Shown one piece after another: positions 1 to 64,000 of a stretch of DNA of 64,000 nt (position 1 is its first letter; each line of letters starts with the position of its first letter). A program made the translations under genes and the position numbers. The stretch covers positions 186,001 through 250,000 of the forward strand of contig NZ_NINW01000049.1 of assembly GCF_002188465.1 (NCBI RefSeq), given 5' to 3'. The notes below the pieces were generated by a model. That model made no database searches. It saw only the letters and a program-made list of their open reading frames with translations, and had not been told where the DNA came from. Source of the DNA: Pigmentiphaga sp. NML080357 (GTDB taxonomy: Bacteria > Pseudomonadota > Gammaproteobacteria > Burkholderiales > Burkholderiaceae_B).

Positions 1-939
1 GGCTGGGTCAGCGGCTGCAACCGCTGCTCGGCGTACATGGTGCTGCACCGGCAGCCGCCGCGGGTGCCGGGGGGGCCGGGGCGGCACGAGCTGCGCTGCC
101 ATCATTGCGGCTGGCAGCACCGCGTGCCGGCGGCCTGCCCTGATTGCGGCAACCAGGATCTGCAACCCATGGGGCGGGGAACCCAGCGGCTGGAAGAACA
201 CCTGGGTGAGCTTTTTCCCGGCGCCCGCATCGCGCGCATCGATGCCGACAGCACGCGGCGCAAGGGCAGTGCGCAGGAATTGTTCGCCCGCATGCACGCG
301 GGCGAGATCGACATCCTGGTCGGCACGCAGATGGTGGCCAAGGGGCACGATTTCCAGAACCTGGGTTTCGTCGGCGTGCTCAATGCCGATGCCATGCTGT
401 TCTCCCACGACTTCCGCGCACCCGAGCGCCTGTTCGCGCAGCTGATGCAGGTGGCGGGCCGCGCCGGCCGTGCCGGGACGCCGGCCGAGGTCTATATCCA
501 GACCGGCTATCCCGAGCAGCCGCTGTACCAGGCGCTGGTCCGCCACGACTATCCGGGCTTCGCGCGCTACGCGCTGAAGGAGCGCGAGGCCGCGGGCCTG
601 CCGCCGTTCGCCTACCAGGCGCTGCTGACCGCGGAGGCGCGCGAGCTGGCGCAGGCCCAAGGGTTCCTGGCGCAGGCACGGAGCCTGGCCGAAGCGCCCG
701 ATACGGAGAACGGGATCGATTTGTCCCAGGCCGCGGAGCTGTCGCGCATTACGCTCTATGATCCTGTACCGCTGCGCGTGGTGCGCGTGGCCAACGTCGA
801 ACGCGCTCAATTGCTGGTGGAAAGCGATAGCCGTCCCGCCTTGCAAGGTTTCCTGCGCGCCTGGGCCGCCGCGCTGCCTCGCCTGGCATCCGCCTCGCGG
901 GTGCGCTGGCACCTGGAAGTCGATCCGCTGGAAATCTGA
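1..939 (+). CDS. priA: Primosomal protein N' (replication restart helicase PriA), C-terminal part
   Basis: This is the last 312 residues of PriA; the start lies outside the window and the frame is open from base 1. PriA is the superfamily 2 DNA helicase that reloads the replisome at stalled forks. Cysteine pairs of the zinc-binding domain are visible near the left edge (CNRC, CHHC, CPDC). They are followed by helicase motif V (VGTQMVAKGHDFQ) and motif VI (QVAGRAGRAG). The C-terminal domain is present to a normal stop. The rep helicase gene follows on the same strand. Confidence 0.95.
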   Translation, partial: GWVSGCNRCSAYMVLHRQPPRVPGGPGRHELRCHHCGWQHRVPAACPDCGNQDLQPMGRGTQRLEEHLGELFPGARIARIDADSTRRKGSAQELFARMHAGEIDILVGTQMVAKGHDFQNLGFVGVLNADAMLFSHDFRAPERLFAQLMQVAGRAGRAGTPAEVYIQTGYPEQPLYQALVRHDYPGFARYALKEREAAGLPPFAYQALLTAEARELAQAQGFLAQARSLAEAPDTENGIDLSQAAELSRITLYDPVPLRVVRVANVERAQLLVESDSRPALQGFLRAWAAALPRLASASRVRWHLEVDPLEI

Positions 940-1021
940 TGCCCGTTCGCCCGCCGCCGTCCGCACCCGCTTCCGCATGCCGTCCGCGCGCCTGCGCGAC
1001 CCTAGATTCCACCCGAGCCGA

Positions 1022-3157
1022 ATGACTGCCTCCTCTTCTTCCGCCGCGACCCGTGCCATGGACCGCGCCGAATCGCGGTTGAACAAACCCGGTGCCGGCG
1101 CGCCGGCCGCCTTGCCGCCGCTCGATGCGGGGATGAACCCGGCCCAGCGCGATGCGGTGCGCTATCTCGACGGCCCTTGCCTGGTCCTTGCCGGGGCCGG
1201 CAGCGGCAAGACGCGCGTCATCACGCAAAAGATCGGCTACCTGCTGCGCGATTGCGGCTACGCCGCGCGCAACGTCGCGGCGCTGACGTTCACCAACAAG
1301 GCCGCGCGCGAAATGGCCGAGCGGGTCAAGGCCATCGCCCCGCCCAACGCGCTCAAGGGGCTGACCATCAGCACCTTCCATTCGCTCGGGGTCAAGATGC
1401 TGCGCGAGGAAGCCAAGCAGGTCGGGCTCAAGCCGCAGTTCTCCATTCTGGCCGCCGACGATGCCATGGGCATCGTGCAGGACCTCACCGCCACCACCGA
1501 CAAAGGCCACATCCGCGCGGTACAAACGGCCATTTCGCTGTGGAAGAACGCGCTGATCGAGCCCGACGAGGCCGAGCGCTGCGCGTCGACCGAAAGCGAA
1601 CGCGACGCCGCGCGGGTCTACCGCAGCTACAACGCCACCCTGCGCTCGTACCAGTCGGTCGATTTCGACGACCTGATCCGGCTGCCCGCCCGGCTGCTTG
1701 AGGCCGACCCCGAGGCGCGCGAGCGCTGGCAATCGCGCCTGCGCTATCTGCTGGTGGACGAATACCAGGACACCAATGCCTGCCAGTACCGGCTGGTGCA
1801 GCTGCTGACCGGCCCGCGCGCCATGTTCACCGCCGTCGGCGACGACGACCAGGCCATCTACGCATGGCGCGGCGCCACCATCGAGAACCTCGCCAAGCTC
1901 ACCACCGACTATCCTCACCTGCGGGTCATCAAGCTCGAACAGAACTACCGGTCGATGCAGCGCATCCTCGCCGCGGCCAACAACGTGATCGCGCACAACC
2001 CCAAGCTGTTCGAGAAGAAGTTGTGGTCCGACCTCGGCGTCGGGGACCCGATCGCCGTCATTCCGATGGACGACGAAGAAGCCGAGGCCGAGTCCGTCGC
2101 CATGCGCATTTCCGCCGCCCGCTTCGAGCTCAAGGCCGACTGGCGCGACTTCGCCATCCTCTATCGCAGCAACCACCAGGCGCGCATCCTGGAGCAGGCG
2201 CTGCGCAACCTGAAGATTCCCTACATGGTCTCGGGCGGCCAGAGCTTCTTCGACAAGGCCGAGGTGCGCGACATCATGGCCTACCTGCGGCTCATCGCCA
2301 ACGACGAGGACGACCCGGCCTTCATCCGCGCCATCACCACGCCCAAGCGCGGCGTCGGGCAATCCACGCTCGAGGCGCTCGGCACCTACGCCGGCGAGCG
2401 CGAGATCCCGCTGTTCACCGCGGTATTCGAAACCGGGCTCGAGCAGCGCCTGCAGCCGCGCCAGCTTGCGCCGCTGCGCGAGTTCTGCGAATTCATCAAC
2501 CGCATGCAGTGGCGCGCCGGCGCCGCGAAGGGCGATGGCGCCCCTTCCGGCGAAACCGCGTCCGAGATCCTCGACGACCTGGTCCGGGCGATCGGCTACG
2601 AACGCTACCTGTACGACCACTTCGACGAGCGCGGCGCCCAGACGCGCTGGCAGACGGTGCTCGACCTGCTCGGCTGGCTCAAGCGCAAGGCCGAGGAAGA
2701 CAAGATGACCCTCATGGAGCTCGTCCAGCACATCGCCCTCATCACCATGCTGGAGAAAAGCGACGACGAGGATCCCGACCTGGTGCGCCTGTCCACGCTG
2801 CATGCCTCCAAGGGGCTGGAGTATCCGCACGTGTTCCTGGTCGGCGCCGAGGAAGGGCTGCTGCCTCACCTCGGCAAGGACGAAGAGGAAGGCGACCCGG
2901 CCAAGGCCGCCGAATCGTTCGAGGCCCGGGTGCAGGAAGAGCGGCGCCTGATGTACGTGGGGATCACGCGCGCGCGCCGCACGCTCAACGTCACCTGGTG
3001 CAAGAAGCGCAAGCGCGGCCGCGAGGACATCGCCCGCGAGCCGTCGCGCTTCATCAAGGAAATGGGGCTGGAAGACGACAAGGTCGCCGACGCCACGCCG
3101 GGGCTCAGCGCGAAGGAAAGGCTGGACCGGCTGAAGTCGTTGTTGAAGAAGGACTAG
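1022..3157 (+). CDS. rep: ATP-dependent DNA helicase Rep (UvrD/Rep superfamily 1)
   Basis: 3'-5' DNA helicase that helps forks pass obstacles. From this start the protein is 711 residues. Walker A (GAGSGKT) lies near residue 60, motif II DEYQDTN near 245, and TLHASKGLEYPHVFLVG and MYVGITRARRTL near the C-terminus. Residues directly after the ATG at 1133 (MNPAQRDAV) align with the usual N-terminus of Rep, and that start would give 674 residues, about the length of the E. coli protein. The true start is therefore 1022, 1058 or 1133. The reading frame extends upstream to 758 inside priA, but that part is shadow sequence. Confidence 0.93.
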   Translation: MTASSSSAATRAMDRAESRLNKPGAGAPAALPPLDAGMNPAQRDAVRYLDGPCLVLAGAGSGKTRVITQKIGYLLRDCGYAARNVAALTFTNKAAREMAERVKAIAPPNALKGLTISTFHSLGVKMLREEAKQVGLKPQFSILAADDAMGIVQDLTATTDKGHIRAVQTAISLWKNALIEPDEAERCASTESERDAARVYRSYNATLRSYQSVDFDDLIRLPARLLEADPEARERWQSRLRYLLVDEYQDTNACQYRLVQLLTGPRAMFTAVGDDDQAIYAWRGATIENLAKLTTDYPHLRVIKLEQNYRSMQRILAAANNVIAHNPKLFEKKLWSDLGVGDPIAVIPMDDEEAEAESVAMRISAARFELKADWRDFAILYRSNHQARILEQALRNLKIPYMVSGGQSFFDKAEVRDIMAYLRLIANDEDDPAFIRAITTPKRGVGQSTLEALGTYAGEREIPLFTAVFETGLEQRLQPRQLAPLREFCEFINRMQWRAGAAKGDGAPSGETASEILDDLVRAIGYERYLYDHFDERGAQTRWQTVLDLLGWLKRKAEEDKMTLMELVQHIALITMLEKSDDEDPDLVRLSTLHASKGLEYPHVFLVGAEEGLLPHLGKDEEEGDPAKAAESFEARVQEERRLMYVGITRARRTLNVTWCKKRKRGREDIAREPSRFIKEMGLEDDKVADATPGLSAKERLDRLKSLLKKD

Positions 3158-3338
3158 CGGTCCGCAACAAGCCCTGATCTTTCCCTTGGCGGCCGAGGCC
3201 GATCGTTGCGAGAAACCGCCATCGACCGCGCAGGATTCCCGGCTGCGAGACACTGCGTTCCTGCTTGACCCATGAGCGTGCTCGAGCGATTCGGCGGCCT
3301 GGCAATGTCCGGTCCATAAAGGGTAATTACCTAGACTT

Positions 3339-3367
3339 TTAACATTCTATAGTTCTATACATAGAAT
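3339..3367 (+). promoter_or_regulatory. Sigma-70-like promoter of the hydantoinase-type operon
   Basis: TTAACA at 3339-3344 and TAGAAT at 3362-3367 are separated by exactly 17 bases, a good match to a housekeeping promoter. It lies 110 bases upstream of the first operon gene. The rest of the gap after rep (3158-3338) shows no gene or terminator that I can support. Confidence 0.6.
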
Positions 3368-3370
3368 GTT
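3341..3370. repeat. Perfect 10-bp inverted repeat, probable operator
   Basis: AACATTCTAT (3341-3350) is repeated as its exact reverse complement ATAGAATGTT (3361-3370) around a 10-base spacer. The palindrome covers most of the -35 to -10 interval and the -10 itself, so a bound protein would block RNA polymerase. The AT-rich stem has no U-run, which argues against a terminator. The natural candidates to bind it are the GntR regulators at 11062 and 12482; this pairing is inference. Confidence 0.55.
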
Positions 3371-3476
3371 TTTCGGAGTCTAATGGCGCCAGATTCGGAA
3401 GCGGCGGTCCCGGCATGGCCGGCCCGCCTTCCGGCGACCCGATCGCCCCGCGGGGCGGCATTTGGAGGAAAGACTC

Positions 3477-5570
3477 GTGTCTTACATTGGTACGGATATC
3501 GGAGGGACGTTCACCGACCTCGTTCTTCTGTCCGACGACGGCGAGGTGCGCATCTTCAAGGCGCTGACCACGCCAGATGACCGCACGCGCGGCGTGCTGG
3601 ACGCCATGAAGCTGGCGGCCGAGGAGCTGGGCATTCCGGCCGACCGGCTGGTGGCGGAACTGAAGTACTTTTCGCACGGCACGACGGCCGCCACCAACGC
3701 GTTCATCGAACGCAAGGGTGCGAAGACGGGCCTGCTCACCACGCGCGGCTTCGAGGACACGCTGCGCATCCAGCGTGCCATGGGCGGGTGGATCGGCATG
3801 CCGACGCACGAGATCTCGCATTTCTCCAAGCGCCGCGTGCCCGATCCCATCGTGCCGCTCGGCCTGATCAAAGGCGTGGTCGAGCGGGTCGACTACAAGG
3901 GCGAGGTCATCGTGCCGCTGGACGAGGCGCAGGCGCGCCAGGCCATACGCGAGCTGCGCGACGCCGGCGTGGAGGCCATCGCCATCAGCCTGCTGTGGTC
4001 GTTCCGCAATCCCGCGCATGAGCGCCGCCTGGCGGAGCTGGTGGACGAGGAAGCGCCGGGCCTGTTCGTCACCACCTCCTCGCTGCTGGTGCCCATCATC
4101 GGCGAATACGAGCGTACGTCCACGACCTCGATCAACGCCTACCTCGGCCCGGTCATCCACCGCTACATCAATGGGCTGGAAGGCGCGATCCGCCGCTTCG
4201 GCTTCACGGGGCCGATCTCGATCATGGAGTCGGGCGGCGGGGTGCTGCCGGCTGCCGAGGCCGCGTTCCAGGCCGCCAACCTGCTGACTTCGGGGCCCGC
4301 CGGCGGCGTGCTGGCCTCGCAGAAGCTGGGCGAGCTGCTGGGCTATCGCAATGTGCTGACGGCCGACATGGGCGGCACCAGCTTCGACGTGGGCCTGATC
4401 GTGGACGGCCAGCCGTTGCTGGAAACCGTGCGCGAAGTGGGGCGCTTCCACGTGGCCCTGCCGTCCATCAAGGTCACCGCCATTGGCGCGGGCGGCGGTT
4501 CCATCGCCCGCGTGCAGGACGGCCATCTGACCGTGGGCCCGGAAAGCGCCGGGTCCACGCCGGGACCGGCCTGCTATGGGCGCGGCGGGGTCGAACCCAC
4601 CATCACCGACGCCGACGTGGTGCTGGGCATCATCGATCCGCGCTACTTCCTGGGCGGGCGCATGGGCCTGGACGTCGAGGCCGCGCGCGAGGCGGTGCGC
4701 AAGCACGTGGCCGAGCCGCTGGGCATGAGCGTGGAAGAGGCGGCGGCCGGCATCCGCGAAGTGGCCAACAACCAGATGGCCGACCTCCTGCGCCGCGTCA
4801 CGCTGCGTGCCGGCTACGATCCGCGCGATTTCGTGCTGATGGCCTACGGCGGGGCGGGCGCTACCCATGCGCACCAATACGCCGAGGTGGCCGGCATCGG
4901 CAAGGTGGTCGTGCCCAATACCGGGCCGGCGCACTCGGCCTACGGCACCGTGACGGGCGATCGCCACCGGTCGTTCTCGCTGGCGGTGGGCCAGCATGCG
5001 CCGGCGCGCTTCAAGCGCGCGTCCGACCACATCGACATCGCCGCGCTGAACGAAGGCTTTGCCCAGATCGAGGGGCGCGCGCGCGAAGCGCTGGGCGACG
5101 ACGTGACCATCCATCGCTACATCGGCATGCGCTTTCGCCAGCAGGTGCACGAGATCGGCGTCGAGGTCCCGGCGGGCGAGCTCGAGGCCGCCGACGTGGA
5201 CGCGCTGGTGGACGCGTTTGAGGCCCAGTACGAGCGCATCTACGGAAAGAACACCGCGCTGCGCAGTTCGGGCGTGGAGTTCACCGTGGTGCGGGTGGAA
5301 GGCACCTCGCCCGTGATCAAGCCCATGCCGCGCCAGGTGGACGGCGGCGGCCGCTCGAACCGGCCGGTCTCCGACCGCCAGGTCTACTTCTACGGCCATG
5401 GCTTCATCCGCACCGACATCTACCGCAGCGAAGACGTGGGGCCGGGCCACGCGATCGAGGGGCCCTGCATCATCGAGCGGCCCGACACCACCATCGTGGT
5501 CGGCCCCGGCCAGACGGCCGAGATGGAGCCCTACGGCAACTTCGTGATTTCCATTGCGCGCAATCAATAA
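3477..5570 (+). CDS. Hydantoinase/oxoprolinase family protein, subunit A type
   Basis: This 697-residue protein belongs to the HyuA / acetone carboxylase beta family, ATP-dependent enzymes that phosphorylate a lactam or an enol/ketone substrate. The N-terminus has the ASKHA-type phosphate-binding loop (DIGGTFTD) and a second loop, ADMGGTSFDVG, lies near residue 300. The GTG start at 3477 is chosen because GGAGGA (3464-3469) sits 7 bases before it; an in-frame TTG at 3462 falls inside this ribosome site. It is the first gene of the operon and is followed 16 bases later by its B-type partner. The substrate is unknown, but the gamma-like domain on the partner favours a carboxylase over a hydantoinase. 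Confidence 0.9.
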   Translation: MSYIGTDIGGTFTDLVLLSDDGEVRIFKALTTPDDRTRGVLDAMKLAAEELGIPADRLVAELKYFSHGTTAATNAFIERKGAKTGLLTTRGFEDTLRIQRAMGGWIGMPTHEISHFSKRRVPDPIVPLGLIKGVVERVDYKGEVIVPLDEAQARQAIRELRDAGVEAIAISLLWSFRNPAHERRLAELVDEEAPGLFVTTSSLLVPIIGEYERTSTTSINAYLGPVIHRYINGLEGAIRRFGFTGPISIMESGGGVLPAAEAAFQAANLLTSGPAGGVLASQKLGELLGYRNVLTADMGGTSFDVGLIVDGQPLLETVREVGRFHVALPSIKVTAIGAGGGSIARVQDGHLTVGPESAGSTPGPACYGRGGVEPTITDADVVLGIIDPRYFLGGRMGLDVEAAREAVRKHVAEPLGMSVEEAAAGIREVANNQMADLLRRVTLRAGYDPRDFVLMAYGGAGATHAHQYAEVAGIGKVVVPNTGPAHSAYGTVTGDRHRSFSLAVGQHAPARFKRASDHIDIAALNEGFAQIEGRAREALGDDVTIHRYIGMRFRQQVHEIGVEVPAGELEAADVDALVDAFEAQYERIYGKNTALRSSGVEFTVVRVEGTSPVIKPMPRQVDGGGRSNRPVSDRQVYFYGHGFIRTDIYRSEDVGPGHAIEGPCIIERPDTTIVVGPGQTAEMEPYGNFVISIARNQ

Positions 5571-5586
5571 CGGGATCGAGACAACC

Positions 5587-7773
5587 ATGCATCAGGTCTA
5601 TGAATACACGGCCAAGGAGGTCGACCCGATCACCTTCGAGGTGATCCGGCACCGGCTGCTGTCGATCACCGACGAGCAGGCCGCCACGCTGGCGTCGGTG
5701 TCGGGGTCGGCGCTGGTGAACGAGGCCACCGACTTCAACACCGGGCTATATCGCGCCTTCGGCGAAGTGGTCACCATGGGCAAGACGGTGACCTTCCACG
5801 CCGCCTCGCTGTCGCTGATGGTCAAGCACGTGATCGAGGATTGCGAAGACACCGTCGGCATCAATCCGGGCGACATGTTCATTGTCAACCACCCGCACAA
5901 GGGCGCGCTGCACTGCCCCGACGTGGGCGTGCTGGCGCCCATCTTCGTGGACGGCAAGCGCATTGGCTGGACCGGCGCCTGCGCGCACCAGCTCGACGTG
6001 GGCGGCATGGTGCCGGGCAGCTTCGCGTCCATGGCCAAGGACATCCGGCAGGAGGGCATGCTGATCCCGCCGGTCAAGATCATCGACCGCGGCGAGCTGC
6101 GCAGCGACGTGCTCAATTTCATCACCGGCATGTCGCGCCTGCCCACCAACATCAGCCTGGACCTGAAGGGGTTGATGGCGGCCAACAACATAGGCGTGAA
6201 AAGCGTCCTGGATACTATCGCCAAGTATGGCGTCGATACCGTGCTGACGGTGATGGACGGCATGATGACCCTGTCCGAGACCAAGATGCGCAACCGGCTC
6301 AAGGAGTTGCCCGACGGCGTGTTCCGCGCCCAGGCCTTCCTGGACCACGACGGCTTCGAGAACAAGGTCTACAAGATCCACGTCGAGCTGCGCAAGCGGG
6401 GCGACCGCATCGAGTTCGACTACACCGGGTCCGATCCGCAGGCGCCGGGCTTCGTCAACGCCACGCGCACCGGATTGCTGGCCGGCGTCTATGCCGGCAT
6501 CCTGCCGGTGATCGCCTACGACCTGCCGTGGAATGAAGGACTCTTGCGGCCGCTGGAAGTGCTCGCGCACGAAGGGTCCATCGTCTCGTGCAAGTTCCCC
6601 GCGCCGTGCAGCCAGGGGCCGCTGGGAGCGATGTGGCTGGTGGAGGTCACGACCACCGAGGTCATCTCCAAGCTGATGGCCACGCATCCGGACTACCTTG
6701 CCGAGGCGCAGGCCGCGCCGGCCAGCGGGCCGGACCTGTTCCACATCCATGGCAAGAACCAGTACGGCGAACCCGCTACCGCGCCCATCCTCGAGGTGAT
6801 GCTGTCCGGCGGCGGCGCCTATGCGCACCGCGACGGCGTGAACGTATCGGGCCAGCGCAACATCACCGCCGGCCGCGCACCCAACGTCGAGACCACCGAA
6901 CTCAAGCTGCCGGTGCTCTACATGTACCGCCGCATCGTTACCGACAGCTCGGGCGCCGGCCGCAACGTGGGCGGCCAGGCCGCCGGCGCGGCCTTCGTGC
7001 TGCACGGCGTGGACGAAGTCGAATCGCTGGTGGCTTGCCACGGCTACGAGTCGCCCACCTCGCGCGGCCTGTTCGGCGGCTATCCCAGCGGCTGCAATCA
7101 TCGGCGTTTCCTGCGGCACACCAATATCCGGCAACTGCTGGCCGACGGCGTCTTTCCCGACCGCATGGACGGGCTCGAAGGCGAAGCCGTCGAGTTCAAC
7201 GCCAAGCCGCCCGAATTCGAGTTCGGCAAGGACGACGTGTACGAGTGCAACCCCACCGCCGGCGGCGGCTGGGGCGATCCGCTGGCGCGGCCTGCGGCAA
7301 GCGTCGCCGGCGACGTCGCGGCGGGCGCTTTCTCGGCGCTGGTGGCCGAGCGCATCTTCGGCGTGGTGATCCGGGACGGCGTTGCCGACGAGGCGGCCAC
7401 CCAGGCGGCGCGCGCCGCGATCCGCCGGCGGCGGCTGGCCTGGCCGGCGGACAAGACGCTGGCGGCCCGGCCCGCGGTGGCGCGGGCCGAGCCGGTCGCC
7501 ATCGTCGGAGACGTGGCGCGCATCGTGCGCGAGGCCGGTACCCCTTACCTGGTCTGCAACCAGTGCGACAACGCCATCGCGCCGGCTGCGGAGAACTGGA
7601 AGGACTACGCACGCCATCACCTGGCCGCGGCCGAAGAGCTCGGTCCGCGCGTGCGCATCCACCACGATCTCGAAGTGGTCCAGCATGCCTGCCCGCATTG
7701 CGCGACCCTGCTCGACGTGGAGGTGCGGCGCAAGGGCGAGGCATCGTTGTTCGACATACAAGTGGCGGCATGA
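5587..7773 (+). CDS. Hydantoinase B-type subunit fused to an acetone-carboxylase-gamma-like zinc domain
   Basis: This protein has 728 residues. Residues about 1-560 form the HyuB / acetone carboxylase alpha domain (DPITFEVIRHRL near the start). A linker of roughly 60 residues follows, then a C-terminal domain of about 80 residues with CNQC, NWKDYA and CPHCATLLDVEV. This pattern matches the small zinc-binding gamma subunit of acetone carboxylase, normally a separate protein of about 165 residues. Together with the upstream A-type gene it could supply all three functions of an ATP-dependent ketone carboxylase from two genes. Family assignment of the main domain is firm; the gamma-like assignment rests on the cysteine and LLDVEV motifs. 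The start at 5587 begins MHQVYEYT; the frame extends upstream over the previous gene's end. Confidence 0.9.
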   Translation: MHQVYEYTAKEVDPITFEVIRHRLLSITDEQAATLASVSGSALVNEATDFNTGLYRAFGEVVTMGKTVTFHAASLSLMVKHVIEDCEDTVGINPGDMFIVNHPHKGALHCPDVGVLAPIFVDGKRIGWTGACAHQLDVGGMVPGSFASMAKDIRQEGMLIPPVKIIDRGELRSDVLNFITGMSRLPTNISLDLKGLMAANNIGVKSVLDTIAKYGVDTVLTVMDGMMTLSETKMRNRLKELPDGVFRAQAFLDHDGFENKVYKIHVELRKRGDRIEFDYTGSDPQAPGFVNATRTGLLAGVYAGILPVIAYDLPWNEGLLRPLEVLAHEGSIVSCKFPAPCSQGPLGAMWLVEVTTTEVISKLMATHPDYLAEAQAAPASGPDLFHIHGKNQYGEPATAPILEVMLSGGGAYAHRDGVNVSGQRNITAGRAPNVETTELKLPVLYMYRRIVTDSSGAGRNVGGQAAGAAFVLHGVDEVESLVACHGYESPTSRGLFGGYPSGCNHRRFLRHTNIRQLLADGVFPDRMDGLEGEAVEFNAKPPEFEFGKDDVYECNPTAGGGWGDPLARPAASVAGDVAAGAFSALVAERIFGVVIRDGVADEAATQAARAAIRRRRLAWPADKTLAARPAVARAEPVAIVGDVARIVREAGTPYLVCNQCDNAIAPAAENWKDYARHHLAAAEELGPRVRIHHDLEVVQHACPHCATLLDVEVRRKGEASLFDIQVAA

Positions 7774-7792
7774 GCGCGCGCGAGGAGGCAGC

Positions 7793-8563
7793 ATGACGAC
7801 GAGGACGAGCCAGGGCCGCTGGGTGACCTTCCCCAGCGGCGGCGACCAGGTTCGCGGCTATCTGGCCGAACCCGATGGCGACGAGGTGCTGGGCGCGGTG
7901 GTGTGCGCGCCGGAGAACCTGGGCGTGACCGGACACCGGCAAGAGGAGACCCGGCGCCTGGCGGCCGAAGGCTTCATCGTGTTGACGGTGGATCCGTACA
8001 GCCGCATAGGCGGGCGCCCGCCCCAGGACTACACCACCGCCGAAGAGCGGCGCAGCAAGGCTTTCATTGCCGCCCGCGACGAAGTGGTCGTGCCCGATTG
8101 CCAAGCCGCGCTGGCATGGCTGCGCACGCACCCGCGCGTGGCGCCTGACCGCATCGGCGCCATCGGCTACTGCCTAGGCGGCGGCACGGTGCTGGCCTGG
8201 GCGGCACAGACGAAAGACCTGGCCTGCGCGGTGGTGCTGTACGCCTTGCCGGTGGTGCCGGCGGCCTATGCGCCGGACGGCCGCGAGCGCTCGCGCATCG
8301 CCCTGGCGCCGCGCATCCAGAGCCCGATGCAGCTGCATTTCGGCGAGGCCGACGAGGCAATCCCCATGGACCAGACGCGGGCGCTCAAGGCCGCGCTCGA
8401 CGCGGAATCGCCGCAGCCGGTGGAGTTCCACGTCTATCCCGGCGCGCGCCACGCGTACATGGACAGCACGCTGGACCGGTATTCGCCCGAAGCCGCCGCG
8501 CTGACCTATGCGCGCTTCGTGGCGTTCCTGCATCGCCACCTGGATGCGGGGGCGGGGCGATGA
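7793..8563 (+). CDS. Dienelactone hydrolase family protein
   Basis: This alpha/beta-hydrolase of 256 residues is of the dienelactone hydrolase type, which opens lactone intermediates of aromatic ring cleavage. The nucleophile is a cysteine in GYCLGG near residue 128, and the histidine lies in GARHAYMD near residue 220. An APENLG segment near residue 40 matches the position of the family's conserved glutamate. GAGGAGG directly upstream supports the ATG at 7793. The stop overlaps the next start in an ATGA, indicating coupled translation within the ring-cleavage operon. Confidence 0.9.
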   Translation: MTTRTSQGRWVTFPSGGDQVRGYLAEPDGDEVLGAVVCAPENLGVTGHRQEETRRLAAEGFIVLTVDPYSRIGGRPPQDYTTAEERRSKAFIAARDEVVVPDCQAALAWLRTHPRVAPDRIGAIGYCLGGGTVLAWAAQTKDLACAVVLYALPVVPAAYAPDGRERSRIALAPRIQSPMQLHFGEADEAIPMDQTRALKAALDAESPQPVEFHVYPGARHAYMDSTLDRYSPEAAALTYARFVAFLHRHLDAGAGR

Positions 8564-9384
8564 GCGAGATCGTCTGGGCCGCGGCCACCGCCCATACGGG
8601 CGCGATGATGCGCGCGCCCAAGGGCGATCCCGACGACCTGGCACGGGCCGAGCGGGTATTCGCCGGATTCGCGGCGTTGTCCGCCTCGTTGAAGGCGGCG
8701 CGGCCCGACGTGATCGTGGTGGCGGCCACCGACCACTTCCTGACCTTCGACTACGCCGCCTTGCCGCTGTTCGCCGTCGGCACCGGCACGCATTTTCCCG
8801 GCCATGGCGAATTCGGCGTGCCCAAGCGCGATTACGCGGGCGTGGCGGGCCTGGGCGAGGCCGTGCATGCGGACCTGGTGGCGGCGGGCTTCGACGCCGC
8901 CAGCGCGCGCGAGCTGCCGCTGGACCACAGCTTCTCGTGCCCGCTGCAGTTGCTGCTGGCCGGCTGGGACGCGCCCGTCCTGCCCATATACGTGAATTGC
9001 ACGGTGGAGCCGCTGCCTCGCCTGGACCGCTGCCTGGCATTCGGGCGGGCGATGGGCGAGGCGCTGCGGCGCCAGACGCTCGCGCCGCGCGTCGCCGTCA
9101 TCGGCACCGGCGGGCTCAGCCATTGGGTCGGCATGCCCGAGACCGGACACATCAACCAGGCGTTCGACCGCCGTTTCCTCGAGCACTATTCGGCGGGCCG
9201 CTTCGACCACATCGCCGCCTGGGATGCGGACGAGGTGGTGCGCAGCGCCGGCAACGGGGCGGCCGAGATCCGCAACTGGCTGCTGGCGGCGGGCGCGGCG
9301 CGTGCCCGCGCTGCGCGCGTGCGGGCCTACGAGCCCGTCGGCGCATGGGTGACCGGCATCGCGGTGACGGAGCTCGAGTCATGA
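8560..9384 (+). CDS. Class III extradiol ring-cleavage dioxygenase (LigB type)
   Basis: This protein of 274 residues is an Fe(II)-dependent enzyme that opens catechol-type or aminophenol-type rings. The metal and acid/base histidines expected in this family are visible in TAHTGAMM (residue 12), ATDHFLTF (about 58), LDHSFSCP (about 127) and GGLSHWVG (about 190). A LigA-like small domain that usually pairs with this fold is encoded just downstream. The gene overlaps its upstream neighbour by 4 bases and ends in another ATGA that opens a 17-codon frame. The substrate cannot be read from sequence. Confidence 0.9.
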   Translation: MSEIVWAAATAHTGAMMRAPKGDPDDLARAERVFAGFAALSASLKAARPDVIVVAATDHFLTFDYAALPLFAVGTGTHFPGHGEFGVPKRDYAGVAGLGEAVHADLVAAGFDAASARELPLDHSFSCPLQLLLAGWDAPVLPIYVNCTVEPLPRLDRCLAFGRAMGEALRRQTLAPRVAVIGTGGLSHWVGMPETGHINQAFDRRFLEHYSAGRFDHIAAWDADEVVRSAGNGAAEIRNWLLAAGAARARAARVRAYEPVGAWVTGIAVTELES

Positions 9385-9434
9385 GCGCTTTCGTCCCTGG
9401 GAAGGATGCGGAGCGCGGGAGGGAACATCGATGA
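9381..9434 (+). other. 17-codon open frame bridging two genes with 4-base overlaps at both ends
   Basis: ATG at 9381 overlaps the stop of the dioxygenase gene (ATGA, 9381-9384). The frame encodes MSAFVPGKDAERGREHR and stops at 9432-9434, overlapping the ATG of the next gene (ATGA, 9431-9434). It could be a translational relay, or the remnant of a gene collapsed by an internal deletion. No family is recognisable. Confidence 0.35.
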
Positions 9435-10591
9435 GCCGCGCCGGATTGGAAAGATTCCTCTTCCGCTTCGACAAGGAGCCCGCCCTGCAGGCGGCGCTCG
9501 AGGCGGATGCCGCCGACGCCTTCGACGGCTACGGCCTGGACGAGGAGGAGCGGCGCACGCTGCGCGAGCGCGACCTCGCCACCTTGTACGAATGGGGCGT
9601 GCATCCGCTCCTGATACGCAATTTTGCCGGCACGCTGGGCCTGAGCTACGTGCAGGCCTACCGGGCGCGCGGACTCGGCACCCCCCTACGCGAACCTTTT
9701 TCATTACATCGAACGGAGACATCGACCATGAAGGAAACCGACATACGTTCCCGCTGGGTGCTGGCCAATGGCGTGCGCACGCATTATTCGGAGGCCGGCC
9801 ATGACGGCAGGACGCTGGTCGCGCTGCACGGCGGCGGCGCCGGTTCGTCGGGCGCGTCGGGCATGGGGCCCGTGCTGCCGCTGCTGGGCCGGGACTTCCG
9901 CGTGGTCGCGCCCGATTCCATCGGCGGCTTCGGCCTGACCGACACCAGCGTGCCCACGCCGTATGGCCTCATCAGCCGCGCCGCCCATACCGCCGATTTC
10001 GTCGACGCCCTCTGTCTCGACAAATTCAGCGTGCTGGGCAATTCGCAAGGCGCGTGGTCGGGGGCGTACTACGCCATGCTGCATCCGGACCGCGTCGAGA
10101 AGCTGATCATCGTGTCGTCGCTCACCATCGCCACGTCCATGGGCATCAAGCAGGAGCCCAACGAAGCGATGCGGGCGCTGATGGGCTACGACGGCAGCCG
10201 GGAAGGGATGAAGCGCCTCCTGGAGGCGCTGATCATCGACAAGTCGCGCATCACCGACCAGCTCATCGACGATCGCCAGCGCGCCGCCACGCGGCCCGGC
10301 GCGCTCGAGGCCTTCCGGCGCATGGCGCAGGGCATCGATTTCGTGCGCAATGACCCCGTGCTCAAGCTACAGACGCAATGGCAGGAGGCGCTGCCCGCGC
10401 TCACGCGCCGCATCCCCACCCTCATCCTGTGGGGCACCGACGATACCTTCGCCGTGCCGGCCACCGGACACGCCCTGGCCGAGATGCTGCCCGATGCGCG
10501 CATCGAATGGGTGGAGGGCGCCGGCCACCAGGTGCAGACCGACGCGCCGGACCGCGCCGCCGCCATCATCCGGGAGTTCCTCAATGGATAG
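9431..10591 (+). CDS. LigA-like domain fused in frame to an MhpC-type alpha/beta hydrolase
   Basis: A single open frame of 386 residues. Residues 1-85 resemble LigA, the small subunit of protocatechuate 4,5-dioxygenase (FRFDKEPALQ, DGYGLDEEER, YEWGVHPLLIR). Residues from about 100 are a complete C-C hydrolase of the MhpC/BphD type: nucleophile serine in GNSQGAW, aspartate in WGTDDTF and histidine in GAGHQVQ. An internal ATG at 9728 has its own ribosome site, so this may be two genes joined by an indel at a run of six C (9681-9686). With one C fewer, the first frame would stop at a TGA overlapping the internal ATG. GGGAGGG supports the start at 9431. Role: small subunit for the neighbouring dioxygenase plus hydrolysis of the ring-cleavage product. 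Confidence 0.82.
   Translation: MSRAGLERFLFRFDKEPALQAALEADAADAFDGYGLDEEERRTLRERDLATLYEWGVHPLLIRNFAGTLGLSYVQAYRARGLGTPLREPFSLHRTETSTMKETDIRSRWVLANGVRTHYSEAGHDGRTLVALHGGGAGSSGASGMGPVLPLLGRDFRVVAPDSIGGFGLTDTSVPTPYGLISRAAHTADFVDALCLDKFSVLGNSQGAWSGAYYAMLHPDRVEKLIIVSSLTIATSMGIKQEPNEAMRALMGYDGSREGMKRLLEALIIDKSRITDQLIDDRQRAATRPGALEAFRRMAQGIDFVRNDPVLKLQTQWQEALPALTRRIPTLILWGTDDTFAVPATGHALAEMLPDARIEWVEGAGHQVQTDAPDRAAAIIREFLNG
9715..9730 (+). promoter_or_regulatory. Internal ribosome site and ATG for the hydrolase part
   Basis: GGAG at 9715-9718 precedes an in-frame ATG at 9728 by 9 bases. Protein from this ATG would be a normal-length 287-residue hydrolase, so it may be the main start for that domain. 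Confidence 0.5.
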
Positions 10592-10979
10592 GCGGACCAT
10601 GCCGCAGTCGCCCGACGCGCCGGAGCGCATGGCCGGCATGGTGCCCGGGGTGCGCGCGGGCGGTTTCCTGTTCCTGTCGGCCATACGCGGACGCGACCCG
10701 GCCACCAACCGCATGCCGGACGATCCCTACGAACAGGCGTGCCAGGCGCTGCGCAATCTCGAGGCGGTGCTGGCCGCCTCCGGCGCGACGCGGCGGCACG
10801 TGGTGAAGGTGACGCTCTACCTGCATGATCTCGAGGCGCGCCAGGCCTTCCATCGAGCCTGGATGGAGTTCTTCCCAGAGGATCCGCCCGCCCGGCTGGC
10901 GGTGGGCGTGGCCGACGCCAATGCGGCGCCGGGCGGCAACGCGCACTATGTCCTGGACGTGATCGCGCTGGCGCCTTGA
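10584..10979 (+). CDS. RidA (YjgF/YER057c/UK114) family protein
   Basis: This protein of 131 residues belongs to the family that hydrolyses enamine/imine intermediates and includes 2-aminomuconate deaminase. The conserved arginine is present in PPARLAVGV near residue 95, while the glutamate usual near the C-terminus of canonical RidA is not seen (HYVLDVIAL). The start overlaps the hydrolase stop by 8 bases, so it is the last gene of the ring-cleavage operon. Its presence hints that a nitrogen-containing intermediate is processed; this is inference. Confidence 0.88.
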   Translation: MDRRTMPQSPDAPERMAGMVPGVRAGGFLFLSAIRGRDPATNRMPDDPYEQACQALRNLEAVLAASGATRRHVVKVTLYLHDLEARQAFHRAWMEFFPEDPPARLAVGVADANAAPGGNAHYVLDVIALAP

Positions 10980-11061
10980 CCGGCATCCGCATGCGATTGC
11001 CAGCGCGCCGGGCGCCCCGGCACAATACGCGTTTGCGTCTTGCGCGCATCCTTCCCGGCAG

Positions 11062-11850
11062 ATGATTCGTCCCATGGCATCAGCACGACGGCAGACCGCC
11101 GATACCGATTCCGCCGCCCGCGGCGCCGCGGGCAATGGCGCGCGCGGCGGCTTGCCGATGTACGCCCAGCTCTTCGCGCTGTTCCGCCAGCGCATCGAGA
11201 ACGGCACCTGGCCGCTGAACGAGTGCATTCCCTCGCTCGACGAACTGATGCAGGAATTCGGCGTGGGACGCGTTACCGTCCGGCACGCACTCGGCATGCT
11301 GGAGGCCGAAGGGCTGGTCGGGCGCTACCGTGGCCGCGGCACTTTCGTGATGGCGCGGCCCCAGTCCAACATCTGGTATCGCATCCCGATGAACTGGGAC
11401 GAACTCACCGGCGCGCAGCCCGACATCGAGGTCGAATGGCTGGAGACCCACGAATGCGCGCAGCCGCCGGCCTCGGTCCACGCGAGCGCCAGGCTCGGCG
11501 AGGCCTACCAGGCCTTGAAGCGCCGGCTGCTGCGCCACCGCATTCCCTATGGCATCGGCCATACCTACATCGAGAAAAACGTATACGAGGCCATCGGCGC
11601 CGACGTGCTCGCCAAGCCCATCCCGCTGAAGATCCTCGATGCCCGGCTGCCGGGCGGCATCGGCCATGCCGAGCAGACCGTCCGCGCGAGCGTGGCGGAC
11701 CTCGATACCGCCCGCCTCCTGGACCTGACGTCAGGGGCCCCGGTCATCCAGGTGACGCGGTCGGTCCTCGACCGCGAGGGCATGCTGGTCTATGAATCGC
11801 TGGGCATCTTCCGCGGCGACTTCGTCGAGATCCACACCGACCTGAAGTAG
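11062..11850 (+). CDS. GntR family regulator, HutC subfamily (UTRA domain)
   Basis: This protein of 262 residues has an N-terminal winged helix (residues about 35-100, with IPSLDELMQEFGVGRVTVRH and GRYRGRGTF) and a C-terminal UTRA effector domain ending VEIHTDLK. Such proteins usually repress a nearby catabolic operon until a small molecule binds. It lies just downstream of the hydantoinase/ring-cleavage operon and is the best candidate for its regulator. ATG 11074 is an alternative start; no strong ribosome site decides. It is closely related to the regulator at 12482. Confidence 0.92.
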   Translation: MIRPMASARRQTADTDSAARGAAGNGARGGLPMYAQLFALFRQRIENGTWPLNECIPSLDELMQEFGVGRVTVRHALGMLEAEGLVGRYRGRGTFVMARPQSNIWYRIPMNWDELTGAQPDIEVEWLETHECAQPPASVHASARLGEAYQALKRRLLRHRIPYGIGHTYIEKNVYEAIGADVLAKPIPLKILDARLPGGIGHAEQTVRASVADLDTARLLDLTSGAPVIQVTRSVLDREGMLVYESLGIFRGDFVEIHTDLK

Positions 11851-11865
11851 GCCGGCCCGCAAGGG

Positions 11866-11881
11866 GGCCCGCCGGCGGGCC
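11866..11881. repeat. 16-bp perfect GC palindrome between convergent genes
   Basis: GGCCCGCCGGCGGGCC reads identically on both strands and sits between the stop of the GntR gene (11850) and the stop of the YbaK gene (11883). It could end transcription from both sides, but there is no T-run on either side. Confidence 0.35.
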
Positions 11882-11882
11882 G

Positions 11883-12350
11883 TCAGGCGGCCGCCTGGCA
11901 GACGTCCACCCATTCCGCCTCGACCAGCTGCGCCATGCGCAGCGGATCGATGCGCACCGCGCTGTGCGTGGAGCCGGCGGCGGGCAGCACTTGGTCATAG
12001 GCCCGCAGCGAGACGTCGCAATACACGGGCAGCGGCCGGGCGAGCCCGAAGGGGCACACGCCGCCTACCGGATGGCCGGTAACGGCCACCACTTCGTCGG
12101 CGGACAGCATCTTCACCCGTCCGCCGAACACCGCCTTGGCCTTCTTGTTGTCGAGCCGGGCGTCGCCTCGCGTGACCACCAGCACCTCGCGATCACCCGC
12201 TCGCAGCGACAGGGTCTTGGCGATCTGCCCCGGCTCGACGCCGTGGTGCCGCGCCGCCAGTTCGACGGTCGCGGTGCTTTGTTCCAGTTCGATGATGGAG
12301 ATGTCGGGCGCCTTGGCGGCGAGGAAGGTGCGGACGGATTCGAGGCTCAT
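11883..12350 (-). CDS. YbaK/EbsC-type aminoacyl-tRNA deacylase
   Basis: This protein of 155 residues is of the YbaK/ProX editing family, which hydrolyses mischarged aminoacyl-tRNA. Family signatures seen are the conserved lysine region in GQIAKTLSL, the DARLDNKKAK segment and the GHPVGGVCPFGL loop. The start at 12350 (MSLESVRTF) matches the family's length; the frame extends 14 codons further without support. It is read opposite to both flanking GntR genes and appears functionally unrelated to them. Confidence 0.92.
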   Translation of the reverse strand: MSLESVRTFLAAKAPDISIIELEQSTATVELAARHHGVEPGQIAKTLSLRAGDREVLVVTRGDARLDNKKAKAVFGGRVKMLSADEVVAVTGHPVGGVCPFGLARPLPVYCDVSLRAYDQVLPAAGSTHSAVRIDPLRMAQLVEAEWVDVCQAAA

Positions 12351-12481
12351 GGGGCAAGCACGTTGGCGGAACAACCGACGAATATAGCCCACGGATGAGG
12401 CCGCCCGACCCGTGCCCGCGCGCGTATCAGGGGAAGAGGCGCTGATAGAATAAACATCTAGTCAACCAGCATAACCATCCT

Positions 12482-13255
12482 ATGACGCTGCCTCCGCCCT
12501 CCGCATCGCGCACGACCTCGTCGACCGCCATCGCGAACCTGGCACAAGTAGGCACCCCTATCTACGTCAAGCTGGTAATGGCGTTCAGGAAGCGCATCGA
12601 ATCGGGGGAATGGGCGGTCGACCAGCAGATTCCTTCGCTGGACGAACTGGCGCGCGAAGAGGGCGTGGCGCGCGCGACCATCCGCCATGCGATCGGTTTT
12701 CTCGAGGCCGAGGGCCTGATCGGCCGCTACCGGGGCCGGGGAACCTTCGTGCTGCGGCGCCCGCAGAGCGAGGTGTTCTACGACATCCCCACCAGCTGGG
12801 ACACCCTGGTCAACCACGTTCCCGACATCCAGATCGAGTGGCTGGAAACCAGTACCGTCATGCGGCCGCAATCGATCAACCACCACGGCGGCACGCTCTC
12901 GCCCGACGGCTACCAGCATCTGCGCCGGCTGCAGAAGCACAACCACATCCCTTATTTCGTCGGCGACTCCTACGTGGAGCGCACGATTTTCCGCGAAATC
13001 GGCAAGAAGGCATTCAATTCGCCCGTGCCCATGCAGCTGATACAGAATCACTCGGGCAACCGCATCGGCCGCGCCGAGCAGACCATACAGGCCAGCAATG
13101 CCGATTTCGAGGTGGCCCAGCTGCTCGACGTGCCGGTGAACACCGCCATCATGGTGGTTACCCGCTCGGTGTTCGACAAGGACGAGGTCCTGATGTACGA
13201 GTCGCAAGGGCTGTTCCGCAGCGATTTCGTGCGGGTGCACATGCGGTTGAAGTAG
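12482..13255 (+). CDS. GntR family regulator, HutC subfamily, paralogue of the 11062 gene
   Basis: This regulator of 257 residues has a winged helix (IPSLDELAREEGVARATIRH, then GRYRGRGTFVLRRPQ) and a UTRA domain ending VRVHMRLK. It aligns with the 11062 protein almost without gaps over the DNA-binding half, so a recent duplication is likely. No Shine-Dalgarno sequence precedes the ATG, and a TAGAAT -10-like box lies at 12446-12451. The target is not evident: the orphan Bug receptor follows convergently and the hydantoinase operon lies upstream. Confidence 0.92.
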   Translation: MTLPPPSASRTTSSTAIANLAQVGTPIYVKLVMAFRKRIESGEWAVDQQIPSLDELAREEGVARATIRHAIGFLEAEGLIGRYRGRGTFVLRRPQSEVFYDIPTSWDTLVNHVPDIQIEWLETSTVMRPQSINHHGGTLSPDGYQHLRRLQKHNHIPYFVGDSYVERTIFREIGKKAFNSPVPMQLIQNHSGNRIGRAEQTIQASNADFEVAQLLDVPVNTAIMVVTRSVFDKDEVLMYESQGLFRSDFVRVHMRLK

Positions 13256-13282
13256 GCGCGGCCCCCGCGCCCTCCAGGGCCG

Positions 13283-14257
13283 CTATTCGATGGTAATGCC
13301 CAGGCGCTTGATGCGCGTTTCCACTTCGGCCAGTTCGTCGCGCACCCGCGTGGCCAGTTCGGCCGGGGTGCTGCTTTGCGGCGCGATGCCGAGCGCGGCG
13401 AATTTCTCGACCAGCTCCGGGTCCTTCAGGACCTGCGCGATGCCGGCGTTGAGCTTCTGGACGATGGCGGGCGGCGTGCCCGCGGGCGCGACCAGGCCGA
13501 CCCAGGTCTCGACGACCAGGTCCGGGCCGCCCGATTCCCGGACCGTAGGCACCTGGGGATAGTCGGCCAGCCGCTCCTTCGAAGCGGTGGCCAGCATCTT
13601 CATTTTTCCGGCCTTGACCAGCGGCAGGCCCGAGCCGATGGTGGCCACGCTGAAGCTGATGTCGCCGTTCGAGACCGCGGTGTAGATCTGCGCGCCTTCC
13701 TTGTAGTGCACCGGCATCATCCGGGTCTGGGTGGCCTGCGCCAGGATGGCGCCGCCGAAATGGGCCGGGCTGCCCACGTAGGGAGTGCCGTAGGTGATTT
13801 TCTTCGGATCCTTGCGCGCCGCCTCGATGAGGTCGCGCATGGACGCATAGGGCGCCGAGGCCGAAGTGTAGAACAGGAACGGCGCGCGGAAGAAGAGCGA
13901 TACCGGCTCGAAATCCTTTTGCGGATCGTAGGGGACGGAGGACAGCAGCTTGGGGTTGGTCGTCATGTGGGCATCGCCCACCACCAGCAAGGTGTAGCCG
14001 TCCGGCGCGGCCTGCCTGGCGGCGCCCAGCGCCAGAAAACCATTGGCGCCCGGCTTGGCTTCGATGACGAGCGGCTTGCCCCAGAGCTTGCCCAGTTTTT
14101 CGGCCAGGATGCGGGTGGCGACATCCGGCGTCAGGCCGGCGGGATAAGGGGTCAGGAGGCGTATCGGCCGCGCCGGGAAGTCTTCACCGTGCGCGGGGGC
14201 GGCGCACACCAGGGCCAGCGCGGCGAGGGCGGCGCGCCACGAATGGTAGAGCTGCAA
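13283..14257 (-). CDS. Bug-family tripartite-tricarboxylate solute receptor (orphan)
   Basis: This periplasmic binding protein of 324 residues binds small carboxylates. The signal peptide (LVCAAPAHG followed by EDFPARPIRLL) and the family landmarks (VIEAKPGANGFLALGAA, AAPDGYTLL, YGTPYVGSPAHF) are clear. The TTG at 14257 is chosen because AAGGAG lies 7 bases before it; an upstream GTG at 14281 would place that ribosome site inside the gene. No TctA/TctB membrane partners are encoded here, as is common for the many Bug proteins of Bordetella. The inverted repeat at 14316 lies in its upstream region. Confidence 0.92.
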   Translation of the reverse strand: MQLYHSWRAALAALALVCAAPAHGEDFPARPIRLLTPYPAGLTPDVATRILAEKLGKLWGKPLVIEAKPGANGFLALGAARQAAPDGYTLLVVGDAHMTTNPKLLSSVPYDPQKDFEPVSLFFRAPFLFYTSASAPYASMRDLIEAARKDPKKITYGTPYVGSPAHFGGAILAQATQTRMMPVHYKEGAQIYTAVSNGDISFSVATIGSGLPLVKAGKMKMLATASKERLADYPQVPTVRESGGPDLVVETWVGLVAPAGTPPAIVQKLNAGIAQVLKDPELVEKFAALGIAPQSSTPAELATRVRDELAEVETRIKRLGITIE

Positions 14258-14315
14258 GGTCGTCTCCTTCTTGCGCCGCACGGGCGCGCGGCGGGTGCTT
14301 GTCCGGCCGTCTTTG

Positions 14316-14343
14316 CTAGTAGATCAGTAAACTATACTACTAG
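14316..14343. repeat. Inverted repeat upstream of the Bug receptor, probable operator
   Basis: CTAGTAG (14316-14322) and CTACTAG (14337-14343) are perfect complements. The 14 bases between them extend the symmetry imperfectly, giving a 28-base AT-rich dyad. It lies 59 bases before the Bug start. The likely binder is the FCD-type GntR at 14541 or one of the two HutC-type regulators. The stretch 14344-14540 shows nothing else I can support. Confidence 0.45.
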
Positions 14344-14540
14344 TTATTATGGAGCGATAGAGGGATAAACCGCATAGGCGCGCCCTGCGGCGTCCCGGAC
14401 TCAAAGGCAGGAACCCGTGTCCGGCGTGATCGCCGGAAGGAAGGAGCGGCTACTGCGCCGTAATGTGGCGTTCCCTGATGATCGCGCCCCAGGTCGCCGA
14501 TTCGCTGGCGATGAACGACGCGTGAGCGGTCTTGCGCCGC

Positions 14541-15287
14541 TCAGGCGCGCCGTGCCCGCAGCGCGGCTTCCAGTCCGCCGGGGAGCGCCACCGGTTCCGG
14601 CAGGTGCAGCATCAGGTTGAGGTATTTCCACGTCGAGCGCGAATGCTCGATCATCAGCGCCTGCGCGCGCGTGCCCTCGCGGTTCTCGATGGCCTCGACA
14701 ATGTTGCGATGCTGCTCCTGGGCGCCGCACAGGATCTCGCGTACCCCGGCCTCGGCCGACGGAGGAACGTCGGTGAACGAGTTGTTGACCGAAAAGGGAA
14801 TGGCCACCAGCCGCTGCAAAGCGCGCGTGACCATGGGGCTTTGCGCCGCGCTGCAGATCAGGTCGTGCAGCCGGTCGTTGAGCACCACGTAATCGTTCTG
14901 GCGAGCGGCCACGTCGGGCGCGGCCACGACCGCGTCCAGTTCCTTCACGCATTCGTGCATGGCCTTGAGTACGCGCGGCGGCGCGCCCTTCTCGGCCGCC
15001 ATGCGCGCGGCCATGCCTTCCAGCGTGCCGCGGATGGAGATCGCATCGAAGACGTCGTCTTCCGTGAAGCTGGAAACCACATAGCCGCCCGAGGGCAGGG
15101 TGGAAATGAGCCCTTCTTCGCAGATGCGCTGCATGGCCGCGCGTGCCGGCGTGCGCGAAACGCCGAACGCATCGACCAGGGTTTGTTCGAGGACCCGGTC
15201 GCCTGGCTTGAGCTTGCCTTGGACGATCAAGCCGCGCAGTCCATAGACGGCCCTTTCGGTTTGCGACAGGTTGGGATCGGTTTCCAT
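14541..15287 (-). CDS. GntR family regulator, FCD (VanR-like) subfamily
   Basis: This protein of 248 residues has a winged helix (residues about 10-75; GDRVLEQTLVDAFGVSRTPAR) and an all-helical FCD effector domain with the acidic/histidine ligand pattern (ND...HDLI, EQHRNIVEAIE, EHSR). It is divergent from a VanA-like Rieske oxygenase, the arrangement seen for VanR and its vanillate demethylase genes. Paired GTATAC palindromes in the shared gap are likely operators. The start at 15287 gives METDPNLS; a TTG at 15314 is possible. Confidence 0.9.
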   Translation of the reverse strand: METDPNLSQTERAVYGLRGLIVQGKLKPGDRVLEQTLVDAFGVSRTPARAAMQRICEEGLISTLPSGGYVVSSFTEDDVFDAISIRGTLEGMAARMAAEKGAPPRVLKAMHECVKELDAVVAAPDVAARQNDYVVLNDRLHDLICSAAQSPMVTRALQRLVAIPFSVNNSFTDVPPSAEAGVREILCGAQEQHRNIVEAIENREGTRAQALMIEHSRSTWKYLNLMLHLPEPVALPGGLEAALRARRA

Positions 15288-15357
15288 AGGAGAGGAGGGC
15301 GAGCGAGTCCGCAATTATGGTGCAGAACGTCTCTAGAACGGGGAATGAATACGTGAA

Positions 15358-15428
15358 GTATACGTTAATAGGGGTTTATGCGTAAAAAATAGGCAATAAA
15401 TTGTGTTTTTAGTTTTTTGCGTATACGC
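15358..15428. promoter_or_regulatory. Two GTATAC palindromes, probable operators for the FCD regulator
   Basis: One site is centred in AAGTATACGTT (GTATAC at 15358-15363). The other is the perfect 10-base palindrome GCGTATACGC (15419-15428, GTATAC at 15421-15426). The centres are 63 bases apart, six helical turns, which would put two bound dimers on the same DNA face. GT-N2-AC fits the usual half-site geometry of FadR/FCD-type GntR proteins. Confidence 0.5.
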
Positions 15429-15495
15429 TGAATAGAAATTCAAAAACAATGGCGTGCACACAGCGCAAACTCCCACACCCATCAAAGGAGGCGAG

Positions 15496-16542
15496 ATGTT
15501 CGTCAAAAACGCCTGGTATGTCGCCGCTTGGGCGCACGAAATCGGGCCCGTGCCGTTCGCCCGCACCCTGTGTGGCGTTCCTGTCGTGCTGTTCCGGGAT
15601 CGCGGCACGGGCAAGCCGGCGGCGCTTCTCGACCGCTGTTGCCATCGCGGCACACCGTTGCGATTCGGGCAAGTCGTGCCGGAAGGGCTGGAATGCGGCT
15701 ATCACGGCATGGTGTTCGACACCGCCGGCGCCTGTATCCGCATTCCCGGACAGGCCTCGATTCCGCCCAAGGCCCGGGTCCAGGCATTCCCGGTGGTCGA
15801 GCGGGACGAGCTGATATGGATATGGATGGGAGAGCCGGACCGCGCGGACCCGGGCAAGATCGTTCCCTATCCGTTCCACAACGATCATGCCCGCTGGCCG
15901 CACAAGTGCCAGGTCTACCACGTCAAGGCCAACTACATGCTGCTGGTGGACAACCTCATGGACCTGACCCACCTGGCTTTCGTGCACAAGAACACCATAG
16001 GCGGCAATCCCAAGGCGCACGTGGAAGCCAAGATGACGGTGACGCCGACGGACGACGGCCTGCATTTCATCCGCTGGCTGATGGACTCCGCGCCGCCTCC
16101 CACCTATGCCAAGGCGGTGCCCCTGGCCGAACGCATCGATCGCTGGATGGAATTCCAGTACATCGCGCCCGGAGCGGTGCTGCAGTGGACCGGGGGCATC
16201 GACAGCGGCAAGGGCGCCGTCGAAAACCGGAACCAGCCCGGGTTTTCGCTGCGCATCTTCCATGGACTGACCCCGGAAACCGACACGACCTGTTTCTATT
16301 TCTGGTCGGCCGCCAACGGCTACAGGCAGGACGACCCCGGCGCGACCGATGCGCTCTTTCATGAAATCGACACCGCATTCCGCGAGGACAAGGCCATCGT
16401 CGAGGCCCAGCAGGCCATGCTGACCGCCCGCGGCGAGCAGGGCCTGATCGACATCGTTTCCGACGCCGCCCGGGTCCACATGCGCCGCGCGGTCAAGCGG
16501 ATGATTGCCGCCGAGGCGGCCAGCGAAGCAACGGGAGCATGA
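15496..16542 (+). CDS. Rieske non-haem iron oxygenase, VanA-like (vanillate O-demethylase type)
   Basis: This terminal oxygenase component of 348 residues belongs to the class that demethylates or hydroxylates aromatic acids. Rieske cluster ligands are CCH near residue 47 and CGYH near residue 66. The mononuclear iron site is the motif DNLMDLTHLAFVH near residue 155. AAAGGAGG 5 bases before the ATG at 15496 decides this start over an ATG at 15454. No reductase gene is adjacent, so electrons must come from elsewhere. The next gene overlaps and encodes a binding protein, suggesting joint uptake and oxidation of one substrate. Confidence 0.92.
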   Translation: MFVKNAWYVAAWAHEIGPVPFARTLCGVPVVLFRDRGTGKPAALLDRCCHRGTPLRFGQVVPEGLECGYHGMVFDTAGACIRIPGQASIPPKARVQAFPVVERDELIWIWMGEPDRADPGKIVPYPFHNDHARWPHKCQVYHVKANYMLLVDNLMDLTHLAFVHKNTIGGNPKAHVEAKMTVTPTDDGLHFIRWLMDSAPPPTYAKAVPLAERIDRWMEFQYIAPGAVLQWTGGIDSGKGAVENRNQPGFSLRIFHGLTPETDTTCFYFWSAANGYRQDDPGATDALFHEIDTAFREDKAIVEAQQAMLTARGEQGLIDIVSDAARVHMRRAVKRMIAAEAASEATGA

Positions 16543-17705
16543 CCATGCGCGCTATGCGATCAATCGTTCTGGCGACCCTGCTGCTCGGCGGTACCGCCGC
16601 GGCGGCGCCGGTAAGAATCGGCTTCCTGTCGACGCTTTCGGGGCCGGGCGCGGCGCTGGGCGTCGACCAGTACGACGGCTTCATGCTGGCCGTGGACCAG
16701 GAAAACGGCAGGCTCGGCGGCGTCGAGGTCAAGATCCTGCGCGAGGATGACGAGATGAAGCCGGAGAAGGGCGTGCAGATTGCCCGCCAACTGCTCGATC
16801 GGGACCGGGTCTCCATCGTCACCGGCATCGTGTTCTCCAACGTCATGATGGCGGTCCATCGCCCGATCACCTCCGCGAAGGTATTCCTGGTCGGATCCAA
16901 TGCCGGGCCCACGCCCATTACGGGAAAGGGCTGTTCCCCCTATTTTTTCTCCACGTCATGGAATAACGACCAGCTGCACGAGGCGGCGGGCGAACTGGCC
17001 AACCGCATGGGCGTCAAGCGGGTCTATCTGCTGGCGCCGAACTACCAGGCGGGCAAGGACGCGATGGAAGGGTTCAAGCGCAATTACAAGGGCGAGATCG
17101 TGGGGGAACGCTTCAGCGCCGTGAACCAGCCGGACTACTCCGTGGAAATTGCCACCGTGGCCGCCGCCAGGCCGGACGCGATCTATACCTTCTATCCCGG
17201 CGGAATGGGCGTGAACTTTACCAAGCAGTACCAGCAGGCGGGGCTGATGACGAAGATCCCGATGGTCTCGGTATCAACCATCGATGGCTCTACGCTGCCG
17301 GCCCTGGGCGAGGTGGCGCTGGGCGCGGTAACGAGTTCTCCCTACGCCCCCGACCTCGACAATGCGGCCAACAGGGAATTCGTCCAGGCTTTCCGCAAGA
17401 AGTACGGCCGCGAGCCGTCGCTGTACGCGGCGCAATCCTACGATGCCGCGCGCCTCATCGCGTCGGCGTTGCGGCGCACGGGAGGCAACGTCGACGACAA
17501 GGCGGCGTTCCGCGCGGCGTTGAAGGCTGCCGACTTCCAATCCGTGCGCGGGTATTTCGCGTTCAACACCAACCAATTTCCCATCTCGCCGTTCTATCGG
17601 GTGGACGTGATCAAGGGGCGCGACGGACAGGCGGCGCTTGCCAGCAAGGGCGTCATTTTCGAACGCAGCCGCGACTCCTACGCCGGGGAGTGCCGGATGG
17701 ACTGA
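16539..17705 (+). CDS. Liv-type (Peripla_BP_6) ABC substrate-binding protein, orphan
   Basis: This 388-residue periplasmic protein has a Sec signal (LLLGGTAAAAP) and the fold of branched-chain-amino-acid receptors, many of which bind aromatic acids. Its start overlaps the Rieske oxygenase stop by 4 bases, so it is co-translated. No permease genes are adjacent. It is a clear paralogue of the binding protein at 31046 (shared GFLSTLSGP-like start, APNYQAGK-like and PGGMGVNFTKQ segments), so it may use the LivFGMH proteins encoded at 27108-30449; that is inference. A strong terminator follows. Confidence 0.92.
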   Translation: MTMRAMRSIVLATLLLGGTAAAAPVRIGFLSTLSGPGAALGVDQYDGFMLAVDQENGRLGGVEVKILREDDEMKPEKGVQIARQLLDRDRVSIVTGIVFSNVMMAVHRPITSAKVFLVGSNAGPTPITGKGCSPYFFSTSWNNDQLHEAAGELANRMGVKRVYLLAPNYQAGKDAMEGFKRNYKGEIVGERFSAVNQPDYSVEIATVAAARPDAIYTFYPGGMGVNFTKQYQQAGLMTKIPMVSVSTIDGSTLPALGEVALGAVTSSPYAPDLDNAANREFVQAFRKKYGREPSLYAAQSYDAARLIASALRRTGGNVDDKAAFRAALKAADFQSVRGYFAFNTNQFPISPFYRVDVIKGRDGQAALASKGVIFERSRDSYAGECRMD

Positions 17706-17738
17706 AGGCGGAAAGCGGGGGAGGGCCGCCGACGTATC

Positions 17739-17775
17739 GCCGATGCGGGCACCGCGCCGCCCGCATCGGCATTTG
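17739..17775 (+). terminator. Rho-independent terminator after the Rieske/binding-protein operon
   Basis: GCCGATGCGGGC (17739-17750) pairs perfectly with GCCCGCATCGGC (17759-17770) across an 8-base loop, and is followed by ATTTGTT. Confidence 0.8.
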
Positions 17776-17868
17776 TTCCCGGCGGTCGCTGCGAGGGCTG
17801 GGGTAAGCTTACGAACTGCATTGCGGTCGCCGGTCTCCGGCATTCCCCCACCAAAACAGAGCAGAACA

Positions 17869-19101
17869 ATGACCGAACGTTCTTCCCCCCTGGCCGGCAT
17901 TCGCGTCCTCGACCTGACGCGCGTGCTCGCCGGTCCGTGGTGTACCCAGAACCTGGCCGACCTGGGCGCCGAGGTGATCAAGATCGAGCGGCCGGGCAGC
18001 GGCGACGACACGCGCGGCTGGGGGCCGCCGTTTCTGAAGGACACCGAGGGCCGGGATACCGCCGAGGCCGCCTACTACCTGAGCGTCAACCGCAACAAGC
18101 GTTCGGTCGCCCTCGACATCGCCACGCCGGAAGGAGCGCGGCTGGTGCGCGAGCTCGCGGCGAAGTGCGACATACTGATCGAGAATTTCAAGGTGGGCGG
18201 GCTGGCGAAGTACGGGCTGGACTACGCCTCGCTCAAGGCGGTGAATCCCCGCCTGATCTATTGCTCCGTCACCGGCTTCGGCCAGACCGGCCCCTATGCC
18301 CGGCGTCCCGGCTACGATTTTATGATCCAGGGACTGGGCGGCTTCATGAGCATCACCGGCGAGCGCGACGGCCTGCCCGGCGCCGGTCCGCAAAAGGCCG
18401 GCGTGGCGGTGGCCGACATCCTCACCGGCATGTATGCCACGGTCGGCATCCTGGCAGCCCTGCAGGAGCGCCATCGCAGCGGCCTCGGCCAGCACCTGGA
18501 CGTCGCGCTGCTGGACAGCGTGGTCGCCATGCTGGGCAACCAGGCCCTCAACTACCTCACCTCGGGCGTCGCGCCCCGGCGCGCCGGCAACGCCCACCAG
18601 AATATCGTGCCCTATCAGGTGTTCGCCGCATCCGATGGCCATCTCATCGTCGCCGTTGGCAACGACGGGCAGTTCCGCGCCTACTGCGGCGTGCTGGAGG
18701 CGCCCCACCTGGCCGAGCATCCGGACTACAGCATCAACAGCAACCGCGTCATCAACCGCGACAAGCTGGTGCCCATCCTGGCCGGGATCATGGAGAAAAA
18801 ACCGCGCGACTACTGGCTCGAGCGGCTCGAGGCCGTCGGCGTGCCCTGCGGTCCCATCAATACCATCGACCAGACCTTCGACGACCCCCAGGTCCAGGCT
18901 CGCGGCCTGCGCCTGGACCTGCCGCACCCCCTTGCCGGCACCGCGCCTTCCGTCGCCAGCCCCCTGCGGCTTTCCGACACGCCCGTACGCTACCGCAATG
19001 CGCCGCCACTGCTGGGCCAGGACACCGAAGCGGTGCTGCGGGAATACTTGGGCATGAGCGAAGAAGAAGCGCGGCGGATCGCGTCGCCCGCCACACGCTG
19101 A
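17869..19101 (+). CDS. Class III (CaiB/BaiF family) CoA-transferase
   Basis: This protein of 410 residues moves CoA between carboxylic acids, with an aspartyl-CoA intermediate. The N-terminus GIRVLDLTRVLAGPWCTQ is typical, and the catalytic aspartate is the one in VAVADILTGMYA near residue 182. The start at 17869 (MTERSSPLAG) gives the family's normal length; the frame extends upstream across the terminator without support. It stands alone between two terminators, so its substrate is unclear, though neighbours suggest aromatic or carboxylate catabolism. Confidence 0.93.
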   Translation: MTERSSPLAGIRVLDLTRVLAGPWCTQNLADLGAEVIKIERPGSGDDTRGWGPPFLKDTEGRDTAEAAYYLSVNRNKRSVALDIATPEGARLVRELAAKCDILIENFKVGGLAKYGLDYASLKAVNPRLIYCSVTGFGQTGPYARRPGYDFMIQGLGGFMSITGERDGLPGAGPQKAGVAVADILTGMYATVGILAALQERHRSGLGQHLDVALLDSVVAMLGNQALNYLTSGVAPRRAGNAHQNIVPYQVFAASDGHLIVAVGNDGQFRAYCGVLEAPHLAEHPDYSINSNRVINRDKLVPILAGIMEKKPRDYWLERLEAVGVPCGPINTIDQTFDDPQVQARGLRLDLPHPLAGTAPSVASPLRLSDTPVRYRNAPPLLGQDTEAVLREYLGMSEEEARRIASPATR

Positions 19102-19146
19102 GGGGAGCGCGGGCTCCTCGATCCGGAGAAATCCCGCGCGGCCACA

Positions 19147-19187
19147 AAAAACAGCCCGGCTGCCTGCGGACAGCCGGGCTTATTCTT
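19147..19187. terminator. Bidirectional rho-independent terminator
   Basis: AGCCCGGCTG (19153-19162) and CAGCCGGGCT (19171-19180) form a perfect 10-base stem with an 8-base loop. It is flanked by six A on the left and TATTCTT on the right, serving the convergent CoA-transferase and cytochrome genes. Confidence 0.85.
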
Positions 19188-19206
19188 CACGCTTGGAGGC
19201 GGCCGA

Positions 19207-20115
19207 TTACTTGGCGGCGTCAACCATGTATTGGACGGCGGCCCGGATTTCCGCTTCGCTCGCATTCGCCGCGCCGCCCTTCGGCGGCATGGCGCCCTTG
19301 CCCTGCATGGCCACGGAGACCATCGCATCCATGCCGGTGGCGATGTACTTCGCCCAGGCCGCCTTGTCGCCGAACTTCGGCGCTCCGGCAACGCCCGTGC
19401 CGTGGCAGGCGAAACAGGTGGAATCGTAGAGCTTCTTGCCGTCGGCCGTGGAAGCCGCCGCCGGTGCGGCCGCCTGCGGAGCGGGGGCAGCGGCCTGAGG
19501 AGCCGGTGCGGGGGCGGCGGCTTGCGGCGCGGGAGCGGCCGGGGCAGCAGGTGCCGCCGCTTCGGCCGGAGCCTGGCCTTCCGCGGCCGGCGCGGCGGGA
19601 GCGGGCTCGGCCGGTTCCTTGAAATTGCCGCCGCTGTGGTTGGCCATGTAGACCACGGCGCGCGCCACCTCGAAATCGTCCAGGTCGGGGTTGCCGCCCT
19701 TGGCCGGCATGGCGCCCTTGCCGTGGATGGCCACCTGCAGCATGGCGTCGAAGCCGGTGGCGATGAACTTGGCCCACGAGGCGTTGTCGCCGAACTTGGG
19801 CGCGCCCGCCACGCCGGCGGCATGACAGGTGGAGCATACGGCCTTGTAGACCGCTTCGCCGGTCTGGAACACGCGCGGGGCGTTGGCGTCGCGCAGCTCG
19901 AAGCCGCCCACGGGCTTGATGCGGGCCTCGATGGCTTCCGGCGTCTGCGCGTCGGAGCCGGCGTTGGACTTGGTGCCGCTGGCGACGAAATTCACGAGCA
20001 GCAGGATGACGATGATGGGGACGAGGAAAGCCAGTATGACCACCGTGATCAGTTGGCGGGGCGTCCTGATCGGCGATGTATGTTCTTCCGAGTGGTTATG
20101 CTGCGCGTTGCTCAT
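19207..20115 (-). CDS. Membrane-anchored di-haem cytochrome c (tandem c5-type domains)
   Basis: This protein of 302 residues has an N-terminal membrane anchor (residues about 25-48), then two homologous haem domains with CSTCH and CFACH. They share the segment VAGAPKFGD and a downstream methionine in GKGAMP that would be the second axial ligand. Between the domains lies a linker of about 70 residues made mostly of alanine and proline. This is an electron carrier facing the periplasm. The start at 20115 (MSNAQHNHSEE) is chosen because upstream codons lack support. It ends at a shared terminator. Confidence 0.92.
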   Translation of the reverse strand: MSNAQHNHSEEHTSPIRTPRQLITVVILAFLVPIIVILLLVNFVASGTKSNAGSDAQTPEAIEARIKPVGGFELRDANAPRVFQTGEAVYKAVCSTCHAAGVAGAPKFGDNASWAKFIATGFDAMLQVAIHGKGAMPAKGGNPDLDDFEVARAVVYMANHSGGNFKEPAEPAPAAPAAEGQAPAEAAAPAAPAAPAPQAAAPAPAPQAAAPAPQAAAPAAASTADGKKLYDSTCFACHGTGVAGAPKFGDKAAWAKYIATGMDAMVSVAMQGKGAMPPKGGAANASEAEIRAAVQYMVDAAK

Positions 20116-20401
20116 TGCCAAGTCCTGCAAGTCTATGGGCCGGGCACGCCCGACACGTGACGGTTTATGGGATTTGATGACTGCTTGCTTTGATACTTGT
20201 ACTGCGCTGGATGCGCGGCCGCCTGTCTCCTCCCGGTCGGCTGCTTTCCCGCACATAAACGCCTGATTATAACGGCAGCCCTGTATCTGGGTTCAATGTT
20301 CGGTTTCGAAGCGGTGCGCGATCGTGCAAGAAGGGCTCCGCGCGGGCGTTGCGGGAAGAGAAAAGACGAAATCGTCCGGGCAAGGTACAATAGGCGGCTA
20401 C

Positions 20402-20477
20402 GCGCCCGTAGCTCAATGGATAGAGTACTGCTCTCCGAAGGCAGGGGTTGCTGGTTCGATCCCAGCCGGGCGCGCCA
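20402..20477 (+). tRNA. tRNA-Arg (anticodon CCG)
   Basis: This 76-base cloverleaf has the acceptor stem GCGCCCG/CGGGCGC, a D arm GCTC...GAGT, the anticodon stem CTGCT/GGCAG with loop CTCCGAA (anticodon CCG), the T arm GGTTCGATCCC and an encoded CCA end. A run of T follows at about 20496-20503. Confidence 0.97.
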
Positions 20478-20554
20478 TTCCTTCTTCTCCGCCCCCTTTT
20501 TTTCTTCCGTCGCAGGCCCGTGCCGTCCCGGCATGGCGTTGCTGCCGCGCGCCA

Positions 20555-21523
20555 TCAGGGGAGCGTCCGCCCGGGTGCCCGGGGCTGCCCGGAGCCGCCG
20601 TGCGGCGGGTGCCGCCTGGCCTCGTCGATGCGTTCGCACAAGCGCGCGGTGGCCTCGATCATGCGCGGGCCGGGCCGGTGCATGGTATCGGGATCCACCG
20701 TCCAGAGGCGGTCCGGCGCGGCCGCCAGCGCCGGGCCGAAAGCGCGCCATTCTTCCAGGGCCGCCTCGGCCTCCCTGCCCGACTGGCCGATCACGATGAC
20801 TTCCGGATTCGCTCGCAGCACGCCTTCGGCGCCGACCATCGGCGCGGTGGCGGCCATGTTCCCGAACACGTTGACCGCCCCGCACAGGCGCAGGGCATCG
20901 CCGATGATGCCGCGGTCGCTCACGGTGTACATGGGCTGGATGCCCACCTGGTAGAACACGCGCACGGGACGCCGGCCCGCATACCGGGCGGCCAGGTCCT
21001 CCAGCCGGCGGCGCAGGGGCGCGGCGGCGGCGCGGGCCTGCGCCGACGTGCCCAGCAGTTCGCCCAGGCGCTCGATGCTGTCCGGAATGTCCGCCAGCCG
21101 CGTGGGACTGCTGTAATAGACGGCGACGCCGAGCTGGCCCAGCAGGCCGGCGCGCAGGCCGCCGGCCGCGGTGGGGCCGCCGTAGGCCCACGCCACGACC
21201 AGGTCCGGCCGCAGCGCCAGGAGGCGCTCGGGATCGGGCCGCATGCCGTCGCCGATCCTGGGCAGGTCCCGCACCGGCGGAGGAAAGTCGCTGTCGCGGT
21301 CCACGCCGACCAGGGCCTGCCCGCCGCCGGCGGCGAACACGAGCTCCGTCGCATGCGGAGCCAGCGCGATCACGCGCCGTGCCGGTGCAGGCAGGACGAT
21401 CTCCCGGCCGGCGTCGTCGCGCACCGGCGCGCCATGGGCGGCGGCGCACGCGGCCAGCGGCAGGGCCAGCGCGAACCGTGCCGGCAAACCGCGGGGGGAC
21501 GTGACGAAACGGCGCCGCGTCAT
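20555..21523 (-). CDS. btuF: Cobalamin ABC transporter periplasmic binding protein BtuF-like
   Basis: This protein of 322 residues has a signal sequence and the helical-backbone binding fold of class III receptors (RRVIALAPHATELVFAAGG, PDLVVAW). The N-terminus TRRRFVT resembles a Tat motif. It follows riboswitch-controlled btuB by 10 bases on the same strand, which identifies the ligand as cobalamin or a corrinoid. The inner-membrane BtuC/BtuD partners are not next to it in this window. Confidence 0.88.
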   Translation of the reverse strand: MTRRRFVTSPRGLPARFALALPLAACAAAHGAPVRDDAGREIVLPAPARRVIALAPHATELVFAAGGGQALVGVDRDSDFPPPVRDLPRIGDGMRPDPERLLALRPDLVVAWAYGGPTAAGGLRAGLLGQLGVAVYYSSPTRLADIPDSIERLGELLGTSAQARAAAAPLRRRLEDLAARYAGRRPVRVFYQVGIQPMYTVSDRGIIGDALRLCGAVNVFGNMAATAPMVGAEGVLRANPEVIVIGQSGREAEAALEEWRAFGPALAAAPDRLWTVDPDTMHRPGPRMIEATARLCERIDEARRHPPHGGSGQPRAPGRTLP

Positions 21524-21533
21524 GGCCGCGATC

Positions 21534-23393
21534 TCAAGGCCGGTAGCTCAGGGTGACGAACACGTTGGAGCCGGGCGTGGCGTAGCCGCGCACCAGTTCG
21601 TAATCCTTGCCGGTCACGTTGTTCCATCGCACCTGCACTTGCGTCTTCCGGTTGATGTCGTACGAGGCCACCAGGTTGATCACGCTATAGCCGCCCAGGC
21701 GGGTGGTTTCGTTGGCGAACGTGGCACTGTTGTAGGAAGTGTCCATCCGGTAGCCGCTGGCCAGCCATTCCGCGCCGATGCGCCAGGGACCGAACGGGTG
21801 GTCGGCCGAGAACTTGAACGCCGCCCGGGGCCGCCGCGCCAGCATCTGGCCGGTATTGTCGTCCTTGGGATCCATCCAGTCGAAGCTGCCCCGCACGACG
21901 GTCGCCCCCAGTCGCTGCGAGGCGCTCAGCGTCACGCCCTTGATGGTGGCGTCCTTGTTGGCGACCTGGGTGTAGCCCTGGTATTGGACCAGGTTCTCGA
22001 TCTTGTTGCGATACGCGACGATGCCCGCCTCGGTGCCGCCGTGGCGGTAGCGCAGGCCGGCCTCGACGCTGCGCGAGGTCTCGGGACGCAGGTCGGGATT
22101 GCCGTACACCGGATAGTACAGGTCGTTGAAGGTAGGCAGCCGGAAGCCGGTGTTGGCCGCGGCCGTGACCTGCCATCCCGGCGCCAGGTCGTAGCCGTAG
22201 GACAGGCCGCCCGTGGTGCGGCTGCCGTAGCGGGCGACGTGGTCGTACCGCAGGTTCGCCTGCACGTGGTGCGCGCCCAGGTCGGCGCGATAGACGCCCA
22301 CGGCCGAATTGGTGATGCGGTTGGTCTGGTCGAACAGGGTCGTGCCGTCCACGTCTTCGACCCGGCGCTCGGCCGCCAGCGATAGGGACTGCGACGGCGA
22401 GAGCGCGATGTCGTTCTGCCAGGCGAACAGCGTCTGGCGGGTGCGGAAGGCGCCGCGGCCCAGTTCGCCGGGCGCGTAGATGCTGAGGTTGTCGTCCACG
22501 GTGCGCGCCACGCTCAGCCGGCTGGACCAGGTGTCGCTGATGCGGTTGCGGCTGACGAGGGCGTAGCTTTCGATGCGCTGGATGTTGCGGTCGTCGAAGG
22601 CCGGGCTTCCGTCGTACTGGCCGTTCAGCCGCGAGCGGTAGAACGAAGCTTCCAGTTCCTGTCCTTCCCGCCAGGCATAGCCGAGCCGGCCCGCCACATG
22701 CTCGAGCTTGTAGCCGTCGCGGTCGGGGTTGTAGACGCCGCCGGGGTTGTTCGGCTTGGCGGCGCTGTAGCCGTCGCTGCGGGCATGGCCCGCCGACAGC
22801 GAATAGGTCCATCCGCCCTGGCTGCCGGACAGGCCGGCGTCGGCCTTGCGGGTGTTCCAGGAGCCCAGGCCGACCGAGCCGCGCACTTGCAGCGGCACGT
22901 CGGCGGCGGGGCGGCGCGTGATGATGTTGACGACCCCGCCGATCGCATCGGCACCGTACAGGCCGCTGGCCGGGCCGCGAAGGATCTCGATGCGCTCCAC
23001 GTCGGCCAGCGAGACCGCGCCCAGCCCCATGATGCCCGAGGTCGATCCGCCCACGCGCTGTCCGTCGATCAGGAACACGGTGTGGCCGCTGTTGGCGCCG
23101 CGCAGGAATACGCTGGTGGTCGTCTGGGGGCCGCCATTGGTGGAGATGTCCACGCCGTGCTCGCGCTGCAGCAGCTCGGCGATGCTGCTCTGCCCGGCGC
23201 GCTGGATGGTGTCGGCATCGATCACGGTGACGTCGCCCAGCGCGCGCGACAGCGGCTGTTCCGTGCGAGAGGCCGTGACCGTGACAGGATCGAGGGTAGC
23301 GGGCGCGGAGGGAGATTGGGCCTGGGCGTTGGCGGCGCAAAGCAGCGCGCCGGCGGCGCCGGCCAGGCGCCTGGAGGTGAGACTGGATGACAT
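21534..23393 (-). CDS. btuB: TonB-dependent vitamin B12 receptor BtuB
   Basis: This outer-membrane receptor of 619 residues is of the small BtuB class: signal peptide, TonB box-like LDPVTVTASR after the cleavage site, plug domain (EHGVDISTNGGPQTTTSVFL, RGPASGLYGADAIGGVVNII) and a beta-barrel ending VFVTLSYRP with a terminal aromatic/proline. The start at 23393 (MSSSLTSRR) is preceded by a cobalamin riboswitch that would repress it when B12 is plentiful. It is co-transcribed with btuF. Confidence 0.93.
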   Translation of the reverse strand: MSSSLTSRRLAGAAGALLCAANAQAQSPSAPATLDPVTVTASRTEQPLSRALGDVTVIDADTIQRAGQSSIAELLQREHGVDISTNGGPQTTTSVFLRGANSGHTVFLIDGQRVGGSTSGIMGLGAVSLADVERIEILRGPASGLYGADAIGGVVNIITRRPAADVPLQVRGSVGLGSWNTRKADAGLSGSQGGWTYSLSAGHARSDGYSAAKPNNPGGVYNPDRDGYKLEHVAGRLGYAWREGQELEASFYRSRLNGQYDGSPAFDDRNIQRIESYALVSRNRISDTWSSRLSVARTVDDNLSIYAPGELGRGAFRTRQTLFAWQNDIALSPSQSLSLAAERRVEDVDGTTLFDQTNRITNSAVGVYRADLGAHHVQANLRYDHVARYGSRTTGGLSYGYDLAPGWQVTAAANTGFRLPTFNDLYYPVYGNPDLRPETSRSVEAGLRYRHGGTEAGIVAYRNKIENLVQYQGYTQVANKDATIKGVTLSASQRLGATVVRGSFDWMDPKDDNTGQMLARRPRAAFKFSADHPFGPWRIGAEWLASGYRMDTSYNSATFANETTRLGGYSVINLVASYDINRKTQVQVRWNNVTGKDYELVRGYATPGSNVFVTLSYRP

Positions 23394-23553
23394 GAATGCC
23401 TGCTGTGTCGTTGACGCGCATCCCCGCACGTCGGCTTGCGATTCGGGAAGCGTCGCGCGCGGGCACGCGCCATGCGCATGCCATCCAGGCAGATGTACTC
23501 GGCTCGCCGCCCACCCGCGGCGCTTCCCCCTTGGTGGTCCCTCGGGACCGTTG

Positions 23554-23757
23554 AGCCGGCCGGTATCCGGGCTGGCATTCGCGGCCGCATCCCCTTCCCA
23601 TGCGCGGCCGCGCCGGAGGATGCGGCGGGGCAGGGCACAGTGGGCTCGATGCGGCGTGTCGCGCGCGGCAAGGCCACGCGGACGGAATGCTTACCGTTGC
23701 GGGGGCAGCACAGGTTAGATCCCCGGTGCGGGGGTCCTCCTGTTTCCCGTTTAACTG
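23554..23757 (-). promoter_or_regulatory. Cobalamin riboswitch upstream of btuB
   Basis: Read on the minus strand, the hallmark elements appear in order: GGGAAACAGG near the 5' end, CTGCCCCCGCAACGGTAAG, GAGCCCACTG, TGGGAAGGGG, and the B12 box AGCCCGGATACCGGCC at about 23557-23572. A GGTCCC/GGGACC hairpin (23536-23549) follows in the leader before btuB and may be part of the expression platform. The remaining leader, 23394-23535, holds no gene. The stretch 23758-23850 shows nothing more. Confidence 0.93.
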
Positions 23758-23850
23758 CTAAGCACCGACTCGGCGGCTACTCTAGCACGGCGCGGGAGCC
23801 GGGGCCGCCAGATGCGGGAGGGAGTGTTGTTCGGCTGCCGCGGGGAGGAG

Positions 23851-24270
23851 TCAGACGGTGTAGTCGCCGTTGGCTTCGGGCTGGTAGTCGATGCGCACGA
23901 CGCGCAACTGCCGCCGTTCGCCGTCGGGCGGCGTCCAGCTGATGGTCCCCGGGACCTGCGCGCCCAGCAGGGCGGCGCCCAGCGGCGAGAAGACCGACAC
24001 CATGCCTTTGCCGGCATCGGCCTCCCTGGGATAGCAAAGCGTGATCAGCCGGGTGCCGGTGTCGTCCTCGACTTCCACGCGCGTGTGCATGGTGACGACG
24101 TCGGCCGGCATCTCGCGCGGGTCGACCTGGTCGGCCTGGTCGAGCGCATCGGCCACGATGGCCTGGGTGGTGCCGGGCGCGGGTTCGCGCTCCATCTGGC
24201 TCAGCAGGTTGGCGAGGCGAACGTAATCGAGTTCGCTGACGGTAATGTAGTGAGGGCTGCCGGATTGCAT
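23851..24270 (-). CDS. rnk: Regulator of nucleoside diphosphate kinase (Rnk), GreA/GreB-like
   Basis: This protein of 139 residues has the Rnk layout: a short N-terminal helical region and a GreA/B C-terminal domain (VTLCYPREA-like segment ITLCYPREADAGKGMVSVFSP, then LGAALLGAQVPGTI). Rnk binds RNA polymerase in the secondary channel region, and its name comes from an effect on nucleoside diphosphate kinase. AGGAGA 6 bases before the ATG at 24270 decides the start. It stands alone between the riboswitch and a large hairpin. Confidence 0.9.
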   Translation of the reverse strand: MQSGSPHYITVSELDYVRLANLLSQMEREPAPGTTQAIVADALDQADQVDPREMPADVVTMHTRVEVEDDTGTRLITLCYPREADAGKGMVSVFSPLGAALLGAQVPGTISWTPPDGERRQLRVVRIDYQPEANGDYTV

Positions 24271-24327
24271 GCCTGTCTCCTGAAAACGGTGGTGCCGCAC
24301 GGCGGCGCTGGATGCATTCGTTCAGAA

Positions 24328-24381
24328 AGCCCGGCGATCGATGACGACAAAAGCGGTAGAGGGGGTGGGGATCGCCGGGCT
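24328..24381. repeat. Perfect 12-bp inverted repeat with a 30-base loop
   Basis: AGCCCGGCGATC (24328-24339) and GATCGCCGGGCT (24370-24381) are exact complements. It lies in the gap 24271-24544 downstream of the hydrolase gene and upstream of rnk, both on the minus strand. On that strand only TTT follows, so it is a weak terminator at best; a structured 5' leader of rnk is the alternative. The rest of this gap shows no gene. Confidence 0.5.
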
Positions 24382-24544
24382 CAGGAGTGAAAGGCCGGGA
24401 TGGTCGGGAACAGAATCGATGCGCGCGACGGCACGCGACGCGCGAACAGGCGCGTCGAGCGGGATCGATGCGAGGAGGCGGGTGCCTGCGAGGCACGCCG
24501 GATGGATTCCATAGGCCAAGGATAGCCCATTCCAGCCAGCCGGT

Positions 24545-25369
24545 TCAAACAGGCTCCAGGGTGGCGAGCCAGGTCTCCAGGTCGGCGTAGACGGGCGCCG
24601 CCAGCGCGGGGGCCTCGTTGAGGACTTCGTGATAGGCCTGGTGATACCAGCGCAGCGCCAGTTTGCCGGGAGCGGCCGAGTCCGCGAAACTGCGGCTGCC
24701 CGCCGGCGGGACGATGGCGTCGGCGCCCGCCACCATCAGCAGCGTGCGCGGCCTGAGCTCGGAGGCCTCGGCGATGGATTGCGCGCCGGCCTCGGTAATG
24801 AAGCGCATCAGGCGGGCGCTGATGCGGTCGTGCACCAGCGGGTCGTTGGCATAGGCGTCGATGACGGCCTGGTCATGCGACAGCTTGGAGATCTTCAATC
24901 CCGTGCCGACCCGCAGGTCGGGCGCGAGGCCGCCCAGCATGTCGAGCAGCCAGCGCTGCCCGGCCGACAGCTCCATGTTGAAGGTGGGCGACGACAGCAC
25001 CAGTCCCGCCAGCGGCACGTTGCCGCGCAGCGCCACGCGCGCCGCCACCAGGCCGCCCAGGCTATGGCCGACCAAGAGCGGCGGGGTGCCCGTTTCGCGC
25101 GCGTATTCCGACAGCCGGTGCTCGGCGTCCACCACCAGGTCGTCGCTGGTGCGCAGGGAGCCGCGCTTGCCGCTGGAACGTCCATGGCCCCGGTGATCGT
25201 GCGCCGCCAGCGACCAGCCGCGGGCGGCCAGCCAGCGTACCAGCCCCTCGTAGCGTCCGGCATGTTCGCCCAGACCGTGCAGCAGGTAGGCAGGCCGGTA
25301 GCCTTCCGGGCGCGGCGGCACGTCCCAGCGGTACGCCGCGAGTTGCGTGCCGTCGGGAGCGGTCGTCAT
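24545..25369 (-). CDS. Alpha/beta hydrolase, monoacylglycerol lipase-like (serine aminopeptidase S33 type)
   Basis: This protein of 274 residues has YLLHGLGEHAGRYE near residue 30, HDHRGHGRSSGKRG near 58, and the nucleophile serine in VGHSLGG near 105. A C-terminal histidine in WYHQAYHEVLNE completes the triad. This layout matches lysophospholipase/monoacylglycerol lipase enzymes. The start at 25369 (MTTAPDGTQL) is the first methionine compatible with the fold; sequence upstream in the same frame is low-complexity shadow. Not obviously linked to its neighbours. Confidence 0.9.
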   Translation of the reverse strand: MTTAPDGTQLAAYRWDVPPRPEGYRPAYLLHGLGEHAGRYEGLVRWLAARGWSLAAHDHRGHGRSSGKRGSLRTSDDLVVDAEHRLSEYARETGTPPLLVGHSLGGLVAARVALRGNVPLAGLVLSSPTFNMELSAGQRWLLDMLGGLAPDLRVGTGLKISKLSHDQAVIDAYANDPLVHDRISARLMRFITEAGAQSIAEASELRPRTLLMVAGADAIVPPAGSRSFADSAAPGKLALRWYHQAYHEVLNEAPALAAPVYADLETWLATLEPV

Positions 25370-25525
25370 GGAAATCAGCGACAATTCGTTGTCCTGTGTG
25401 ATTCGTGTTGGATTCAAAGGCGGATTGTCGCTCAGCCGCTTACGCCGGGCCGACTGGTCTGGTGTAACAGCTTGTACCGTTTTGTCGCGGTTTTGCGGAC
25501 GGCGGCGGCGCAGACTGCCGGTGGA

Positions 25526-26083
25526 ATGCTCATGCCCTCGCTGCTTCGCCTCTTTTTCGTTCTCGCCCTGGGCCTGCTGGCGGCCTGCTCGCCCAAATTC
25601 AACTGGCGCGAGATGCCCGCGGCCGATGGCGCGATACGCGTCACCTTCCCGGCCCGGCCCAAGCCCGACCGGCGCGACGTGGATATCGCCGGCCACACCT
25701 TGCCGCTGTCCTTCGACATCGCGCCGGTGGATACGTCCATCTTCGCGGTCGGCCACGTCGTGCTGCCCGAGTCCATCATGGCCGATCCGGCCGAACTGGC
25801 CAAGGTGGCCGACGCCTTCGAAGAAGTCCTGCGCGCCAACCTGCGCGGCACGCTGGCTCACCGGCGGGACGTCACCCTCAGGCAGGCCCCGGCCGACACG
25901 CGCAAGCTCGAACGCGCGGTGGAAGTGGAAGTGCACGGCACCGTGGCCAATGCGCCTTCGTGGCTGCTGGGCCGCGTCTACCTCCTGGGCAATCACCTGA
26001 TCGAAGTCGTGGCGCTGGGTCGCGAAGACGAATTGCCGCGCGACGCGGCCGAGACTTTCGTGCAATCGGCAAGGGCCGATTGA
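25526..26083 (+). CDS. Predicted lipoprotein of unknown function
   Basis: This protein of 185 residues has a lipoprotein signal ending LGLLAAC, so the mature protein would start at a lipidated cysteine near residue 21. The rest is a soluble domain with alternating strands (IRVTFPARPKPDRRDVDIAGH, VEVEVHGTVANAPSWL). I do not recognise a named family. Starts at 25526 or 25532 are both possible. A small cysteine-rich gene begins 4 bases after its stop and is probably co-transcribed. Confidence 0.8.
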   Translation: MLMPSLLRLFFVLALGLLAACSPKFNWREMPAADGAIRVTFPARPKPDRRDVDIAGHTLPLSFDIAPVDTSIFAVGHVVLPESIMADPAELAKVADAFEEVLRANLRGTLAHRRDVTLRQAPADTRKLERAVEVEVHGTVANAPSWLLGRVYLLGNHLIEVVALGREDELPRDAAETFVQSARAD

Positions 26084-26087
26084 GCCG

Positions 26088-26357
26088 ATGGAACCGGAAA
26101 TGGATTGCCGTCTCGGCTGCGGTGCCTGCTGCATCGCACCGTCCATCACCTCGCCGATACCGGGCATGCCCGGCGGCAAGCCGGCCGGCGTGCGATGCGT
26201 CCAGCTGGACGACGATGAACGCTGCAGGCTGTTCGGCCGGCCGGAGCGGCCAGCCGTCTGTCTCTCGCTGCTGCCCGGGCGGGAAATGTGCGGGGCGGAC
26301 CGGGAGCACGCGATGCGTTGGCTGGGGTGGCTGGAAGAGCAGACCCGGCCTGTTTGA
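26088..26357 (+). CDS. YkgJ-family cysteine cluster protein
   Basis: This small protein of 89 residues has the CxxxCGACC motif (DCRLGCGACCIAP), then GVRCVQLDDDERCRLF and RPAVCLSLLP. The pattern of conserved cysteines suggests metal (zinc or iron) binding, though no enzymatic role is established for the family. It starts 4 bases after the lipoprotein stop. Confidence 0.85.
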   Translation: MEPEMDCRLGCGACCIAPSITSPIPGMPGGKPAGVRCVQLDDDERCRLFGRPERPAVCLSLLPGREMCGADREHAMRWLGWLEEQTRPV

Positions 26358-26421
26358 GGCGCAGGCCGCGGGCCCCGGCCGGAAGCGTATCCCGGCGCGC
26401 CGGGCGCGCGGTTCGCCGCCG

Positions 26422-27072
26422 CTACTCGCGCGGCTGTCCGGCGCAGGCCAGATACGTCGGCACCGGGATGCGGCGGCGTTCGCTGGTCAGGCAATAGTTC
26501 GGACCGCCCAGTCTGCCGACAGGCGCGAAGCGCCCGACGTCGACTCGCAGGGCCTGTTCGTCGAGCAGGTCATCCCGGAAATTCATCGCCAGGATCTCGC
26601 CGAAAACAATGGCCCGCTGCGTCGTGATGTCGAGTATCCGGAACAGCCGGCACTCCCACGAGATCGGCGCTTCCGCGATGCGCGGCACACGTATCGTGGC
26701 GCAGGGCGCAAGGGAAAGCCCCACCGCCTCGGGTTCCGAGACGTGGGCCGGAAAATCGCTGCCGCACAGCACCGCCTTGTCGACGATGGCCTCGTCCACC
26801 ATGTTGACGACGAACTCCTCGTTGCGCCGGATGTTCCGCAGGGTGTCCTTGGCCTCGCCCGGCCGGTGGCTTTCCTGCCCGTAGGCGACCACGGCGATGG
26901 CGAAGAGGGGCGGATCCTCGCCCATGTAGTTGAACGCGCTGAACGGCGCGGCGTTGCACATGCCGTCCTCGTTCAGGCTGGTGACGAGGGCGATGGGCCG
27001 CGGTCCGACGCTGCCGGTGATCAGCCAGTAGCGCTGCATTTCGCTCAGCCCGGCCATGGATACGTGCTTCAT
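26422..27072 (-). CDS. Flavin reductase-like FMN-binding split-barrel protein
   Basis: This protein of 216 residues is of the flavin reductase domain family (ITGSVGPRPIALVTSLNEDG, NAAPFSAFNYM, NIRRNEEFVVNMV). Such proteins bind FMN and reduce flavin or act directly on small substrates. GGAG upstream supports the start at 27072 over 27111. It is the last gene of a cluster holding a full Liv-type transporter and a second flavoprotein, and may supply reduced flavin to an oxygenase or nitro-group chemistry. Confidence 0.9.
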   Translation of the reverse strand: MKHVSMAGLSEMQRYWLITGSVGPRPIALVTSLNEDGMCNAAPFSAFNYMGEDPPLFAIAVVAYGQESHRPGEAKDTLRNIRRNEEFVVNMVDEAIVDKAVLCGSDFPAHVSEPEAVGLSLAPCATIRVPRIAEAPISWECRLFRILDITTQRAIVFGEILAMNFRDDLLDEQALRVDVGRFAPVGRLGGPNYCLTSERRRIPVPTYLACAGQPRE

Positions 27073-27107
27073 TCGATTGCTCCGGTCATATGCGCCGCCT
27101 CGTTCCG

Positions 27108-27818
27108 TCACAGTCCCACATGGCGCTGCCAGATCGCCGGATTGGCGTCCAGCTCGCGGGAGCTGCCTTCCCAGGCTACGCGCCCTCGTTCAATGATGGT
27201 GTGGCGATCCGCGATCCCGATCAAGCGCTCCACGTACTTGTCGATGACCAGCAGCGTCTGGCCGGCCCGCCGCAGCGCCGTCAGGCAATCCCAGATTTCC
27301 TCGCGGATCAGCGGCGCCAGGCCTTCGGTCGCCTCGTCCAGGATCAGCAGGTGGGGATTGGTCATCAGGGCGCGGCCTATGGCCAGCATCTGCTGCTCGC
27401 CGCCCGACAACTGGTTGCCCATGTTTCCCTCGCGCTCGCGCAGGCGGGGGAAGAGCGCGTAGATCCGGTCCAGCGTCCAGGGCTCGGCCTGGCGGCTGCG
27501 ATTGGCCGCGAACGCCGTGAGATTCTCCCGCACGCTCAGGTTGGGGAATATCTGCCGCCCCTCCGGGACGACCGCGATTCCCAGCCGGCCGATGCGGTGC
27601 GGCGGAAGGCGGTCGATGCGTTGGCCGAGAAAGCGGACCTCGCCGCTGTGCGTGGGAGTCAGCCCCAGCAGCGTCCGTATCGTGGTGGTCTTGCCCATGC
27701 CGTTGCGGCCCAGCAAGGTGCGCATCGTGCCCGCCGCGATATCGAGCGAGACGTCGAACAGGACCTGGCTGCTGCCATAGGCGGCCTGCAGGCCTTTCAC
27801 TTCCAGTACCTGGTTCAT
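27108..27818 (-). CDS. livF: Branched-chain-type ABC transporter ATPase LivF
   Basis: This ATPase of 236 residues has Walker A GRNGMGKTT, the signature LSGGEQQM, Walker B LLILDEATEGLAP and a LivF-like N-terminus (LEVKGLQAAYGSSQVL). GGAGG just before the ATG at 27818 supports this start; an ATG at 27833 that overlaps the livG stop is possible. It powers uptake by the LivH/LivM channel together with LivG. Confidence 0.95.
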   Translation of the reverse strand: MNQVLEVKGLQAAYGSSQVLFDVSLDIAAGTMRTLLGRNGMGKTTTIRTLLGLTPTHSGEVRFLGQRIDRLPPHRIGRLGIAVVPEGRQIFPNLSVRENLTAFAANRSRQAEPWTLDRIYALFPRLREREGNMGNQLSGGEQQMLAIGRALMTNPHLLILDEATEGLAPLIREEIWDCLTALRRAGQTLLVIDKYVERLIGIADRHTIIERGRVAWEGSSRELDANPAIWQRHVGL

Positions 27819-27829
27819 CGGACCTCCGG

Positions 27830-28588
27830 TCATGCGGGCTCCTCGTCGCCCAGATAGGCCTTGCAGACCTCGGGGTCGCGGCGGATCGCGTCGGGGGATC
27901 CCGTGGCGATCACGCGGCCGTAGACCAGTACCGAAATGCGGTCGGCCAGGCGGAATACCGCATTCATGTCGTGCTCGACCAGCAGCATGGTGATTTCTCC
28001 CCGCAGACCCAGCAGCAGGTCCACCATGGCTTCGGACTCGTCGGAACCCATGCCTGCCATCGGTTCGTCCAGCAGCAGGAGGCTGGGGGCGGTGGCCAGC
28101 GCCAGCGCGACTTCCAGCCTGCGCTGTTCGCCATGGGACAGGCTGCGCGCAGGCGCGTCGGCCCGCGCGGCCAGTCCTACGCGTTCCAGCGCGTGCAGGG
28201 CCTGTCCGAACAGGTCTGCCTCGCCCCGTGCCCGCCGCCAGAATCCCCTGCTCCCGCCGGTGCGCGCCTGCACCGCCATCGCCACGTTGTCGAGCACGCT
28301 GAATGTCTTGAATACGCTCGTGATCTGGTAGGAACGCGCCAAGCCGAGATGCACGCGCCTGTGCATGGGAAGCAGGGTGATGTCGGCGCCGTCCATGGAT
28401 ATCCGGCCCCCGTCCGGCCGCAGCATCCCCGAGATCTGGTGGATGAGCGTCGTCTTGCCCGCGCCGTTCGGGCCGATCAGCGCATGCACTTCCCCCGTGG
28501 CGACTTCGAAACTGGCGCCGTCGGTGGCGGTCAGCCCGCCGAAGCGCTTGACCAGCCCGGAAACACGCAGCTTGCAGGAATCAGCCAT
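27830..28588 (-). CDS. livG: Branched-chain-type ABC transporter ATPase LivG
   Basis: This ATPase of 252 residues has Walker A GPNGAGKTT, a signature segment LSHGEQRRLE (H in place of the usual G), Walker B LLLLDEPMAGMG, and the LivG hallmark ARSYQITSVF. It overlaps livM by 8 bases. It is the second energising subunit of the transporter encoded here. Confidence 0.95.
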   Translation of the reverse strand: MADSCKLRVSGLVKRFGGLTATDGASFEVATGEVHALIGPNGAGKTTLIHQISGMLRPDGGRISMDGADITLLPMHRRVHLGLARSYQITSVFKTFSVLDNVAMAVQARTGGSRGFWRRARGEADLFGQALHALERVGLAARADAPARSLSHGEQRRLEVALALATAPSLLLLDEPMAGMGSDESEAMVDLLLGLRGEITMLLVEHDMNAVFRLADRISVLVYGRVIATGSPDAIRRDPEVCKAYLGDEEPA

Positions 28589-29531
28589 GACGCCACCTCC
28601 CGGCAAGGCTGAGCGCGCCGTTGCGCGCATAGAGCACCGCGGCCAGCAGCAAGAGCCCCAGCGGAAGCTGCCAGTACAACGTGAGGCCGGACAGGTATTC
28701 CTCGAGCACCAGGAGCAGCGCGGCGCCCACCACGCCGCCATACAGGTAGCCCACCCCGCCCAGGATGACCATGATCATCAGGGATCCCGACTGGGTCCAG
28801 TACATCAGGCCCGGGCTCACCATGCCGGTCTGGTTCGCGATCAGCGCGCCGGCCAGCCCGGCCGCGGCGCCCGCGATGACGAAGGCCGTCAGCTTGATCC
28901 GGAACACCGGGTAGCCGATGGCTTCCATGCGCACCTCGTTCTCGCGTATGGCCTGCAGGGCGCGTCCGAAGCGGGCATTGACCAGCCGTTGCATCAGCCA
29001 CATCGCCGCGGCCAGGATGGCCAGCACGACATAGTAGAACGTGATGTCGGACGCCCCGTCCAGGCCGAAAGGCAACGCCGAGCGTGCCGCAAGCGGCATG
29101 CCGTCGTCGCCGCCATAGACGTTCAGCGAGACGAACACGTAGTACAGCATCTGCGCGAAGGCCAGGGTGATCATGATGAAGTACACCCCGCGCGTGCGCA
29201 GGCTGATCATACCGATTACCCAGGCGGCCAGGCCCGCCGCCGCGGCGGCCGCCGGCCAACCGATCCAGGCCGCGTCCACGCCTGCGTCCATCAGGATGGC
29301 CACCGTGTAGGCGCCGATGCCCAGGAACGCCGCATGGCCGAAGCACACCATCCCGCCGAAACCCATGACGAGGTTCAGGCTGGTCGCCGCGAGCGCGAAA
29401 ATCATGATGCGGGCGGCCAGGTCGATATAGAAGCCCTGCCCCAGCCAGTCCGCGGCCAGCGGGAACGCGGCCCCGAGTGCCAGGAGCGCGGCGCCGGCCG
29501 ACCGGCGCAAGGTTTGGTCCAGTGGTGCCAT
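28581..29531 (-). CDS. livM: Branched-chain-type ABC transporter permease LivM
   Basis: This membrane protein of 316 residues has about nine hydrophobic segments and the family loop in which an arginine-rich helix contacts the ATPase (FGRALQAIRENEVRMEAIGY). The N-terminal part contains SLNLVMGFGGMVCFGHAAF, typical of LivM. Order in the operon is livH, livM, livG, livF with short or overlapping junctions. Confidence 0.95.
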   Translation of the reverse strand: MAPLDQTLRRSAGAALLALGAAFPLAADWLGQGFYIDLAARIMIFALAATSLNLVMGFGGMVCFGHAAFLGIGAYTVAILMDAGVDAAWIGWPAAAAAAGLAAWVIGMISLRTRGVYFIMITLAFAQMLYYVFVSLNVYGGDDGMPLAARSALPFGLDGASDITFYYVVLAILAAAMWLMQRLVNARFGRALQAIRENEVRMEAIGYPVFRIKLTAFVIAGAAAGLAGALIANQTGMVSPGLMYWTQSGSLMIMVILGGVGYLYGGVVGAALLLVLEEYLSGLTLYWQLPLGLLLLAAVLYARNGALSLAGRWRHG

Positions 29532-29534
29532 GTC

Positions 29535-30449
29535 CTACCCTCGCGCCGGAAACAGGCCTTGCGGCTTCCAGAACAGCACGGCCGCCATCAGTACGTAGAT
29601 CATGATCGAAGCCAGCGTCGGCCCCAGGCTCGACGCCACCGAGGGGGAGAAGACCGTGCCCAGCGCGCCCGGCACGAGCGTGCGGCCGACCGTGTCCACC
29701 ATGCCGACCATCAGCGACCCCGCGAGCGCGCCGCGAATCGAACCTATGCCGCCGATCACGACGACCACGAAGGCCAGGATCAGGATGCTCTCGCCCATGC
29801 CAACCTGGACCGACAACAGCGGGCCGAGCAGCGCCCCCGCGACGGCGCACAGCATTGCGCCCAGGCCGAACACCAGCGTGAACAGGCGCTTGATGTCCAC
29901 CCCCATGACGGTCGCCATTTCGCGGTTCGAGGCGCCCGCCCGCACCCACATGCCGGCCCGCGTACGCGCCACCACCAGGTACAGCAGCAGGGCCACCGCC
30001 AGGCCGACGCCGATGACCAGCAGGCGATACGACGGATACTGGATGCCCCAGCCTATGTCGACGGGACCGGAGAACAGTTCGGGCAGCGGCAGTCCGCGCG
30101 GCTGCGGACCCCAGATCATGCGGACCAGCTCGTTGCTGATCAGGATCAGCGCGAACGTGGCCAGCACTTGCGACAAGTGGTCGCGCTGGTAGAGCGTGCG
30201 CAGCACCGTGGTCTCCAGCAGCATGCCGATGACGGCCGTGGCCAGCATCGCGGTGGCCATGGCCGCCAGGAACGAACCCATGGGGCCCACCAGCGCGGCG
30301 GTCAGGTACGCGCCGAACATGTACAGCGAGCCATGGGCCAGGTTGATCATGTCCATGATGCCGAACACGAGGGTCAGGCCGGCTGCCAGCAGGAACAGCA
30401 TCAGGCCGAACTGCACGCCGTTCAGCGCGGATTCGATGATCGCGCTCAT
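29535..30449 (-). CDS. livH: Branched-chain-type ABC transporter permease LivH
   Basis: This membrane protein of 304 residues begins with a helix region AGLTLVFGIMDMINLAHGSL characteristic of LivH and carries the ATPase-contact loop RAGASNREMATVMGVD. It overlaps the upstream FMN reductase gene by 4 bases. It forms the channel with LivM. Confidence 0.95.
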   Translation of the reverse strand: MSAIIESALNGVQFGLMLFLLAAGLTLVFGIMDMINLAHGSLYMFGAYLTAALVGPMGSFLAAMATAMLATAVIGMLLETTVLRTLYQRDHLSQVLATFALILISNELVRMIWGPQPRGLPLPELFSGPVDIGWGIQYPSYRLLVIGVGLAVALLLYLVVARTRAGMWVRAGASNREMATVMGVDIKRLFTLVFGLGAMLCAVAGALLGPLLSVQVGMGESILILAFVVVVIGGIGSIRGALAGSLMVGMVDTVGRTLVPGALGTVFSPSVASSLGPTLASIMIYVLMAAVLFWKPQGLFPARG

Positions 30450-31033
30450 GCGGCGTACCGCGCTGCCTGCACGGCCAGGTTGGCGCCCAGCTGCCGCGCC
30501 AGCTTGCGCGAGGTCTCGTTGAGCAGGTTGCCGCCGGCGTCGAAAGCTTGCTGCGCCTGCGCAAGCAGCACCTCGTCGGGCAATACGACCGCGCCCATCT
30601 TGCTGAAGATGCCGCGCGCGTGGGCCACCGCCCGGATGCCGCCGAACGGTCCCATCGAGGCCGCCAGCAGCCCGACCATCTTGCCGCGATAGGGCAGCAG
30701 GCCGTCCTCGCCATCCACCGGACGCGAACACCAATCCAGCGCGTTCTTCAGCAGCGCGCTCACCGATCCGTTGTATTCGGGCGTCGCCACGAGCAGGGCA
30801 TCATGGTCGGCGATCAGTCCGCGCAATGCCAGCGCATTCCCCGGAACGCCGGACCGCATCTCGTCGTCGCCGTCGTAGATCGGCATCGGGTAGTCGCGCA
30901 GGTCGACCAGCGTGACGTCGGCTCCGGCGGCGCGGGCGCCCTCGGCCGCCACGGCCAGCAGGAGCTTGTTCAGCGACGCGCCGCGGGAACTGCCGGCGAA
31001 AGCCAATATCTTGGGAGCAGTCATGTTGAGCAT
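30446..31033 (-). CDS. NADPH-dependent FMN reductase family flavoprotein
   Basis: This protein of 195 residues has the flavodoxin-like fold with the FMN phosphate loop GSSRGASLNK near residue 14 and the PEYNGSVSALLKNALDW segment near residue 85. Relatives reduce quinones, azo or nitro compounds, or supply FMNH2. Being placed between the binding protein and permease genes, it is probably part of the same substrate route. GAGGAA supports the start at 31033. Confidence 0.92.
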   Translation of the reverse strand: MLNMTAPKILAFAGSSRGASLNKLLLAVAAEGARAAGADVTLVDLRDYPMPIYDGDDEMRSGVPGNALALRGLIADHDALLVATPEYNGSVSALLKNALDWCSRPVDGEDGLLPYRGKMVGLLAASMGPFGGIRAVAHARGIFSKMGAVVLPDEVLLAQAQQAFDAGGNLLNETSRKLARQLGANLAVQAARYAA

Positions 31034-31045
31034 TCTCGAAGTTCC

Positions 31046-32218
31046 TCAAAGGCCTTTCATCTTGCAGGCGCCGGCATAGCTGTCGGTATGCGCCGTCATG
31101 ATCCTGCCCAGCGTCTTGTTGGTGACGCGGCCCGATTCGTCCTTCTGCACGACGCGCAGATAGAAGTCGTTGATCGGGAACTGGTTGGTGTTGAACTTGA
31201 AGCTGCCGCGCACGGACTCGAAGCGGGCCGCGGCGATGGCGGCATGCAGCGCGCGCTTGTCTTCGAGGCGGCCACCCACGTCCGCCACCGCGCGATCCAG
31301 CAGGCGCACCACGTCGTATCCCTGGAAGGCATACATCGACGGCAGCCGGCGATAGCGCTGCTGGAACCGCGCCACGAAATTGCGGTTGGCTGCGTTGTCC
31401 AGGTCCCATGCCCAGTGGGACGAGTTGCGCAGGCCGATCATCGCGTCGCCCAGCGCCTGGATGGTGTCCTCGTCGGCGGAATAGCCGGGCACGAAGTAGG
31501 GCACTTCGCCGGCCAGCCCCGAGGCCTGGAATTGCTTGATGAAATTGATCCCCATGCCGCCCGGCAGGAAGAAGAACAGGGCGTCGGGTTTCTGGGCGCG
31601 GATCTTGGCGATCTCGGATGCGAAGTCGAGCTCGCCCAGCTTGACGTAGATCTCGTCGGCCACCGTACCCTTGAACATGCGCTTGAAGCCTTCGAGGTTT
31701 TCTTTCCCGCCCGTGTAGTTGGGCGCCATGATGACGACGCGCCGGTAGCCCTGGTCGCTCATGTAGCGGCCCATTGCCTCGCTCTGGCCATCGTTCTGCC
31801 AGGCCAGCGCGAAGAAGTAGGGGTTGCACTGGGCGCCCGCCAGCGAGGCCGGGCCTGCCGCCGCGCTGACGTAGAACGTCTTGGCCGCGAAGGTGGGTGC
31901 GCCCACCGCCTGCATGACGTTCGAATAGACCACGCCGGTCATGAAATCGACCTTGTCGCGCTTGAGGAATTTGTCGGCCAGCTGCTTGCCCACCCCTGGA
32001 TTGGCCTGGTCGTCGCCTTCCACCACCTCGACGGGCAGGCCGCCCAGCTTGTTGCCGGTCTCCTCCAGCGCGAGGCGGAACCCGTCGCGGATCTCGGTGC
32101 CCAGCGATGCCAGCGGGCCCGACAGCGTGCTGATGAAACCTATCTTTACCTTGTCCGCGGCGTGCGCGGATACTGCCAACAGCATTGCGACCGGCAATGC
32201 GAGCCACTTGACGTGCAT
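31046..32218 (-). CDS. Liv-type ABC substrate-binding protein
   Basis: This periplasmic receptor of 390 residues has a Sec signal ending AVSAHA and the Peripla_BP_6 fold (VKIGFISTLSGPLASLG, MAPNYTGGKENLEGF, PGGMGINFIKQF). It is the receptor for the LivHMGF transporter encoded immediately downstream. It is paralogous to the orphan receptor at 16539. Neighbouring enzymes suggest an aromatic acid ligand rather than an amino acid. Confidence 0.94.
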   Translation of the reverse strand: MHVKWLALPVAMLLAVSAHAADKVKIGFISTLSGPLASLGTEIRDGFRLALEETGNKLGGLPVEVVEGDDQANPGVGKQLADKFLKRDKVDFMTGVVYSNVMQAVGAPTFAAKTFYVSAAAGPASLAGAQCNPYFFALAWQNDGQSEAMGRYMSDQGYRRVVIMAPNYTGGKENLEGFKRMFKGTVADEIYVKLGELDFASEIAKIRAQKPDALFFFLPGGMGINFIKQFQASGLAGEVPYFVPGYSADEDTIQALGDAMIGLRNSSHWAWDLDNAANRNFVARFQQRYRRLPSMYAFQGYDVVRLLDRAVADVGGRLEDKRALHAAIAAARFESVRGSFKFNTNQFPINDFYLRVVQKDESGRVTNKTLGRIMTAHTDSYAGACKMKGL

Positions 32219-32284
32219 GGTGATACCCCCTGGACATGAAACGTTGCGACAGGAACGACAGGGTGCTGCGGAACCGCTCCATGC

Positions 32285-32800
32285 TCAGGGCCGGCCGGGC
32301 GGGTCCTTGTATTCGATCTGGCCGCCGGGCAGGAAGAACAGCATGGTGACCGCGCCGCCCGTCACGGTCGGGAAGTGCGAGCTGTCGGGCGGGAAGACTT
32401 TCCATCCCGCGCCGCTGCCGCAGAAGCGGCCCGTCTCGTCCACCGGTCCGATCATGTTGATCTCGCCCAGCGGATGGCGGTGATAGTTGCCCAGCACATT
32501 GCGCAGGCAGCCGCTTTCCACGGTGAACCCGTGGGTCTCGGCCGATGCGTGGGCGATCCGGCCGCGGCGGTAGTCCGGCCCGTCGATCTCGGCGTAACAG
32601 GACCAGCCCTCCTGCATGCCGCGGCGCAGCAGGGTCAGCAGGCGGGCGTAGGACTCGGTGTGCGCGCCATAGCGCTCGTTGAGCGCGGCTTCGAGTTCCG
32701 GGCCGAGCGGACGGTTGCCTATGAAATCCAGCAATTCCCTGACCGCTTGCATCATCTCGGGCTTGCTGGGGCCGGTGGGCAATTCAGACTGCTTGTTCAT
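32285..32800 (-). CDS. 4-hydroxylaminobenzoate lyase-like protein (DUF4863)
   Basis: This cupin-like protein of 171 residues has the segments DYRRGRIAHASAETHGF, GNYHRHPLGEINM and CGSGAGWKVFPPDSSHFPTV. They match the family that includes PnbB, the lyase turning 4-hydroxylaminobenzoate into protocatechuate in 4-nitrobenzoate breakdown. The HRHPxGE motif would hold a metal. The start at 32800 gives MNKQSELPTG. It heads the minus-strand cluster and is divergent from a LysR regulator. The exact substrate is inferred from family membership only. Confidence 0.8.
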   Translation of the reverse strand: MNKQSELPTGPSKPEMMQAVRELLDFIGNRPLGPELEAALNERYGAHTESYARLLTLLRRGMQEGWSCYAEIDGPDYRRGRIAHASAETHGFTVESGCLRNVLGNYHRHPLGEINMIGPVDETGRFCGSGAGWKVFPPDSSHFPTVTGGAVTMLFFLPGGQIEYKDPPGRP

Positions 32801-32949
32801 CGACGCTACCTTGTGTTGGACCGCACTCGTGTTTCGAGCGCATCCTAGGGGCAATCCCCCTCCGGCACTAGGAGCGCGGTCCGTATAATCGTTCGTAAAA
32901 AAAGTATGAAAGCGCGGCCCGGCATCGCGCGTATCCTGGGAAGCTCGCC

Positions 32950-33912
32950 ATGGACCTGATCTCCTCGCTCCTCGCTTTCCTGCGCGTCGCGGAAACCGGC
33001 TCGTTCTCGGTGGTGGCCAGCGAACGGGGCGTCACCCAGCCGGCCATTTCCCGGCAGGTCCGCGCGCTCGAGGAGCATGTCGGCATGCGCCTGGTCCAGC
33101 GCAGCACCACCGGCGTCGTGTTGACCGAGGAGGGCCGCAACCTGCTCCCCGCGGCGCGCAGCCTGGTGGAGGCCGCCGAGAGTCTCAGCCTGGCGGCCAA
33201 TCCCGACCAGGCGCGACCCATGGGCAAGGTTCGATTGAGCCTGCCGGCGCCGCTGGCGCTGCATATGTGCTCCCATGTCCGGTCGCTGCTCGACAGCCAC
33301 CTCCACCTGAGCCTCGACATGGTGGTGCGCGACAGCACCAGCAACCTGATCGAGGAAGGCCTGGACCTGGAAGTGCGCATCGGGCCCATCGACGACAGTT
33401 CATTGATATCGCGGCGGGTGGGAATGACCTCTGCATTCCTGGTTGCCGCGCCGTCCTATATGGCCGGCAAGGCACAGCCGCGTTCGCCGCAGGACCTGGT
33501 CAACTACGACTGCGTGGTCTACAGCCGCTGGGGCAGGGACGACACCTGGTGGTTCGAGGCGCCCGAGGGGCAGGTATCGGTCAACGTGCCGTGCCGGCTC
33601 CGCGCGAACAATGCCTCGGCCGTCCACCACGCCGTGCTGGCGGGCAATGGCATCGCCATTCTTTCGCATTTGATGGTGGCGGACGACCTGCGCACCGGGC
33701 GGCTCACGACCGTGCTGCCCGAGTTTCCGCCCGCGCGCCTGCCGCTCTACATCGTCTATCCGTCGCGCCGCAACCTGCCGTTGCGCACGCGTGTCGTCAT
33801 CGAGTTCATCGCCGACCTGCTCAAGGCCGATCCGGCCATGCGCGACAAGGCGGCATGGCCGCTCGCGCCGGCGGACTCGCATCTCGAGCGTCCGGCCCAT
33901 CATCGGGCATGA
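32950..33912 (+). CDS. LysR family transcriptional regulator
   Basis: This protein of 320 residues has a winged helix (residues 1-60; SFSVVASERGVTQPAISRQV) and a periplasmic-binding-like effector domain. It is divergent from the lyase/Liv transporter cluster and most likely controls it in response to the substrate. The shared gap (32801-32949) has a perfect TATAAT at 32884-32889 facing this gene, without a good -35, as expected for a controlled promoter. Confidence 0.94.
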   Translation: MDLISSLLAFLRVAETGSFSVVASERGVTQPAISRQVRALEEHVGMRLVQRSTTGVVLTEEGRNLLPAARSLVEAAESLSLAANPDQARPMGKVRLSLPAPLALHMCSHVRSLLDSHLHLSLDMVVRDSTSNLIEEGLDLEVRIGPIDDSSLISRRVGMTSAFLVAAPSYMAGKAQPRSPQDLVNYDCVVYSRWGRDDTWWFEAPEGQVSVNVPCRLRANNASAVHHAVLAGNGIAILSHLMVADDLRTGRLTTVLPEFPPARLPLYIVYPSRRNLPLRTRVVIEFIADLLKADPAMRDKAAWPLAPADSHLERPAHHRA

Positions 33913-33934
33913 GGCACCGCCCGCGCCGCCGCGC

Positions 33935-34432
33935 CTAGCGCATCAAGGCGCGCACCCGCGCCTCGCCCAGCCCCACGCGTTCGAAATGCGCTGCGCAGCG
34001 GGCCACGTATTGGTGGACGTCGAAGTAGCCGTCGGGGTTGCCGTCGTCGTCGAGCCATACCAGCGGTCCCTGCACGACGAACAGCACGCGCAGGGGGGCG
34101 TCGCCCGCATGCGCGACCAGCGTGTGCCGCATGCCGGCCGGCTCGCAGACGAAGTCGCCGGGCGCCGCCGTCCAGTCGCGCTCGGCATAGCCCCAGCGTC
34201 CGCTCAGGGTATAGGCGAAGGCGGGACGGGCATGCATGTGGGGGCGCGCCGAACCCGGCCGCCGGGCCGTCAGCACGTCGCACCACATGTTGCGGTCCGG
34301 CGCGATCCAGATCGGGCGAAACGAGAAGACCTCGTCCAGCGCCACCAGGTAGCGCGGGTCTTCCAGCTCGGTTCGCGCCAGGAACAGGAACGTTCCCGGC
34401 AGCCCGGGAGGATCAGACGTGCATGCCGCCAT
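33935..34432 (-). CDS. Cupin protein, 2,4'-dihydroxyacetophenone dioxygenase-like (second copy)
   Basis: This protein of 165 residues has a single cupin barrel: RPHMHARPAFAYTLSGRWGY then PAGMRHTLVAH, giving the histidines of a metal site. It is paralogous to the cupin at 37504 (shared RNMWCDVL/ENRWCDIL, GRWGY/GKWGY, GPLVWLD/GPLIWLD). Relatives include the Fe-dependent enzyme that cleaves 2,4'-dihydroxyacetophenone. The only usable start is the ATG at 34432, which overlaps the end of the SDR gene by 20 bases, so it is translated last in the operon. Confidence 0.85.
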   Translation of the reverse strand: MAACTSDPPGLPGTFLFLARTELEDPRYLVALDEVFSFRPIWIAPDRNMWCDVLTARRPGSARPHMHARPAFAYTLSGRWGYAERDWTAAPGDFVCEPAGMRHTLVAHAGDAPLRVLFVVQGPLVWLDDDGNPDGYFDVHQYVARCAAHFERVGLGEARVRALMR

Positions 34433-35174
34433 CGGCCATGAAAACGCTGCCGGTGGAGAAGCTGCCTTGCGGCGAAGCGAGGAACAGCACCGTTTGCGCG
34501 ATTTCCTCCACGCGCGCGTGGCGGCCCAGCGGGATGGCTTCGTCCAGCATGCGCGTGGCGTCCCGGCCCAGCACTTCGCCCAGGCGGCGTTCGATGTCGG
34601 CCTGGAAGGCATTGGCGATGGGGCCGGGCGCGACCACGTTGACGCGTATCCCGCGGCCGGCCGCTTCCTTGGCGGCCACCCGCATCAAGCCGACCAGTGC
34701 GTGCTTGGATGCGGCATAGGCGCACACGCCGGGGTCGGCGGTCACCCCCATGACGCTGGAAACGATGACGATGCTGCCGCCGTCGGCCATGCGCGGCAGC
34801 GCGTGCTTGCACGCGAGGAAGGTGCCCTTGACGTTGACTGCCATGACGGCGTCGAAGACGTCATCGGGATAGTCCGCGATCGGTTTGATGGCGCCATTGA
34901 TGCCGGCGTTGCAGACCAGCACGTCGAGCCGGCCCCAGCGCCGCAGCGCCTCCTCGACATAGCCGCGGGTCTGCGCGGCGTCGGTCACGTCGGCGGCAAA
35001 GACGGCAACGCGGTCGCCATGGACCGCGGCCTGCAGGCGCGCGGTCTCCAGCGCCTCGGCGTGCCGGTCCACCAGCAGGACGCGCGCGCCTTGATCCAGC
35101 ATGGCCAGCGCGCTGTGCAGCCCGAGGCTGCCGGCGCCGCCGGTAACGATGCAGACTTGGTCCTTCATGTTCAT
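34413..35174 (-). CDS. Short-chain dehydrogenase/reductase
   Basis: This NAD(P)-dependent oxidoreductase of 253 residues has the cofactor loop TGGAGSLG near residue 11, NAG in LVCNAGING near 90, the catalytic serine in IVSSVMG and the YAASK pair near residue 155. The aspartate in LVDRHAE after the second strand favours NAD. AGGAAA supports the start at 35174. In context it may oxidise an alcohol or reduce a ketone in the pathway with the flanking cupins and amidase. Confidence 0.92.
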   Translation of the reverse strand: MNMKDQVCIVTGGAGSLGLHSALAMLDQGARVLLVDRHAEALETARLQAAVHGDRVAVFAADVTDAAQTRGYVEEALRRWGRLDVLVCNAGINGAIKPIADYPDDVFDAVMAVNVKGTFLACKHALPRMADGGSIVIVSSVMGVTADPGVCAYAASKHALVGLMRVAAKEAAGRGIRVNVVAPGPIANAFQADIERRLGEVLGRDATRMLDEAIPLGRHARVEEIAQTVLFLASPQGSFSTGSVFMADGGMHV

Positions 35175-35216
35175 GGATCGTTTCCTGGAAGGGAAGAATG
35201 GCTGGAGAGCGCCTGG

Positions 35217-36236
35217 TCAGGGTAGCGGGCCCCAGCGTGGAGCCGCGGCGCGCGGGCAACCCGCCAGCAGGCGCTTGGGAATGCGGCCGTGGACCCCCTT
35301 GACCCCGTCGACCAGCTGCGTGATTTCGAAATCCACCGCCATGCTTGCCAGGGCGTAGGCGTCTTCGGCCTCCAGTTCCCCGAAATGCTCCAGTACCGCG
35401 ACGGATTGCGAAACGGCCAGTTCGGCGGCGGTGTTCAGGTCGGCGTCCAGGCCCATGGCGATGTAGTGGTCGGCGGTTTCCGCCATCGGCCAGCGCACGG
35501 CGCGCGCCTTGTGCAGCTGGAAGCGGAACACGCCGGTCATCGACGTCTCGAGGCCGGTGAGGTTGGCCTCGCCATGGCCTTGCGCGGCGTGGCCGTCGCC
35601 AACGAAGAAGTCCGCGCCCTCCACCTGTACCGGCAAGTACAGGATCGCCCCCGGCCGCAGGTCTTTCAGGTCGATGTTGCCGCCGAAGGGGCCGGGCGGG
35701 ACGGACGATACCTTGCGGGTCGGGGCCACGCCCATGGTGCCCATGAACGGCGCGAGGGGGATCCCGATGCGGTCGCTGAAGCGCGCCGTCCCGCGCGCGA
35801 GGTCGTGCCGCATCACCTTGAGCCAGGGCGCCTTGGGCAGGCCGGGCAGGCTGCCCGCGCCGGGCCGCGTGAAATTGACGCCGTAGGCCGGAAGGCGTGG
35901 CGAGATGCCCAGGATCTCCACCCCGAGCACGTCGCCGGGCAGGGCGCCTTCGACGCGCACCGGCCCCGTCAGGATGTGCGGACCCACGTCCTTGGGTACG
36001 GTACGCATGATCTCGAGCATCTCGGCGACGGCGCCTTCCACCGGAATGCCGTGACCGTCGAAGAACGCCCGCGCTTCATCGGGGGGCAGCGGCACGCCCA
36101 CCGGATTGACGGTGTCGATGCGTACCGTTTCCCCCGGGCGTATGCGCAGCGCCGGGCGCACGCCCGGCCCGAGGAAACCCCACACCACCGTATCGGGCGT
36201 GCAGGGCAGGACGTGGTCGGGCGTGGCGGCGATCAT
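35217..36236 (-). CDS. Acetamidase/formamidase family protein
   Basis: This 339-residue protein belongs to the FmdA/AmdA family of zinc-dependent amide hydrolases. Landmarks are GPVRVEGALPGDVLGVEIL, GPFGGNIDLKDL and the metal-site region VGDGHAAQGHGE. The start at 36236 overlaps the binding-protein stop in an ATGA. It probably releases ammonia or formate from a side chain of the imported compound, but the substrate is not evident. Confidence 0.9.
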   Translation of the reverse strand: MIAATPDHVLPCTPDTVVWGFLGPGVRPALRIRPGETVRIDTVNPVGVPLPPDEARAFFDGHGIPVEGAVAEMLEIMRTVPKDVGPHILTGPVRVEGALPGDVLGVEILGISPRLPAYGVNFTRPGAGSLPGLPKAPWLKVMRHDLARGTARFSDRIGIPLAPFMGTMGVAPTRKVSSVPPGPFGGNIDLKDLRPGAILYLPVQVEGADFFVGDGHAAQGHGEANLTGLETSMTGVFRFQLHKARAVRWPMAETADHYIAMGLDADLNTAAELAVSQSVAVLEHFGELEAEDAYALASMAVDFEITQLVDGVKGVHGRIPKRLLAGCPRAAAPRWGPLP

Positions 36237-37441
36237 TTCCAGGCCGGCTTGGGGAAGACGGCGGGCTTGACGCCGATCGCGTTCTTGGGCGCAATGGGTT
36301 GGAACACGCCGTTCTGCCATTGCCCCACGCTCGAGGCTTCGGCCCACAGGCGGTTGGTCAGCTTGACCGGCCCGAGCACCGTGTCGAAGCTGCCGGTGCG
36401 GATCTGCTCGGACACCGCCTTGCGATCGACCGATCCGGCGCGCGTGATTGCCTGCTCCAGGATCTGCAAGGTCGCATAGGTCACCGCGCTGCCGTTGTAG
36501 TCCGCCTCCTGCTTGAACATGGCGCGGTGCCGCTCGCGGTAGTCGCGGGTGGCGGGCAGTTCGGCGCTCACGCCGCCCAGGCCCATGACGCCATCGGCAT
36601 TGGCGCCGAAGCGGTCCTTGAACATCGGGAATACCGTGCCGATGGCGGTGTAGAACACCTTGGGATTGAAACCCACCACCTTGGCCTGGTCGTTCAGCGC
36701 CATGGTGTCGGGCGGATAGCTGAAGGCCAGGAAGGCTTCCGGTTCGCGGCGCCGGACTTCGTTCAGGATGGTCTGGAGCTCCTGCGACCCGAGCGGATAG
36801 CTCTGGTCGTAGACGATGTCGAACTTCGCCTTCTTCAGTCCCTCGCGCGCCGCCTTCGACAGCTCCAGCCCGAACTGGTCGGCGACGTTGACGATGGCCA
36901 CCTTGCCCTTGATCTTGCCTTCCTCGCGCAGCCGCGTGAGCACGTCCACCACGCCGTTGGCGTAGTCGGTGGAGGTCAGCGTGAAGAAGAAGAGGTTGGA
37001 CCAGCGTTCGCGCAGTTGCGGAATGCGGTCCGAGATCATGGTGGTGGCCAGGTGCGGATAGTCGTGCTTGTGCAGGATGGGCGCCACCGCGAGGTTCATC
37101 GCCGTGCCCCATGGCGGCAGGATGAAGTCCACCTTGTCCTGGTTGATGAGCCGTTCGACCGCGCGCACCGCCTCCTCGGAATTGCTGCGGTCGTCGTATT
37201 CGAAGAACCTGACCGGCACGCGCTTGCCGCCGATCTCGATGCCGCCCGCCTTCTGCACGTCCGCGGCCCACATCTGATAGTTGGGCAGCACCGTCGTGCT
37301 GGCGCCGCCCGCATAGGGGCCCGTCTTGGAAATGGCATAGCCGATGCGGATCTCGGACGGGGCCTTGGACTGGGCGAGCGCCGGCCCGGAGAGCCCGAGG
37401 GCCGCCGCCGTGAGCAAGGTCGCGAATTGCCTGCGTTGCAT
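36233..37441 (-). CDS. Liv-type ABC substrate-binding protein
   Basis: This periplasmic protein of 402 residues has a signal with a Tat-like start (MQRRQFATLL) ending GPALA, then the binding fold (EIRIGYAISKTGPYAGGAS, KVAIVNVADQFG, FSYPPDTMALNDQAK). It belongs to a different branch from the receptors at 16539 and 31046. No permease is encoded in the cluster, so it must share one. It lies between the cupin and the amidase genes. Confidence 0.92.
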   Translation of the reverse strand: MQRRQFATLLTAAALGLSGPALAQSKAPSEIRIGYAISKTGPYAGGASTTVLPNYQMWAADVQKAGGIEIGGKRVPVRFFEYDDRSNSEEAVRAVERLINQDKVDFILPPWGTAMNLAVAPILHKHDYPHLATTMISDRIPQLRERWSNLFFFTLTSTDYANGVVDVLTRLREEGKIKGKVAIVNVADQFGLELSKAAREGLKKAKFDIVYDQSYPLGSQELQTILNEVRRREPEAFLAFSYPPDTMALNDQAKVVGFNPKVFYTAIGTVFPMFKDRFGANADGVMGLGGVSAELPATRDYRERHRAMFKQEADYNGSAVTYATLQILEQAITRAGSVDRKAVSEQIRTGSFDTVLGPVKLTNRLWAEASSVGQWQNGVFQPIAPKNAIGVKPAVFPKPAWK

Positions 37442-37503
37442 GGTGTTGTCTCCCTATCGTCGTTATGTCGCGTGCAGGCCGCGTGCGCGCGGCGCCCGCG
37501 GTT

Positions 37504-38037
37504 TCAGCGGAACAAGGTATCCACGTAGGCCGCGCCGATGCCGACTTTCTCGTAGTGCGCGCGGCACATGGCGATGTAGTCGTGCACGTCGAAATGCCCG
37601 GTGGACTGCCCCTTTTCGTCCAGCCAGATCAGCGGACCCTTGACGATGAAGAACACCTTCATCGGCTGTTCGTGCTCGAAGGCCACGAGGGTGTGGCCCT
37701 CGCCAGGGGTTTCGTAGACGAAGTCGCCGGCGGTGGCGATCCAGTCGTGTTCCAGGTAGCCCCATTTGCCCGAGATCGTGTAGGCAAAGACCTCGTGCGG
37801 GTGGTAGTGGCGGTTGACCAGCCCCGCCGCGTCGGCGCGCAGGATGTCGCACCAGCGGTTCTCCGAGGGCGAGATCCACAGCGGGCGCGAGGCCACCGTG
37901 TCGGTGAAGGGTACGTACCACTTCCTGTCGTCCGTGGGGGCGTTGCCGATGTGCACCTCGGGTTTGGCATCGGGCTTGAACACGTCGGCGATGGGCGGGA
38001 TGTCGCGCCAGAATTCGTTGCCGGAAGTCTTGAGCAT
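37504..38037 (-). CDS. Cupin protein, 2,4'-dihydroxyacetophenone dioxygenase-like (first copy)
   Basis: This protein of 177 residues has metal-ligand histidines in NRHYHPHEVFAYTISGKWGY and GEGHTLVAF, plus the family tail FDVHDYIAMC. AGGAGG 8 bases before the ATG at 38037 decides the start. It is the first gene of the minus-strand operon ending with its own paralogue at 33935. A non-haem iron dioxygenase acting on a hydroxylated acetophenone is the nearest known function; the two copies may form a hetero-oligomer or act on successive intermediates. Confidence 0.86.
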   Translation of the reverse strand: MLKTSGNEFWRDIPPIADVFKPDAKPEVHIGNAPTDDRKWYVPFTDTVASRPLWISPSENRWCDILRADAAGLVNRHYHPHEVFAYTISGKWGYLEHDWIATAGDFVYETPGEGHTLVAFEHEQPMKVFFIVKGPLIWLDEKGQSTGHFDVHDYIAMCRAHYEKVGIGAAYVDTLFR

Positions 38038-38197
38038 GGGAGAGCCTCCTGATCTTCGATGAATCGTGCCAATGTAGCGAGCGCGCGATGACGCCGCTTG
38101 CCTTGGCGGGACGGGAGATTTGACTGAGCGCGACATCTCTCCCTAGGGTCAACCCGGGCCGGGCGCCCGCCGGCGCGCGTGCTAGCATCCACAGCGA

Positions 38198-38215
38198 GGC
38201 GGCGAGCTCGCCGCC
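38198..38215. repeat. 18-bp perfect GC palindrome in the cupin/AraC divergent gap
   Basis: GGCGGCGAGCTCGCCGCC reads the same on both strands, 55 bases before the AraC-type gene. It could be a binding site or a hairpin in the leader. The rest of the gap (38038-38197) holds no gene. Confidence 0.4.
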
Positions 38216-38270
38216 GGTTGGCATTCACCCCGTCCGGCAGGCTTGCCGGCGGCCCTTCCCAGGCACGACG

Positions 38271-39233
38271 ATGAACACGATCCTGTCTCCTCGCGCGCAG
38301 GCTTCCACCGACCAGGTGCCGCCTCCCCAGCGGCTGGAGTTCTGGGAGTCCTACAACGCCTCGCAGCTCATCGGCCTGACCTGTTCCACCTACGACCCGC
38401 AGGGCCTGCATGCCCAGGGCCGGGTCTTCGACGCCGGCGACGTCGCCTTCACCGAGATCCGCGGCAACCAGCACGTCATCGAGCGCACCCGCTCGATGCT
38501 CAAGACCCATCCCAAGGACTCGATCTTCGCCTGTATCCTGCTCGAGGGCGACGCCTTCCTGTTCCAGTCGGGCCAATGCCACACCGTGCGCGCGGGCGAC
38601 GTCATCGTTTATTCCAACGCCATTCCCTATCTCTACGGCTTTACCGGCAACATGCGGCAGCTGATCGTCGAGATCGAGGCCACGCGGCTGTTCCGCGGAC
38701 GCGCGGAGATGCGGCCGCAGGCGCCGATCCAGGTGGACAACCGCCTGCGCACCGGCCGCCTGCTGGCCAACACGCTGCGCACCATGGCCATGGATTTCGT
38801 CGAGCAGGCCCGGGCGGACGCCGTGCCCCACGTGGCCGAGCAGGCGCACCACCTGCTGCATGCCGCGCTCAACCCCGACGCGGCGCGCGAGCTGAACGAC
38901 ACCGCCGCCTGGCGGCTGCTGCGGGCCGAAGCCTTCATCGCCGAACACCTGAACGATCCCGCGCTCGACGCAGCCATGGTGGCGCGGGCCATGGGATTGT
39001 CCGTGCGGCAGCTGCACCGCCTGTTCGCGCATCGCGACCGCAGCGTCAGCCAGTGGATCTGGGACAAGCGCCTGGAGCGCGCGCACGAGGAACTGGCGTG
39101 CGAGCGCATGCGGATGCTGACCATAGGCGACATCGCCGACCGCTGGGGCTTTGCCAGCCAGGCGCACTTTTCGCGGGCCTTCCGGGCGCGCTATGGGATG
39201 ACGCCGATGCAGCACCGGCGCGGCGGCACTTGA
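38271..39233 (+). CDS. AraC family transcriptional regulator
   Basis: This protein of 320 residues has an N-terminal cupin-like effector domain (AraC-binding-like; RLEFWESYNASQLIGLTC) and a C-terminal double helix-turn-helix (LDAAMVARAMGLSVRQLHRL and IADRWGFASQAHFSRAFRAR). It is divergent from the cupin/amidase/SDR operon and is the obvious candidate to activate it. Confidence 0.94.
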   Translation: MNTILSPRAQASTDQVPPPQRLEFWESYNASQLIGLTCSTYDPQGLHAQGRVFDAGDVAFTEIRGNQHVIERTRSMLKTHPKDSIFACILLEGDAFLFQSGQCHTVRAGDVIVYSNAIPYLYGFTGNMRQLIVEIEATRLFRGRAEMRPQAPIQVDNRLRTGRLLANTLRTMAMDFVEQARADAVPHVAEQAHHLLHAALNPDAARELNDTAAWRLLRAEAFIAEHLNDPALDAAMVARAMGLSVRQLHRLFAHRDRSVSQWIWDKRLERAHEELACERMRMLTIGDIADRWGFASQAHFSRAFRARYGMTPMQHRRGGT

Positions 39234-39239
39234 CGGGCG

Positions 39240-40145
39240 CTAACCGGCCACCGGCGAACCCAGCAGCCACAACAGGAACGGCGCCAGCACCAGGAACACC
39301 AGCGTCGAGATCAGCACCGCGCCGGCCGCCGTGTCGCCCATGTCGGTATAGCGCCGCGCGTACATGTAGCTGACCACCGCGCAGGGCATGCCCATCTGCA
39401 GGGCCATGTTGCCGATCATGTCGGCCGGCAGGCCTGCCAGCCAGGCGGCCAGCGCGCCGGTGCCGAGCCCGAACACCAGCCGCATCGCGCCGATGATGCC
39501 GCCCAGCTTCAGCCCGGCGGCGGGGATCAGCGCCAGCGCATGCCCCAGCCCCAGCAGCATCAGCGGGACCGTCATGCTGCCCAGCAACTGGGCCGACTCC
39601 ATGATCCATTGGGGCGGCGTGTAGCCGAACAGCCGGCATGCGACGGCCAGCAGCGAAGCGATCAGGATCGGGCTTTTCCACGGCGCCGGCATGCCGTCGG
39701 CGCTGGGCAGCGTGCGCACGCCCACGGTGTGCTGGATGAAGGAGCACACCGCGAAGAAAGCGATGGAGGTCGACAGGCCGGCGTCGCCGAACGCCAGGTG
39801 CGTGATGGGCAGGCCCAGGTTGCCGGCATTCGGGAACGACGTGGTCTGCAGCAGCTTGCGCACCGGCAGCTTGCACAGCCTGAGGGCCACGGCGGACACG
39901 ACCATGCAAAGACCCAGCGCCAGCACCGTCGCGCCGGCTACCGTGGCCATGATCTCGTTGCTGAGCTGGGTGGTGACCAAAGTGTTGAACACCAGCGCCG
40001 GCGTGGTCACCGTGGTGGCGAGCACGGTCACGAATTGCGCCGGGAATGCGTGTCCCAGCTTCCCCCATGTCGTGCCGACCCCGATGACCACCATGAGCGG
40101 GGCCAGCAGGCTGAGGATGGAGAAGTAGATGTGGAAGACGCCCAT
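39240..40145 (-). CDS. AEC (auxin efflux carrier) family transporter
   Basis: This membrane protein of 301 residues has about ten hydrophobic helices in two five-helix halves and the family motif NAGNLGLPI near residue 100. Bacterial members (such as MdcF/MleP) move malonate, malate or other carboxylates. AAGGGAAG supports the start at 40145. Its stop lies 7 bases from the AraC gene's stop, convergent, so any functional link is uncertain. Confidence 0.92.
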   Translation of the reverse strand: MGVFHIYFSILSLLAPLMVVIGVGTTWGKLGHAFPAQFVTVLATTVTTPALVFNTLVTTQLSNEIMATVAGATVLALGLCMVVSAVALRLCKLPVRKLLQTTSFPNAGNLGLPITHLAFGDAGLSTSIAFFAVCSFIQHTVGVRTLPSADGMPAPWKSPILIASLLAVACRLFGYTPPQWIMESAQLLGSMTVPLMLLGLGHALALIPAAGLKLGGIIGAMRLVFGLGTGALAAWLAGLPADMIGNMALQMGMPCAVVSYMYARRYTDMGDTAAGAVLISTLVFLVLAPFLLWLLGSPVAG

Positions 40146-40368
40146 CACGGCTTCCCTTGCGGGCAAGCCGGAAAAGCGGGACGGGGAATGGGCAGCTTGG
40201 GAATGATGGCGGCGGAGCCGGCCGGACCGGACGGGGACATGAAAACGGAATCGGGAACCTGGGCGGCGACCGCACCGCCCGAGTGGCAAGGATAGCGCGA
40301 AACGCGGTCACGCTGGCAGTCGCAAAGGGGCCGGCTCCGGCTCCCCTGGCCACATTCATTAATGAAAC

Positions 40369-40397
40369 TTGATTGCATAAGAAACAAAGTTGCATTA
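40369..40397 (+). promoter_or_regulatory. Promoter of the TonB receptor/CobN-like operon
   Basis: TTGATT (40369-40374) and GCATTA (40392-40397) are separated by 17 bases. Directly upstream is a perfect 12-base palindrome, TTCATTAATGAA (40355-40366), a possible regulator site. It does not match a Fur box. The remaining gap from 40146 shows no gene. Confidence 0.5.
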
Positions 40398-40437
40398 AGG
40401 TGCGCGGTTTGTGGGTGGCATCTTGGGGCGGGGCAGA

Positions 40438-42480
40438 ATGAAAACCGGGGTGGGCGGCGCGGCCGCCTTGATCGCGTCGTCGTTGGCGTGCGCGCAGGGT
40501 CCTGGAGAGGCGTCGCCTTCCCAGGCGCTGGAGACGGTGGTCGTAACGGCCACCCGCAGTGAACAATCGGCCAGCGACGTGGCATCGTCGATGGAGGTGA
40601 TCGATGCCGGCGCGCTCGATGCGAGCGTCGGCACGACCTTCCTGGATCTGGTCAAGAAGAACGCCAGCGTCGACGTCATCCAGTATCCCAATGGCCTGGC
40701 GGGGATCGGATTGCGCGGCCTGCGTCCCAATTTCGAGTTCACCATCAACCCGCGCACGCTGGTGCTGGTGGATGGCCGCCCGTCGGGATCGACCAGTTTC
40801 ACGACGCTCGCGCCGGACAGCATCGAGCGCGTGGAGGTGCTCAAGGGCCCGGCTTCGTCGCTCTACGGCGCGTCGGCCATGGGCGGCGTGGTCAACATCA
40901 TCACCCGGCACTCGAAGGGACCGCTGAAGGGACGCGCCAGCGTGGGCTACGGTTCGTTCGAGACGTACCGGGGCGAGGTCGCCATCGGCGGCTCGTTGTC
41001 CGAGCGCGCCGATTTCGACCTGGCCGCGGGCTATGTGGAGCAGGCCGGAGATTTCCGTACCGGCGCGGGCGACCGCCGGCCCAATAGCGATTCGCGGCGC
41101 ACTTCCGGGCGGCTGCGCCTGGGGATGGATCTTCATGACATCGTGCGCGTCGATGCGTCCGTGGATGCGGCGGATTTGTCCAACAATGCGCCGGGGCCGC
41201 TGAGCTACGACCCGCCCAGCGCCTCGGGCAACGATACCCGCCGTGTCAGCGGGGACCTGCGCCTGCAGATCACGCCCGAGCGCCACCGGATCAGCCTCGT
41301 CACCTACGCTTCGCGCGAGGACTACAACTACATCACCGTGCCCGCCGCCGCGCCGCGCTACCGCTCCAGCCGCACGGTGTCCCGCTATAAGGGCCTGCAG
41401 GCCCAGGACACCTGGACGCTGGACGAGACGTTCGCGCTGACCTATGGCTTCGATTGGCAGCGGGTCGAGGCCGAGCGCTCGTCGTACTTGTCGTCCGGGG
41501 CGCAGACGGCGCCGTACAGCCCCAACGAGCGTCGCGACAGCAAGGGCTTGTTCGCCGAGCTGGCGAGCCATCTGCTGGACGATCGGCTGGTGCTGACGCT
41601 GGGCGCGCGCAATGACTGGATCGACGCGAGCACCTTGGCCACGCCCTACAAGACCCGTTTCACGCCGGCCTCGTCGAGCTTCACCAGTTTCAATCCGCGC
41701 GGCGGGGTGGTCTACAAGCTGGCGCCGGCATGGCGCGTGCACGCGTCCGCGGGCACGGCATTCGCGCCGCCGCAAGGCAGCGAGCTCGCCGGCGAGAACG
41801 AGGAATTCGCCGGCAGCCAGCGGCGGCTGAGCGTGGGCAATCCCGGCCTGAAACCGGAACGCAGCACCAGCTATGACGTCGGCGTAGGCTACGCCACGCG
41901 CGACGTCGATGCCGACCTGACATATTTCGACGCGCGCATCCGCGACCGCATCCGCTCGGTCATCGTCAGCGAGACGCCGGCCGAGCGGATCAGCAGCTAC
42001 GAGAATGCCGATACCTCCCGCATGCGCGGCCTGGAGGGGCGGCTGGCCTTCGACGCCGGGGTCCTGTTCGGCTTGCCGGCCGGCCGCCTGGGCGTGGCGA
42101 GCAGCGTCACCCGGCTGCTGCAGGCCGAGGACTTCGATGCCGGCGGCGCCGTCCCGATACGCAACGTCGCCAAGTGGAAGGCCAATGTCTCGCTGACGGT
42201 GAGCAACGGCAGCGACCTGTCGGCCACCATGACCGTGCGCCACAACGGCACCCGCTACGACACGGACAACAGCCAGGGCCGTCGCTACACCGGCGGCCGC
42301 GGCGGCGTGTTCGCCAATGCGTCGTTCACCGTGGTCGACCTGAGCGCCAGCTGGAAGATGACGCCGCGCGACACCTTGCGCGTGGACATCGCCAACCTGT
42401 TCGACCGCGACTACTACGAAAAGGCCGACTACATCATGCCGGGCCGCGCCTTCTACCTGCGCTACACGCGCGCGCTGTGA
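40438..42480 (+). CDS. TonB-dependent outer-membrane receptor of the CobN-like operon
   Basis: This receptor of 680 residues has a signal peptide, a TonB-box-like ETVVVTATRS after it, a plug (ASVDVIQYPNGLAGIGLRGL, KGPASSLYGASAMGGVVNII) and a barrel ending FYLRYTRAL. The region FAPPQGSEL...NPGLKPE corresponds to the FRAP/NPNL box of haem receptors, but no histidine lies between the two halves, so haem may not be the ligand. A corrinoid, other metalloporphyrin or metal chelate is possible. The ATG at 40438 is chosen over an upstream GTG. It is the first gene of a four-gene operon. Confidence 0.9.
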   Translation: MKTGVGGAAALIASSLACAQGPGEASPSQALETVVVTATRSEQSASDVASSMEVIDAGALDASVGTTFLDLVKKNASVDVIQYPNGLAGIGLRGLRPNFEFTINPRTLVLVDGRPSGSTSFTTLAPDSIERVEVLKGPASSLYGASAMGGVVNIITRHSKGPLKGRASVGYGSFETYRGEVAIGGSLSERADFDLAAGYVEQAGDFRTGAGDRRPNSDSRRTSGRLRLGMDLHDIVRVDASVDAADLSNNAPGPLSYDPPSASGNDTRRVSGDLRLQITPERHRISLVTYASREDYNYITVPAAAPRYRSSRTVSRYKGLQAQDTWTLDETFALTYGFDWQRVEAERSSYLSSGAQTAPYSPNERRDSKGLFAELASHLLDDRLVLTLGARNDWIDASTLATPYKTRFTPASSSFTSFNPRGGVVYKLAPAWRVHASAGTAFAPPQGSELAGENEEFAGSQRRLSVGNPGLKPERSTSYDVGVGYATRDVDADLTYFDARIRDRIRSVIVSETPAERISSYENADTSRMRGLEGRLAFDAGVLFGLPAGRLGVASSVTRLLQAEDFDAGGAVPIRNVAKWKANVSLTVSNGSDLSATMTVRHNGTRYDTDNSQGRRYTGGRGGVFANASFTVVDLSASWKMTPRDTLRVDIANLFDRDYYEKADYIMPGRAFYLRYTRAL

Positions 42481-42506
42481 CCGGCCCCGGCAAAAGAGCG
42501 ACTCTC

Positions 42507-43043
42507 ATGGAACTGAAACTGCTTCTCGAACAGATCTCGAACCTGCTGTTCTATCCGGCGCTCGTGCTGCTGGTGGTCTTGCTGGCGTGGATACTGGTCG
42601 CGCTCGGCATGTTCGTGCGCGGAGGATGGCAACGGCTGCGGGGCCGGCGCCCGGCGCAGGCGCGCTACCTGGCCATGATCGACGCGGCGGCGCGGGAAGA
42701 GGGCGCTGCGCTGGACCTGCGGCTCGAAGCGATCCTGATGCAGGCGGAGAACGCGGCCCAGCGCAGCCTCGATACGGTGCGCTTCGCCGTCCGGGCCGGA
42801 CCGTCGCTGGGGTTGATGGGCACGCTGATACCCATGGCGGCCGCGCTCAACGGATTGGCCAGGGGCGACCTGCCGGACCTGGCCGGCAACATGGTGGTGG
42901 CGTTCTCCAGCACGGTGGTGGGAATTGCGGTGGGCGTAGTGGCCTATGTGATCGCCATGGTGCGCGAAGGCTGGAGCCATGAAGACCTGGATGCGATCCG
43001 CCTGCGCGCCGAGCAGGCGCTGCGGGACGGGAGCGATCGATGA
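42507..43043 (+). CDS. MotA/TolQ/ExbB-like proton channel protein of the CobN-like operon
   Basis: This membrane protein of 178 residues has helices near residues 15-38, 95-115 and 130-150. The last two contain GPSLGLMGTLIPMAAAL and VVAFSSTVVGIAVGVVAY, the pore-forming motifs shared by ExbB, TolQ and MotA. It lies 26 bases after the receptor and overlaps the DUF2149 gene by 4 bases. It probably forms a proton-driven motor with the next protein, powering the periplasmic chelatase or the receptor. Equivalent small proteins accompany HmuS-type chelatases in Bacteroidetes. Confidence 0.88.
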   Translation: MELKLLLEQISNLLFYPALVLLVVLLAWILVALGMFVRGGWQRLRGRRPAQARYLAMIDAAAREEGAALDLRLEAILMQAENAAQRSLDTVRFAVRAGPSLGLMGTLIPMAAALNGLARGDLPDLAGNMVVAFSSTVVGIAVGVVAYVIAMVREGWSHEDLDAIRLRAEQALRDGSDR

Positions 43044-43390
43044 GGCGCGGCCTGCGCTTTGCCCGCGCGCGTCGGGCCCGTGCGCGGGCCGACGATCCGC
43101 TGGCCGGCGTGGCCAACCTGTTCGATGCCAGCCTGGCCTTCATCGTCGCCATGGCCGTGGCGCTGTTCTCGGTGCTGGGGGCGCAGGACCTGTTCAGCGA
43201 GGACGCCTCATGGACGCTGACGCGCACCACGCGCGACGGGCAGCTGGAAGTCGTGCGCAAGGACAAGAAGCAGATCAAGGTCGAGCGCGTCAGCGACCGC
43301 GAGTTGTCCGGAGAGGGGCAGCGCCTGGGCGTGGCGTATCAACTGCCCGATGGACAGGTGGTCTACGTGCCGGAGGGAGGCACGCCGTGA
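43040..43390 (+). CDS. DUF2149 protein, ExbD/TolR-like single-pass partner
   Basis: This protein of 116 residues has a very arginine-rich N-terminus, the motif DPLAGVANLFDASLAF, one membrane helix (residues about 30-47) and a periplasmic domain of about 65 residues. Aspartate 29 at the start of the helix sits where ExbD and TolR carry their essential proton-carrying aspartate. That comparison is mine; no enzymatic role for the family is established. Starts and stops overlap on both sides (ATGA at 43040, GTGA at 43387), so all partners are made in step. Confidence 0.88.
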   Translation: MRRGLRFARARRARARADDPLAGVANLFDASLAFIVAMAVALFSVLGAQDLFSEDASWTLTRTTRDGQLEVVRKDKKQIKVERVSDRELSGEGQRLGVAYQLPDGQVVYVPEGGTP

Positions 43391-46300
43391 TCGCGTTCCG
43401 CGCTTGGATCGCCTTGCGCCGGCTCGCTCTGTTGCCGCGTGTCCTTGGGCCGTCACGAATCCGGCGAGGGTTGATCGCCATCATGTGCGCCATGTTGGCC
43501 GGGACCGCCGGGGCGGCTATCGGCGCGGCGCCTTCGCTGCCCAGGATCGCCGTGATCTCCATCGAACTGGCGCAGCAGCCGGCGGCCATGCGCGAAGCCG
43601 TGGCTCGCCAGCGCGACCGGCTCCGCATCGACCTCTTCGGCCTGGGCGGCGGCTACCTGCCCGGACTGGACGGCGTGGACCTGGACGGCTACGACCTCGT
43701 CCTGGTCGAGGGAGTCGGGCCGCGGCTGGCGCAATACCGGCGGCGCCTGGCGCAAGCCGCGCGGCATACGCGGGTGCTGGTGCTCAACGGCACCGAGTGG
43801 GTGGACGGCAACGTGCCCATCGCCGCCGTGCCCGACGCCCCCCGCTACTGGGCCAACGCCACGGCGGAAAACTACGCGCGCCTGTTCGACTATCTGGCCG
43901 CCCGGCTGCTGGGCCGGTCCGTGACGCCGCAACCGCCGGTCATCTATCCGGACCAGGCGTTCTACCATCCCCGGCACGCCGGCGTCTTCGACACCCTCGA
44001 CGGCTATCTTGCCTGGGCGGCGCAGCGCCACCGCGACGCGCCCTCGCGGCCCCGGGTCGGGCTGGTGTTCTACCGCAGCCTCGCCTTGGGCGGCAACACG
44101 GCGGTCGTCGATGCGCTCATCGAAGAGGTGGAGCGGCAGGGAGGCCTGCCCGTGCCCATGTGGCGCAGCAACAGCCAGGTGTCGCTGCGGCATCTCGAGG
44201 ATGCCCGCGGCCGGCCCGCCATCGATGTCCTCGTCCTGTGCGCCAGCCAGATCGACTATGCCGATCATGCGGCGGGCGTGGCCCAGGCGCGCCGGCTGGG
44301 CGTGGCCGTGCTCAATTGCACGACGGACTACGCCCGCACACCCGGGCAGTGGCGCGCGGATCCGGGCGGGTTCGCGCCCGATCGCAGCGGGCAGCTGGCA
44401 ATGAGCGAGGCCAGCGGCATCGTCGAACCCATGATGGTCGGGGCGCGCGAACCCGACGCGCAAGGCATGCCGGCGCACGTGCCGCTGGCCGGACAAGTGG
44501 CGTGGCGGGTATCGCGCGCGCTCGCCTGGGCGCGCCTGCACCGGCTGCCGAACGCGGACAAGCGCCTCGTGATCGCCTACCACAGCGAAAGCGGCGATCC
44601 GGGCGACGTCGGCAGCGATCCGGACACCTACCTGGACGCCCAGGCCAGCCTGTCGGCCCTGCTGGCGCGGCTGCGCGCCGAGGGCTACGACCTCGGGCCG
44701 GGCGAGCTGCCCGGCGCGCACGAACTCGCGCGCCGCATGGCCGAGGACGCTTCCAACGCGAGCGGACCGGGCGCGGCCGCCGAACTGGCTCGGCGCGCGA
44801 GGCAGGGCGGACTCGTGCTGATTCCCGAATCGCGCTACCTGGCGTGGTACCGCACGCTGCCCGCGGATCTGCGGGCGCAGACCGAAGCCCGCTGGGGGCC
44901 GCCGCCCGGCCGCATCATGGTGCACACGGACGCCCAGGGCCGGCGCCAGCTCGCCATCCCGGTGCTGCGCTTCGGCAAGGTCGTCCTGGCGCCGCATCCG
45001 GTATGGGGCTATCTGCAGGACGACGGGGCCCTCGCCTCCAAGGAGGCGCTGCCGCCCCATCACCAGTACATCGCGTTCTACCTGTGGATGGCGCGCGATC
45101 TCCACGCGGATGCCTACCTGCCGTTCTTCACCCAGCTTTCGCTGATGCCGGGCAAGCAGCAGGGGCCGGCCCGCGACGACTGGGTCGGCACGCTGATCGG
45201 CGACCTTCCCCACATCCAGCCCACGCCGCTGCAGGCCAACGGCGGCGTGGGCAACAAGCGCCGGGCGATGGCGGTGACCACCGGCTTCATGCCGCCGCTG
45301 GTCCAGGGCGGCCTGCCGCCCGGCCTCCAAGCGCTGCGCGACGCGCTCGATGACGCGGCGGATGCGCAGGCCGGGCACGCGCAAGCCAGGCGGCTCGCGC
45401 AGCCGCTGGCCCGCGACCTCGGGCTGGACCCGGCGCGGGCGCAATGGCCCGAACTGGAGCGCGCGCTGCGCCGCTACCTGGACGAAGTGGCGCGCGCCGT
45501 GATGCCGGCCGGCGGCCACGTGCTGGGCCAGGTCCCGGATGCCGAGACCAAGGCGCGCATGGTCCATGCCATGATCGCCGGCGACACGGAACATCCGCCG
45601 GCGCTCGACGTGGTCCGCGCGGCGTTGGGCGGACAGCCGGCCGGCCCGGCGCTTGCCGACGGGATGCGGGCGCGCATCGATGACTATGCCCGGCGCATCG
45701 ACCAGGCGCCACGCGAGATGGATGCCGTCGTCGACGCCTTGCGGGGCCGGTACATCGAGCCGGGCCCGATGGCCGACGCTGTGCGCAATCCCGACGCGCT
45801 GCCACCGGGCCGCAATCCCTATACGCTGGCCACGCGCCGCCTCCCTACGCGGGATGCATGGGAGACGGGCGTTCGCCTGGCCGACGATCTCGTGGCCACG
45901 TATCGACGCGAGCATGGCCAGCCGCCGCGCAAGGTGGCGTTCGTGCTGTGGTCCGGCGAGTCGGCGCAGAACCAGGGCGCGATCGAGGCGCAGATCCTGC
46001 GGCTGCTGGGGGTGCGCCCGGTCTGGAATCCGCGTGGCGAGGTGGTGGACGTGGAGCTGGAGAGCCGCGCTGCGCTGGGCCGGCCGCGCGTGGACGTGCT
46101 GGTGACGACCTCGGGAACCTACCGCGACCATTTCCGCGACAAGATCGAGCTGATCGCCAAGGCGGTCGCGCTGGCGGCGCGGGCGGACGAACCGGACAAC
46201 GCCGTGCGGGCCGCGAGCACCGGCACGATCGCGCTGCTCAGGAGCCAGGGCCTGCCTGAAGAAGAGGCACGCCGCCGGGCGCTGCGCCGGGTCTATTCGA

Positions 46301-47274
46301 CCGCGCCCGGCGCGTATTCCCCATCGACCCAGTTCGCCATCAAGGCGGGCGCCGAATGGACCGACGCTCGCCTTGCCGGGCTCTACGCCGACCGGATGTC
46401 GCACGCCTACGGCGGCGGCGCCGAGGGCGAGGCCGACGGCGCGGGCTTCGGCGCGCAGCTCGATGGCGTCGATGCCGCGGTGTTCAGCCGCAGTTCCAAC
46501 GTCTATGGCCTGCTCGACACGCCCATGGCCGCCGCCTACCTGGGCGGCATCGGCATGGCCGTGCGGGAACGCACCGGGCGCGCCGTCGCCAACTATGTCG
46601 CGGACCTGAAAGATCCGCGTCCCGGGCAGGCACGCATCGATGACCTGGCCCGCAGCTATGGCGCGGAACTGCAAAGCCGCTACTTCAACCCCGCGTGGAT
46701 TCGCGCCATGCAGGCCAGCGGCTACAACGGCGCCCGCTACATGGCGCAGCTCCCCGAGCACCTGCTGCTGTGGGACGTGACCACGCCGGAACTGGTGGCC
46801 GACGCCGACTGGCAGGCGGTCAAGGAAATCTATGTGGACGACAAGTACCGGCTGGGCCTGCAGGACTACTTCGCGCAGCACAACCCGTATGCCCGCCAGC
46901 AACTGATCGGCGCGCTGCTTGACGCCATCGAGCGCGGCAAGTGGGAGGCCGGCGATCAGGTTCGCGCGCAACTGGAACAACTGCTGGCGCAGGAGACCGC
47001 GGCGCACGGCGCCCACTGCGCGCAGGCGGCCTGCCATGCGCGCCAGGAGCGGCTCGCGCTCGGCGCCGCGCCTTCGCTGGCAGGAGCCGCGGCTCCCCCG
47101 CCCATGGACGGGACGCATGCGACCGGCCGGCAGCCGGTACGCGGCTTCGCGCTGGAGGAAAAGCGCCCCGCGCCAGCTTCGCCGGATGCGCCGCGTCCGC
47201 TGACCGCCTGGCTGGCCGCCGGGTTTGCCCTGCTGCTCGTGGCGGCCGGCGCCGCGCGCAGGCCGCGCTGGTAG
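43387..47274 (+). CDS. CobN-like chelatase, predicted periplasmic and membrane-anchored (HmuS-like)
   Basis: This protein of 1295 residues is of the cobaltochelatase CobN / magnesium chelatase H family (KRLVIAYHSESGDPGD, GKVVLAPHPVWGYLQDD, HHQYIAFYLWM, QPTPLQANGG, KVAFVLWSGESAQNQG, FGAQLDGVDAAVFSRSSNVY). CobN proper is cytosolic. This one has an N-terminal hydrophobic export-type segment (GLIAIMCAMLAGTAGAAIGAA) and a C-terminal proline/alanine linker, a membrane helix (AWLAAGFALLLVAAGA) and a short basic tail. Most of it therefore lies in the periplasm. No CobS/CobT ATPase is encoded nearby. It fits HmuS-type dechelatases, which remove metal from haem. The GTG at 43387 is chosen; an ATG at 43483 would shorten the signal. 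Confidence 0.9.
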   Translation: MIAFRAWIALRRLALLPRVLGPSRIRRGLIAIMCAMLAGTAGAAIGAAPSLPRIAVISIELAQQPAAMREAVARQRDRLRIDLFGLGGGYLPGLDGVDLDGYDLVLVEGVGPRLAQYRRRLAQAARHTRVLVLNGTEWVDGNVPIAAVPDAPRYWANATAENYARLFDYLAARLLGRSVTPQPPVIYPDQAFYHPRHAGVFDTLDGYLAWAAQRHRDAPSRPRVGLVFYRSLALGGNTAVVDALIEEVERQGGLPVPMWRSNSQVSLRHLEDARGRPAIDVLVLCASQIDYADHAAGVAQARRLGVAVLNCTTDYARTPGQWRADPGGFAPDRSGQLAMSEASGIVEPMMVGAREPDAQGMPAHVPLAGQVAWRVSRALAWARLHRLPNADKRLVIAYHSESGDPGDVGSDPDTYLDAQASLSALLARLRAEGYDLGPGELPGAHELARRMAEDASNASGPGAAAELARRARQGGLVLIPESRYLAWYRTLPADLRAQTEARWGPPPGRIMVHTDAQGRRQLAIPVLRFGKVVLAPHPVWGYLQDDGALASKEALPPHHQYIAFYLWMARDLHADAYLPFFTQLSLMPGKQQGPARDDWVGTLIGDLPHIQPTPLQANGGVGNKRRAMAVTTGFMPPLVQGGLPPGLQALRDALDDAADAQAGHAQARRLAQPLARDLGLDPARAQWPELERALRRYLDEVARAVMPAGGHVLGQVPDAETKARMVHAMIAGDTEHPPALDVVRAALGGQPAGPALADGMRARIDDYARRIDQAPREMDAVVDALRGRYIEPGPMADAVRNPDALPPGRNPYTLATRRLPTRDAWETGVRLADDLVATYRREHGQPPRKVAFVLWSGESAQNQGAIEAQILRLLGVRPVWNPRGEVVDVELESRAALGRPRVDVLVTTSGTYRDHFRDKIELIAKAVALAARADEPDNAVRAASTGTIALLRSQGLPEEEARRRALRRVYSTAPGAYSPSTQFAIKAGAEWTDARLAGLYADRMSHAYGGGAEGEADGAGFGAQLDGVDAAVFSRSSNVYGLLDTPMAAAYLGGIGMAVRERTGRAVANYVADLKDPRPGQARIDDLARSYGAELQSRYFNPAWIRAMQASGYNGARYMAQLPEHLLLWDVTTPELVADADWQAVKEIYVDDKYRLGLQDYFAQHNPYARQQLIGALLDAIERGKWEAGDQVRAQLEQLLAQETAAHGAHCAQAACHARQERLALGAAPSLAGAAAPPPMDGTHATGRQPVRGFALEEKRPAPASPDAPRPLTAWLAAGFALLLVAAGAARRPRW

Positions 47275-47393
47275 GCGAGGATTCCGTTCCCCCGGTTCGC
47301 CGCGAGAGAGACATTCGGTTGCATCGCCGCCGCACCCGCCCCGGCGCCGCCATTTAGAATCGGACTACCAGCATAAACGGGAAGAGGCCGGCG

Positions 47394-48785
47394 ATGACCG
47401 AAAAGCAAGGCTCGGGCGATACCCCCCTGAAACGGGTGATGGGACCGAAGTTGTTGCTGCTATTCATAGTTGGAGACATCCTGGGCACCGGTGTCTATGC
47501 GTTGACCGGGCAGGTGGCGGGCGAGGTGGGCGGCGCCGCCTGGGCACCTTTCCTGGCCGCCTTCGTCATCGCATTGCTGACTGCCTTCTCCTATCTGGAA
47601 CTGGTCACGAAATACCCCCGCGCCGCGGGCGCCGCGCTCTACGTGCACAAGGCCTTCGGCCTGCATTTCCTCACCTTCATCGTCTGCTTCACGGTCATGT
47701 GCTCGGGCCTGACCTCGGCCTCCACCGCGTCGCAGGCCTTTGCCGCCAACCTGTTCGCGGCGCTGCGCATCGAGGCCAATCCCATGGTGGTCACGCTAGG
47801 CGCGGTGGGCTTCATGCTGCTGATCATGCTGATCAACCTGCGCGGCGTGTCCGAGAGCGTGAAAACCAACGTCGTGCTGACCCTGGTCGAGCTGAGCGGG
47901 CTGCTGCTGGTGATACTGCTGGGCTTCTATGCCATTGCCGGCGGCCAGGCCGACTTCTCGCGCGTGGTGGCCTTCGAAACGCCGGAGGACAAGAGCGTGT
48001 TCCTGGCCATTACCTCGGCCACCGCGCTGGCCTTCTATGCCATGGTGGGATTCGAGGACTCGGTCAACATGGCCGAGGAAACCCACGACCCGCACCGCAT
48101 CTTCCCCAAGGTGTTGCTGACCGGACTGGGACTCACCGCCACCATCTACGTGCTGGTGTCCATCTGCGCCGTGGCGCTGATACCCGTGGGCGAGCTGGCC
48201 GCCAGTTCCACGCCGCTGGTGCTGGTGGTCAAGCGCGCCGCGCCGGGGTTGCCCATGGAAGTCATCATGCCGGTCATCTCCATGTTCGCCGTGGCCAACT
48301 CGGCGCTGATCAACATGATGATGGCCAGCCGCCTGTTGTACGGCATGTCGCGCCAGGGCGTGCTGCCGGGCTTCCTGGCGCACGTGCACGCCCGCACCCA
48401 GACCCCCTGGTCGGCCATCGTCTTCACCACCGTACTGGCGATAGGGCTGATCGCGCTCGTGTCCGCCGCCAGCGACTCCCAGGCCATCCGCGCGCTGGGC
48501 GGCACTACCGCCTTGCTGCTCCTGGGCGTGTTCGCGTTCGTCAACGTCGCCGTGCTGGTACTGCGGCGCGATCACGTCGAACATGCGCACTTCCGCACCT
48601 GGGGGCCGCTTGCCGCCCTTGGCGCCATCGTCTGCCTGTTCATGGTCACGCCGTTCACCGGCCGCGATCCCATCCAGTACGAAGTGGCCGGCTGGCTGCT
48701 GGCGCTGGGCGTCGTGATGTGGGGCGTGAACTTCCTGGTGCAACGCAAGGCGCCCGCGCACCTGGATCCGGAACGCCTCAGGTGA
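47394..48785 (+). CDS. APC superfamily amino acid permease
   Basis: This inner-membrane transporter of 463 residues has about twelve helices and the family signature in helix 1 (FIVGDILGTGVYALTG), helix 2-3 (LTAFSYLELVTKYPRAAGAALYV) and helix 6 (FYAMVGFEDSVNMAEETHDP). GAAGAGG precedes the ATG, and a TAGAAT box at 47355-47360 may be its -10. It ends 9 bases from the convergent kdgD gene. The substrate amino acid is not predictable. Confidence 0.93.
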   Translation: MTEKQGSGDTPLKRVMGPKLLLLFIVGDILGTGVYALTGQVAGEVGGAAWAPFLAAFVIALLTAFSYLELVTKYPRAAGAALYVHKAFGLHFLTFIVCFTVMCSGLTSASTASQAFAANLFAALRIEANPMVVTLGAVGFMLLIMLINLRGVSESVKTNVVLTLVELSGLLLVILLGFYAIAGGQADFSRVVAFETPEDKSVFLAITSATALAFYAMVGFEDSVNMAEETHDPHRIFPKVLLTGLGLTATIYVLVSICAVALIPVGELAASSTPLVLVVKRAAPGLPMEVIMPVISMFAVANSALINMMMASRLLYGMSRQGVLPGFLAHVHARTQTPWSAIVFTTVLAIGLIALVSAASDSQAIRALGGTTALLLLGVFAFVNVAVLVLRRDHVEHAHFRTWGPLAALGAIVCLFMVTPFTGRDPIQYEVAGWLLALGVVMWGVNFLVQRKAPAHLDPERLR

Positions 48786-48794
48786 GGAACGGCG

Positions 48795-49706
48795 CTACTC
48801 GCCGCCCACCTTCTTGATCAGCGCGTCGAGCTGCGCCGTCTCCGACTCGTCCAAGTCGGTCAGCGGCGCCCGCACGGGGCCCGCGTCGTGACCCACCAGG
48901 CGGGCGCCTGCCTTGACGATGCTCACCGCATAGCCGGCGCAGCGGTTGCGTATCTCCAGATAGGGCAGGAAGAAGGTATCCAGCAAATCACCCACGGTCT
49001 CGGCGTCATCGCTTGCCACGGCCTTGTAGAACTTCATGGCCGTCCTGGGAATGAAGTTGAAAACTGCCGAGGAGTACACCGGCACCCCCAGCGCCTTGTA
49101 GGCGGCGGCATAGACCTCGGCCGTGGGTAGCCCGCCCAGGTAAGCCAGGCGCGAGCCCAGCGCGCGGCGGATCTTCACCATCGCTTCTACGTCGCCCACG
49201 CCATCCTTGAAACCGACCAGGTTGGGGCAGCGCTCGGCCAGGCGGGCCAGCGCGGCGGGGCCGAGCCGTGAATTGGCGCGGTTGTAGAAGATCACGCCTA
49301 TGTCCAGCGCCTTGCAGACCTGTTCGACGTGGGCCTCGATGCCCGACTCGCCGGCTTCGGTCAGGTAGTGCGGCATCAGCAGTATGCCTTTGGCGCCCAG
49401 GCGCTGCGCCTCTTGCGCGAAGGCGATGGCGGTGCGCGTGGGGCCGCCGGCGCCGGCCAGGATGGGGACCCGCTTGTCACAGACATCGACCGCGGTCTTG
49501 ACCACCGCCGAGTAATCGGCCGGCGTCAGCGAAAAGAACTCGCCCGTGCCCCCAGCGGCGAACAGCGCGCTCGCGCCGAAGGGCGCGAGCCACTCCAGGC
49601 GGGCGGCATAGCCTTTGGCGTCGAAGTCGCCCTGGCGGTCGAAATCGGTGACGGGGAAGGACAGCAAACCTTGGGAGATCGTCGTTTTCAGCGCTTGGGG
49701 CGTCAT
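48795..49706 (-). CDS. kdgD: 5-dehydro-4-deoxyglucarate dehydratase
   Basis: This class I aldolase-fold enzyme of 303 residues converts 5-dehydro-4-deoxy-D-glucarate to alpha-ketoglutarate semialdehyde, with loss of water and CO2. Landmarks are [10 protein letters not shown] near residue 52, the tyrosine in [10 protein letters not shown] near 140 and the Schiff-base lysine in [11 protein letters not shown] near 167. Family members include related dihydrodipicolinate synthase-like lyases, but the FSLTPADY and NRAN segments favour KdgD. A palindrome and a divergently placed-in-series GntR regulator upstream suggest induction by a sugar diacid. Confidence 0.9.
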
Positions 49707-49733
49707 GGCGGGTCCTGTCAGGGTGTGCAGATA

Positions 49734-49755
49734 AGTTGTACGTCATCATACAACT
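49734..49755. promoter_or_regulatory. Palindromic operator upstream of kdgD
   Basis: AGTTGTA (49734-49740) and TACAACT (49749-49755) are perfect complements around an 8-base spacer. It lies 28 bases upstream of the kdgD start, in the gap after the GntR gene, which is the likely binder. Confidence 0.55.
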
Positions 49756-49806
49756 CATTTCGTTGGATGCTGTTTCGGGGTAAACCCTGAAGGCGCGCGG
49801 TCGGCC

Positions 49807-50547
49807 TCAGGAAACAGGCGGGTCGCTCATATCCTTGCTGGCCAAGTAGGCCTGGCGCAGCCGTTCGCGGCTCTTGGTCAGGTGCCTGTGCATTGCCTCG
49901 TGGGCGCCATCCGCATCTCGTCGCGCGATTGCATCGCAGATTTCCTCGTGCTCCCGGTGGACGCGCGCCAGATAGGCTTTCTGGTCGCCGTGCGCCAGCT
50001 CGGCGGTGTTGACGCGGGTACGAGGAATAATGGTGGCGCCCATCTGGGCGAGGATGTCGTAGAAGTAGCGATTGCCGGCGGCGGCGGCGATCTGCTTGTG
50101 GAATTCGACGTCGGTGGCGACGGTGTCGCCGCCCAGCTTGACCTGCGTTTCGAAGGTCGCCAACGTGCGCCACAGGTCCGCCACGTTCTGCTCGGTGCGC
50201 CGCAGGGCGGCCAGGCGGGCTGCCTCGGCTTCGATGGTGATGCGCAGCTCGAGCACCGCCATCACGTCCAGCATGGTGACGGCGTCCTTGGCATCGACGT
50301 GCAGGGGCGAGAGCGGAGGCTGCTCCAGCAGGAACGTCCCGATGCCGTGGCGCGTCTCCACCATGCGCGCCGCCTGCAAGCGGGAAATCGCCTCGCGCAC
50401 GACGGTGCGGCTCACGCCGTAGGCCTGCATGATCTCGGCCTCGGTCGGCAGCTTGTCCCCGGGCTTCCACTCCTTGCGGCGGATTTTCTCGGACATGAGC
50501 TGCACGAGTTCTTCGGACAGGCTCCGTGCGCGGCCTATGGAACGCAT
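49807..50547 (-). CDS. GntR family regulator, FadR/FCD subfamily
   Basis: This regulator of 246 residues has a winged helix (KPGDKLPTEAEIMQAYGVSRTVVREAISRL near residues 25-55) and an FCD domain with metal-ligand-like residues (DVEFHKQIA, EHEEICDAI, HRHLTKSRERL). It is transcribed in the same direction as kdgD, 100 bases upstream, and probably represses it. The start at 50547 (MRSIGRARSL) is chosen; sequence further upstream in the frame is antisense shadow. The gap 50548-50755 holds no gene I can support. Confidence 0.9.
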   Translation of the reverse strand: MRSIGRARSLSEELVQLMSEKIRRKEWKPGDKLPTEAEIMQAYGVSRTVVREAISRLQAARMVETRHGIGTFLLEQPPLSPLHVDAKDAVTMLDVMAVLELRITIEAEAARLAALRRTEQNVADLWRTLATFETQVKLGGDTVATDVEFHKQIAAAAGNRYFYDILAQMGATIIPRTRVNTAELAHGDQKAYLARVHREHEEICDAIARRDADGAHEAMHRHLTKSRERLRQAYLASKDMSDPPVS

Positions 50548-50755
50548 ACGCTGAGGATTTTCCCTTGCACGATTCGCCGCCCCGGCGGGCGGCTGACACG
50601 CGTGCATGGTACTACGTCCCCGCGCGTTGTCCCGCATCGTCACGCAGCGGAGCCGGTATCGCGAGGGAGACGGCGCCATGGACTGGCTGCGCGAATGCGT
50701 GGCGGATGTGCGGCGCGCCATGTCGGCCGCCGCGTGGGCGGCGCCAAGGGCAAAG

Positions 50756-51541
50756 TCAGGATCGACAGTCCGCCGATCCGGATCGAGCGACGGGTTGTCG
50801 GACGGGGGTGACGAGCCGTCCCGGCTCATACAACATCCACCGGTAGGCCGCCGCGCAGATCGTCCAGTCGAGCAGCAGCGTCCAGACGTTGTGCGAAAGG
50901 AAGTGGGCGCCCTGCGCCATGCGCACTGCCGATAGCACCGTGCCGAGCAGCAGGGCTCCCCCCAGCATCCATCTCGCGCGGTGGGGATGGCCATCCCGCA
51001 GGGCGAAGTACAGAGCCAAGAGCGAGAAACCTGTCGAGGCATGGCCGCCTGGCCAGCACCGTCCCGGATTATTGGTTGCCGGGCGATGCCCCACGAGCGG
51101 CGAATAGGATTCCTGCCCGCCGAAGTCCGCGAGGCTCCATGGACACTGGACCGCCGTTGCCGCCTTCAAGGGGGCGACAATGCCGGTCGACAGCCCGACC
51201 GCGACCAGCACATAGGCCAGGCGCCGGCGCCAGGCCGCCAGGTCGCGCCGCACCAGGCTCGCGATGAATCCTGCGAGGACCGCGAGCATGAATGCGGTCA
51301 TGGCATCGCGAACACCCCGATGAAGGACCGCTTCCAGGAATACGCTCTGCCTGCCCACGAAACCCTGTCCAGGCAGGTACAGGGCGCGCGCGAGCGCAAA
51401 GTCGGCGCTTGTAGGGTCAATGAACAGCAGGGCGGTCATCGCGCCCGCCGGGAGGCCCAGCCACAGCGCGAAGTTGAAGGGACGCGATGCCGGCGGACTG
51501 TCGCCGCGCCGGGCCATGCGCGTGAAGCGGTCTTCAATCAT
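50756..51541 (-). CDS. PAP2-family membrane phosphatase
   Basis: This protein of 261 residues has about six hydrophobic segments and PAP2 motifs: K-x6-CP (cysteine where arginine is usual), WPGGHASTG near residue 168 and the R-x5-H segment RMAQGAHFLSHN near residue 210. Relatives remove phosphate from lipid A or isoprenoid lipids. Its start overlaps the eptA stop by 4 bases, so it is co-translated with a lipid A phosphoethanolamine transferase, and a lipid A phosphatase role is a reasonable inference. Confidence 0.9.
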   Translation of the reverse strand: MIEDRFTRMARRGDSPPASRPFNFALWLGLPAGAMTALLFIDPTSADFALARALYLPGQGFVGRQSVFLEAVLHRGVRDAMTAFMLAVLAGFIASLVRRDLAAWRRRLAYVLVAVGLSTGIVAPLKAATAVQCPWSLADFGGQESYSPLVGHRPATNNPGRCWPGGHASTGFSLLALYFALRDGHPHRARWMLGGALLLGTVLSAVRMAQGAHFLSHNVWTLLLDWTICAAAYRWMLYEPGRLVTPVRQPVARSGSADCRS

Positions 51542-53187
51542 GCGTCGCCGGGGCCGATGCCGCCGCCGCGGCGACAGGCGGCGAACATGTCGAGCTTCGG
51601 ATCGCGCACCGCCGTCTCGATCTGCAGCAGGCCGAGTATGGAGTGGAAGTAGTTGTCGTGGCTATACGCCGCTTGCCGGGATCGTTTCAGGCATTGCAGG
51701 TCCAGGCCGAAGTCCTGCGCGTACGAAGGAGAGAACCACGCCAGCATCGCCACGTGCGTCTGCTGGGGCGGCGCCAGCATGTAGGGCGTTCCGTGCAGGT
51801 ACAGCCGGTATTCCCCCAGCGACTCGCCATGGTCCGAGACATACACCATGGCAACGTCGAGCTTGTCCTGGTTCGCGCGCAGCCGGTCGATCAGCGTGCC
51901 CAGCACGCGGTCGGTATAGGCGATGGTGTTGTCGTAGGCGTTGACGATGCTCTCCCGGCTGCAGGCGTTCAGGGCGTCGCTTGCGCAGACGGGGCCGAAG
52001 CGGGCAAGCGCCTTGGGATAGCGCTTGTAGTAGTCGGGCCCGTGGCTGCCCATCTGGTGCAGCACCAGCACGGCATCGTCTTGCAAATGGTCGATGTAGT
52101 CCTGCAGGCCGTCCAGCAGTATCTCGTCGTGGCACTCGCCTTCGCCGCAGTAGGCCGGCACGCGCGCATCGCGCACGCTCTCGAAGGCGACGCGATCGCA
52201 CGTGCCCTTGCAGCCGGATTGGTTGTCGCGCCAGGTCACGCGCAGGCCGGCGCGCTGGATCACGTCCAGCAGTCCTTCCTGCTGTCTGGCGCGATTGGCG
52301 TCGTAGCCGGCCCGGGTCATGTTCGAGAACATGCAGGGCAAGGACACGGCGGTCTCGGTCCCGCACGACGTCACGTTGCCATAGGCGATCAGGCCGTCCT
52401 CCGCGGCCAGCCGCGGTGTCGTATCGCGTCCGTAGCCCAGGACGCCGAAGTTCTCCGCCCGTGCGCTTTCGCCCACGACCAGCACGGTCAGGGACTTGCG
52501 CCGGTGGCCGGCCCACGCCGCGGCGCGCCGGGCGTCCGCGCCCAGTACGGCGATGGGCCGGGCTGGCGCGGCCAGGCGGTCCTTGGCGAAGCTCACCATG
52601 GCGGCCAGGTAGTTGCTGGGCACGACCATCATCCGCAATTCGTGGTGATTGCGCAGTAGCGAGGACAGTCCCTGGTAATCGCCCAGCGCGACCAGGACCA
52701 GCACGCCCAGCGACGCCAGGATGGCCGCAGCCTTGCCCAGCAGCTCGCGGCGCAGCGGCCGATGGGCCAGCGGCACTTTCAGGATCAGCCACGAGGGCAA
52801 TACCCCCAGCAGCAGCACCGTCAGGAACAGCTGCGGCGACAGCAGGTCGCGCACCTCCCGCACGTCGGTTTCGGCCACGTTGAGCAGCATGCCCTTGTCG
52901 ATCAGGACGCCATACTGGAGCATGAAATAGGCCACGACCGAACTGGCCATGCAGAGCACCACCAGGGTAGGCTTGAGCACCCATCGGAACGAGGCCAGCA
53001 CCAGGACCAGCGTGAAAATGGCCAGCACCATGACGGCGAACGCGGCCTGCGTGGCCAGGCCGCCGTGGCTGCCGGCGGTGGCGATCTCGCCCAGCCGGCG
53101 CCAGAGCGGAATGTTGTAGAAGGCAAGGAAATGGAGGCCGGCCAGGAAGGCGAGCGCTTCCGGCGCGAGACGGCGGGGTCGGATCAT
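51538..53187 (-). CDS. eptA: Lipid A phosphoethanolamine transferase EptA
   Basis: This inner-membrane enzyme of 549 residues has five N-terminal helices and a periplasmic sulfatase-fold domain. It adds phosphoethanolamine to lipid A and lowers binding of cationic peptides. Zinc and catalytic residues are visible: glutamate in VVGESARAENFG, the nucleophile threonine in SCGTETAVSLPCMFS, and VSDHGESLGE. The start at 53187 (MIRPRRLAPE) matches family length. A two-component system is divergent from it. Confidence 0.95.
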   Translation of the reverse strand: MIRPRRLAPEALAFLAGLHFLAFYNIPLWRRLGEIATAGSHGGLATQAAFAVMVLAIFTLVLVLASFRWVLKPTLVVLCMASSVVAYFMLQYGVLIDKGMLLNVAETDVREVRDLLSPQLFLTVLLLGVLPSWLILKVPLAHRPLRRELLGKAAAILASLGVLVLVALGDYQGLSSLLRNHHELRMMVVPSNYLAAMVSFAKDRLAAPARPIAVLGADARRAAAWAGHRRKSLTVLVVGESARAENFGVLGYGRDTTPRLAAEDGLIAYGNVTSCGTETAVSLPCMFSNMTRAGYDANRARQQEGLLDVIQRAGLRVTWRDNQSGCKGTCDRVAFESVRDARVPAYCGEGECHDEILLDGLQDYIDHLQDDAVLVLHQMGSHGPDYYKRYPKALARFGPVCASDALNACSRESIVNAYDNTIAYTDRVLGTLIDRLRANQDKLDVAMVYVSDHGESLGEYRLYLHGTPYMLAPPQQTHVAMLAWFSPSYAQDFGLDLQCLKRSRQAAYSHDNYFHSILGLLQIETAVRDPKLDMFAACRRGGGIGPGDA

Positions 53188-53321
53188 GACAGTCGGAGCT
53201 TGAACGCAGGAGACAGCCGTGCTGAGATAACGGCTTCGACGGCAGGCTAGCCGCGCCCCCGTCAAATTTTCGTGAAAAATTCCTCGTAGAATCGTTCGCC
53301 CCCCCGCGCCGTCCGCCGCCC

Positions 53322-54005
53322 ATGCGCATCCTGGTCATCGAAGACAACCGCGACATCCTGGCCAACGTGCTGGACTACCTGCAGCTGCAGGGCTACGTCG
53401 TCGACTGCGCCCAGGACGGGCTCGGGGGCCTGCATCTGGCGGTGACGCAGGACTACGACCTCATCGTGCTCGACGTGATGCTGCCCGGCATCGACGGCTA
53501 CCAGGTATGCGAGCGGCTGCGCAACGACGCCGGCCGCGACACGCCCATCATCATGCTGACCGCGCGCGACGCGCTCGACGACCGCCTTCAGGGGCTGACC
53601 GCTGGCGCCGACGACTACCTCGTCAAGCCTTTCGCCCTGTCGGAACTGCTGGCGCGCATCCAGGCGGTGCTGCGGCGTACGCAGGGCAGCCGCAAGCGGG
53701 TCCTGCAGGTGGCGGACCTGAGCCTCGATCTCGACACCCTGCAGGCGACCCGGGCCGGCGTCCCGCTCAAGCTCAATCCGGTGGGGCTCAAGCTGCTGGA
53801 AATCCTCTTGCGCAGGAGTCCCGCCGTCGTGCGGCGCGATACCCTGGAGGAGGCGCTGTGGGGAGAAGAGCGGCCCGACAGCGACGCGCTGCGCAGCCAC
53901 ATCCACCAGTTGCGGCAAGTGCTGGACAAGCCCTTCGACCGGCCGCTGCTGCATACCCTGCACGGCATCGGCTACCGCCTGGCCGAGCGCGCCGATGGCC
54001 GCTAG
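53322..54005 (+). CDS. OmpR/PhoB-type response regulator (PmrA/BasR-like)
   Basis: This protein of 227 residues has a receiver domain with phospho-acceptor D51 (LIVLDVMLPG), acidic pair ED at 7-8, K in YLVKPF near 102, and a C-terminal winged helix (residues about 130-222). It is divergent from eptA and overlaps its sensor gene by 11 bases. By analogy with PmrAB it may control eptA; no classical PmrA box was seen in the 134-base gap, which has a TAGAAT box at 53287-53292. Confidence 0.93.
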   Translation: MRILVIEDNRDILANVLDYLQLQGYVVDCAQDGLGGLHLAVTQDYDLIVLDVMLPGIDGYQVCERLRNDAGRDTPIIMLTARDALDDRLQGLTAGADDYLVKPFALSELLARIQAVLRRTQGSRKRVLQVADLSLDLDTLQATRAGVPLKLNPVGLKLLEILLRRSPAVVRRDTLEEALWGEERPDSDALRSHIHQLRQVLDKPFDRPLLHTLHGIGYRLAERADGR

Positions 54006-55251
54006 GCAGCCGTTCCAGCGCCGCATCGTCATCGCGTTCACGCTGATGACGCTCGTCGTCAGCGGCCTGTTCTCGCTGGGCATCGTCGGCATCGTCCACC
54101 TGGTCGAGGAGGACCTGATCTCCAACGAGATGCAAAGCGAGCTGAACGGCATCCTCGGCCAGCTGCCGCGCATGCCCGATGTCGATCACGATGTCAGCTT
54201 CTACGCTTCCGTGCCGCCGGCGCAGCCCATCCCCCCGCAGTTCGACTTGAAGGCAGGCTTTTCCGAAGTCGTCACCGGCGACGAGGCCTATTACGTCTAC
54301 GCCCATCACGACGCGGGCGGACAGCGCTATGTGCTGGTGCAAGCCCAGCACGAGTTCGAGGCGCGCGAGCAGGCCCTGTTCCGCATCGTGCTTGCCGGCT
54401 TCGTGCTGAGCGTACTGGGCGCGTGGCTGCTCGGGTGGATCGTGGCCCGCCGCGTCATGGCGCCCGTGGCGCAGTTGGCCGCCCAGGTGGCGCACGGCGA
54501 CTTGCTGCATCCCGGCGCCCCGCCGCTGGCTCCCGGCTATGCGAACGACGAGATCGGCCGCCTGGCGGCAGCCTTCGACGAGAGCTTCGGACAACTGCGG
54601 CGGCTGCTCGAGCGCGAGCGCCTGTTCACCAGCGACGTCAGCCACGAACTGCGTACGCCGCTGATGGTCATCGCCACTTCGTGCGAACTGCTCGAAACCC
54701 GGCCGCTGGACGAACGCGAACGCCAGCAGGTCGCCCGCATCCACCGCGCCGCCGAGGAAATGCACGACCTGGTGCAGACCTTCCTGGTGCTGGCGCGGCC
54801 GCAGTCGCAAGCCACGGTCCAGGGCGCGCAGCGCCGCCTGGCCGAGGTGGCCCGCGAGCAGGAGGCCCATTGGGCCCCGCTGATGGCTGAGCGCGGGCTG
54901 GCGTTTGCCGTGCGTACCGAATCTGGCGACGACGGCCTGTACAACGGCACGCTGCTGGCAACGGTCATGTCCAACCTGCTGCGCAATGCGCTGCACTACA
55001 CCGGCGGCGGCCAGGTCAGCCTGGTGCTGCGGCGCGGAGGGTTCGACGTCGAGGACAGCGGAGCGGGCATTCCCGATGCCCAGAAGGCGCGCATCTTCGA
55101 TCCCTTCGTGCGGGGCGAGCCCGGCCGCGGCGAAGGCATGGGGCTCGGGCTGTCGCTGGTCAAGCGCATCTGTGCGCGGCAGGGCTGGGAGGTTTCGCTC
55201 GAAGACGTCGCGCCGCACGGCAGCAGGTTCCGGGTGCGATTGGATACGTAG
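53995..55251 (+). CDS. Sensor histidine kinase (PmrB/BasS-like)
   Basis: This protein of 418 residues has two membrane helices (residues about 12-35 and 130-152) around a periplasmic sensor of about 95 residues, then HAMP, the phospho-acceptor H217 in SDVSHELRTPL, and the ATPase domain (N box LLRNALHYTGGG, G boxes DSGAGIP and GMGLGLSLV). It overlaps the response regulator and faces eptA, so envelope stress or metal sensing is likely. Confidence 0.94.
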   Translation: MAARQPFQRRIVIAFTLMTLVVSGLFSLGIVGIVHLVEEDLISNEMQSELNGILGQLPRMPDVDHDVSFYASVPPAQPIPPQFDLKAGFSEVVTGDEAYYVYAHHDAGGQRYVLVQAQHEFEAREQALFRIVLAGFVLSVLGAWLLGWIVARRVMAPVAQLAAQVAHGDLLHPGAPPLAPGYANDEIGRLAAAFDESFGQLRRLLERERLFTSDVSHELRTPLMVIATSCELLETRPLDERERQQVARIHRAAEEMHDLVQTFLVLARPQSQATVQGAQRRLAEVAREQEAHWAPLMAERGLAFAVRTESGDDGLYNGTLLATVMSNLLRNALHYTGGGQVSLVLRRGGFDVEDSGAGIPDAQKARIFDPFVRGEPGRGEGMGLGLSLVKRICARQGWEVSLEDVAPHGSRFRVRLDT

Positions 55252-55296
55252 GAGGGCTGCAGATCCAACCTCCGCCGACTTCCAGCCGGGCCGGCC

Positions 55297-56655
55297 TCAT
55301 CTTGCCAGCGTGACCAGCAGGCCGGTCGCCGCGCAACCCGCAATGACCTGGATGACGCCGCGCCGGTAGCGGAACAGCGCGATTGCCGCCGCAAGCGCGA
55401 TCAAGGCCGAGATCCAATCGAACCTTCCCGACCAGCCTTGGGGCCACAAGACGTGGTAGCCGAAGAACAAGGCGAGGTTCAGGATCACCCCTACCACGGC
55501 GGCCGTGATGGCGGTCAGCGGCGCGGTGAACTTCAGGTCTTCTTTCGTCGCTTCGACCAGCGGCCCGCCTCCCAGGATGAAAAGGAAGGAGGGTAGAAAC
55601 GTGAACCACGTCACGAGCGTCGCCCCCAGCGCGCCGGCAAGAAACAGATTGCCCGGACCCAGCAACTCATGGAAGTAGCCGGCCACGAAACCCACGAACG
55701 CCACCACCATGATCAGCGGCCCGGGGGTGGTTTCGCCCAGCGCCAGGCCGTCGATCATCTGCGCGGCCGTCAGCCAGGCATGGTGGTCGACCGCGCCCTG
55801 GTATATGTACGGCAACACCGCGTAGGCGCCGCCGAAGGTCAGCAGCGCGGCCTTGGTGAAGAACCATCCCATCTGCGTGTAGGCGCCTTGCCACCCGTAG
55901 AGGGCGGTCAGCGCCGCCATGGGGATGGCCCAGAGCGCGCAGCCCGCCAGCAGCAGCATGCCCAGGCGCGACCAGCGAAAGCGCGCATGAGCCGGTGTCG
56001 GCGTGTCGTCGTCGATGATGGCCGGGCCGGATTCCTCGATCCTCGCGCCGTGCCCCCCTCCGGCGCGAAACAGCTGCGGCCGCCACTTGCCGCCCAGGAA
56101 ACCGGCCAATGCCGCAACGGCCACGATGAGCGGAAAGGGAGCCCCGAGCGCGAAGATGGCCACGAACGCCGCGCCGGCAATCGCCCAGAGCGCCGGATTC
56201 TTCAGCGCCCGCGATCCGATGCGATGCGCGGCGTGCAGAACGATGGCCGTGACCGCGGGCTTGATGCCGTAGAAGAGGCCCGCGACGGCAGGCAGGCTGC
56301 CATAGGCGGCATAGATCCACGACAGGGCTGTCAGCACCAGCAGGGAAGGGAGGACGAAAAGGCCGCCGGCAATGATGCCGCCCCAGCTGCGGTGCAGGAG
56401 CCAGCCGATATAGGTCGCCAATTGCTGGGCCTCGGGCCCGGGCAGGAGCATGCAATAGTTCAAGGCGTGCAGGAAACGCCGCTCGCTGATCCAGCGCCGG
56501 CGCTCGACCAGTTCGGTGTGCATGATGGCAATCTGTCCGGCCGGTCCGCCGAAGCTGATGAAGCCCAGCTTCAGCCAAAAGCGCAGCGCTGCGCCCAGCG
56601 AAAGCCGAGGGCGCACGGATTCAGGGGGAAGGGATACGGGCGTAGCGGTGTCCAC
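55297..56655 (-). CDS. chrA: Chromate transporter ChrA (two CHR domains)
   Basis: This membrane protein of 452 residues has two homologous CHR halves: the first with LGFISFGGPAGQIAIMH and MLLPGPEAQQLATYIGW, the second with AALLTFGGAYAVLPYIYQ and LALGETTPGPLIMVVAFVGF. It expels chromate in exchange for protons or other anions. The GTG at 56655 has GGAG 7-10 bases upstream and starts VDTATPVSLP, so it is preferred over longer frames. Confidence 0.93.
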   Translation of the reverse strand: MDTATPVSLPPESVRPRLSLGAALRFWLKLGFISFGGPAGQIAIMHTELVERRRWISERRFLHALNYCMLLPGPEAQQLATYIGWLLHRSWGGIIAGGLFVLPSLLVLTALSWIYAAYGSLPAVAGLFYGIKPAVTAIVLHAAHRIGSRALKNPALWAIAGAAFVAIFALGAPFPLIVAVAALAGFLGGKWRPQLFRAGGGHGARIEESGPAIIDDDTPTPAHARFRWSRLGMLLLAGCALWAIPMAALTALYGWQGAYTQMGWFFTKAALLTFGGAYAVLPYIYQGAVDHHAWLTAAQMIDGLALGETTPGPLIMVVAFVGFVAGYFHELLGPGNLFLAGALGATLVTWFTFLPSFLFILGGGPLVEATKEDLKFTAPLTAITAAVVGVILNLALFFGYHVLWPQGWSGRFDWISALIALAAAIALFRYRRGVIQVIAGCAATGLLVTLAR

Positions 56656-56764
56656 GGAAAACTCCGGCTGAGAGTGCCAGCGCTTGGACGGGACACCGTC
56701 TATCTTGGAAGAGCGGGAGGCTGAAATCCCGAGTGAATCAATGCTAGCACGGCGCGCGCGATCG

Positions 56765-57994
56765 TCAAACCTCGGCCGGGACCGTCCGGGACCTCCGCCG
56801 GCCCGGCCTGGGCCGCAACCCATACCGAACGATGCCGGTGACGCACAACAGGACGACGGCGAGTCCGCCCAGCGCGATGGCGGCTTGGCCCGGCGGGCCG
56901 AACACCTTGCCCGAGTGCACGGGATACATCCACACCAGGAACCGGTCCACGGGCGTTCCGCTCTCATAGCCGAAGCGGCCGAGCAGGCGGCCGGTCTGGT
57001 GGTCCAGGAAGACCTGTTCGTAGCGGACGCGCAAGGCCCGCTCGCGAAGATGCTTTTCCTTGAAGGCCACGCGATACGCCCCGAGCGAAGGAAGGTAGCC
57101 CAGGTACCACGGTTCATAGTCGCGCGCGTCTTTTGGCAGGAATGTCCGTGCAAGCCCGATGCTTTGCGCGGGGCCGATGGCGGGCGCCGAGGGGCCGCCG
57201 TCGGCCACCCGCGGCAGCGTCGAGATGGGGTGCGGCGTGATGGGGCCGAACAGGCTGGCGGCCGGCTTGAAGATTTCGTTGCCCAGGTTGAAATAGACGC
57301 CGGTAAAGGCAAGCGGCAGGGCGATCGGGAGCATCCACAGGCCGCCGGCGCGATGCAGGTCGTTGATCCATCGCAGCCCCTTGGCCCCCCAAGGAAGCCG
57401 CCATGCGGGTTTCCATGCCGCCCAGAAGCCGCGTGCCGGCAGGAGCCGGCTATCCAGGGGCCCGGAGGCGACGCGCCGCGGCCGTGCGGGCAGGGTCAGG
57501 TAAATCCCCGCCAGCGTGATCGCCAGCCAGGCCACTGCCAGGCCGCCGACCAGGCGGGTGCCCCACTGCCCCGGCAGCGTCAGGTTGCGATGGAAGCGAT
57601 TGAGCCAGGGCATGACATGGGCACGATCCCATCGCCATGCGCCCCATTTCCGGGTGCCCAGTATCGTGCCGGTGGCCGGGTCGATGAACATTCGGTCGAA
57701 GTCGACCGCATGGCCGGGGCGCGCCGCGACATGGATTTCGCTGCTCTGCCCGGGCACCGTATCCAGCGGCCATTGCACGATCCGGATACGGCGGTCCTGG
57801 TCTTCGACCCGCTCGATCAATGTATCCAGCGGCAAGGGCGCGCGTGCCGCCTGGACCCGGAACAGCGCCGGATTGAGCCAGGCATCCAGCTCGTGCTCGA
57901 ACGCGATCAGGCTGCCCGTCAGGCCGCAGGCGGCAAGAAAGAGCGCGATGGCGAGGCCGCACCAGCGGTGCAGCCCGCGAAGCAGTCGCCGCAC
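56765..57994 (-). CDS. PepSY-associated membrane protein, siderophore-reductase-like
   Basis: This inner-membrane protein of 409 residues has four helices and PepSY-type periplasmic segments (RGLHRWCGLAIALFL, MPWLNRFHRNL, NDLHRAGGLWMLPIALPLAF, MYPVHSGKVFG). Conserved histidines in the helices could hold haem. It starts 4 bases after the TonB siderophore receptor gene, in the position of ferric-siderophore reductases of the FsrB/PiuB type that release iron by reduction in the periplasm. Confidence 0.9.
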   Translation of the reverse strand: MRRLLRGLHRWCGLAIALFLAACGLTGSLIAFEHELDAWLNPALFRVQAARAPLPLDTLIERVEDQDRRIRIVQWPLDTVPGQSSEIHVAARPGHAVDFDRMFIDPATGTILGTRKWGAWRWDRAHVMPWLNRFHRNLTLPGQWGTRLVGGLAVAWLAITLAGIYLTLPARPRRVASGPLDSRLLPARGFWAAWKPAWRLPWGAKGLRWINDLHRAGGLWMLPIALPLAFTGVYFNLGNEIFKPAASLFGPITPHPISTLPRVADGGPSAPAIGPAQSIGLARTFLPKDARDYEPWYLGYLPSLGAYRVAFKEKHLRERALRVRYEQVFLDHQTGRLLGRFGYESGTPVDRFLVWMYPVHSGKVFGPPGQAAIALGGLAVVLLCVTGIVRYGLRPRPGRRRSRTVPAEV

Positions 57995-57998
57995 GGGC

Positions 57999-60503
57999 TC
58001 ACCAGGTATGGGCGTAGCTGATCTTCAGCACCGTGCCCGCCGCGGGAAGGTGGCTGGTGTTGGTGTTGCTGCGCAAGAGCTGGCTGTAGAGCGGGTAGTA
58101 ATAGCGGTTGAACAGGTTCTCGATGCCGAACGACACCCGGTTCTTGGCGTCGATGCGCCAATGGCTCATCAAGTCCACGGTGGTATAGCCTTTCGTGTCG
58201 TAGCGGCCGAAGCTCGTTTTCCCGTCCAGGCGATAGTCCCGGGATGCATACGAGGTGGCCTGGAGCCGATGGGTCCAGCGGGAATTGGGGCGATACTCGA
58301 CATAGGCGCTTACCTTCAGCGGCGGAATGCGAAAGCCCGTCATGTCCTGGTAGGCAGCCGCCGCCTGGGGAAGTTCGCGGCCCTTCATCCATGTGAAGCT
58401 GGCTCCGGCGCTCCAGCGGTCGTCGTCGCTGAAATAGTCGAGGCTGCCTTCCACGCCGTGGATCCGCTCCTTGGTGCGCAGCAAGGTCAGTCCGTTGTTG
58501 AAGCTCTGGACCGCGCCCAGGTTGGACCGCGACTGGAACACGCTCAGGCTCGTCCGCACATTGTCGAAGCTGCCGCGCCAACCCAGTTCATAGGTGTTGG
58601 TCTTGATGGGCTCGAGATTGGAGTTGCCCATGTTGAAGCTGGGCGAGGCGTTGCGCAGTACGACGCCGATGTCCGGCAGCTCGAAGCCCTGGCTGAACGA
58701 GGCGTAGAGTTCATGGCCCTTGGCCGGACTGAACACCGTGCCCACGTTGAATGACCAGGCGCCGTAGTTCACCGTGCCGCCCGCCACCGATTGCGGATCG
58801 GCCGCGCGCGATTGCGATAGCGGCGTGAACGTGTTGAAGCTGGCCCTGGCGCGATCGTAGCGGGCGCCGCCCTCGACCGACCATTGGTCGTTGAACTTGT
58901 GCTGCAGCTGCGCGAACGCGCCCAGGCTGCGCGTGGTGAGCGGGGGCATGTAGGTCAGGCGGCCGGTCTTGTTGAAGACCAGCCCGCCGCTCGCGTCGTA
59001 GGCCGCGGGGTCGAAGACGTCGAGCGGCATGTCGGTCCGCTCGTGATTGAAATCCGCACCCCAGATCAGCAGGGTGTCCTTCTCCTGGCCCAGGGGCGTC
59101 TTGACGGTGAGCCGTCCGCCGAAGACCCTGGAGTTCTGCATCACCTGGTCGACGTTGCCTCCCCGGACGGGAACGGCACGGGCATCGAACGGCGAGAACC
59201 GCGTGAAGAAATCCCGGTAGTACAGTTGCGCGGCCAGCGTGCTGCCGGCCAGGTCGCGGTCCTCATAGTCCAGGCCCAGCATGGTGTTCTTGATCTGGTT
59301 CTGGTCGTCGAGCTTCAGGCCCTTGATGGATCGGGCCGGCACCGAGCCGGGCGGCAGCTTGGCAACCGAAGGGTCCGACGCGTATTTGCTGTCCTGGCGG
59401 GCGTCGTAGCGGCTGGCGGACAATTGCAGTCGCTGGTCGTCCGAGAGCTTGAAGCCGACCTTGGCCGAGGCGTTGTAAATATTGGAGTCGAACATGTCGC
59501 CCTGGCTGGGTTCCGGGGCGATGCGATGGCCCTTCGCGTCGAACGAGCCGCCGTTGTGCCGGGCGCCGAGGCTGACCGAGTAGTCGACGATCTCGCCGCC
59601 CCCCGAGATGTGATGCTGCACTTCGCCACCCAGGCCGGACGCGCCCAGTCTGGAAAGCGGCGTGATGCCGGTCACGATGGTTTCAGCCTTCGCTTCCCCC
59701 GAGGGCCGCTTGGTGCGAATGGAAATGATGCCGCCCGCGGCGCCGCTCCCGTAGATGGCGCTGCTGCCGCGGAGCACCTCGATCTGCTCGATGTCCGCCG
59801 GATTGATGTTGGCCAGGTTCCGGGACGAATCGCGATTGGTATTGAGCGGAATGCCGTCGACCAGCACCAGCATGTTCCGGCCCCGCAGCGTCTGGCCGTA
59901 ATCGGTAATGGTGCGGCTGGAGTCCGCCATGCCCGGGACCACCTTGCTCAACATGGTGGCCACGCTGTCCGAGCCCAGCCGCAGTTGCTCGACTTCTTCC
60001 TCATCGAGCGTCGTGACCGGCCGGGTGGGTGCGGTCAGATTGTTCTGCGTACGGCCGCTGACCGTGACGGTCGGCAGGTCGACCGGGGGCGGGGATACCG
60101 CTGCAGCGGTGGCCGCGGCGGGGGCTGCAGCGGCCTGTCCGGATGGAACCGGCTCCAGCGTATAGTTGCCTTCCCCGACCTGCTTCGCCCTGAGCCCCGT
60201 CCGCTCCAGGAGGCGCGCAAAGCCGCTTTCCACGGTGAACGACCCCGACAGCCCGGTCGTGAGCATGCCGCGCAAGGCGGCCGGATTCACGCTCAGATTG
60301 ACGCCCGCCTGGCCCGCGAAGCGCATCAACGCGGGTTCCAGGGGGCCGGCGGGAATCTGGTAGACCTTCTGCTCCGACTGCGCGGCGAGCGTCGCGGCCT
60401 GGATATCCGCGGCTTGGGAAGCGACGAAGGCGAGGCCCAGGCAGGCGGCCAGGGTGCTGCGGCGGGGGAGAAAGCGGGTGGAGCTTGCAGGGTGTGCGGG
60501 CAT
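57999..60503 (-). CDS. TonB-dependent siderophore receptor with signalling (STN) domain
   Basis: This protein of 834 residues has a signal peptide, an STN domain (residues about 45-110; YQIPAGPLEPALMRFAGQAG), plug and barrel ending VLKISYAHTW with a terminal aromatic residue. The STN domain passes a ligand signal through FecR to the sigma factor encoded upstream. The arrangement sigma/anti-sigma/receptor resembles the bupI-bupR-bfrZ set described in Bordetella bronchiseptica, but identity cannot be settled here. The gap to fecR is 144 bases and includes an A/T-rich stem-like element near 60586-60604. Confidence 0.93.
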   Translation of the reverse strand: MPAHPASSTRFLPRRSTLAACLGLAFVASQAADIQAATLAAQSEQKVYQIPAGPLEPALMRFAGQAGVNLSVNPAALRGMLTTGLSGSFTVESGFARLLERTGLRAKQVGEGNYTLEPVPSGQAAAAPAAATAAAVSPPPVDLPTVTVSGRTQNNLTAPTRPVTTLDEEEVEQLRLGSDSVATMLSKVVPGMADSSRTITDYGQTLRGRNMLVLVDGIPLNTNRDSSRNLANINPADIEQIEVLRGSSAIYGSGAAGGIISIRTKRPSGEAKAETIVTGITPLSRLGASGLGGEVQHHISGGGEIVDYSVSLGARHNGGSFDAKGHRIAPEPSQGDMFDSNIYNASAKVGFKLSDDQRLQLSASRYDARQDSKYASDPSVAKLPPGSVPARSIKGLKLDDQNQIKNTMLGLDYEDRDLAGSTLAAQLYYRDFFTRFSPFDARAVPVRGGNVDQVMQNSRVFGGRLTVKTPLGQEKDTLLIWGADFNHERTDMPLDVFDPAAYDASGGLVFNKTGRLTYMPPLTTRSLGAFAQLQHKFNDQWSVEGGARYDRARASFNTFTPLSQSRAADPQSVAGGTVNYGAWSFNVGTVFSPAKGHELYASFSQGFELPDIGVVLRNASPSFNMGNSNLEPIKTNTYELGWRGSFDNVRTSLSVFQSRSNLGAVQSFNNGLTLLRTKERIHGVEGSLDYFSDDDRWSAGASFTWMKGRELPQAAAAYQDMTGFRIPPLKVSAYVEYRPNSRWTHRLQATSYASRDYRLDGKTSFGRYDTKGYTTVDLMSHWRIDAKNRVSFGIENLFNRYYYPLYSQLLRSNTNTSHLPAAGTVLKISYAHTW

Positions 60504-60647
60504 GTCGTGGAATCCTGGTGTCTCGATGTGCCGGCGAGGCGGCCTTGATATCCATGACAGGCGAGATCCGAAAACCGGACAGGCGCGGAAAAATTTTTTT
60601 CGCGGCCGGCCCGGCGCTAGAGACCGGCCCGGGCTCGACGCCCCGTA

Positions 60648-61601
60648 TCAGCGGCGGGCGATCCTGGTCCAGAATCGCGTCCGCGTTTCCACTTGCACAG
60701 GCAGCGTCCGGGCCAGCAGGTCCAGGACCCGGTCGGTATCGTCAAGATGGAACGCGCCCGAGACGCGCAGGTTGGCAACGCCGGGGTCGCACTGCAGGAC
60801 ACCCGTCCGGTAGCGCGCCAGCTCGGCCAGGAAGTCTTCCAGGCGCATGCCGTGCGCATACAGCACGCCCTGGCTCCAGGCATCGGCGCCCTCGGCAAGC
60901 CGCCGGACCGGGTCGAACGTCGTGTCGTCGAACCGGGTCTGTTCCCCGGCGCGTACCACCATGGACCGCGCCGAGCGGCGGGGAGTGATTTCCACGGCGC
61001 CTTCCAATACCGACAGCGTGGTGTCCTGCCCGTCCATCCGGACGATGAAACGCGTTCCCAGGGCGCGCATGCGTCCGTTGTCCGTCTCGACGATGAAGGG
61101 CAGCGCCGCCGGTGCGCCGGCGTGCGCAGTTTCCACGAGGATCTCGCCGGAATAGTGCCGCACCAGCCGCGTTTCCCGGTCGAACCGGGCGCTCAGGGCC
61201 GATGCCGTGTTCAACACGATCCGGCTGCCGTCGGCCAGCGTGACCGATCGCCGCTCCCCGGTGGCGGTCCGGTAGTCGGCGGTCCACGCCTGCCACGGCA
61301 GGTTGCGGTAGGCCAGCCAGCCCAGCGCCGGCGTCACGAGCGCCAACCCGGCGGCCCTGAGCACCTGCCTGCGGTCGGGGCGCCGGCGGGTGCGGGCCAG
61401 CACCGCCATGCCTATCGAGGCGGGGACCGTCCCCATCTGGCTGCGCAGCTGCTCCGCGCATTGCCAGACGCGTTCGTGCGCGGCGCTGCGCTTGCGCCAT
61501 CGCTGCAGCTCGGCTTCCTCGGCGGCACTGAAGTCAGATGCGTACTTGCGCGTCAGCCAGTGCACCGCTTCATCGAGAAGGGCCGTATCGACGCCGGGCA
61601 T
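60648..61601 (-). CDS. FecR-type anti-sigma / signal-transducing regulator
   Basis: This protein of 317 residues has a cytoplasmic N-terminal domain (EAVHWLTRKYASDFSAAEE), a membrane helix near residues 87-105 and a periplasmic FecR domain (RSVTLADGSRIVLNTASAL, MRALGTRFIVRMDG). It transmits the receptor's signal to the sigma factor. The start at 61601 lies 2 bases after the sigma-factor stop, so the two are translationally coupled. Confidence 0.93.
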   Translation of the reverse strand: MPGVDTALLDEAVHWLTRKYASDFSAAEEAELQRWRKRSAAHERVWQCAEQLRSQMGTVPASIGMAVLARTRRRPDRRQVLRAAGLALVTPALGWLAYRNLPWQAWTADYRTATGERRSVTLADGSRIVLNTASALSARFDRETRLVRHYSGEILVETAHAGAPAALPFIVETDNGRMRALGTRFIVRMDGQDTTLSVLEGAVEITPRRSARSMVVRAGEQTRFDDTTFDPVRRLAEGADAWSQGVLYAHGMRLEDFLAELARYRTGVLQCDPGVANLRVSGAFHLDDTDRVLDLLARTLPVQVETRTRFWTRIARR

Positions 61602-61603
61602 GG

Positions 61604-62128
61604 CTAGGCATCCAGCATGACGCGCAGGCACTGCCTGAAACCTTGCGCCATGTAGCGGGTAACCGTGCGCACGCTTATCCCCATCTGCCCGGCGATGTCT
61701 TCATAGGACAGGCCCTCCAGCTGGGAAAGCAGGAACGCCGTGCGGACCTTGGCGGGCAGTTCGCCCAGCAGCGCGTCCAGCTCCTGCAGCGTTTCCAGCA
61801 GGATGGCGCGGGTTTCCGCGGAAGGGACCGAGTCTTCGGGCAGCAGATGCAGGGAAGCCAGGTAGGCCTGGTGCAGCGACTGGCGCTCCAGGTAATTGAT
61901 CATCAGCCGCTTGGCGACGATCGTCAGGTAGGCGCGGGGCTGCCGGATGTCCTGGATGGCCTGCGTCCGCGCGCCTTCCCAGATCCGGGTAAACGTATCC
62001 TGGGCGAGATCCGCCGCGTCGGAGCGATTCCCCAGCTTGCGCTGCAGCCAGGCGACCAGCCACTGGCTATGTTCGTTGTACATGCTGCCGAGCGCTTGTC
62101 CGGCGGCACTGTCGGCAGGTTGAGACAC
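61604..62128 (-). CDS. FecI-type ECF sigma factor
   Basis: This protein of 174 residues has sigma region 2 (AADLAQDTFTRIWEGART) and region 4 helix-turn-helix (LEGLSYEDIAGQMGISVRTVTRYM). It directs transcription of the downstream siderophore receptor when the cognate ligand is present. The GTG at 62128 has GGGGAA 5 bases upstream; a TTG at 62152 is an alternative. It overlaps no gene and sits after a GGDEF gene on the same strand. Confidence 0.92.
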   Translation of the reverse strand: MSQPADSAAGQALGSMYNEHSQWLVAWLQRKLGNRSDAADLAQDTFTRIWEGARTQAIQDIRQPRAYLTIVAKRLMINYLERQSLHQAYLASLHLLPEDSVPSAETRAILLETLQELDALLGELPAKVRTAFLLSQLEGLSYEDIAGQMGISVRTVTRYMAQGFRQCLRVMLDA

Positions 62129-62171
62129 GGGTTCCCCGAGGTGGCTACGCAAAGGGCCCTATTGTCCCATA

Positions 62172-62190
62172 AATGATATCGATTCGTATT
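62172..62190 (-). promoter_or_regulatory. Weak Fur-box-like sequence upstream of the sigma factor
   Basis: AATGATATCGATTCGTATT matches about half of the 19 positions of the classical Fur box and lies 44 bases before the sigma-factor start, where iron control is expected. The match is poor, so this is tentative. Confidence 0.25.
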
Positions 62191-62200
62191 CTTCATGGCC

Positions 62201-63328
62201 CTACCGAACGCAATCCCGCCCGTCGTTCTTCGCCTGGTACAGCGCACGATCGGCGCGTTCCATCAAGGCCAGGAGATTGTCGCCCGTACGGGCAATGGCG
62301 ATCCCGAAGCTGGCAGTGGGGTGGAAGGCGTGCGCGAAGATGCCGGGCGCCGCGGCCTTGAACGCAGCCCGGGCGGTGTCGGCCATGGCATGGGCGGCGG
62401 CAGCCAACCCCGGCGGTATCAGTATCGCGAACTCCTCGCCGCCGATGCGCCCGACGATCGCATCGCGCGGCGCCTTGTCTTTCAGGATGTCGGAAAAGGC
62501 CCGGATGACCTTGTCGCCGTCGAGATGTCCGAAGCGGTCGTTGATCGACTTGAAGTGATCCAGGTCGGTCAGGATAAGGGCGGCGGGGGCGCTGTCGTTC
62601 TGCCGCGCCAGCAGGGGCAGGGCGCGCGATTCGAAGCCGCGGCGGTTGAACAGCCCGGACAGCATGTCGATCTGGGCTTCCGCCTTGAACCGGTCCATCA
62701 CGTCGACGGCAATGACCGCGAAGATGGCCGCCGCCAGCGTCGAACAGATCAGCGTGTCCGAAATCGACACCACGATCCAGTAGACCGCTTCGGACTGGGC
62801 GGGGTCGATGCCGGGAATCAGGAACGTCAGGGGGCGGGAGACGAAACTCAGGAATGCGATGAAGACTTGACCGAAAAGCAGTTGTTCGACCGGGGTCCGT
62901 TCATGGCGCTTGGCCAGGTCGACCAGCATTACGAAACAAATCGCGGCGAGCCCCAGGTTGATGGCAGCGGCGCGGATGGGCAGGTTGTCCTCGACCAGCA
63001 GGAAGAAGCCTCCGCCTGTCAGCGATATTGCCATGATGGCCATCAGGCTGCCGTAGTGCGGCCGGAGCCGAAGCCGCTTGGAGATCGCGATGGACAGCAG
63101 CATCGTGGCTGTCAGGATCAGCGTGTTGGAGACCATCCGCAGTTCCGGTTCGTCCAGGGCGAAGGCGGCATACAGGCTGCCGAAGGAAAGGATTCTCACC
63201 CCATACGAGAAAACGAGGATGGCGATGTAACCCAGTTCCCGCTGGTAGTACCAAAGGGCGAGCAGGCTGGCGCCGAAGATCGCCGACATGGATGTGTTCA
63301 GCACCCCGACGACGAATTCAACGCTCAT
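62201..63328 (-). CDS. Membrane-bound diguanylate cyclase (GGDEF)
   Basis: This protein of 375 residues has about six N-terminal helices forming a membrane sensor region (residues 1-205) and a GGDEF domain with DLDHFKSINDRFGHLDGD near residue 255 and the active-site motif RIGGEEF near 297. It makes cyclic di-GMP. No RxxD inhibitory site is visible just before the GGEEF, so product feedback may be absent. Its stop lies 72 bases from the sigma-factor start. Confidence 0.92.
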   Translation of the reverse strand: MSVEFVVGVLNTSMSAIFGASLLALWYYQRELGYIAILVFSYGVRILSFGSLYAAFALDEPELRMVSNTLILTATMLLSIAISKRLRLRPHYGSLMAIMAISLTGGGFFLLVEDNLPIRAAAINLGLAAICFVMLVDLAKRHERTPVEQLLFGQVFIAFLSFVSRPLTFLIPGIDPAQSEAVYWIVVSISDTLICSTLAAAIFAVIAVDVMDRFKAEAQIDMLSGLFNRRGFESRALPLLARQNDSAPAALILTDLDHFKSINDRFGHLDGDKVIRAFSDILKDKAPRDAIVGRIGGEEFAILIPPGLAAAAHAMADTARAAFKAAAPGIFAHAFHPTASFGIAIARTGDNLLALMERADRALYQAKNDGRDCVR

Positions 63329-63484
63329 GCCGCACCGGTCGGATGGTCAATGCCCGGAACTCGCTCCGAATGGTGGGAATCGTATCTCGTCGAACAGGAA
63401 GACAGGCGGCCATAGGGGGATGAACAACCCGGAGCATGTTTGAGCGTCCGTGATTGTAGGCCCCATGGGACGGGGGGTCGAGAG

Positions 63485-63640
63485 TGGCCTGTTGCTTCTG
63501 CAATGTCTACGACGCCCATGCCGGACGCCTTCGAAGCGGTCTGCAACGAGCTGGATTACCAGAACGTGCATGTCGAACGCTTCGCCGACTCCGGCATTCG
63601 CTGCTTCGGTGCGTGCGATACCGCCATACTGGAAGGCACG
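63485..63640 (+). pseudogene. Decayed fragment of a VanB-like ferredoxin reductase
   Basis: The frame from 63503 reads TTPMPDAFEAVCNELDYQ then NVHVERFAD, matching the end of the NAD-binding domain of vanillate-demethylase-type reductases. It jumps to RCFGACDTAILEG, like the [2Fe-2S] loop of the ferredoxin domain but with spacing disturbed. A CC motif in another frame (about 63491) suggests a frameshift upstream. Only about 50 of roughly 315 residues remain. It lies convergent to a Rieske oxygenase end, so it is probably the relic of that enzyme's partner. The rest of the gap 63329-63484 shows nothing. Confidence 0.45.
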
Positions 63641-63679
63641 CACCCTCCGTCCCTTGTTACTCCATGCGCGTATTCGGCC

Positions 63680-64000
63680 TCACTGAGCAAGCTTCTCTCG
63701 ATTGACCCCGCAGCGCAGCTCTTTTTCCCGCGCAATCATCCTTTCAATGGCATGGCGAGCCTGGACTGGACCCTTGTCGGTAGCGAGGGCCAGCGAAAAA
63801 GCGCCGTCCCCTGTCCGTTCCAACGCCTTTTGCTGGAGCTCGAGAATCTGCTTGTCCTGATCGAACGTCTCCGCGGTCTGGAGGCGTATGTATTCGGTGA
63901 GCTCATGGTCGTCGGGCCGGTACTGTCTCGCGACGCCCCAGAAATAGTGCGAGCTGGTCGGCGTGGCAGGACTGATCGCATGGAGGACTCTCCGCTCCAG
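63680..64000 (-). CDS. Rieske oxygenase (VanA-like), C-terminal end
   Basis: The last 106 residues of a protein whose start lies beyond the right edge; the frame is open at base 64000 and stops at 63680-63682. The segments SPATPTSSHYFWGVARQYRP, FDQDKQILELQQKALE and PVQARHAIERMIAREKE match the C-terminal region of VanA-type oxygenases, where acidic QxxxL helices follow the catalytic domain. It corresponds to the end of the oxygenase at 15496 (FREDKAIVEAQQAML). It has no intact reductase beside it in this window. Confidence 0.85.
   Translation of the reverse strand: MERRVLHAISPATPTSSHYFWGVARQYRPDDHELTEYIRLQTAETFDQDKQILELQQKALERTGDGAFSLALATDKGPVQARHAIERMIAREKELRCGVNREKLAQ

Follow-up and report, generated by a model that had tools for sequence, protein, structure and literature searches.

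The window analysed here, a stretch of 64,000 nucleotides from Pigmentiphaga sp. NML080357, raises the question of which metal is handled by a CobN-like protein encoded together with a TonB-dependent receptor, and what drives it. Four tightly coupled genes of the + strand were found at 40438-47274, exactly where the initial annotation had placed them, and the profile matches agreed with its reading of all four. The features of the locus are as follows:

40361..40394, + strand: two 17-base repeats (AATGAAACTTGATTGCA, TAAGAAACAAAGTTGCA) in the receptor promoter, recognised by eye
40438..42480, + strand: TonB-dependent outer-membrane receptor, 680 aa, ATG start (Plug 8.5e-20, beta-barrel 5.6e-53)
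42507..43043, + strand: MotA/TolQ/ExbB-family channel subunit, 178 aa, ATG start (MotA_ExbB PF01618, 5.1e-12)
43040..43390, + strand: DUF2149 protein, 116 aa (PF09919, 6.9e-25)
43387..47274, + strand: CobN-like protein (class I chelatase large subunit), 1295 aa, GTG start (CobN-Mg_chel 8.6e-253, residues 153-1191)
45124..45141, + strand: site of the lost HFG(T/A)HG motif, residues 580-585 = FFTQLS

The channel, DUF2149, and CobN-like genes overlapped by 4 bases at each junction. An alternative in-frame ATG of the CobN-like gene is located at 43483. Ten other operons (L002-L008, G024, G059, and L181) had the same order, receptor–channel–DUF2149–CobN; thus, the operon is not a chance arrangement. 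Five congeneric genomes lacked both CobN and DUF2149, which indicates that the module is dispensable. The receptor contained the sequence ETVVVTATR, which we take to be TonB-box-like. Its best NCBIfam match was TonB-hemin (267.3 bits, below the cut-off of 316.85), and the TonB-B12 model gave 191.3 bits with a cut-off of 599.7; therefore, no substrate was assigned to the receptor.

The N-terminus of the CobN-like protein had an arginine-rich start followed by a hydrophobic stretch (LIAIMCAMLAGTAGA, mean hydropathy of 2.03), while the C-terminus contained a hydrophobic helix (LTAWLAAGFALLLVAAGAA, mean hydropathy of 2.00) followed by RRPRW. This export-type N-terminus and the C-terminal helix with a basic tail, already described in the initial annotation, were identical in pattern in nine close relatives, and the protein is predicted to be exported and anchored in the membrane by its C-terminus. 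The predicted model (pLDDT 82.1) had a complete chelatase fold, with Foldseek TM values of 0.74 to CobN (7c6o) and 0.76 to HmuS (9d26). This fold and the PF02514 domain place the protein in the CobN/ChlH/HmuS superfamily. While it shares the fold and the Pfam family with CobN of CobNST and with ChlH, it differs from them in its predicted export, in the absence of CobT and of the HFG(T/A)HG motif, and in scoring 669 bits with the best CobN equivalog model, the cut-off of which is 1248. HmuS was the best PDB sequence match (3.2e-106). The matched stretches of this alignment joined at positions 727-729 of the query, yet those of HmuS ended at 697 and restarted at 873, so the Met-rich insertion of HmuS is absent from the window protein.

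The window protein was one of 11 members of a well-supported clade. According to PMC12583661, the HFG(T/A)HG motif with its catalytic histidine is strictly conserved throughout the superfamily; in the window protein, it was not found. His538 (HmuS numbering), the catalytic histidine, was lost in all 11 members of the clade and kept in all 49 other aligned rows, and its HmuS partners His1209 and Glu1212 were replaced in 11/11 members as well. In the window protein, all of the HmuS ligands (Met79, His254, His538, and His1209) and the partner Glu1212 were replaced. Replacing His538 abolishes the activity of HmuS, the H538A variant of which yields no protoporphyrin. Misalignment was ruled out as the cause of the loss by the raw sequences of all 11 members, which read FTQLSLMPGKQ or FTQISLMPGKQ at this site in the ten close members and FSNIVLQPGKS in L181. 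His537, His558, His609, His915, and Met1047 were invariant in the clade; these clade-specific histidines suggest that the catalytic site was replaced and not abandoned. This clade without the histidine represents a new variant, the nearest known systems being the PA1922-PA1925 operon and HmuSUV, and it offers a natural experiment on what residues are truly required for chelatase activity. In two related genomes, separate proteins (L107 and L108) kept the HmuS residues except Met79; one of these genomes, G061, also had an operon of the clade.

The channel protein carried the PF01618 domain of the channel subunits of ExbB/ExbD-type proton motors (5.1e-12), and an alignment of 18 channel proteins showed invariant P99, L101-G102-L103, T106, and A132-F133. 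The DUF2149 protein had a single N-terminal hydrophobic helix with an aspartate invariant in 29/29 aligned proteins. It is possibly an ExbD/MotB-like partner of the channel. The PF01618 channel and the aspartate in this hydrophobic helix are points in common with ExbB-ExbD, TolQ-TolR, and MotA-MotB. A difference from these systems is that the Pfam scan gave no ExbD match for the DUF2149 protein and that its profile comparison with ExbD was weak (18 columns of the helix only, probability of 18.8%, E of 0.0012). Neither the channel (best E of 0.2) nor DUF2149 (best E of 0.39) had a significant match in PDB sequence searches, and the structure model of DUF2149 had a pLDDT of 61.8, a confidence too low to permit searching for similar folds.

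The initial annotation had proposed that these two small proteins replace ATP in driving the CobN-like protein; the gene neighbourhoods support a tie of the pair to the CobN-like protein. In the family scan, 31 of 34 CobN pieces were within 4 kb of a DUF2149 gene, the other three being contig-end pieces. Among 398 Pseudomonadota genomes, DUF2149 occurred in 17, each of which also contained PF02514. The pair also adjoined CobN-like genes in Methanosarcinales (L009, L014, and L015), archaea having neither an outer membrane nor TonB. This near-constant adjacency, including that in archaea without an outer membrane, indicates that the pair probably serves the CobN-like protein and not TonB. CobT, the absence of which had also been noted, was not found in the own genome by a profile search (PF06213), where the only PF02514 match was the CobN-like gene of the window. 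Co-occurrence without CobT, the check proposed earlier, was found in five CobT-less genomes, which had a CobN-MotA-DUF2149 set with an export-type CobN (export judged by reading); this fits with the pair standing in for the ATPase. B12 genes were seen beside four of these five sets. The B12-linked CobN proteins formed a separate clade with His538 kept, and these sets raise the question of whether late cobalt insertion always requires CobST.

Zinc was suggested by the regulation of the sister operons. The sequence TGTTATDNHATAACA is presumably a Zur-type palindrome; a literature search found no printed Zur consensus, and its support here comes from the genes that it precedes. Such a box was found ahead of the receptor in 9 of the 11 clade operons, although the nine are not all independent, since G024 and G059 are near-identical and L004 and L007 are two copies from one species. 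In eight of the ten operons first tested it lay 45-61 bases 5' of the receptor (0-8 of 2000 shuffles were as good), and in L181, the eleventh and distant member, 145 bases before it (0/1000 shuffles equal). Two operons shared the box between the receptor and a divergent gene of a zinc-binding AztC/ZnuA protein; the AztC-type zinc-binding gene, divergent in both P. noertemannii copies, scored 344 and 339 bits (cut-off 350). The box also preceded Fur-family genes with Zur (NF008646) as the best match (117, 115, and 79 bits; cut-off 167), a gene for an AztA-type ATPase (213 bits; cut-off 220), and a gene for a ZnuD-like receptor. A genome scan, in which overlapping sites were counted twice, gave 3-10 sites in seven of eight genomes versus 0-2 for the reversed pattern. 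Two of the 14 distinct box places read precede genes not recognisable as zinc genes.

The Zur box was absent before both Pigmentiphaga operons (197 of 2000 shuffles were as good for the window and 993 of 2000 for P. kullae), and a genome-wide search of P. kullae that allowed one mismatch found none either. The Fur, NikR, and Zur consensuses had no convincing match in the window promoter; a sigma-70 and terminator scan found no promoter, and terminators at chance level only. In the own genome, TGTTATANNATAACA at up to two mismatches had 6 matches, as did the control, and a single place (C26:16136) was within one mismatch of TGTTATDNHATAACA, its adjoining genes not being read as zinc genes. ZnuA was not found in this genome, and its Zur candidate was weak (27.9 bits; cut-off 167). 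The zinc link of the window is therefore drawn from its relatives, and a zinc role of the operon is moderately supported.

Two known systems are close to this cluster. The PA1922-PA1925 operon of Pseudomonas aeruginosa, compared by its published description, likewise unites the genes of a receptor, a CobN-like protein, and small membrane partners, and it is reported to be Zur-regulated and abundant only in zinc depletion (PMC4542158, PMC8531726, and PMC11761036). Such zinc-starvation control would be shared with those relatives of the window operon that carry Zur-type boxes. The gene order differs, being described as receptor-CobN-small-small (PMC4542158). PMC11481552 does not mention PA1922, PA1923, PA1925, or CobN. 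The HmuS system of Bacteroidota with HmuU/HmuV (PMC12583661) shares the exported and anchored CobN-like protein, the MotA/ExbB and DUF2149 proteins, and the TonB receptor; the window unit differs in having no HmuY or HmuT gene, and its relatives in their zinc-type boxes.

The initial annotation had modelled the cluster on HmuS, and removal of iron from haem in the periplasm would agree with a gene set of the same kind as hmuRSUV, with HmuS as the top PDB match, and with a receptor closest, though under the cut-off, to haem receptors. We give this explanation a slim chance, and the HmuS-like part of the annotation was not supported: the HmuS metal-binding residues are missing, at positions 538, 1209, and 1212 throughout the clade, one such replacement suffices to silence HmuS, the Met-rich insertion is lacking, separate proteins with these residues except Met79 occur in two related genomes, and the boxes of the relatives indicate zinc and not haem iron. 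A cobalt role, with corrinoid import and metal exchange in the periplasm, appears very improbable. CobN ancestry, the B12 genes beside four of the five CobN-MotA-DUF2149 sets, and a published speculation that PA1922 had its origin in a cobalt importer (PMC11761036) speak for it; however, the B12-linked proteins belong to the other, His538-keeping clade, the clade operons have Zur-type boxes, and no B12 gene was found among the three flanking genes scanned around the window operon.

It also seems rather improbable that the pair is a dedicated ExbB/ExbD energising the TonB receptor of the operon, with the CobN-like protein independent of it. The channel does resemble the ExbB family, PA1924 is viewed as ExbD (PMC4542158), and HmuU/HmuV are viewed as powering haem import (PMC12583661), but the pair adjoins CobN-like genes in Methanosarcinales, and in L177-L179 it lies directly 3' of CobN, no receptor being noticed when the flanking stretches were read; L180, unlike these, has two receptors nearby. 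An unlikely, if somewhat stronger, candidate is a protein that no longer removes metal and instead serves in the periplasm as a carrier or scaffold, binding a zinc complex and handing it on, with the pair aiding inner-membrane transport. Loss of the catalytic residues with retention of the fold would suit it, as would the proposal that HmuTUV carries haem across the inner membrane (PMC13227078). The invariant histidines of the clade, suggestive of a replaced site, argue against it. We also know of no MotA/ExbB pair that acts as a solute channel, which counts against this explanation too.

Given the Zur-type boxes in most sister clusters and the loss of the catalytic histidine, zinc gain probably prevails over haem-iron stripping, and we assign about an even chance to the four-gene cluster being a zinc-acquisition module whose chelatase-like protein, powered by a proton motor, frees zinc from an imported carrier. 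The receptor would import a zinc-loaded carrier, a small chelator or a metallo-tetrapyrrole, to the periplasm, where the CobN-like protein, tethered to the inner membrane, would grip it with a chelatase-type cleft. Movement of this protein would be powered by the proton gradient through the MotA/ExbB-DUF2149 pair, a counterpart of the ATP-using CobST and ChlID of cytosolic chelatases, and the zinc freed would pass to periplasmic zinc-binding proteins. Since the usual histidine ligand is replaced in the clade, release would have to proceed through other residues (e.g., His537, His558, His609, His915, and Met1047) or by mechanical opening. For the window species, we infer zinc as the metal, the carrier, and proton-driven release; the tetrapyrrole substrate and the proton power put forward in the initial annotation likewise remain conjectural.

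A broader and somewhat doubtful proposal is that MotA-DUF2149 generally takes the place of the AAA+ pair, as a proton-driven motor, wherever class I chelatases work outside the cytoplasm, be the metal iron (HmuS), zinc (Zur-linked), or cobalt (B12-linked, CobT-less); the window clade would have discarded the porphyrin-handling histidines and evolved a new histidine/methionine set, becoming a proton-powered zinc stripper for a non-haem carrier. If true, the proton gradient could power metal removal from very tight chelates outside the cytoplasm, a single protein family would cover iron, zinc, and cobalt acquisition, and a testable role would emerge for DUF2149 and for the Zur-controlled CobN-like operon of Pseudomonas aeruginosa.

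Another match of TGTTATANNATAACA, L081, was located 5' of an apparent CsoR-type repressor gene and a cation-efflux gene. The P. kullae promoter contained repeats of the same form as the two 17-base repeats of the window.

We class the window operon as an apparently undescribed variant within the known CobN-like/HmuS-like membrane systems, most likely one that serves zinc. The genome carrying it was 5.73 Mb in length; the nearest named relative at the locus was Pigmentiphaga kullae (92% identity of the CobN-like protein). The four-gene operon of the initial annotation was confirmed, with four-base overlaps among its last three genes:

Upstream flank, opposite strand: Mem_trans transporter
40438 to 47274, + strand: four same-direction genes encoding a TonB-dependent receptor, a MotA/TolQ/ExbB-family subunit, a DUF2149 protein and a CobN-like protein of 1295 residues
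Downstream flank, about 120 bases away: amino-acid permease

A single CobN-family gene was present in the genome; neither CobT nor a ZnuA-family protein was found by genome-wide family searches. Three Fur-family matches were identified: L076, Fur by reading; L077, with Fur as its best match (76 bits); and L078, which adjoins a CobW-family GTPase and has Zur as its best but weak match (27.9 bits against a cut-off of 167). Elsewhere in the window, at 50756-53265, a PAP2-type phosphatase stood next to a membrane sulfatase-fold protein resembling, by reading only, lipid A phosphoethanolamine transferases.

At its N-terminus the CobN-like protein was basic and carried a hydrophobic stretch; at its C-terminus a hydrophobic helix preceded RRPRW. 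Nine close relatives repeated this pattern at both ends. The C-x4-C pair ahead of the C-terminal helix was also found in HmuS, the haem de-chelatase of Bacteroidota, and, together with the helix, in eight of nine CobN-like rows from Methanosarcinales; the ninth row was truncated. Residues 48-1215 were modelled with AlphaFold2 (input alignment of 16 sequences; pLDDT 82.1, pTM 0.81), and Foldseek placed the model with HmuS (9d26, TM 0.76) and CobN (7c6o, TM 0.74), ChlH scoring lower (0.66-0.68); on the basis of this model and placement, the protein is predicted to contain the complete chelatase body.

Gene neighbourhoods supported the proposal that MotA/ExbB and DUF2149 (the channel pair) act as a proton motor for the exported chelatase. 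Among 151 genomes of the family, 26 contained a gene of the CobN family and 27 contained one for DUF2149. After three split pairs were joined, the 37 CobN rows gave 34 pieces, 31 of which had a DUF2149 gene within 4 kb; the other three were contig-end pieces in genomes G114 and G143. Conversely, a CobN piece lay near 31 of 34 DUF2149 genes, the exceptions being those of G129 and G138 and a weak match in G080. The DUF2149 genes on G129:C19 (L109) and G138:C4 (L110) had neither MotA nor CobN in the fetched stretch and are possibly remnants of lost operons. Two main gene orders were observed: receptor-MotA-DUF2149-CobN (type A, as in the window) versus CobN-MotA-DUF2149 (types B and D), mostly preceded by a receptor.

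In 398 Pseudomonadota, DUF2149 was found in 17 genomes and PF02514 in 134, including all 17 with DUF2149. The scan gave 18 DUF2149 genes; MotA lay beside DUF2149 at all 17 fetched loci and in the window, and CobN was within the fetched stretch at 16 of these 17 loci and about 2 kb further on at the last. The order MotA-DUF2149-CobN also occurred in three of five Methanosarcinales loci (L009, L014, L015); in L011 and L013 the first CobN frame ran to the stretch edge. Archaea of this type have no outer membrane, which means that powering a TonB receptor cannot be the reason for the pair's presence there. Tandem pairs of CobN-like genes were seen in L009, L011, L013 and L014.

CobT was absent from 13 of the 16 DUF2149 genomes tested. 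In five genomes (G450, G535, G456, G509 and G527; loci L176-L180), CobN was followed by MotA and then DUF2149, and genome searches did not find CobT. Their CobN proteins had, by reading, an export-type N-terminus and a C-terminal helix, and retained the histidine corresponding to HmuS His538. Family scans identified CobO, CobB, CbiB (just below the NCBIfam cut-off, above that of Pfam), a CobD-type decarboxylase and BluB around L179; cobalamin genes at L176, L177 and L180 were identified by reading, and none was present in the fetched stretch of L178. The L180 receptor was nearest to B12 receptors, below cut-off. These sets may represent a proton-driven cobalt chelatase and offer the strongest hint that CobST can be replaced by the channel pair; with a cobalt chelatase that is exported, the question arises how the corrin gets to it.

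Sets of HmuS with HmuU (ExbB-like) and HmuV have been described (PMC12583661, PMC13227078, PMC10434189), the last gene being named DUF2149 in PMC10434189. According to PMC12583661, a cation sits between His538 and His1209 in HmuS, the HFG(T/A)HG motif including His538 is strictly conserved across the superfamily, and the H538A variant keeps haem binding and yields no protoporphyrin. We compared 60 sequences, aligned in three steps, using HmuS numbering reconstructed from printed alignments (14 of 14 residues checked agreed with the paper's names). Among type A members, the ten close ones had either FTQLSLMPGKQ or FTQISLMPGKQ in the motif region, which was shortened by two residues and had Gln at the position of His538. 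L181, a distant member that shares the gene order and comes from a different family within the class, had FSNIVLQPGKS, with Asn at this position. All 11 type A proteins carried Met for His1209 and Ala for Glu1212, and the HmuS haem site (Met79/His254) was not conserved. His538 was kept in all 49 non-type-A rows, HmuS among them; positions 1209/1212 were His/Glu in type B (17/17), as in HmuS, and Asp/Gln in type D (4/4) and most archaeal rows. Residues specific to type A (invariant in 11/11, present in no more than 10% of 48 further rows) included His537, His558, His609, His915 and Met1047. In three trees, one without and two with L181, a branch with support of 100 separated type A from the other sequences; the trees were quick with long branches, which leaves the deeper position of type A unsure. 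The analogy with haem-processing HmuS, drawn initially, is weakened both by these lost residues and by the regulation of the relatives. A caution on HmuS-like function in general comes from B. fragilis lacking both CobN-like proteins, which is reported to grow poorly on haem iron and still to make protoporphyrin (PMC6460266).

The palindrome TGTTATDNHATAACA, which we take to be the consensus of the box for the zinc regulator Zur, lay 45 to 61 bases upstream of the receptor start (0-2 mismatches) in sister operons L003-L008 and those of G024 and G059; 0 to 8 of 2000 dinucleotide-preserving shuffles were equally good. These operons are not all independent: one species contributed two copies, L004 and L007, and G024 is almost identical to G059. 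The L181 box (2 mismatches) lay 145 bases upstream of the receptor, with 0 of 1000 shuffles as good. Seven of eight genomes had 3-10 Zur-pattern sites versus 0-2 for the reversed pattern (forward strand, at most one mismatch, overlapping sites counted twice). Of 14 distinct places (16 loci) inspected by reading, 12 preceded a type A receptor or a Zur-like, AztC/ZnuA-type, AztA-type or ZnuD-like gene, as judged by reading or scan; L113 and L128 preceded neither. Family scans of eight box-linked proteins agreed with reading for seven, mostly below curated cut-offs; the eighth, L115, was a short frame with a Zur match of only 43 bits. In P. noertemannii, both copies had the box in the region separating the type A receptor from a divergently oriented AztC/ZnuA-type gene.

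No Zur box was found upstream of the window and P. kullae receptors, so the zinc assignment for the window species rests on the sister operons. P. kullae had no Zur-pattern site genome-wide (forward strand, at most one mismatch); the window genome had one near-match, away from recognisable zinc genes. Zinc control may have been rebuilt in this genus, given the missing ZnuA, the stray near-box and the weak Zur candidate L078. Two 17-base repeats in the operon promoter (window 40361-40394) were common to the window and P. kullae.

A published counterpart is P. aeruginosa PA1922-PA1925, which Zur regulates and which is strongly induced when znuA is mutated; PMC4542158 gives its role as undetermined. 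Zur binds the PA1922 promoter (PMC8531726), and the proteins are reported as abundant only under zinc depletion, with table p-values mostly above 0.05 (PMC11761036). PMC10393844 calls the system a suspected importer of non-chelated zinc, its Zur control seemingly unique to P. aeruginosa within Pseudomonas. In open-licence full text, we found no publication describing the histidine-less clade, nor any describing a Zur box for these beta-proteobacterial operons.

With the receptor start estimated for some type B and D operons, a box match reached by at most 11 of 500 shuffles preceded 11 of 17 type B operons; L091 and L098 had weaker boxes (45/500 and 30/500), and L088, L090, L095 and L100 had no match upstream. 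In type D, L083 had a box (2/500) and L085 a weak one (31/500), and none was found upstream of L084 and L086. In two related genomes, CobN-like frames (L107 in G061, 1606 residues; L108 in G018, 1614 residues) kept the HmuS residues apart from Met79 and each had a Zur-type box with one mismatch at the frame start, which suggests that HmuS-like proteins too may come under zinc control. Stretches resembling TGTTATANAAT occurred in L083 and L085 at a similar place in the last 0.6 kb before CobN, possibly a site for another metal regulator.
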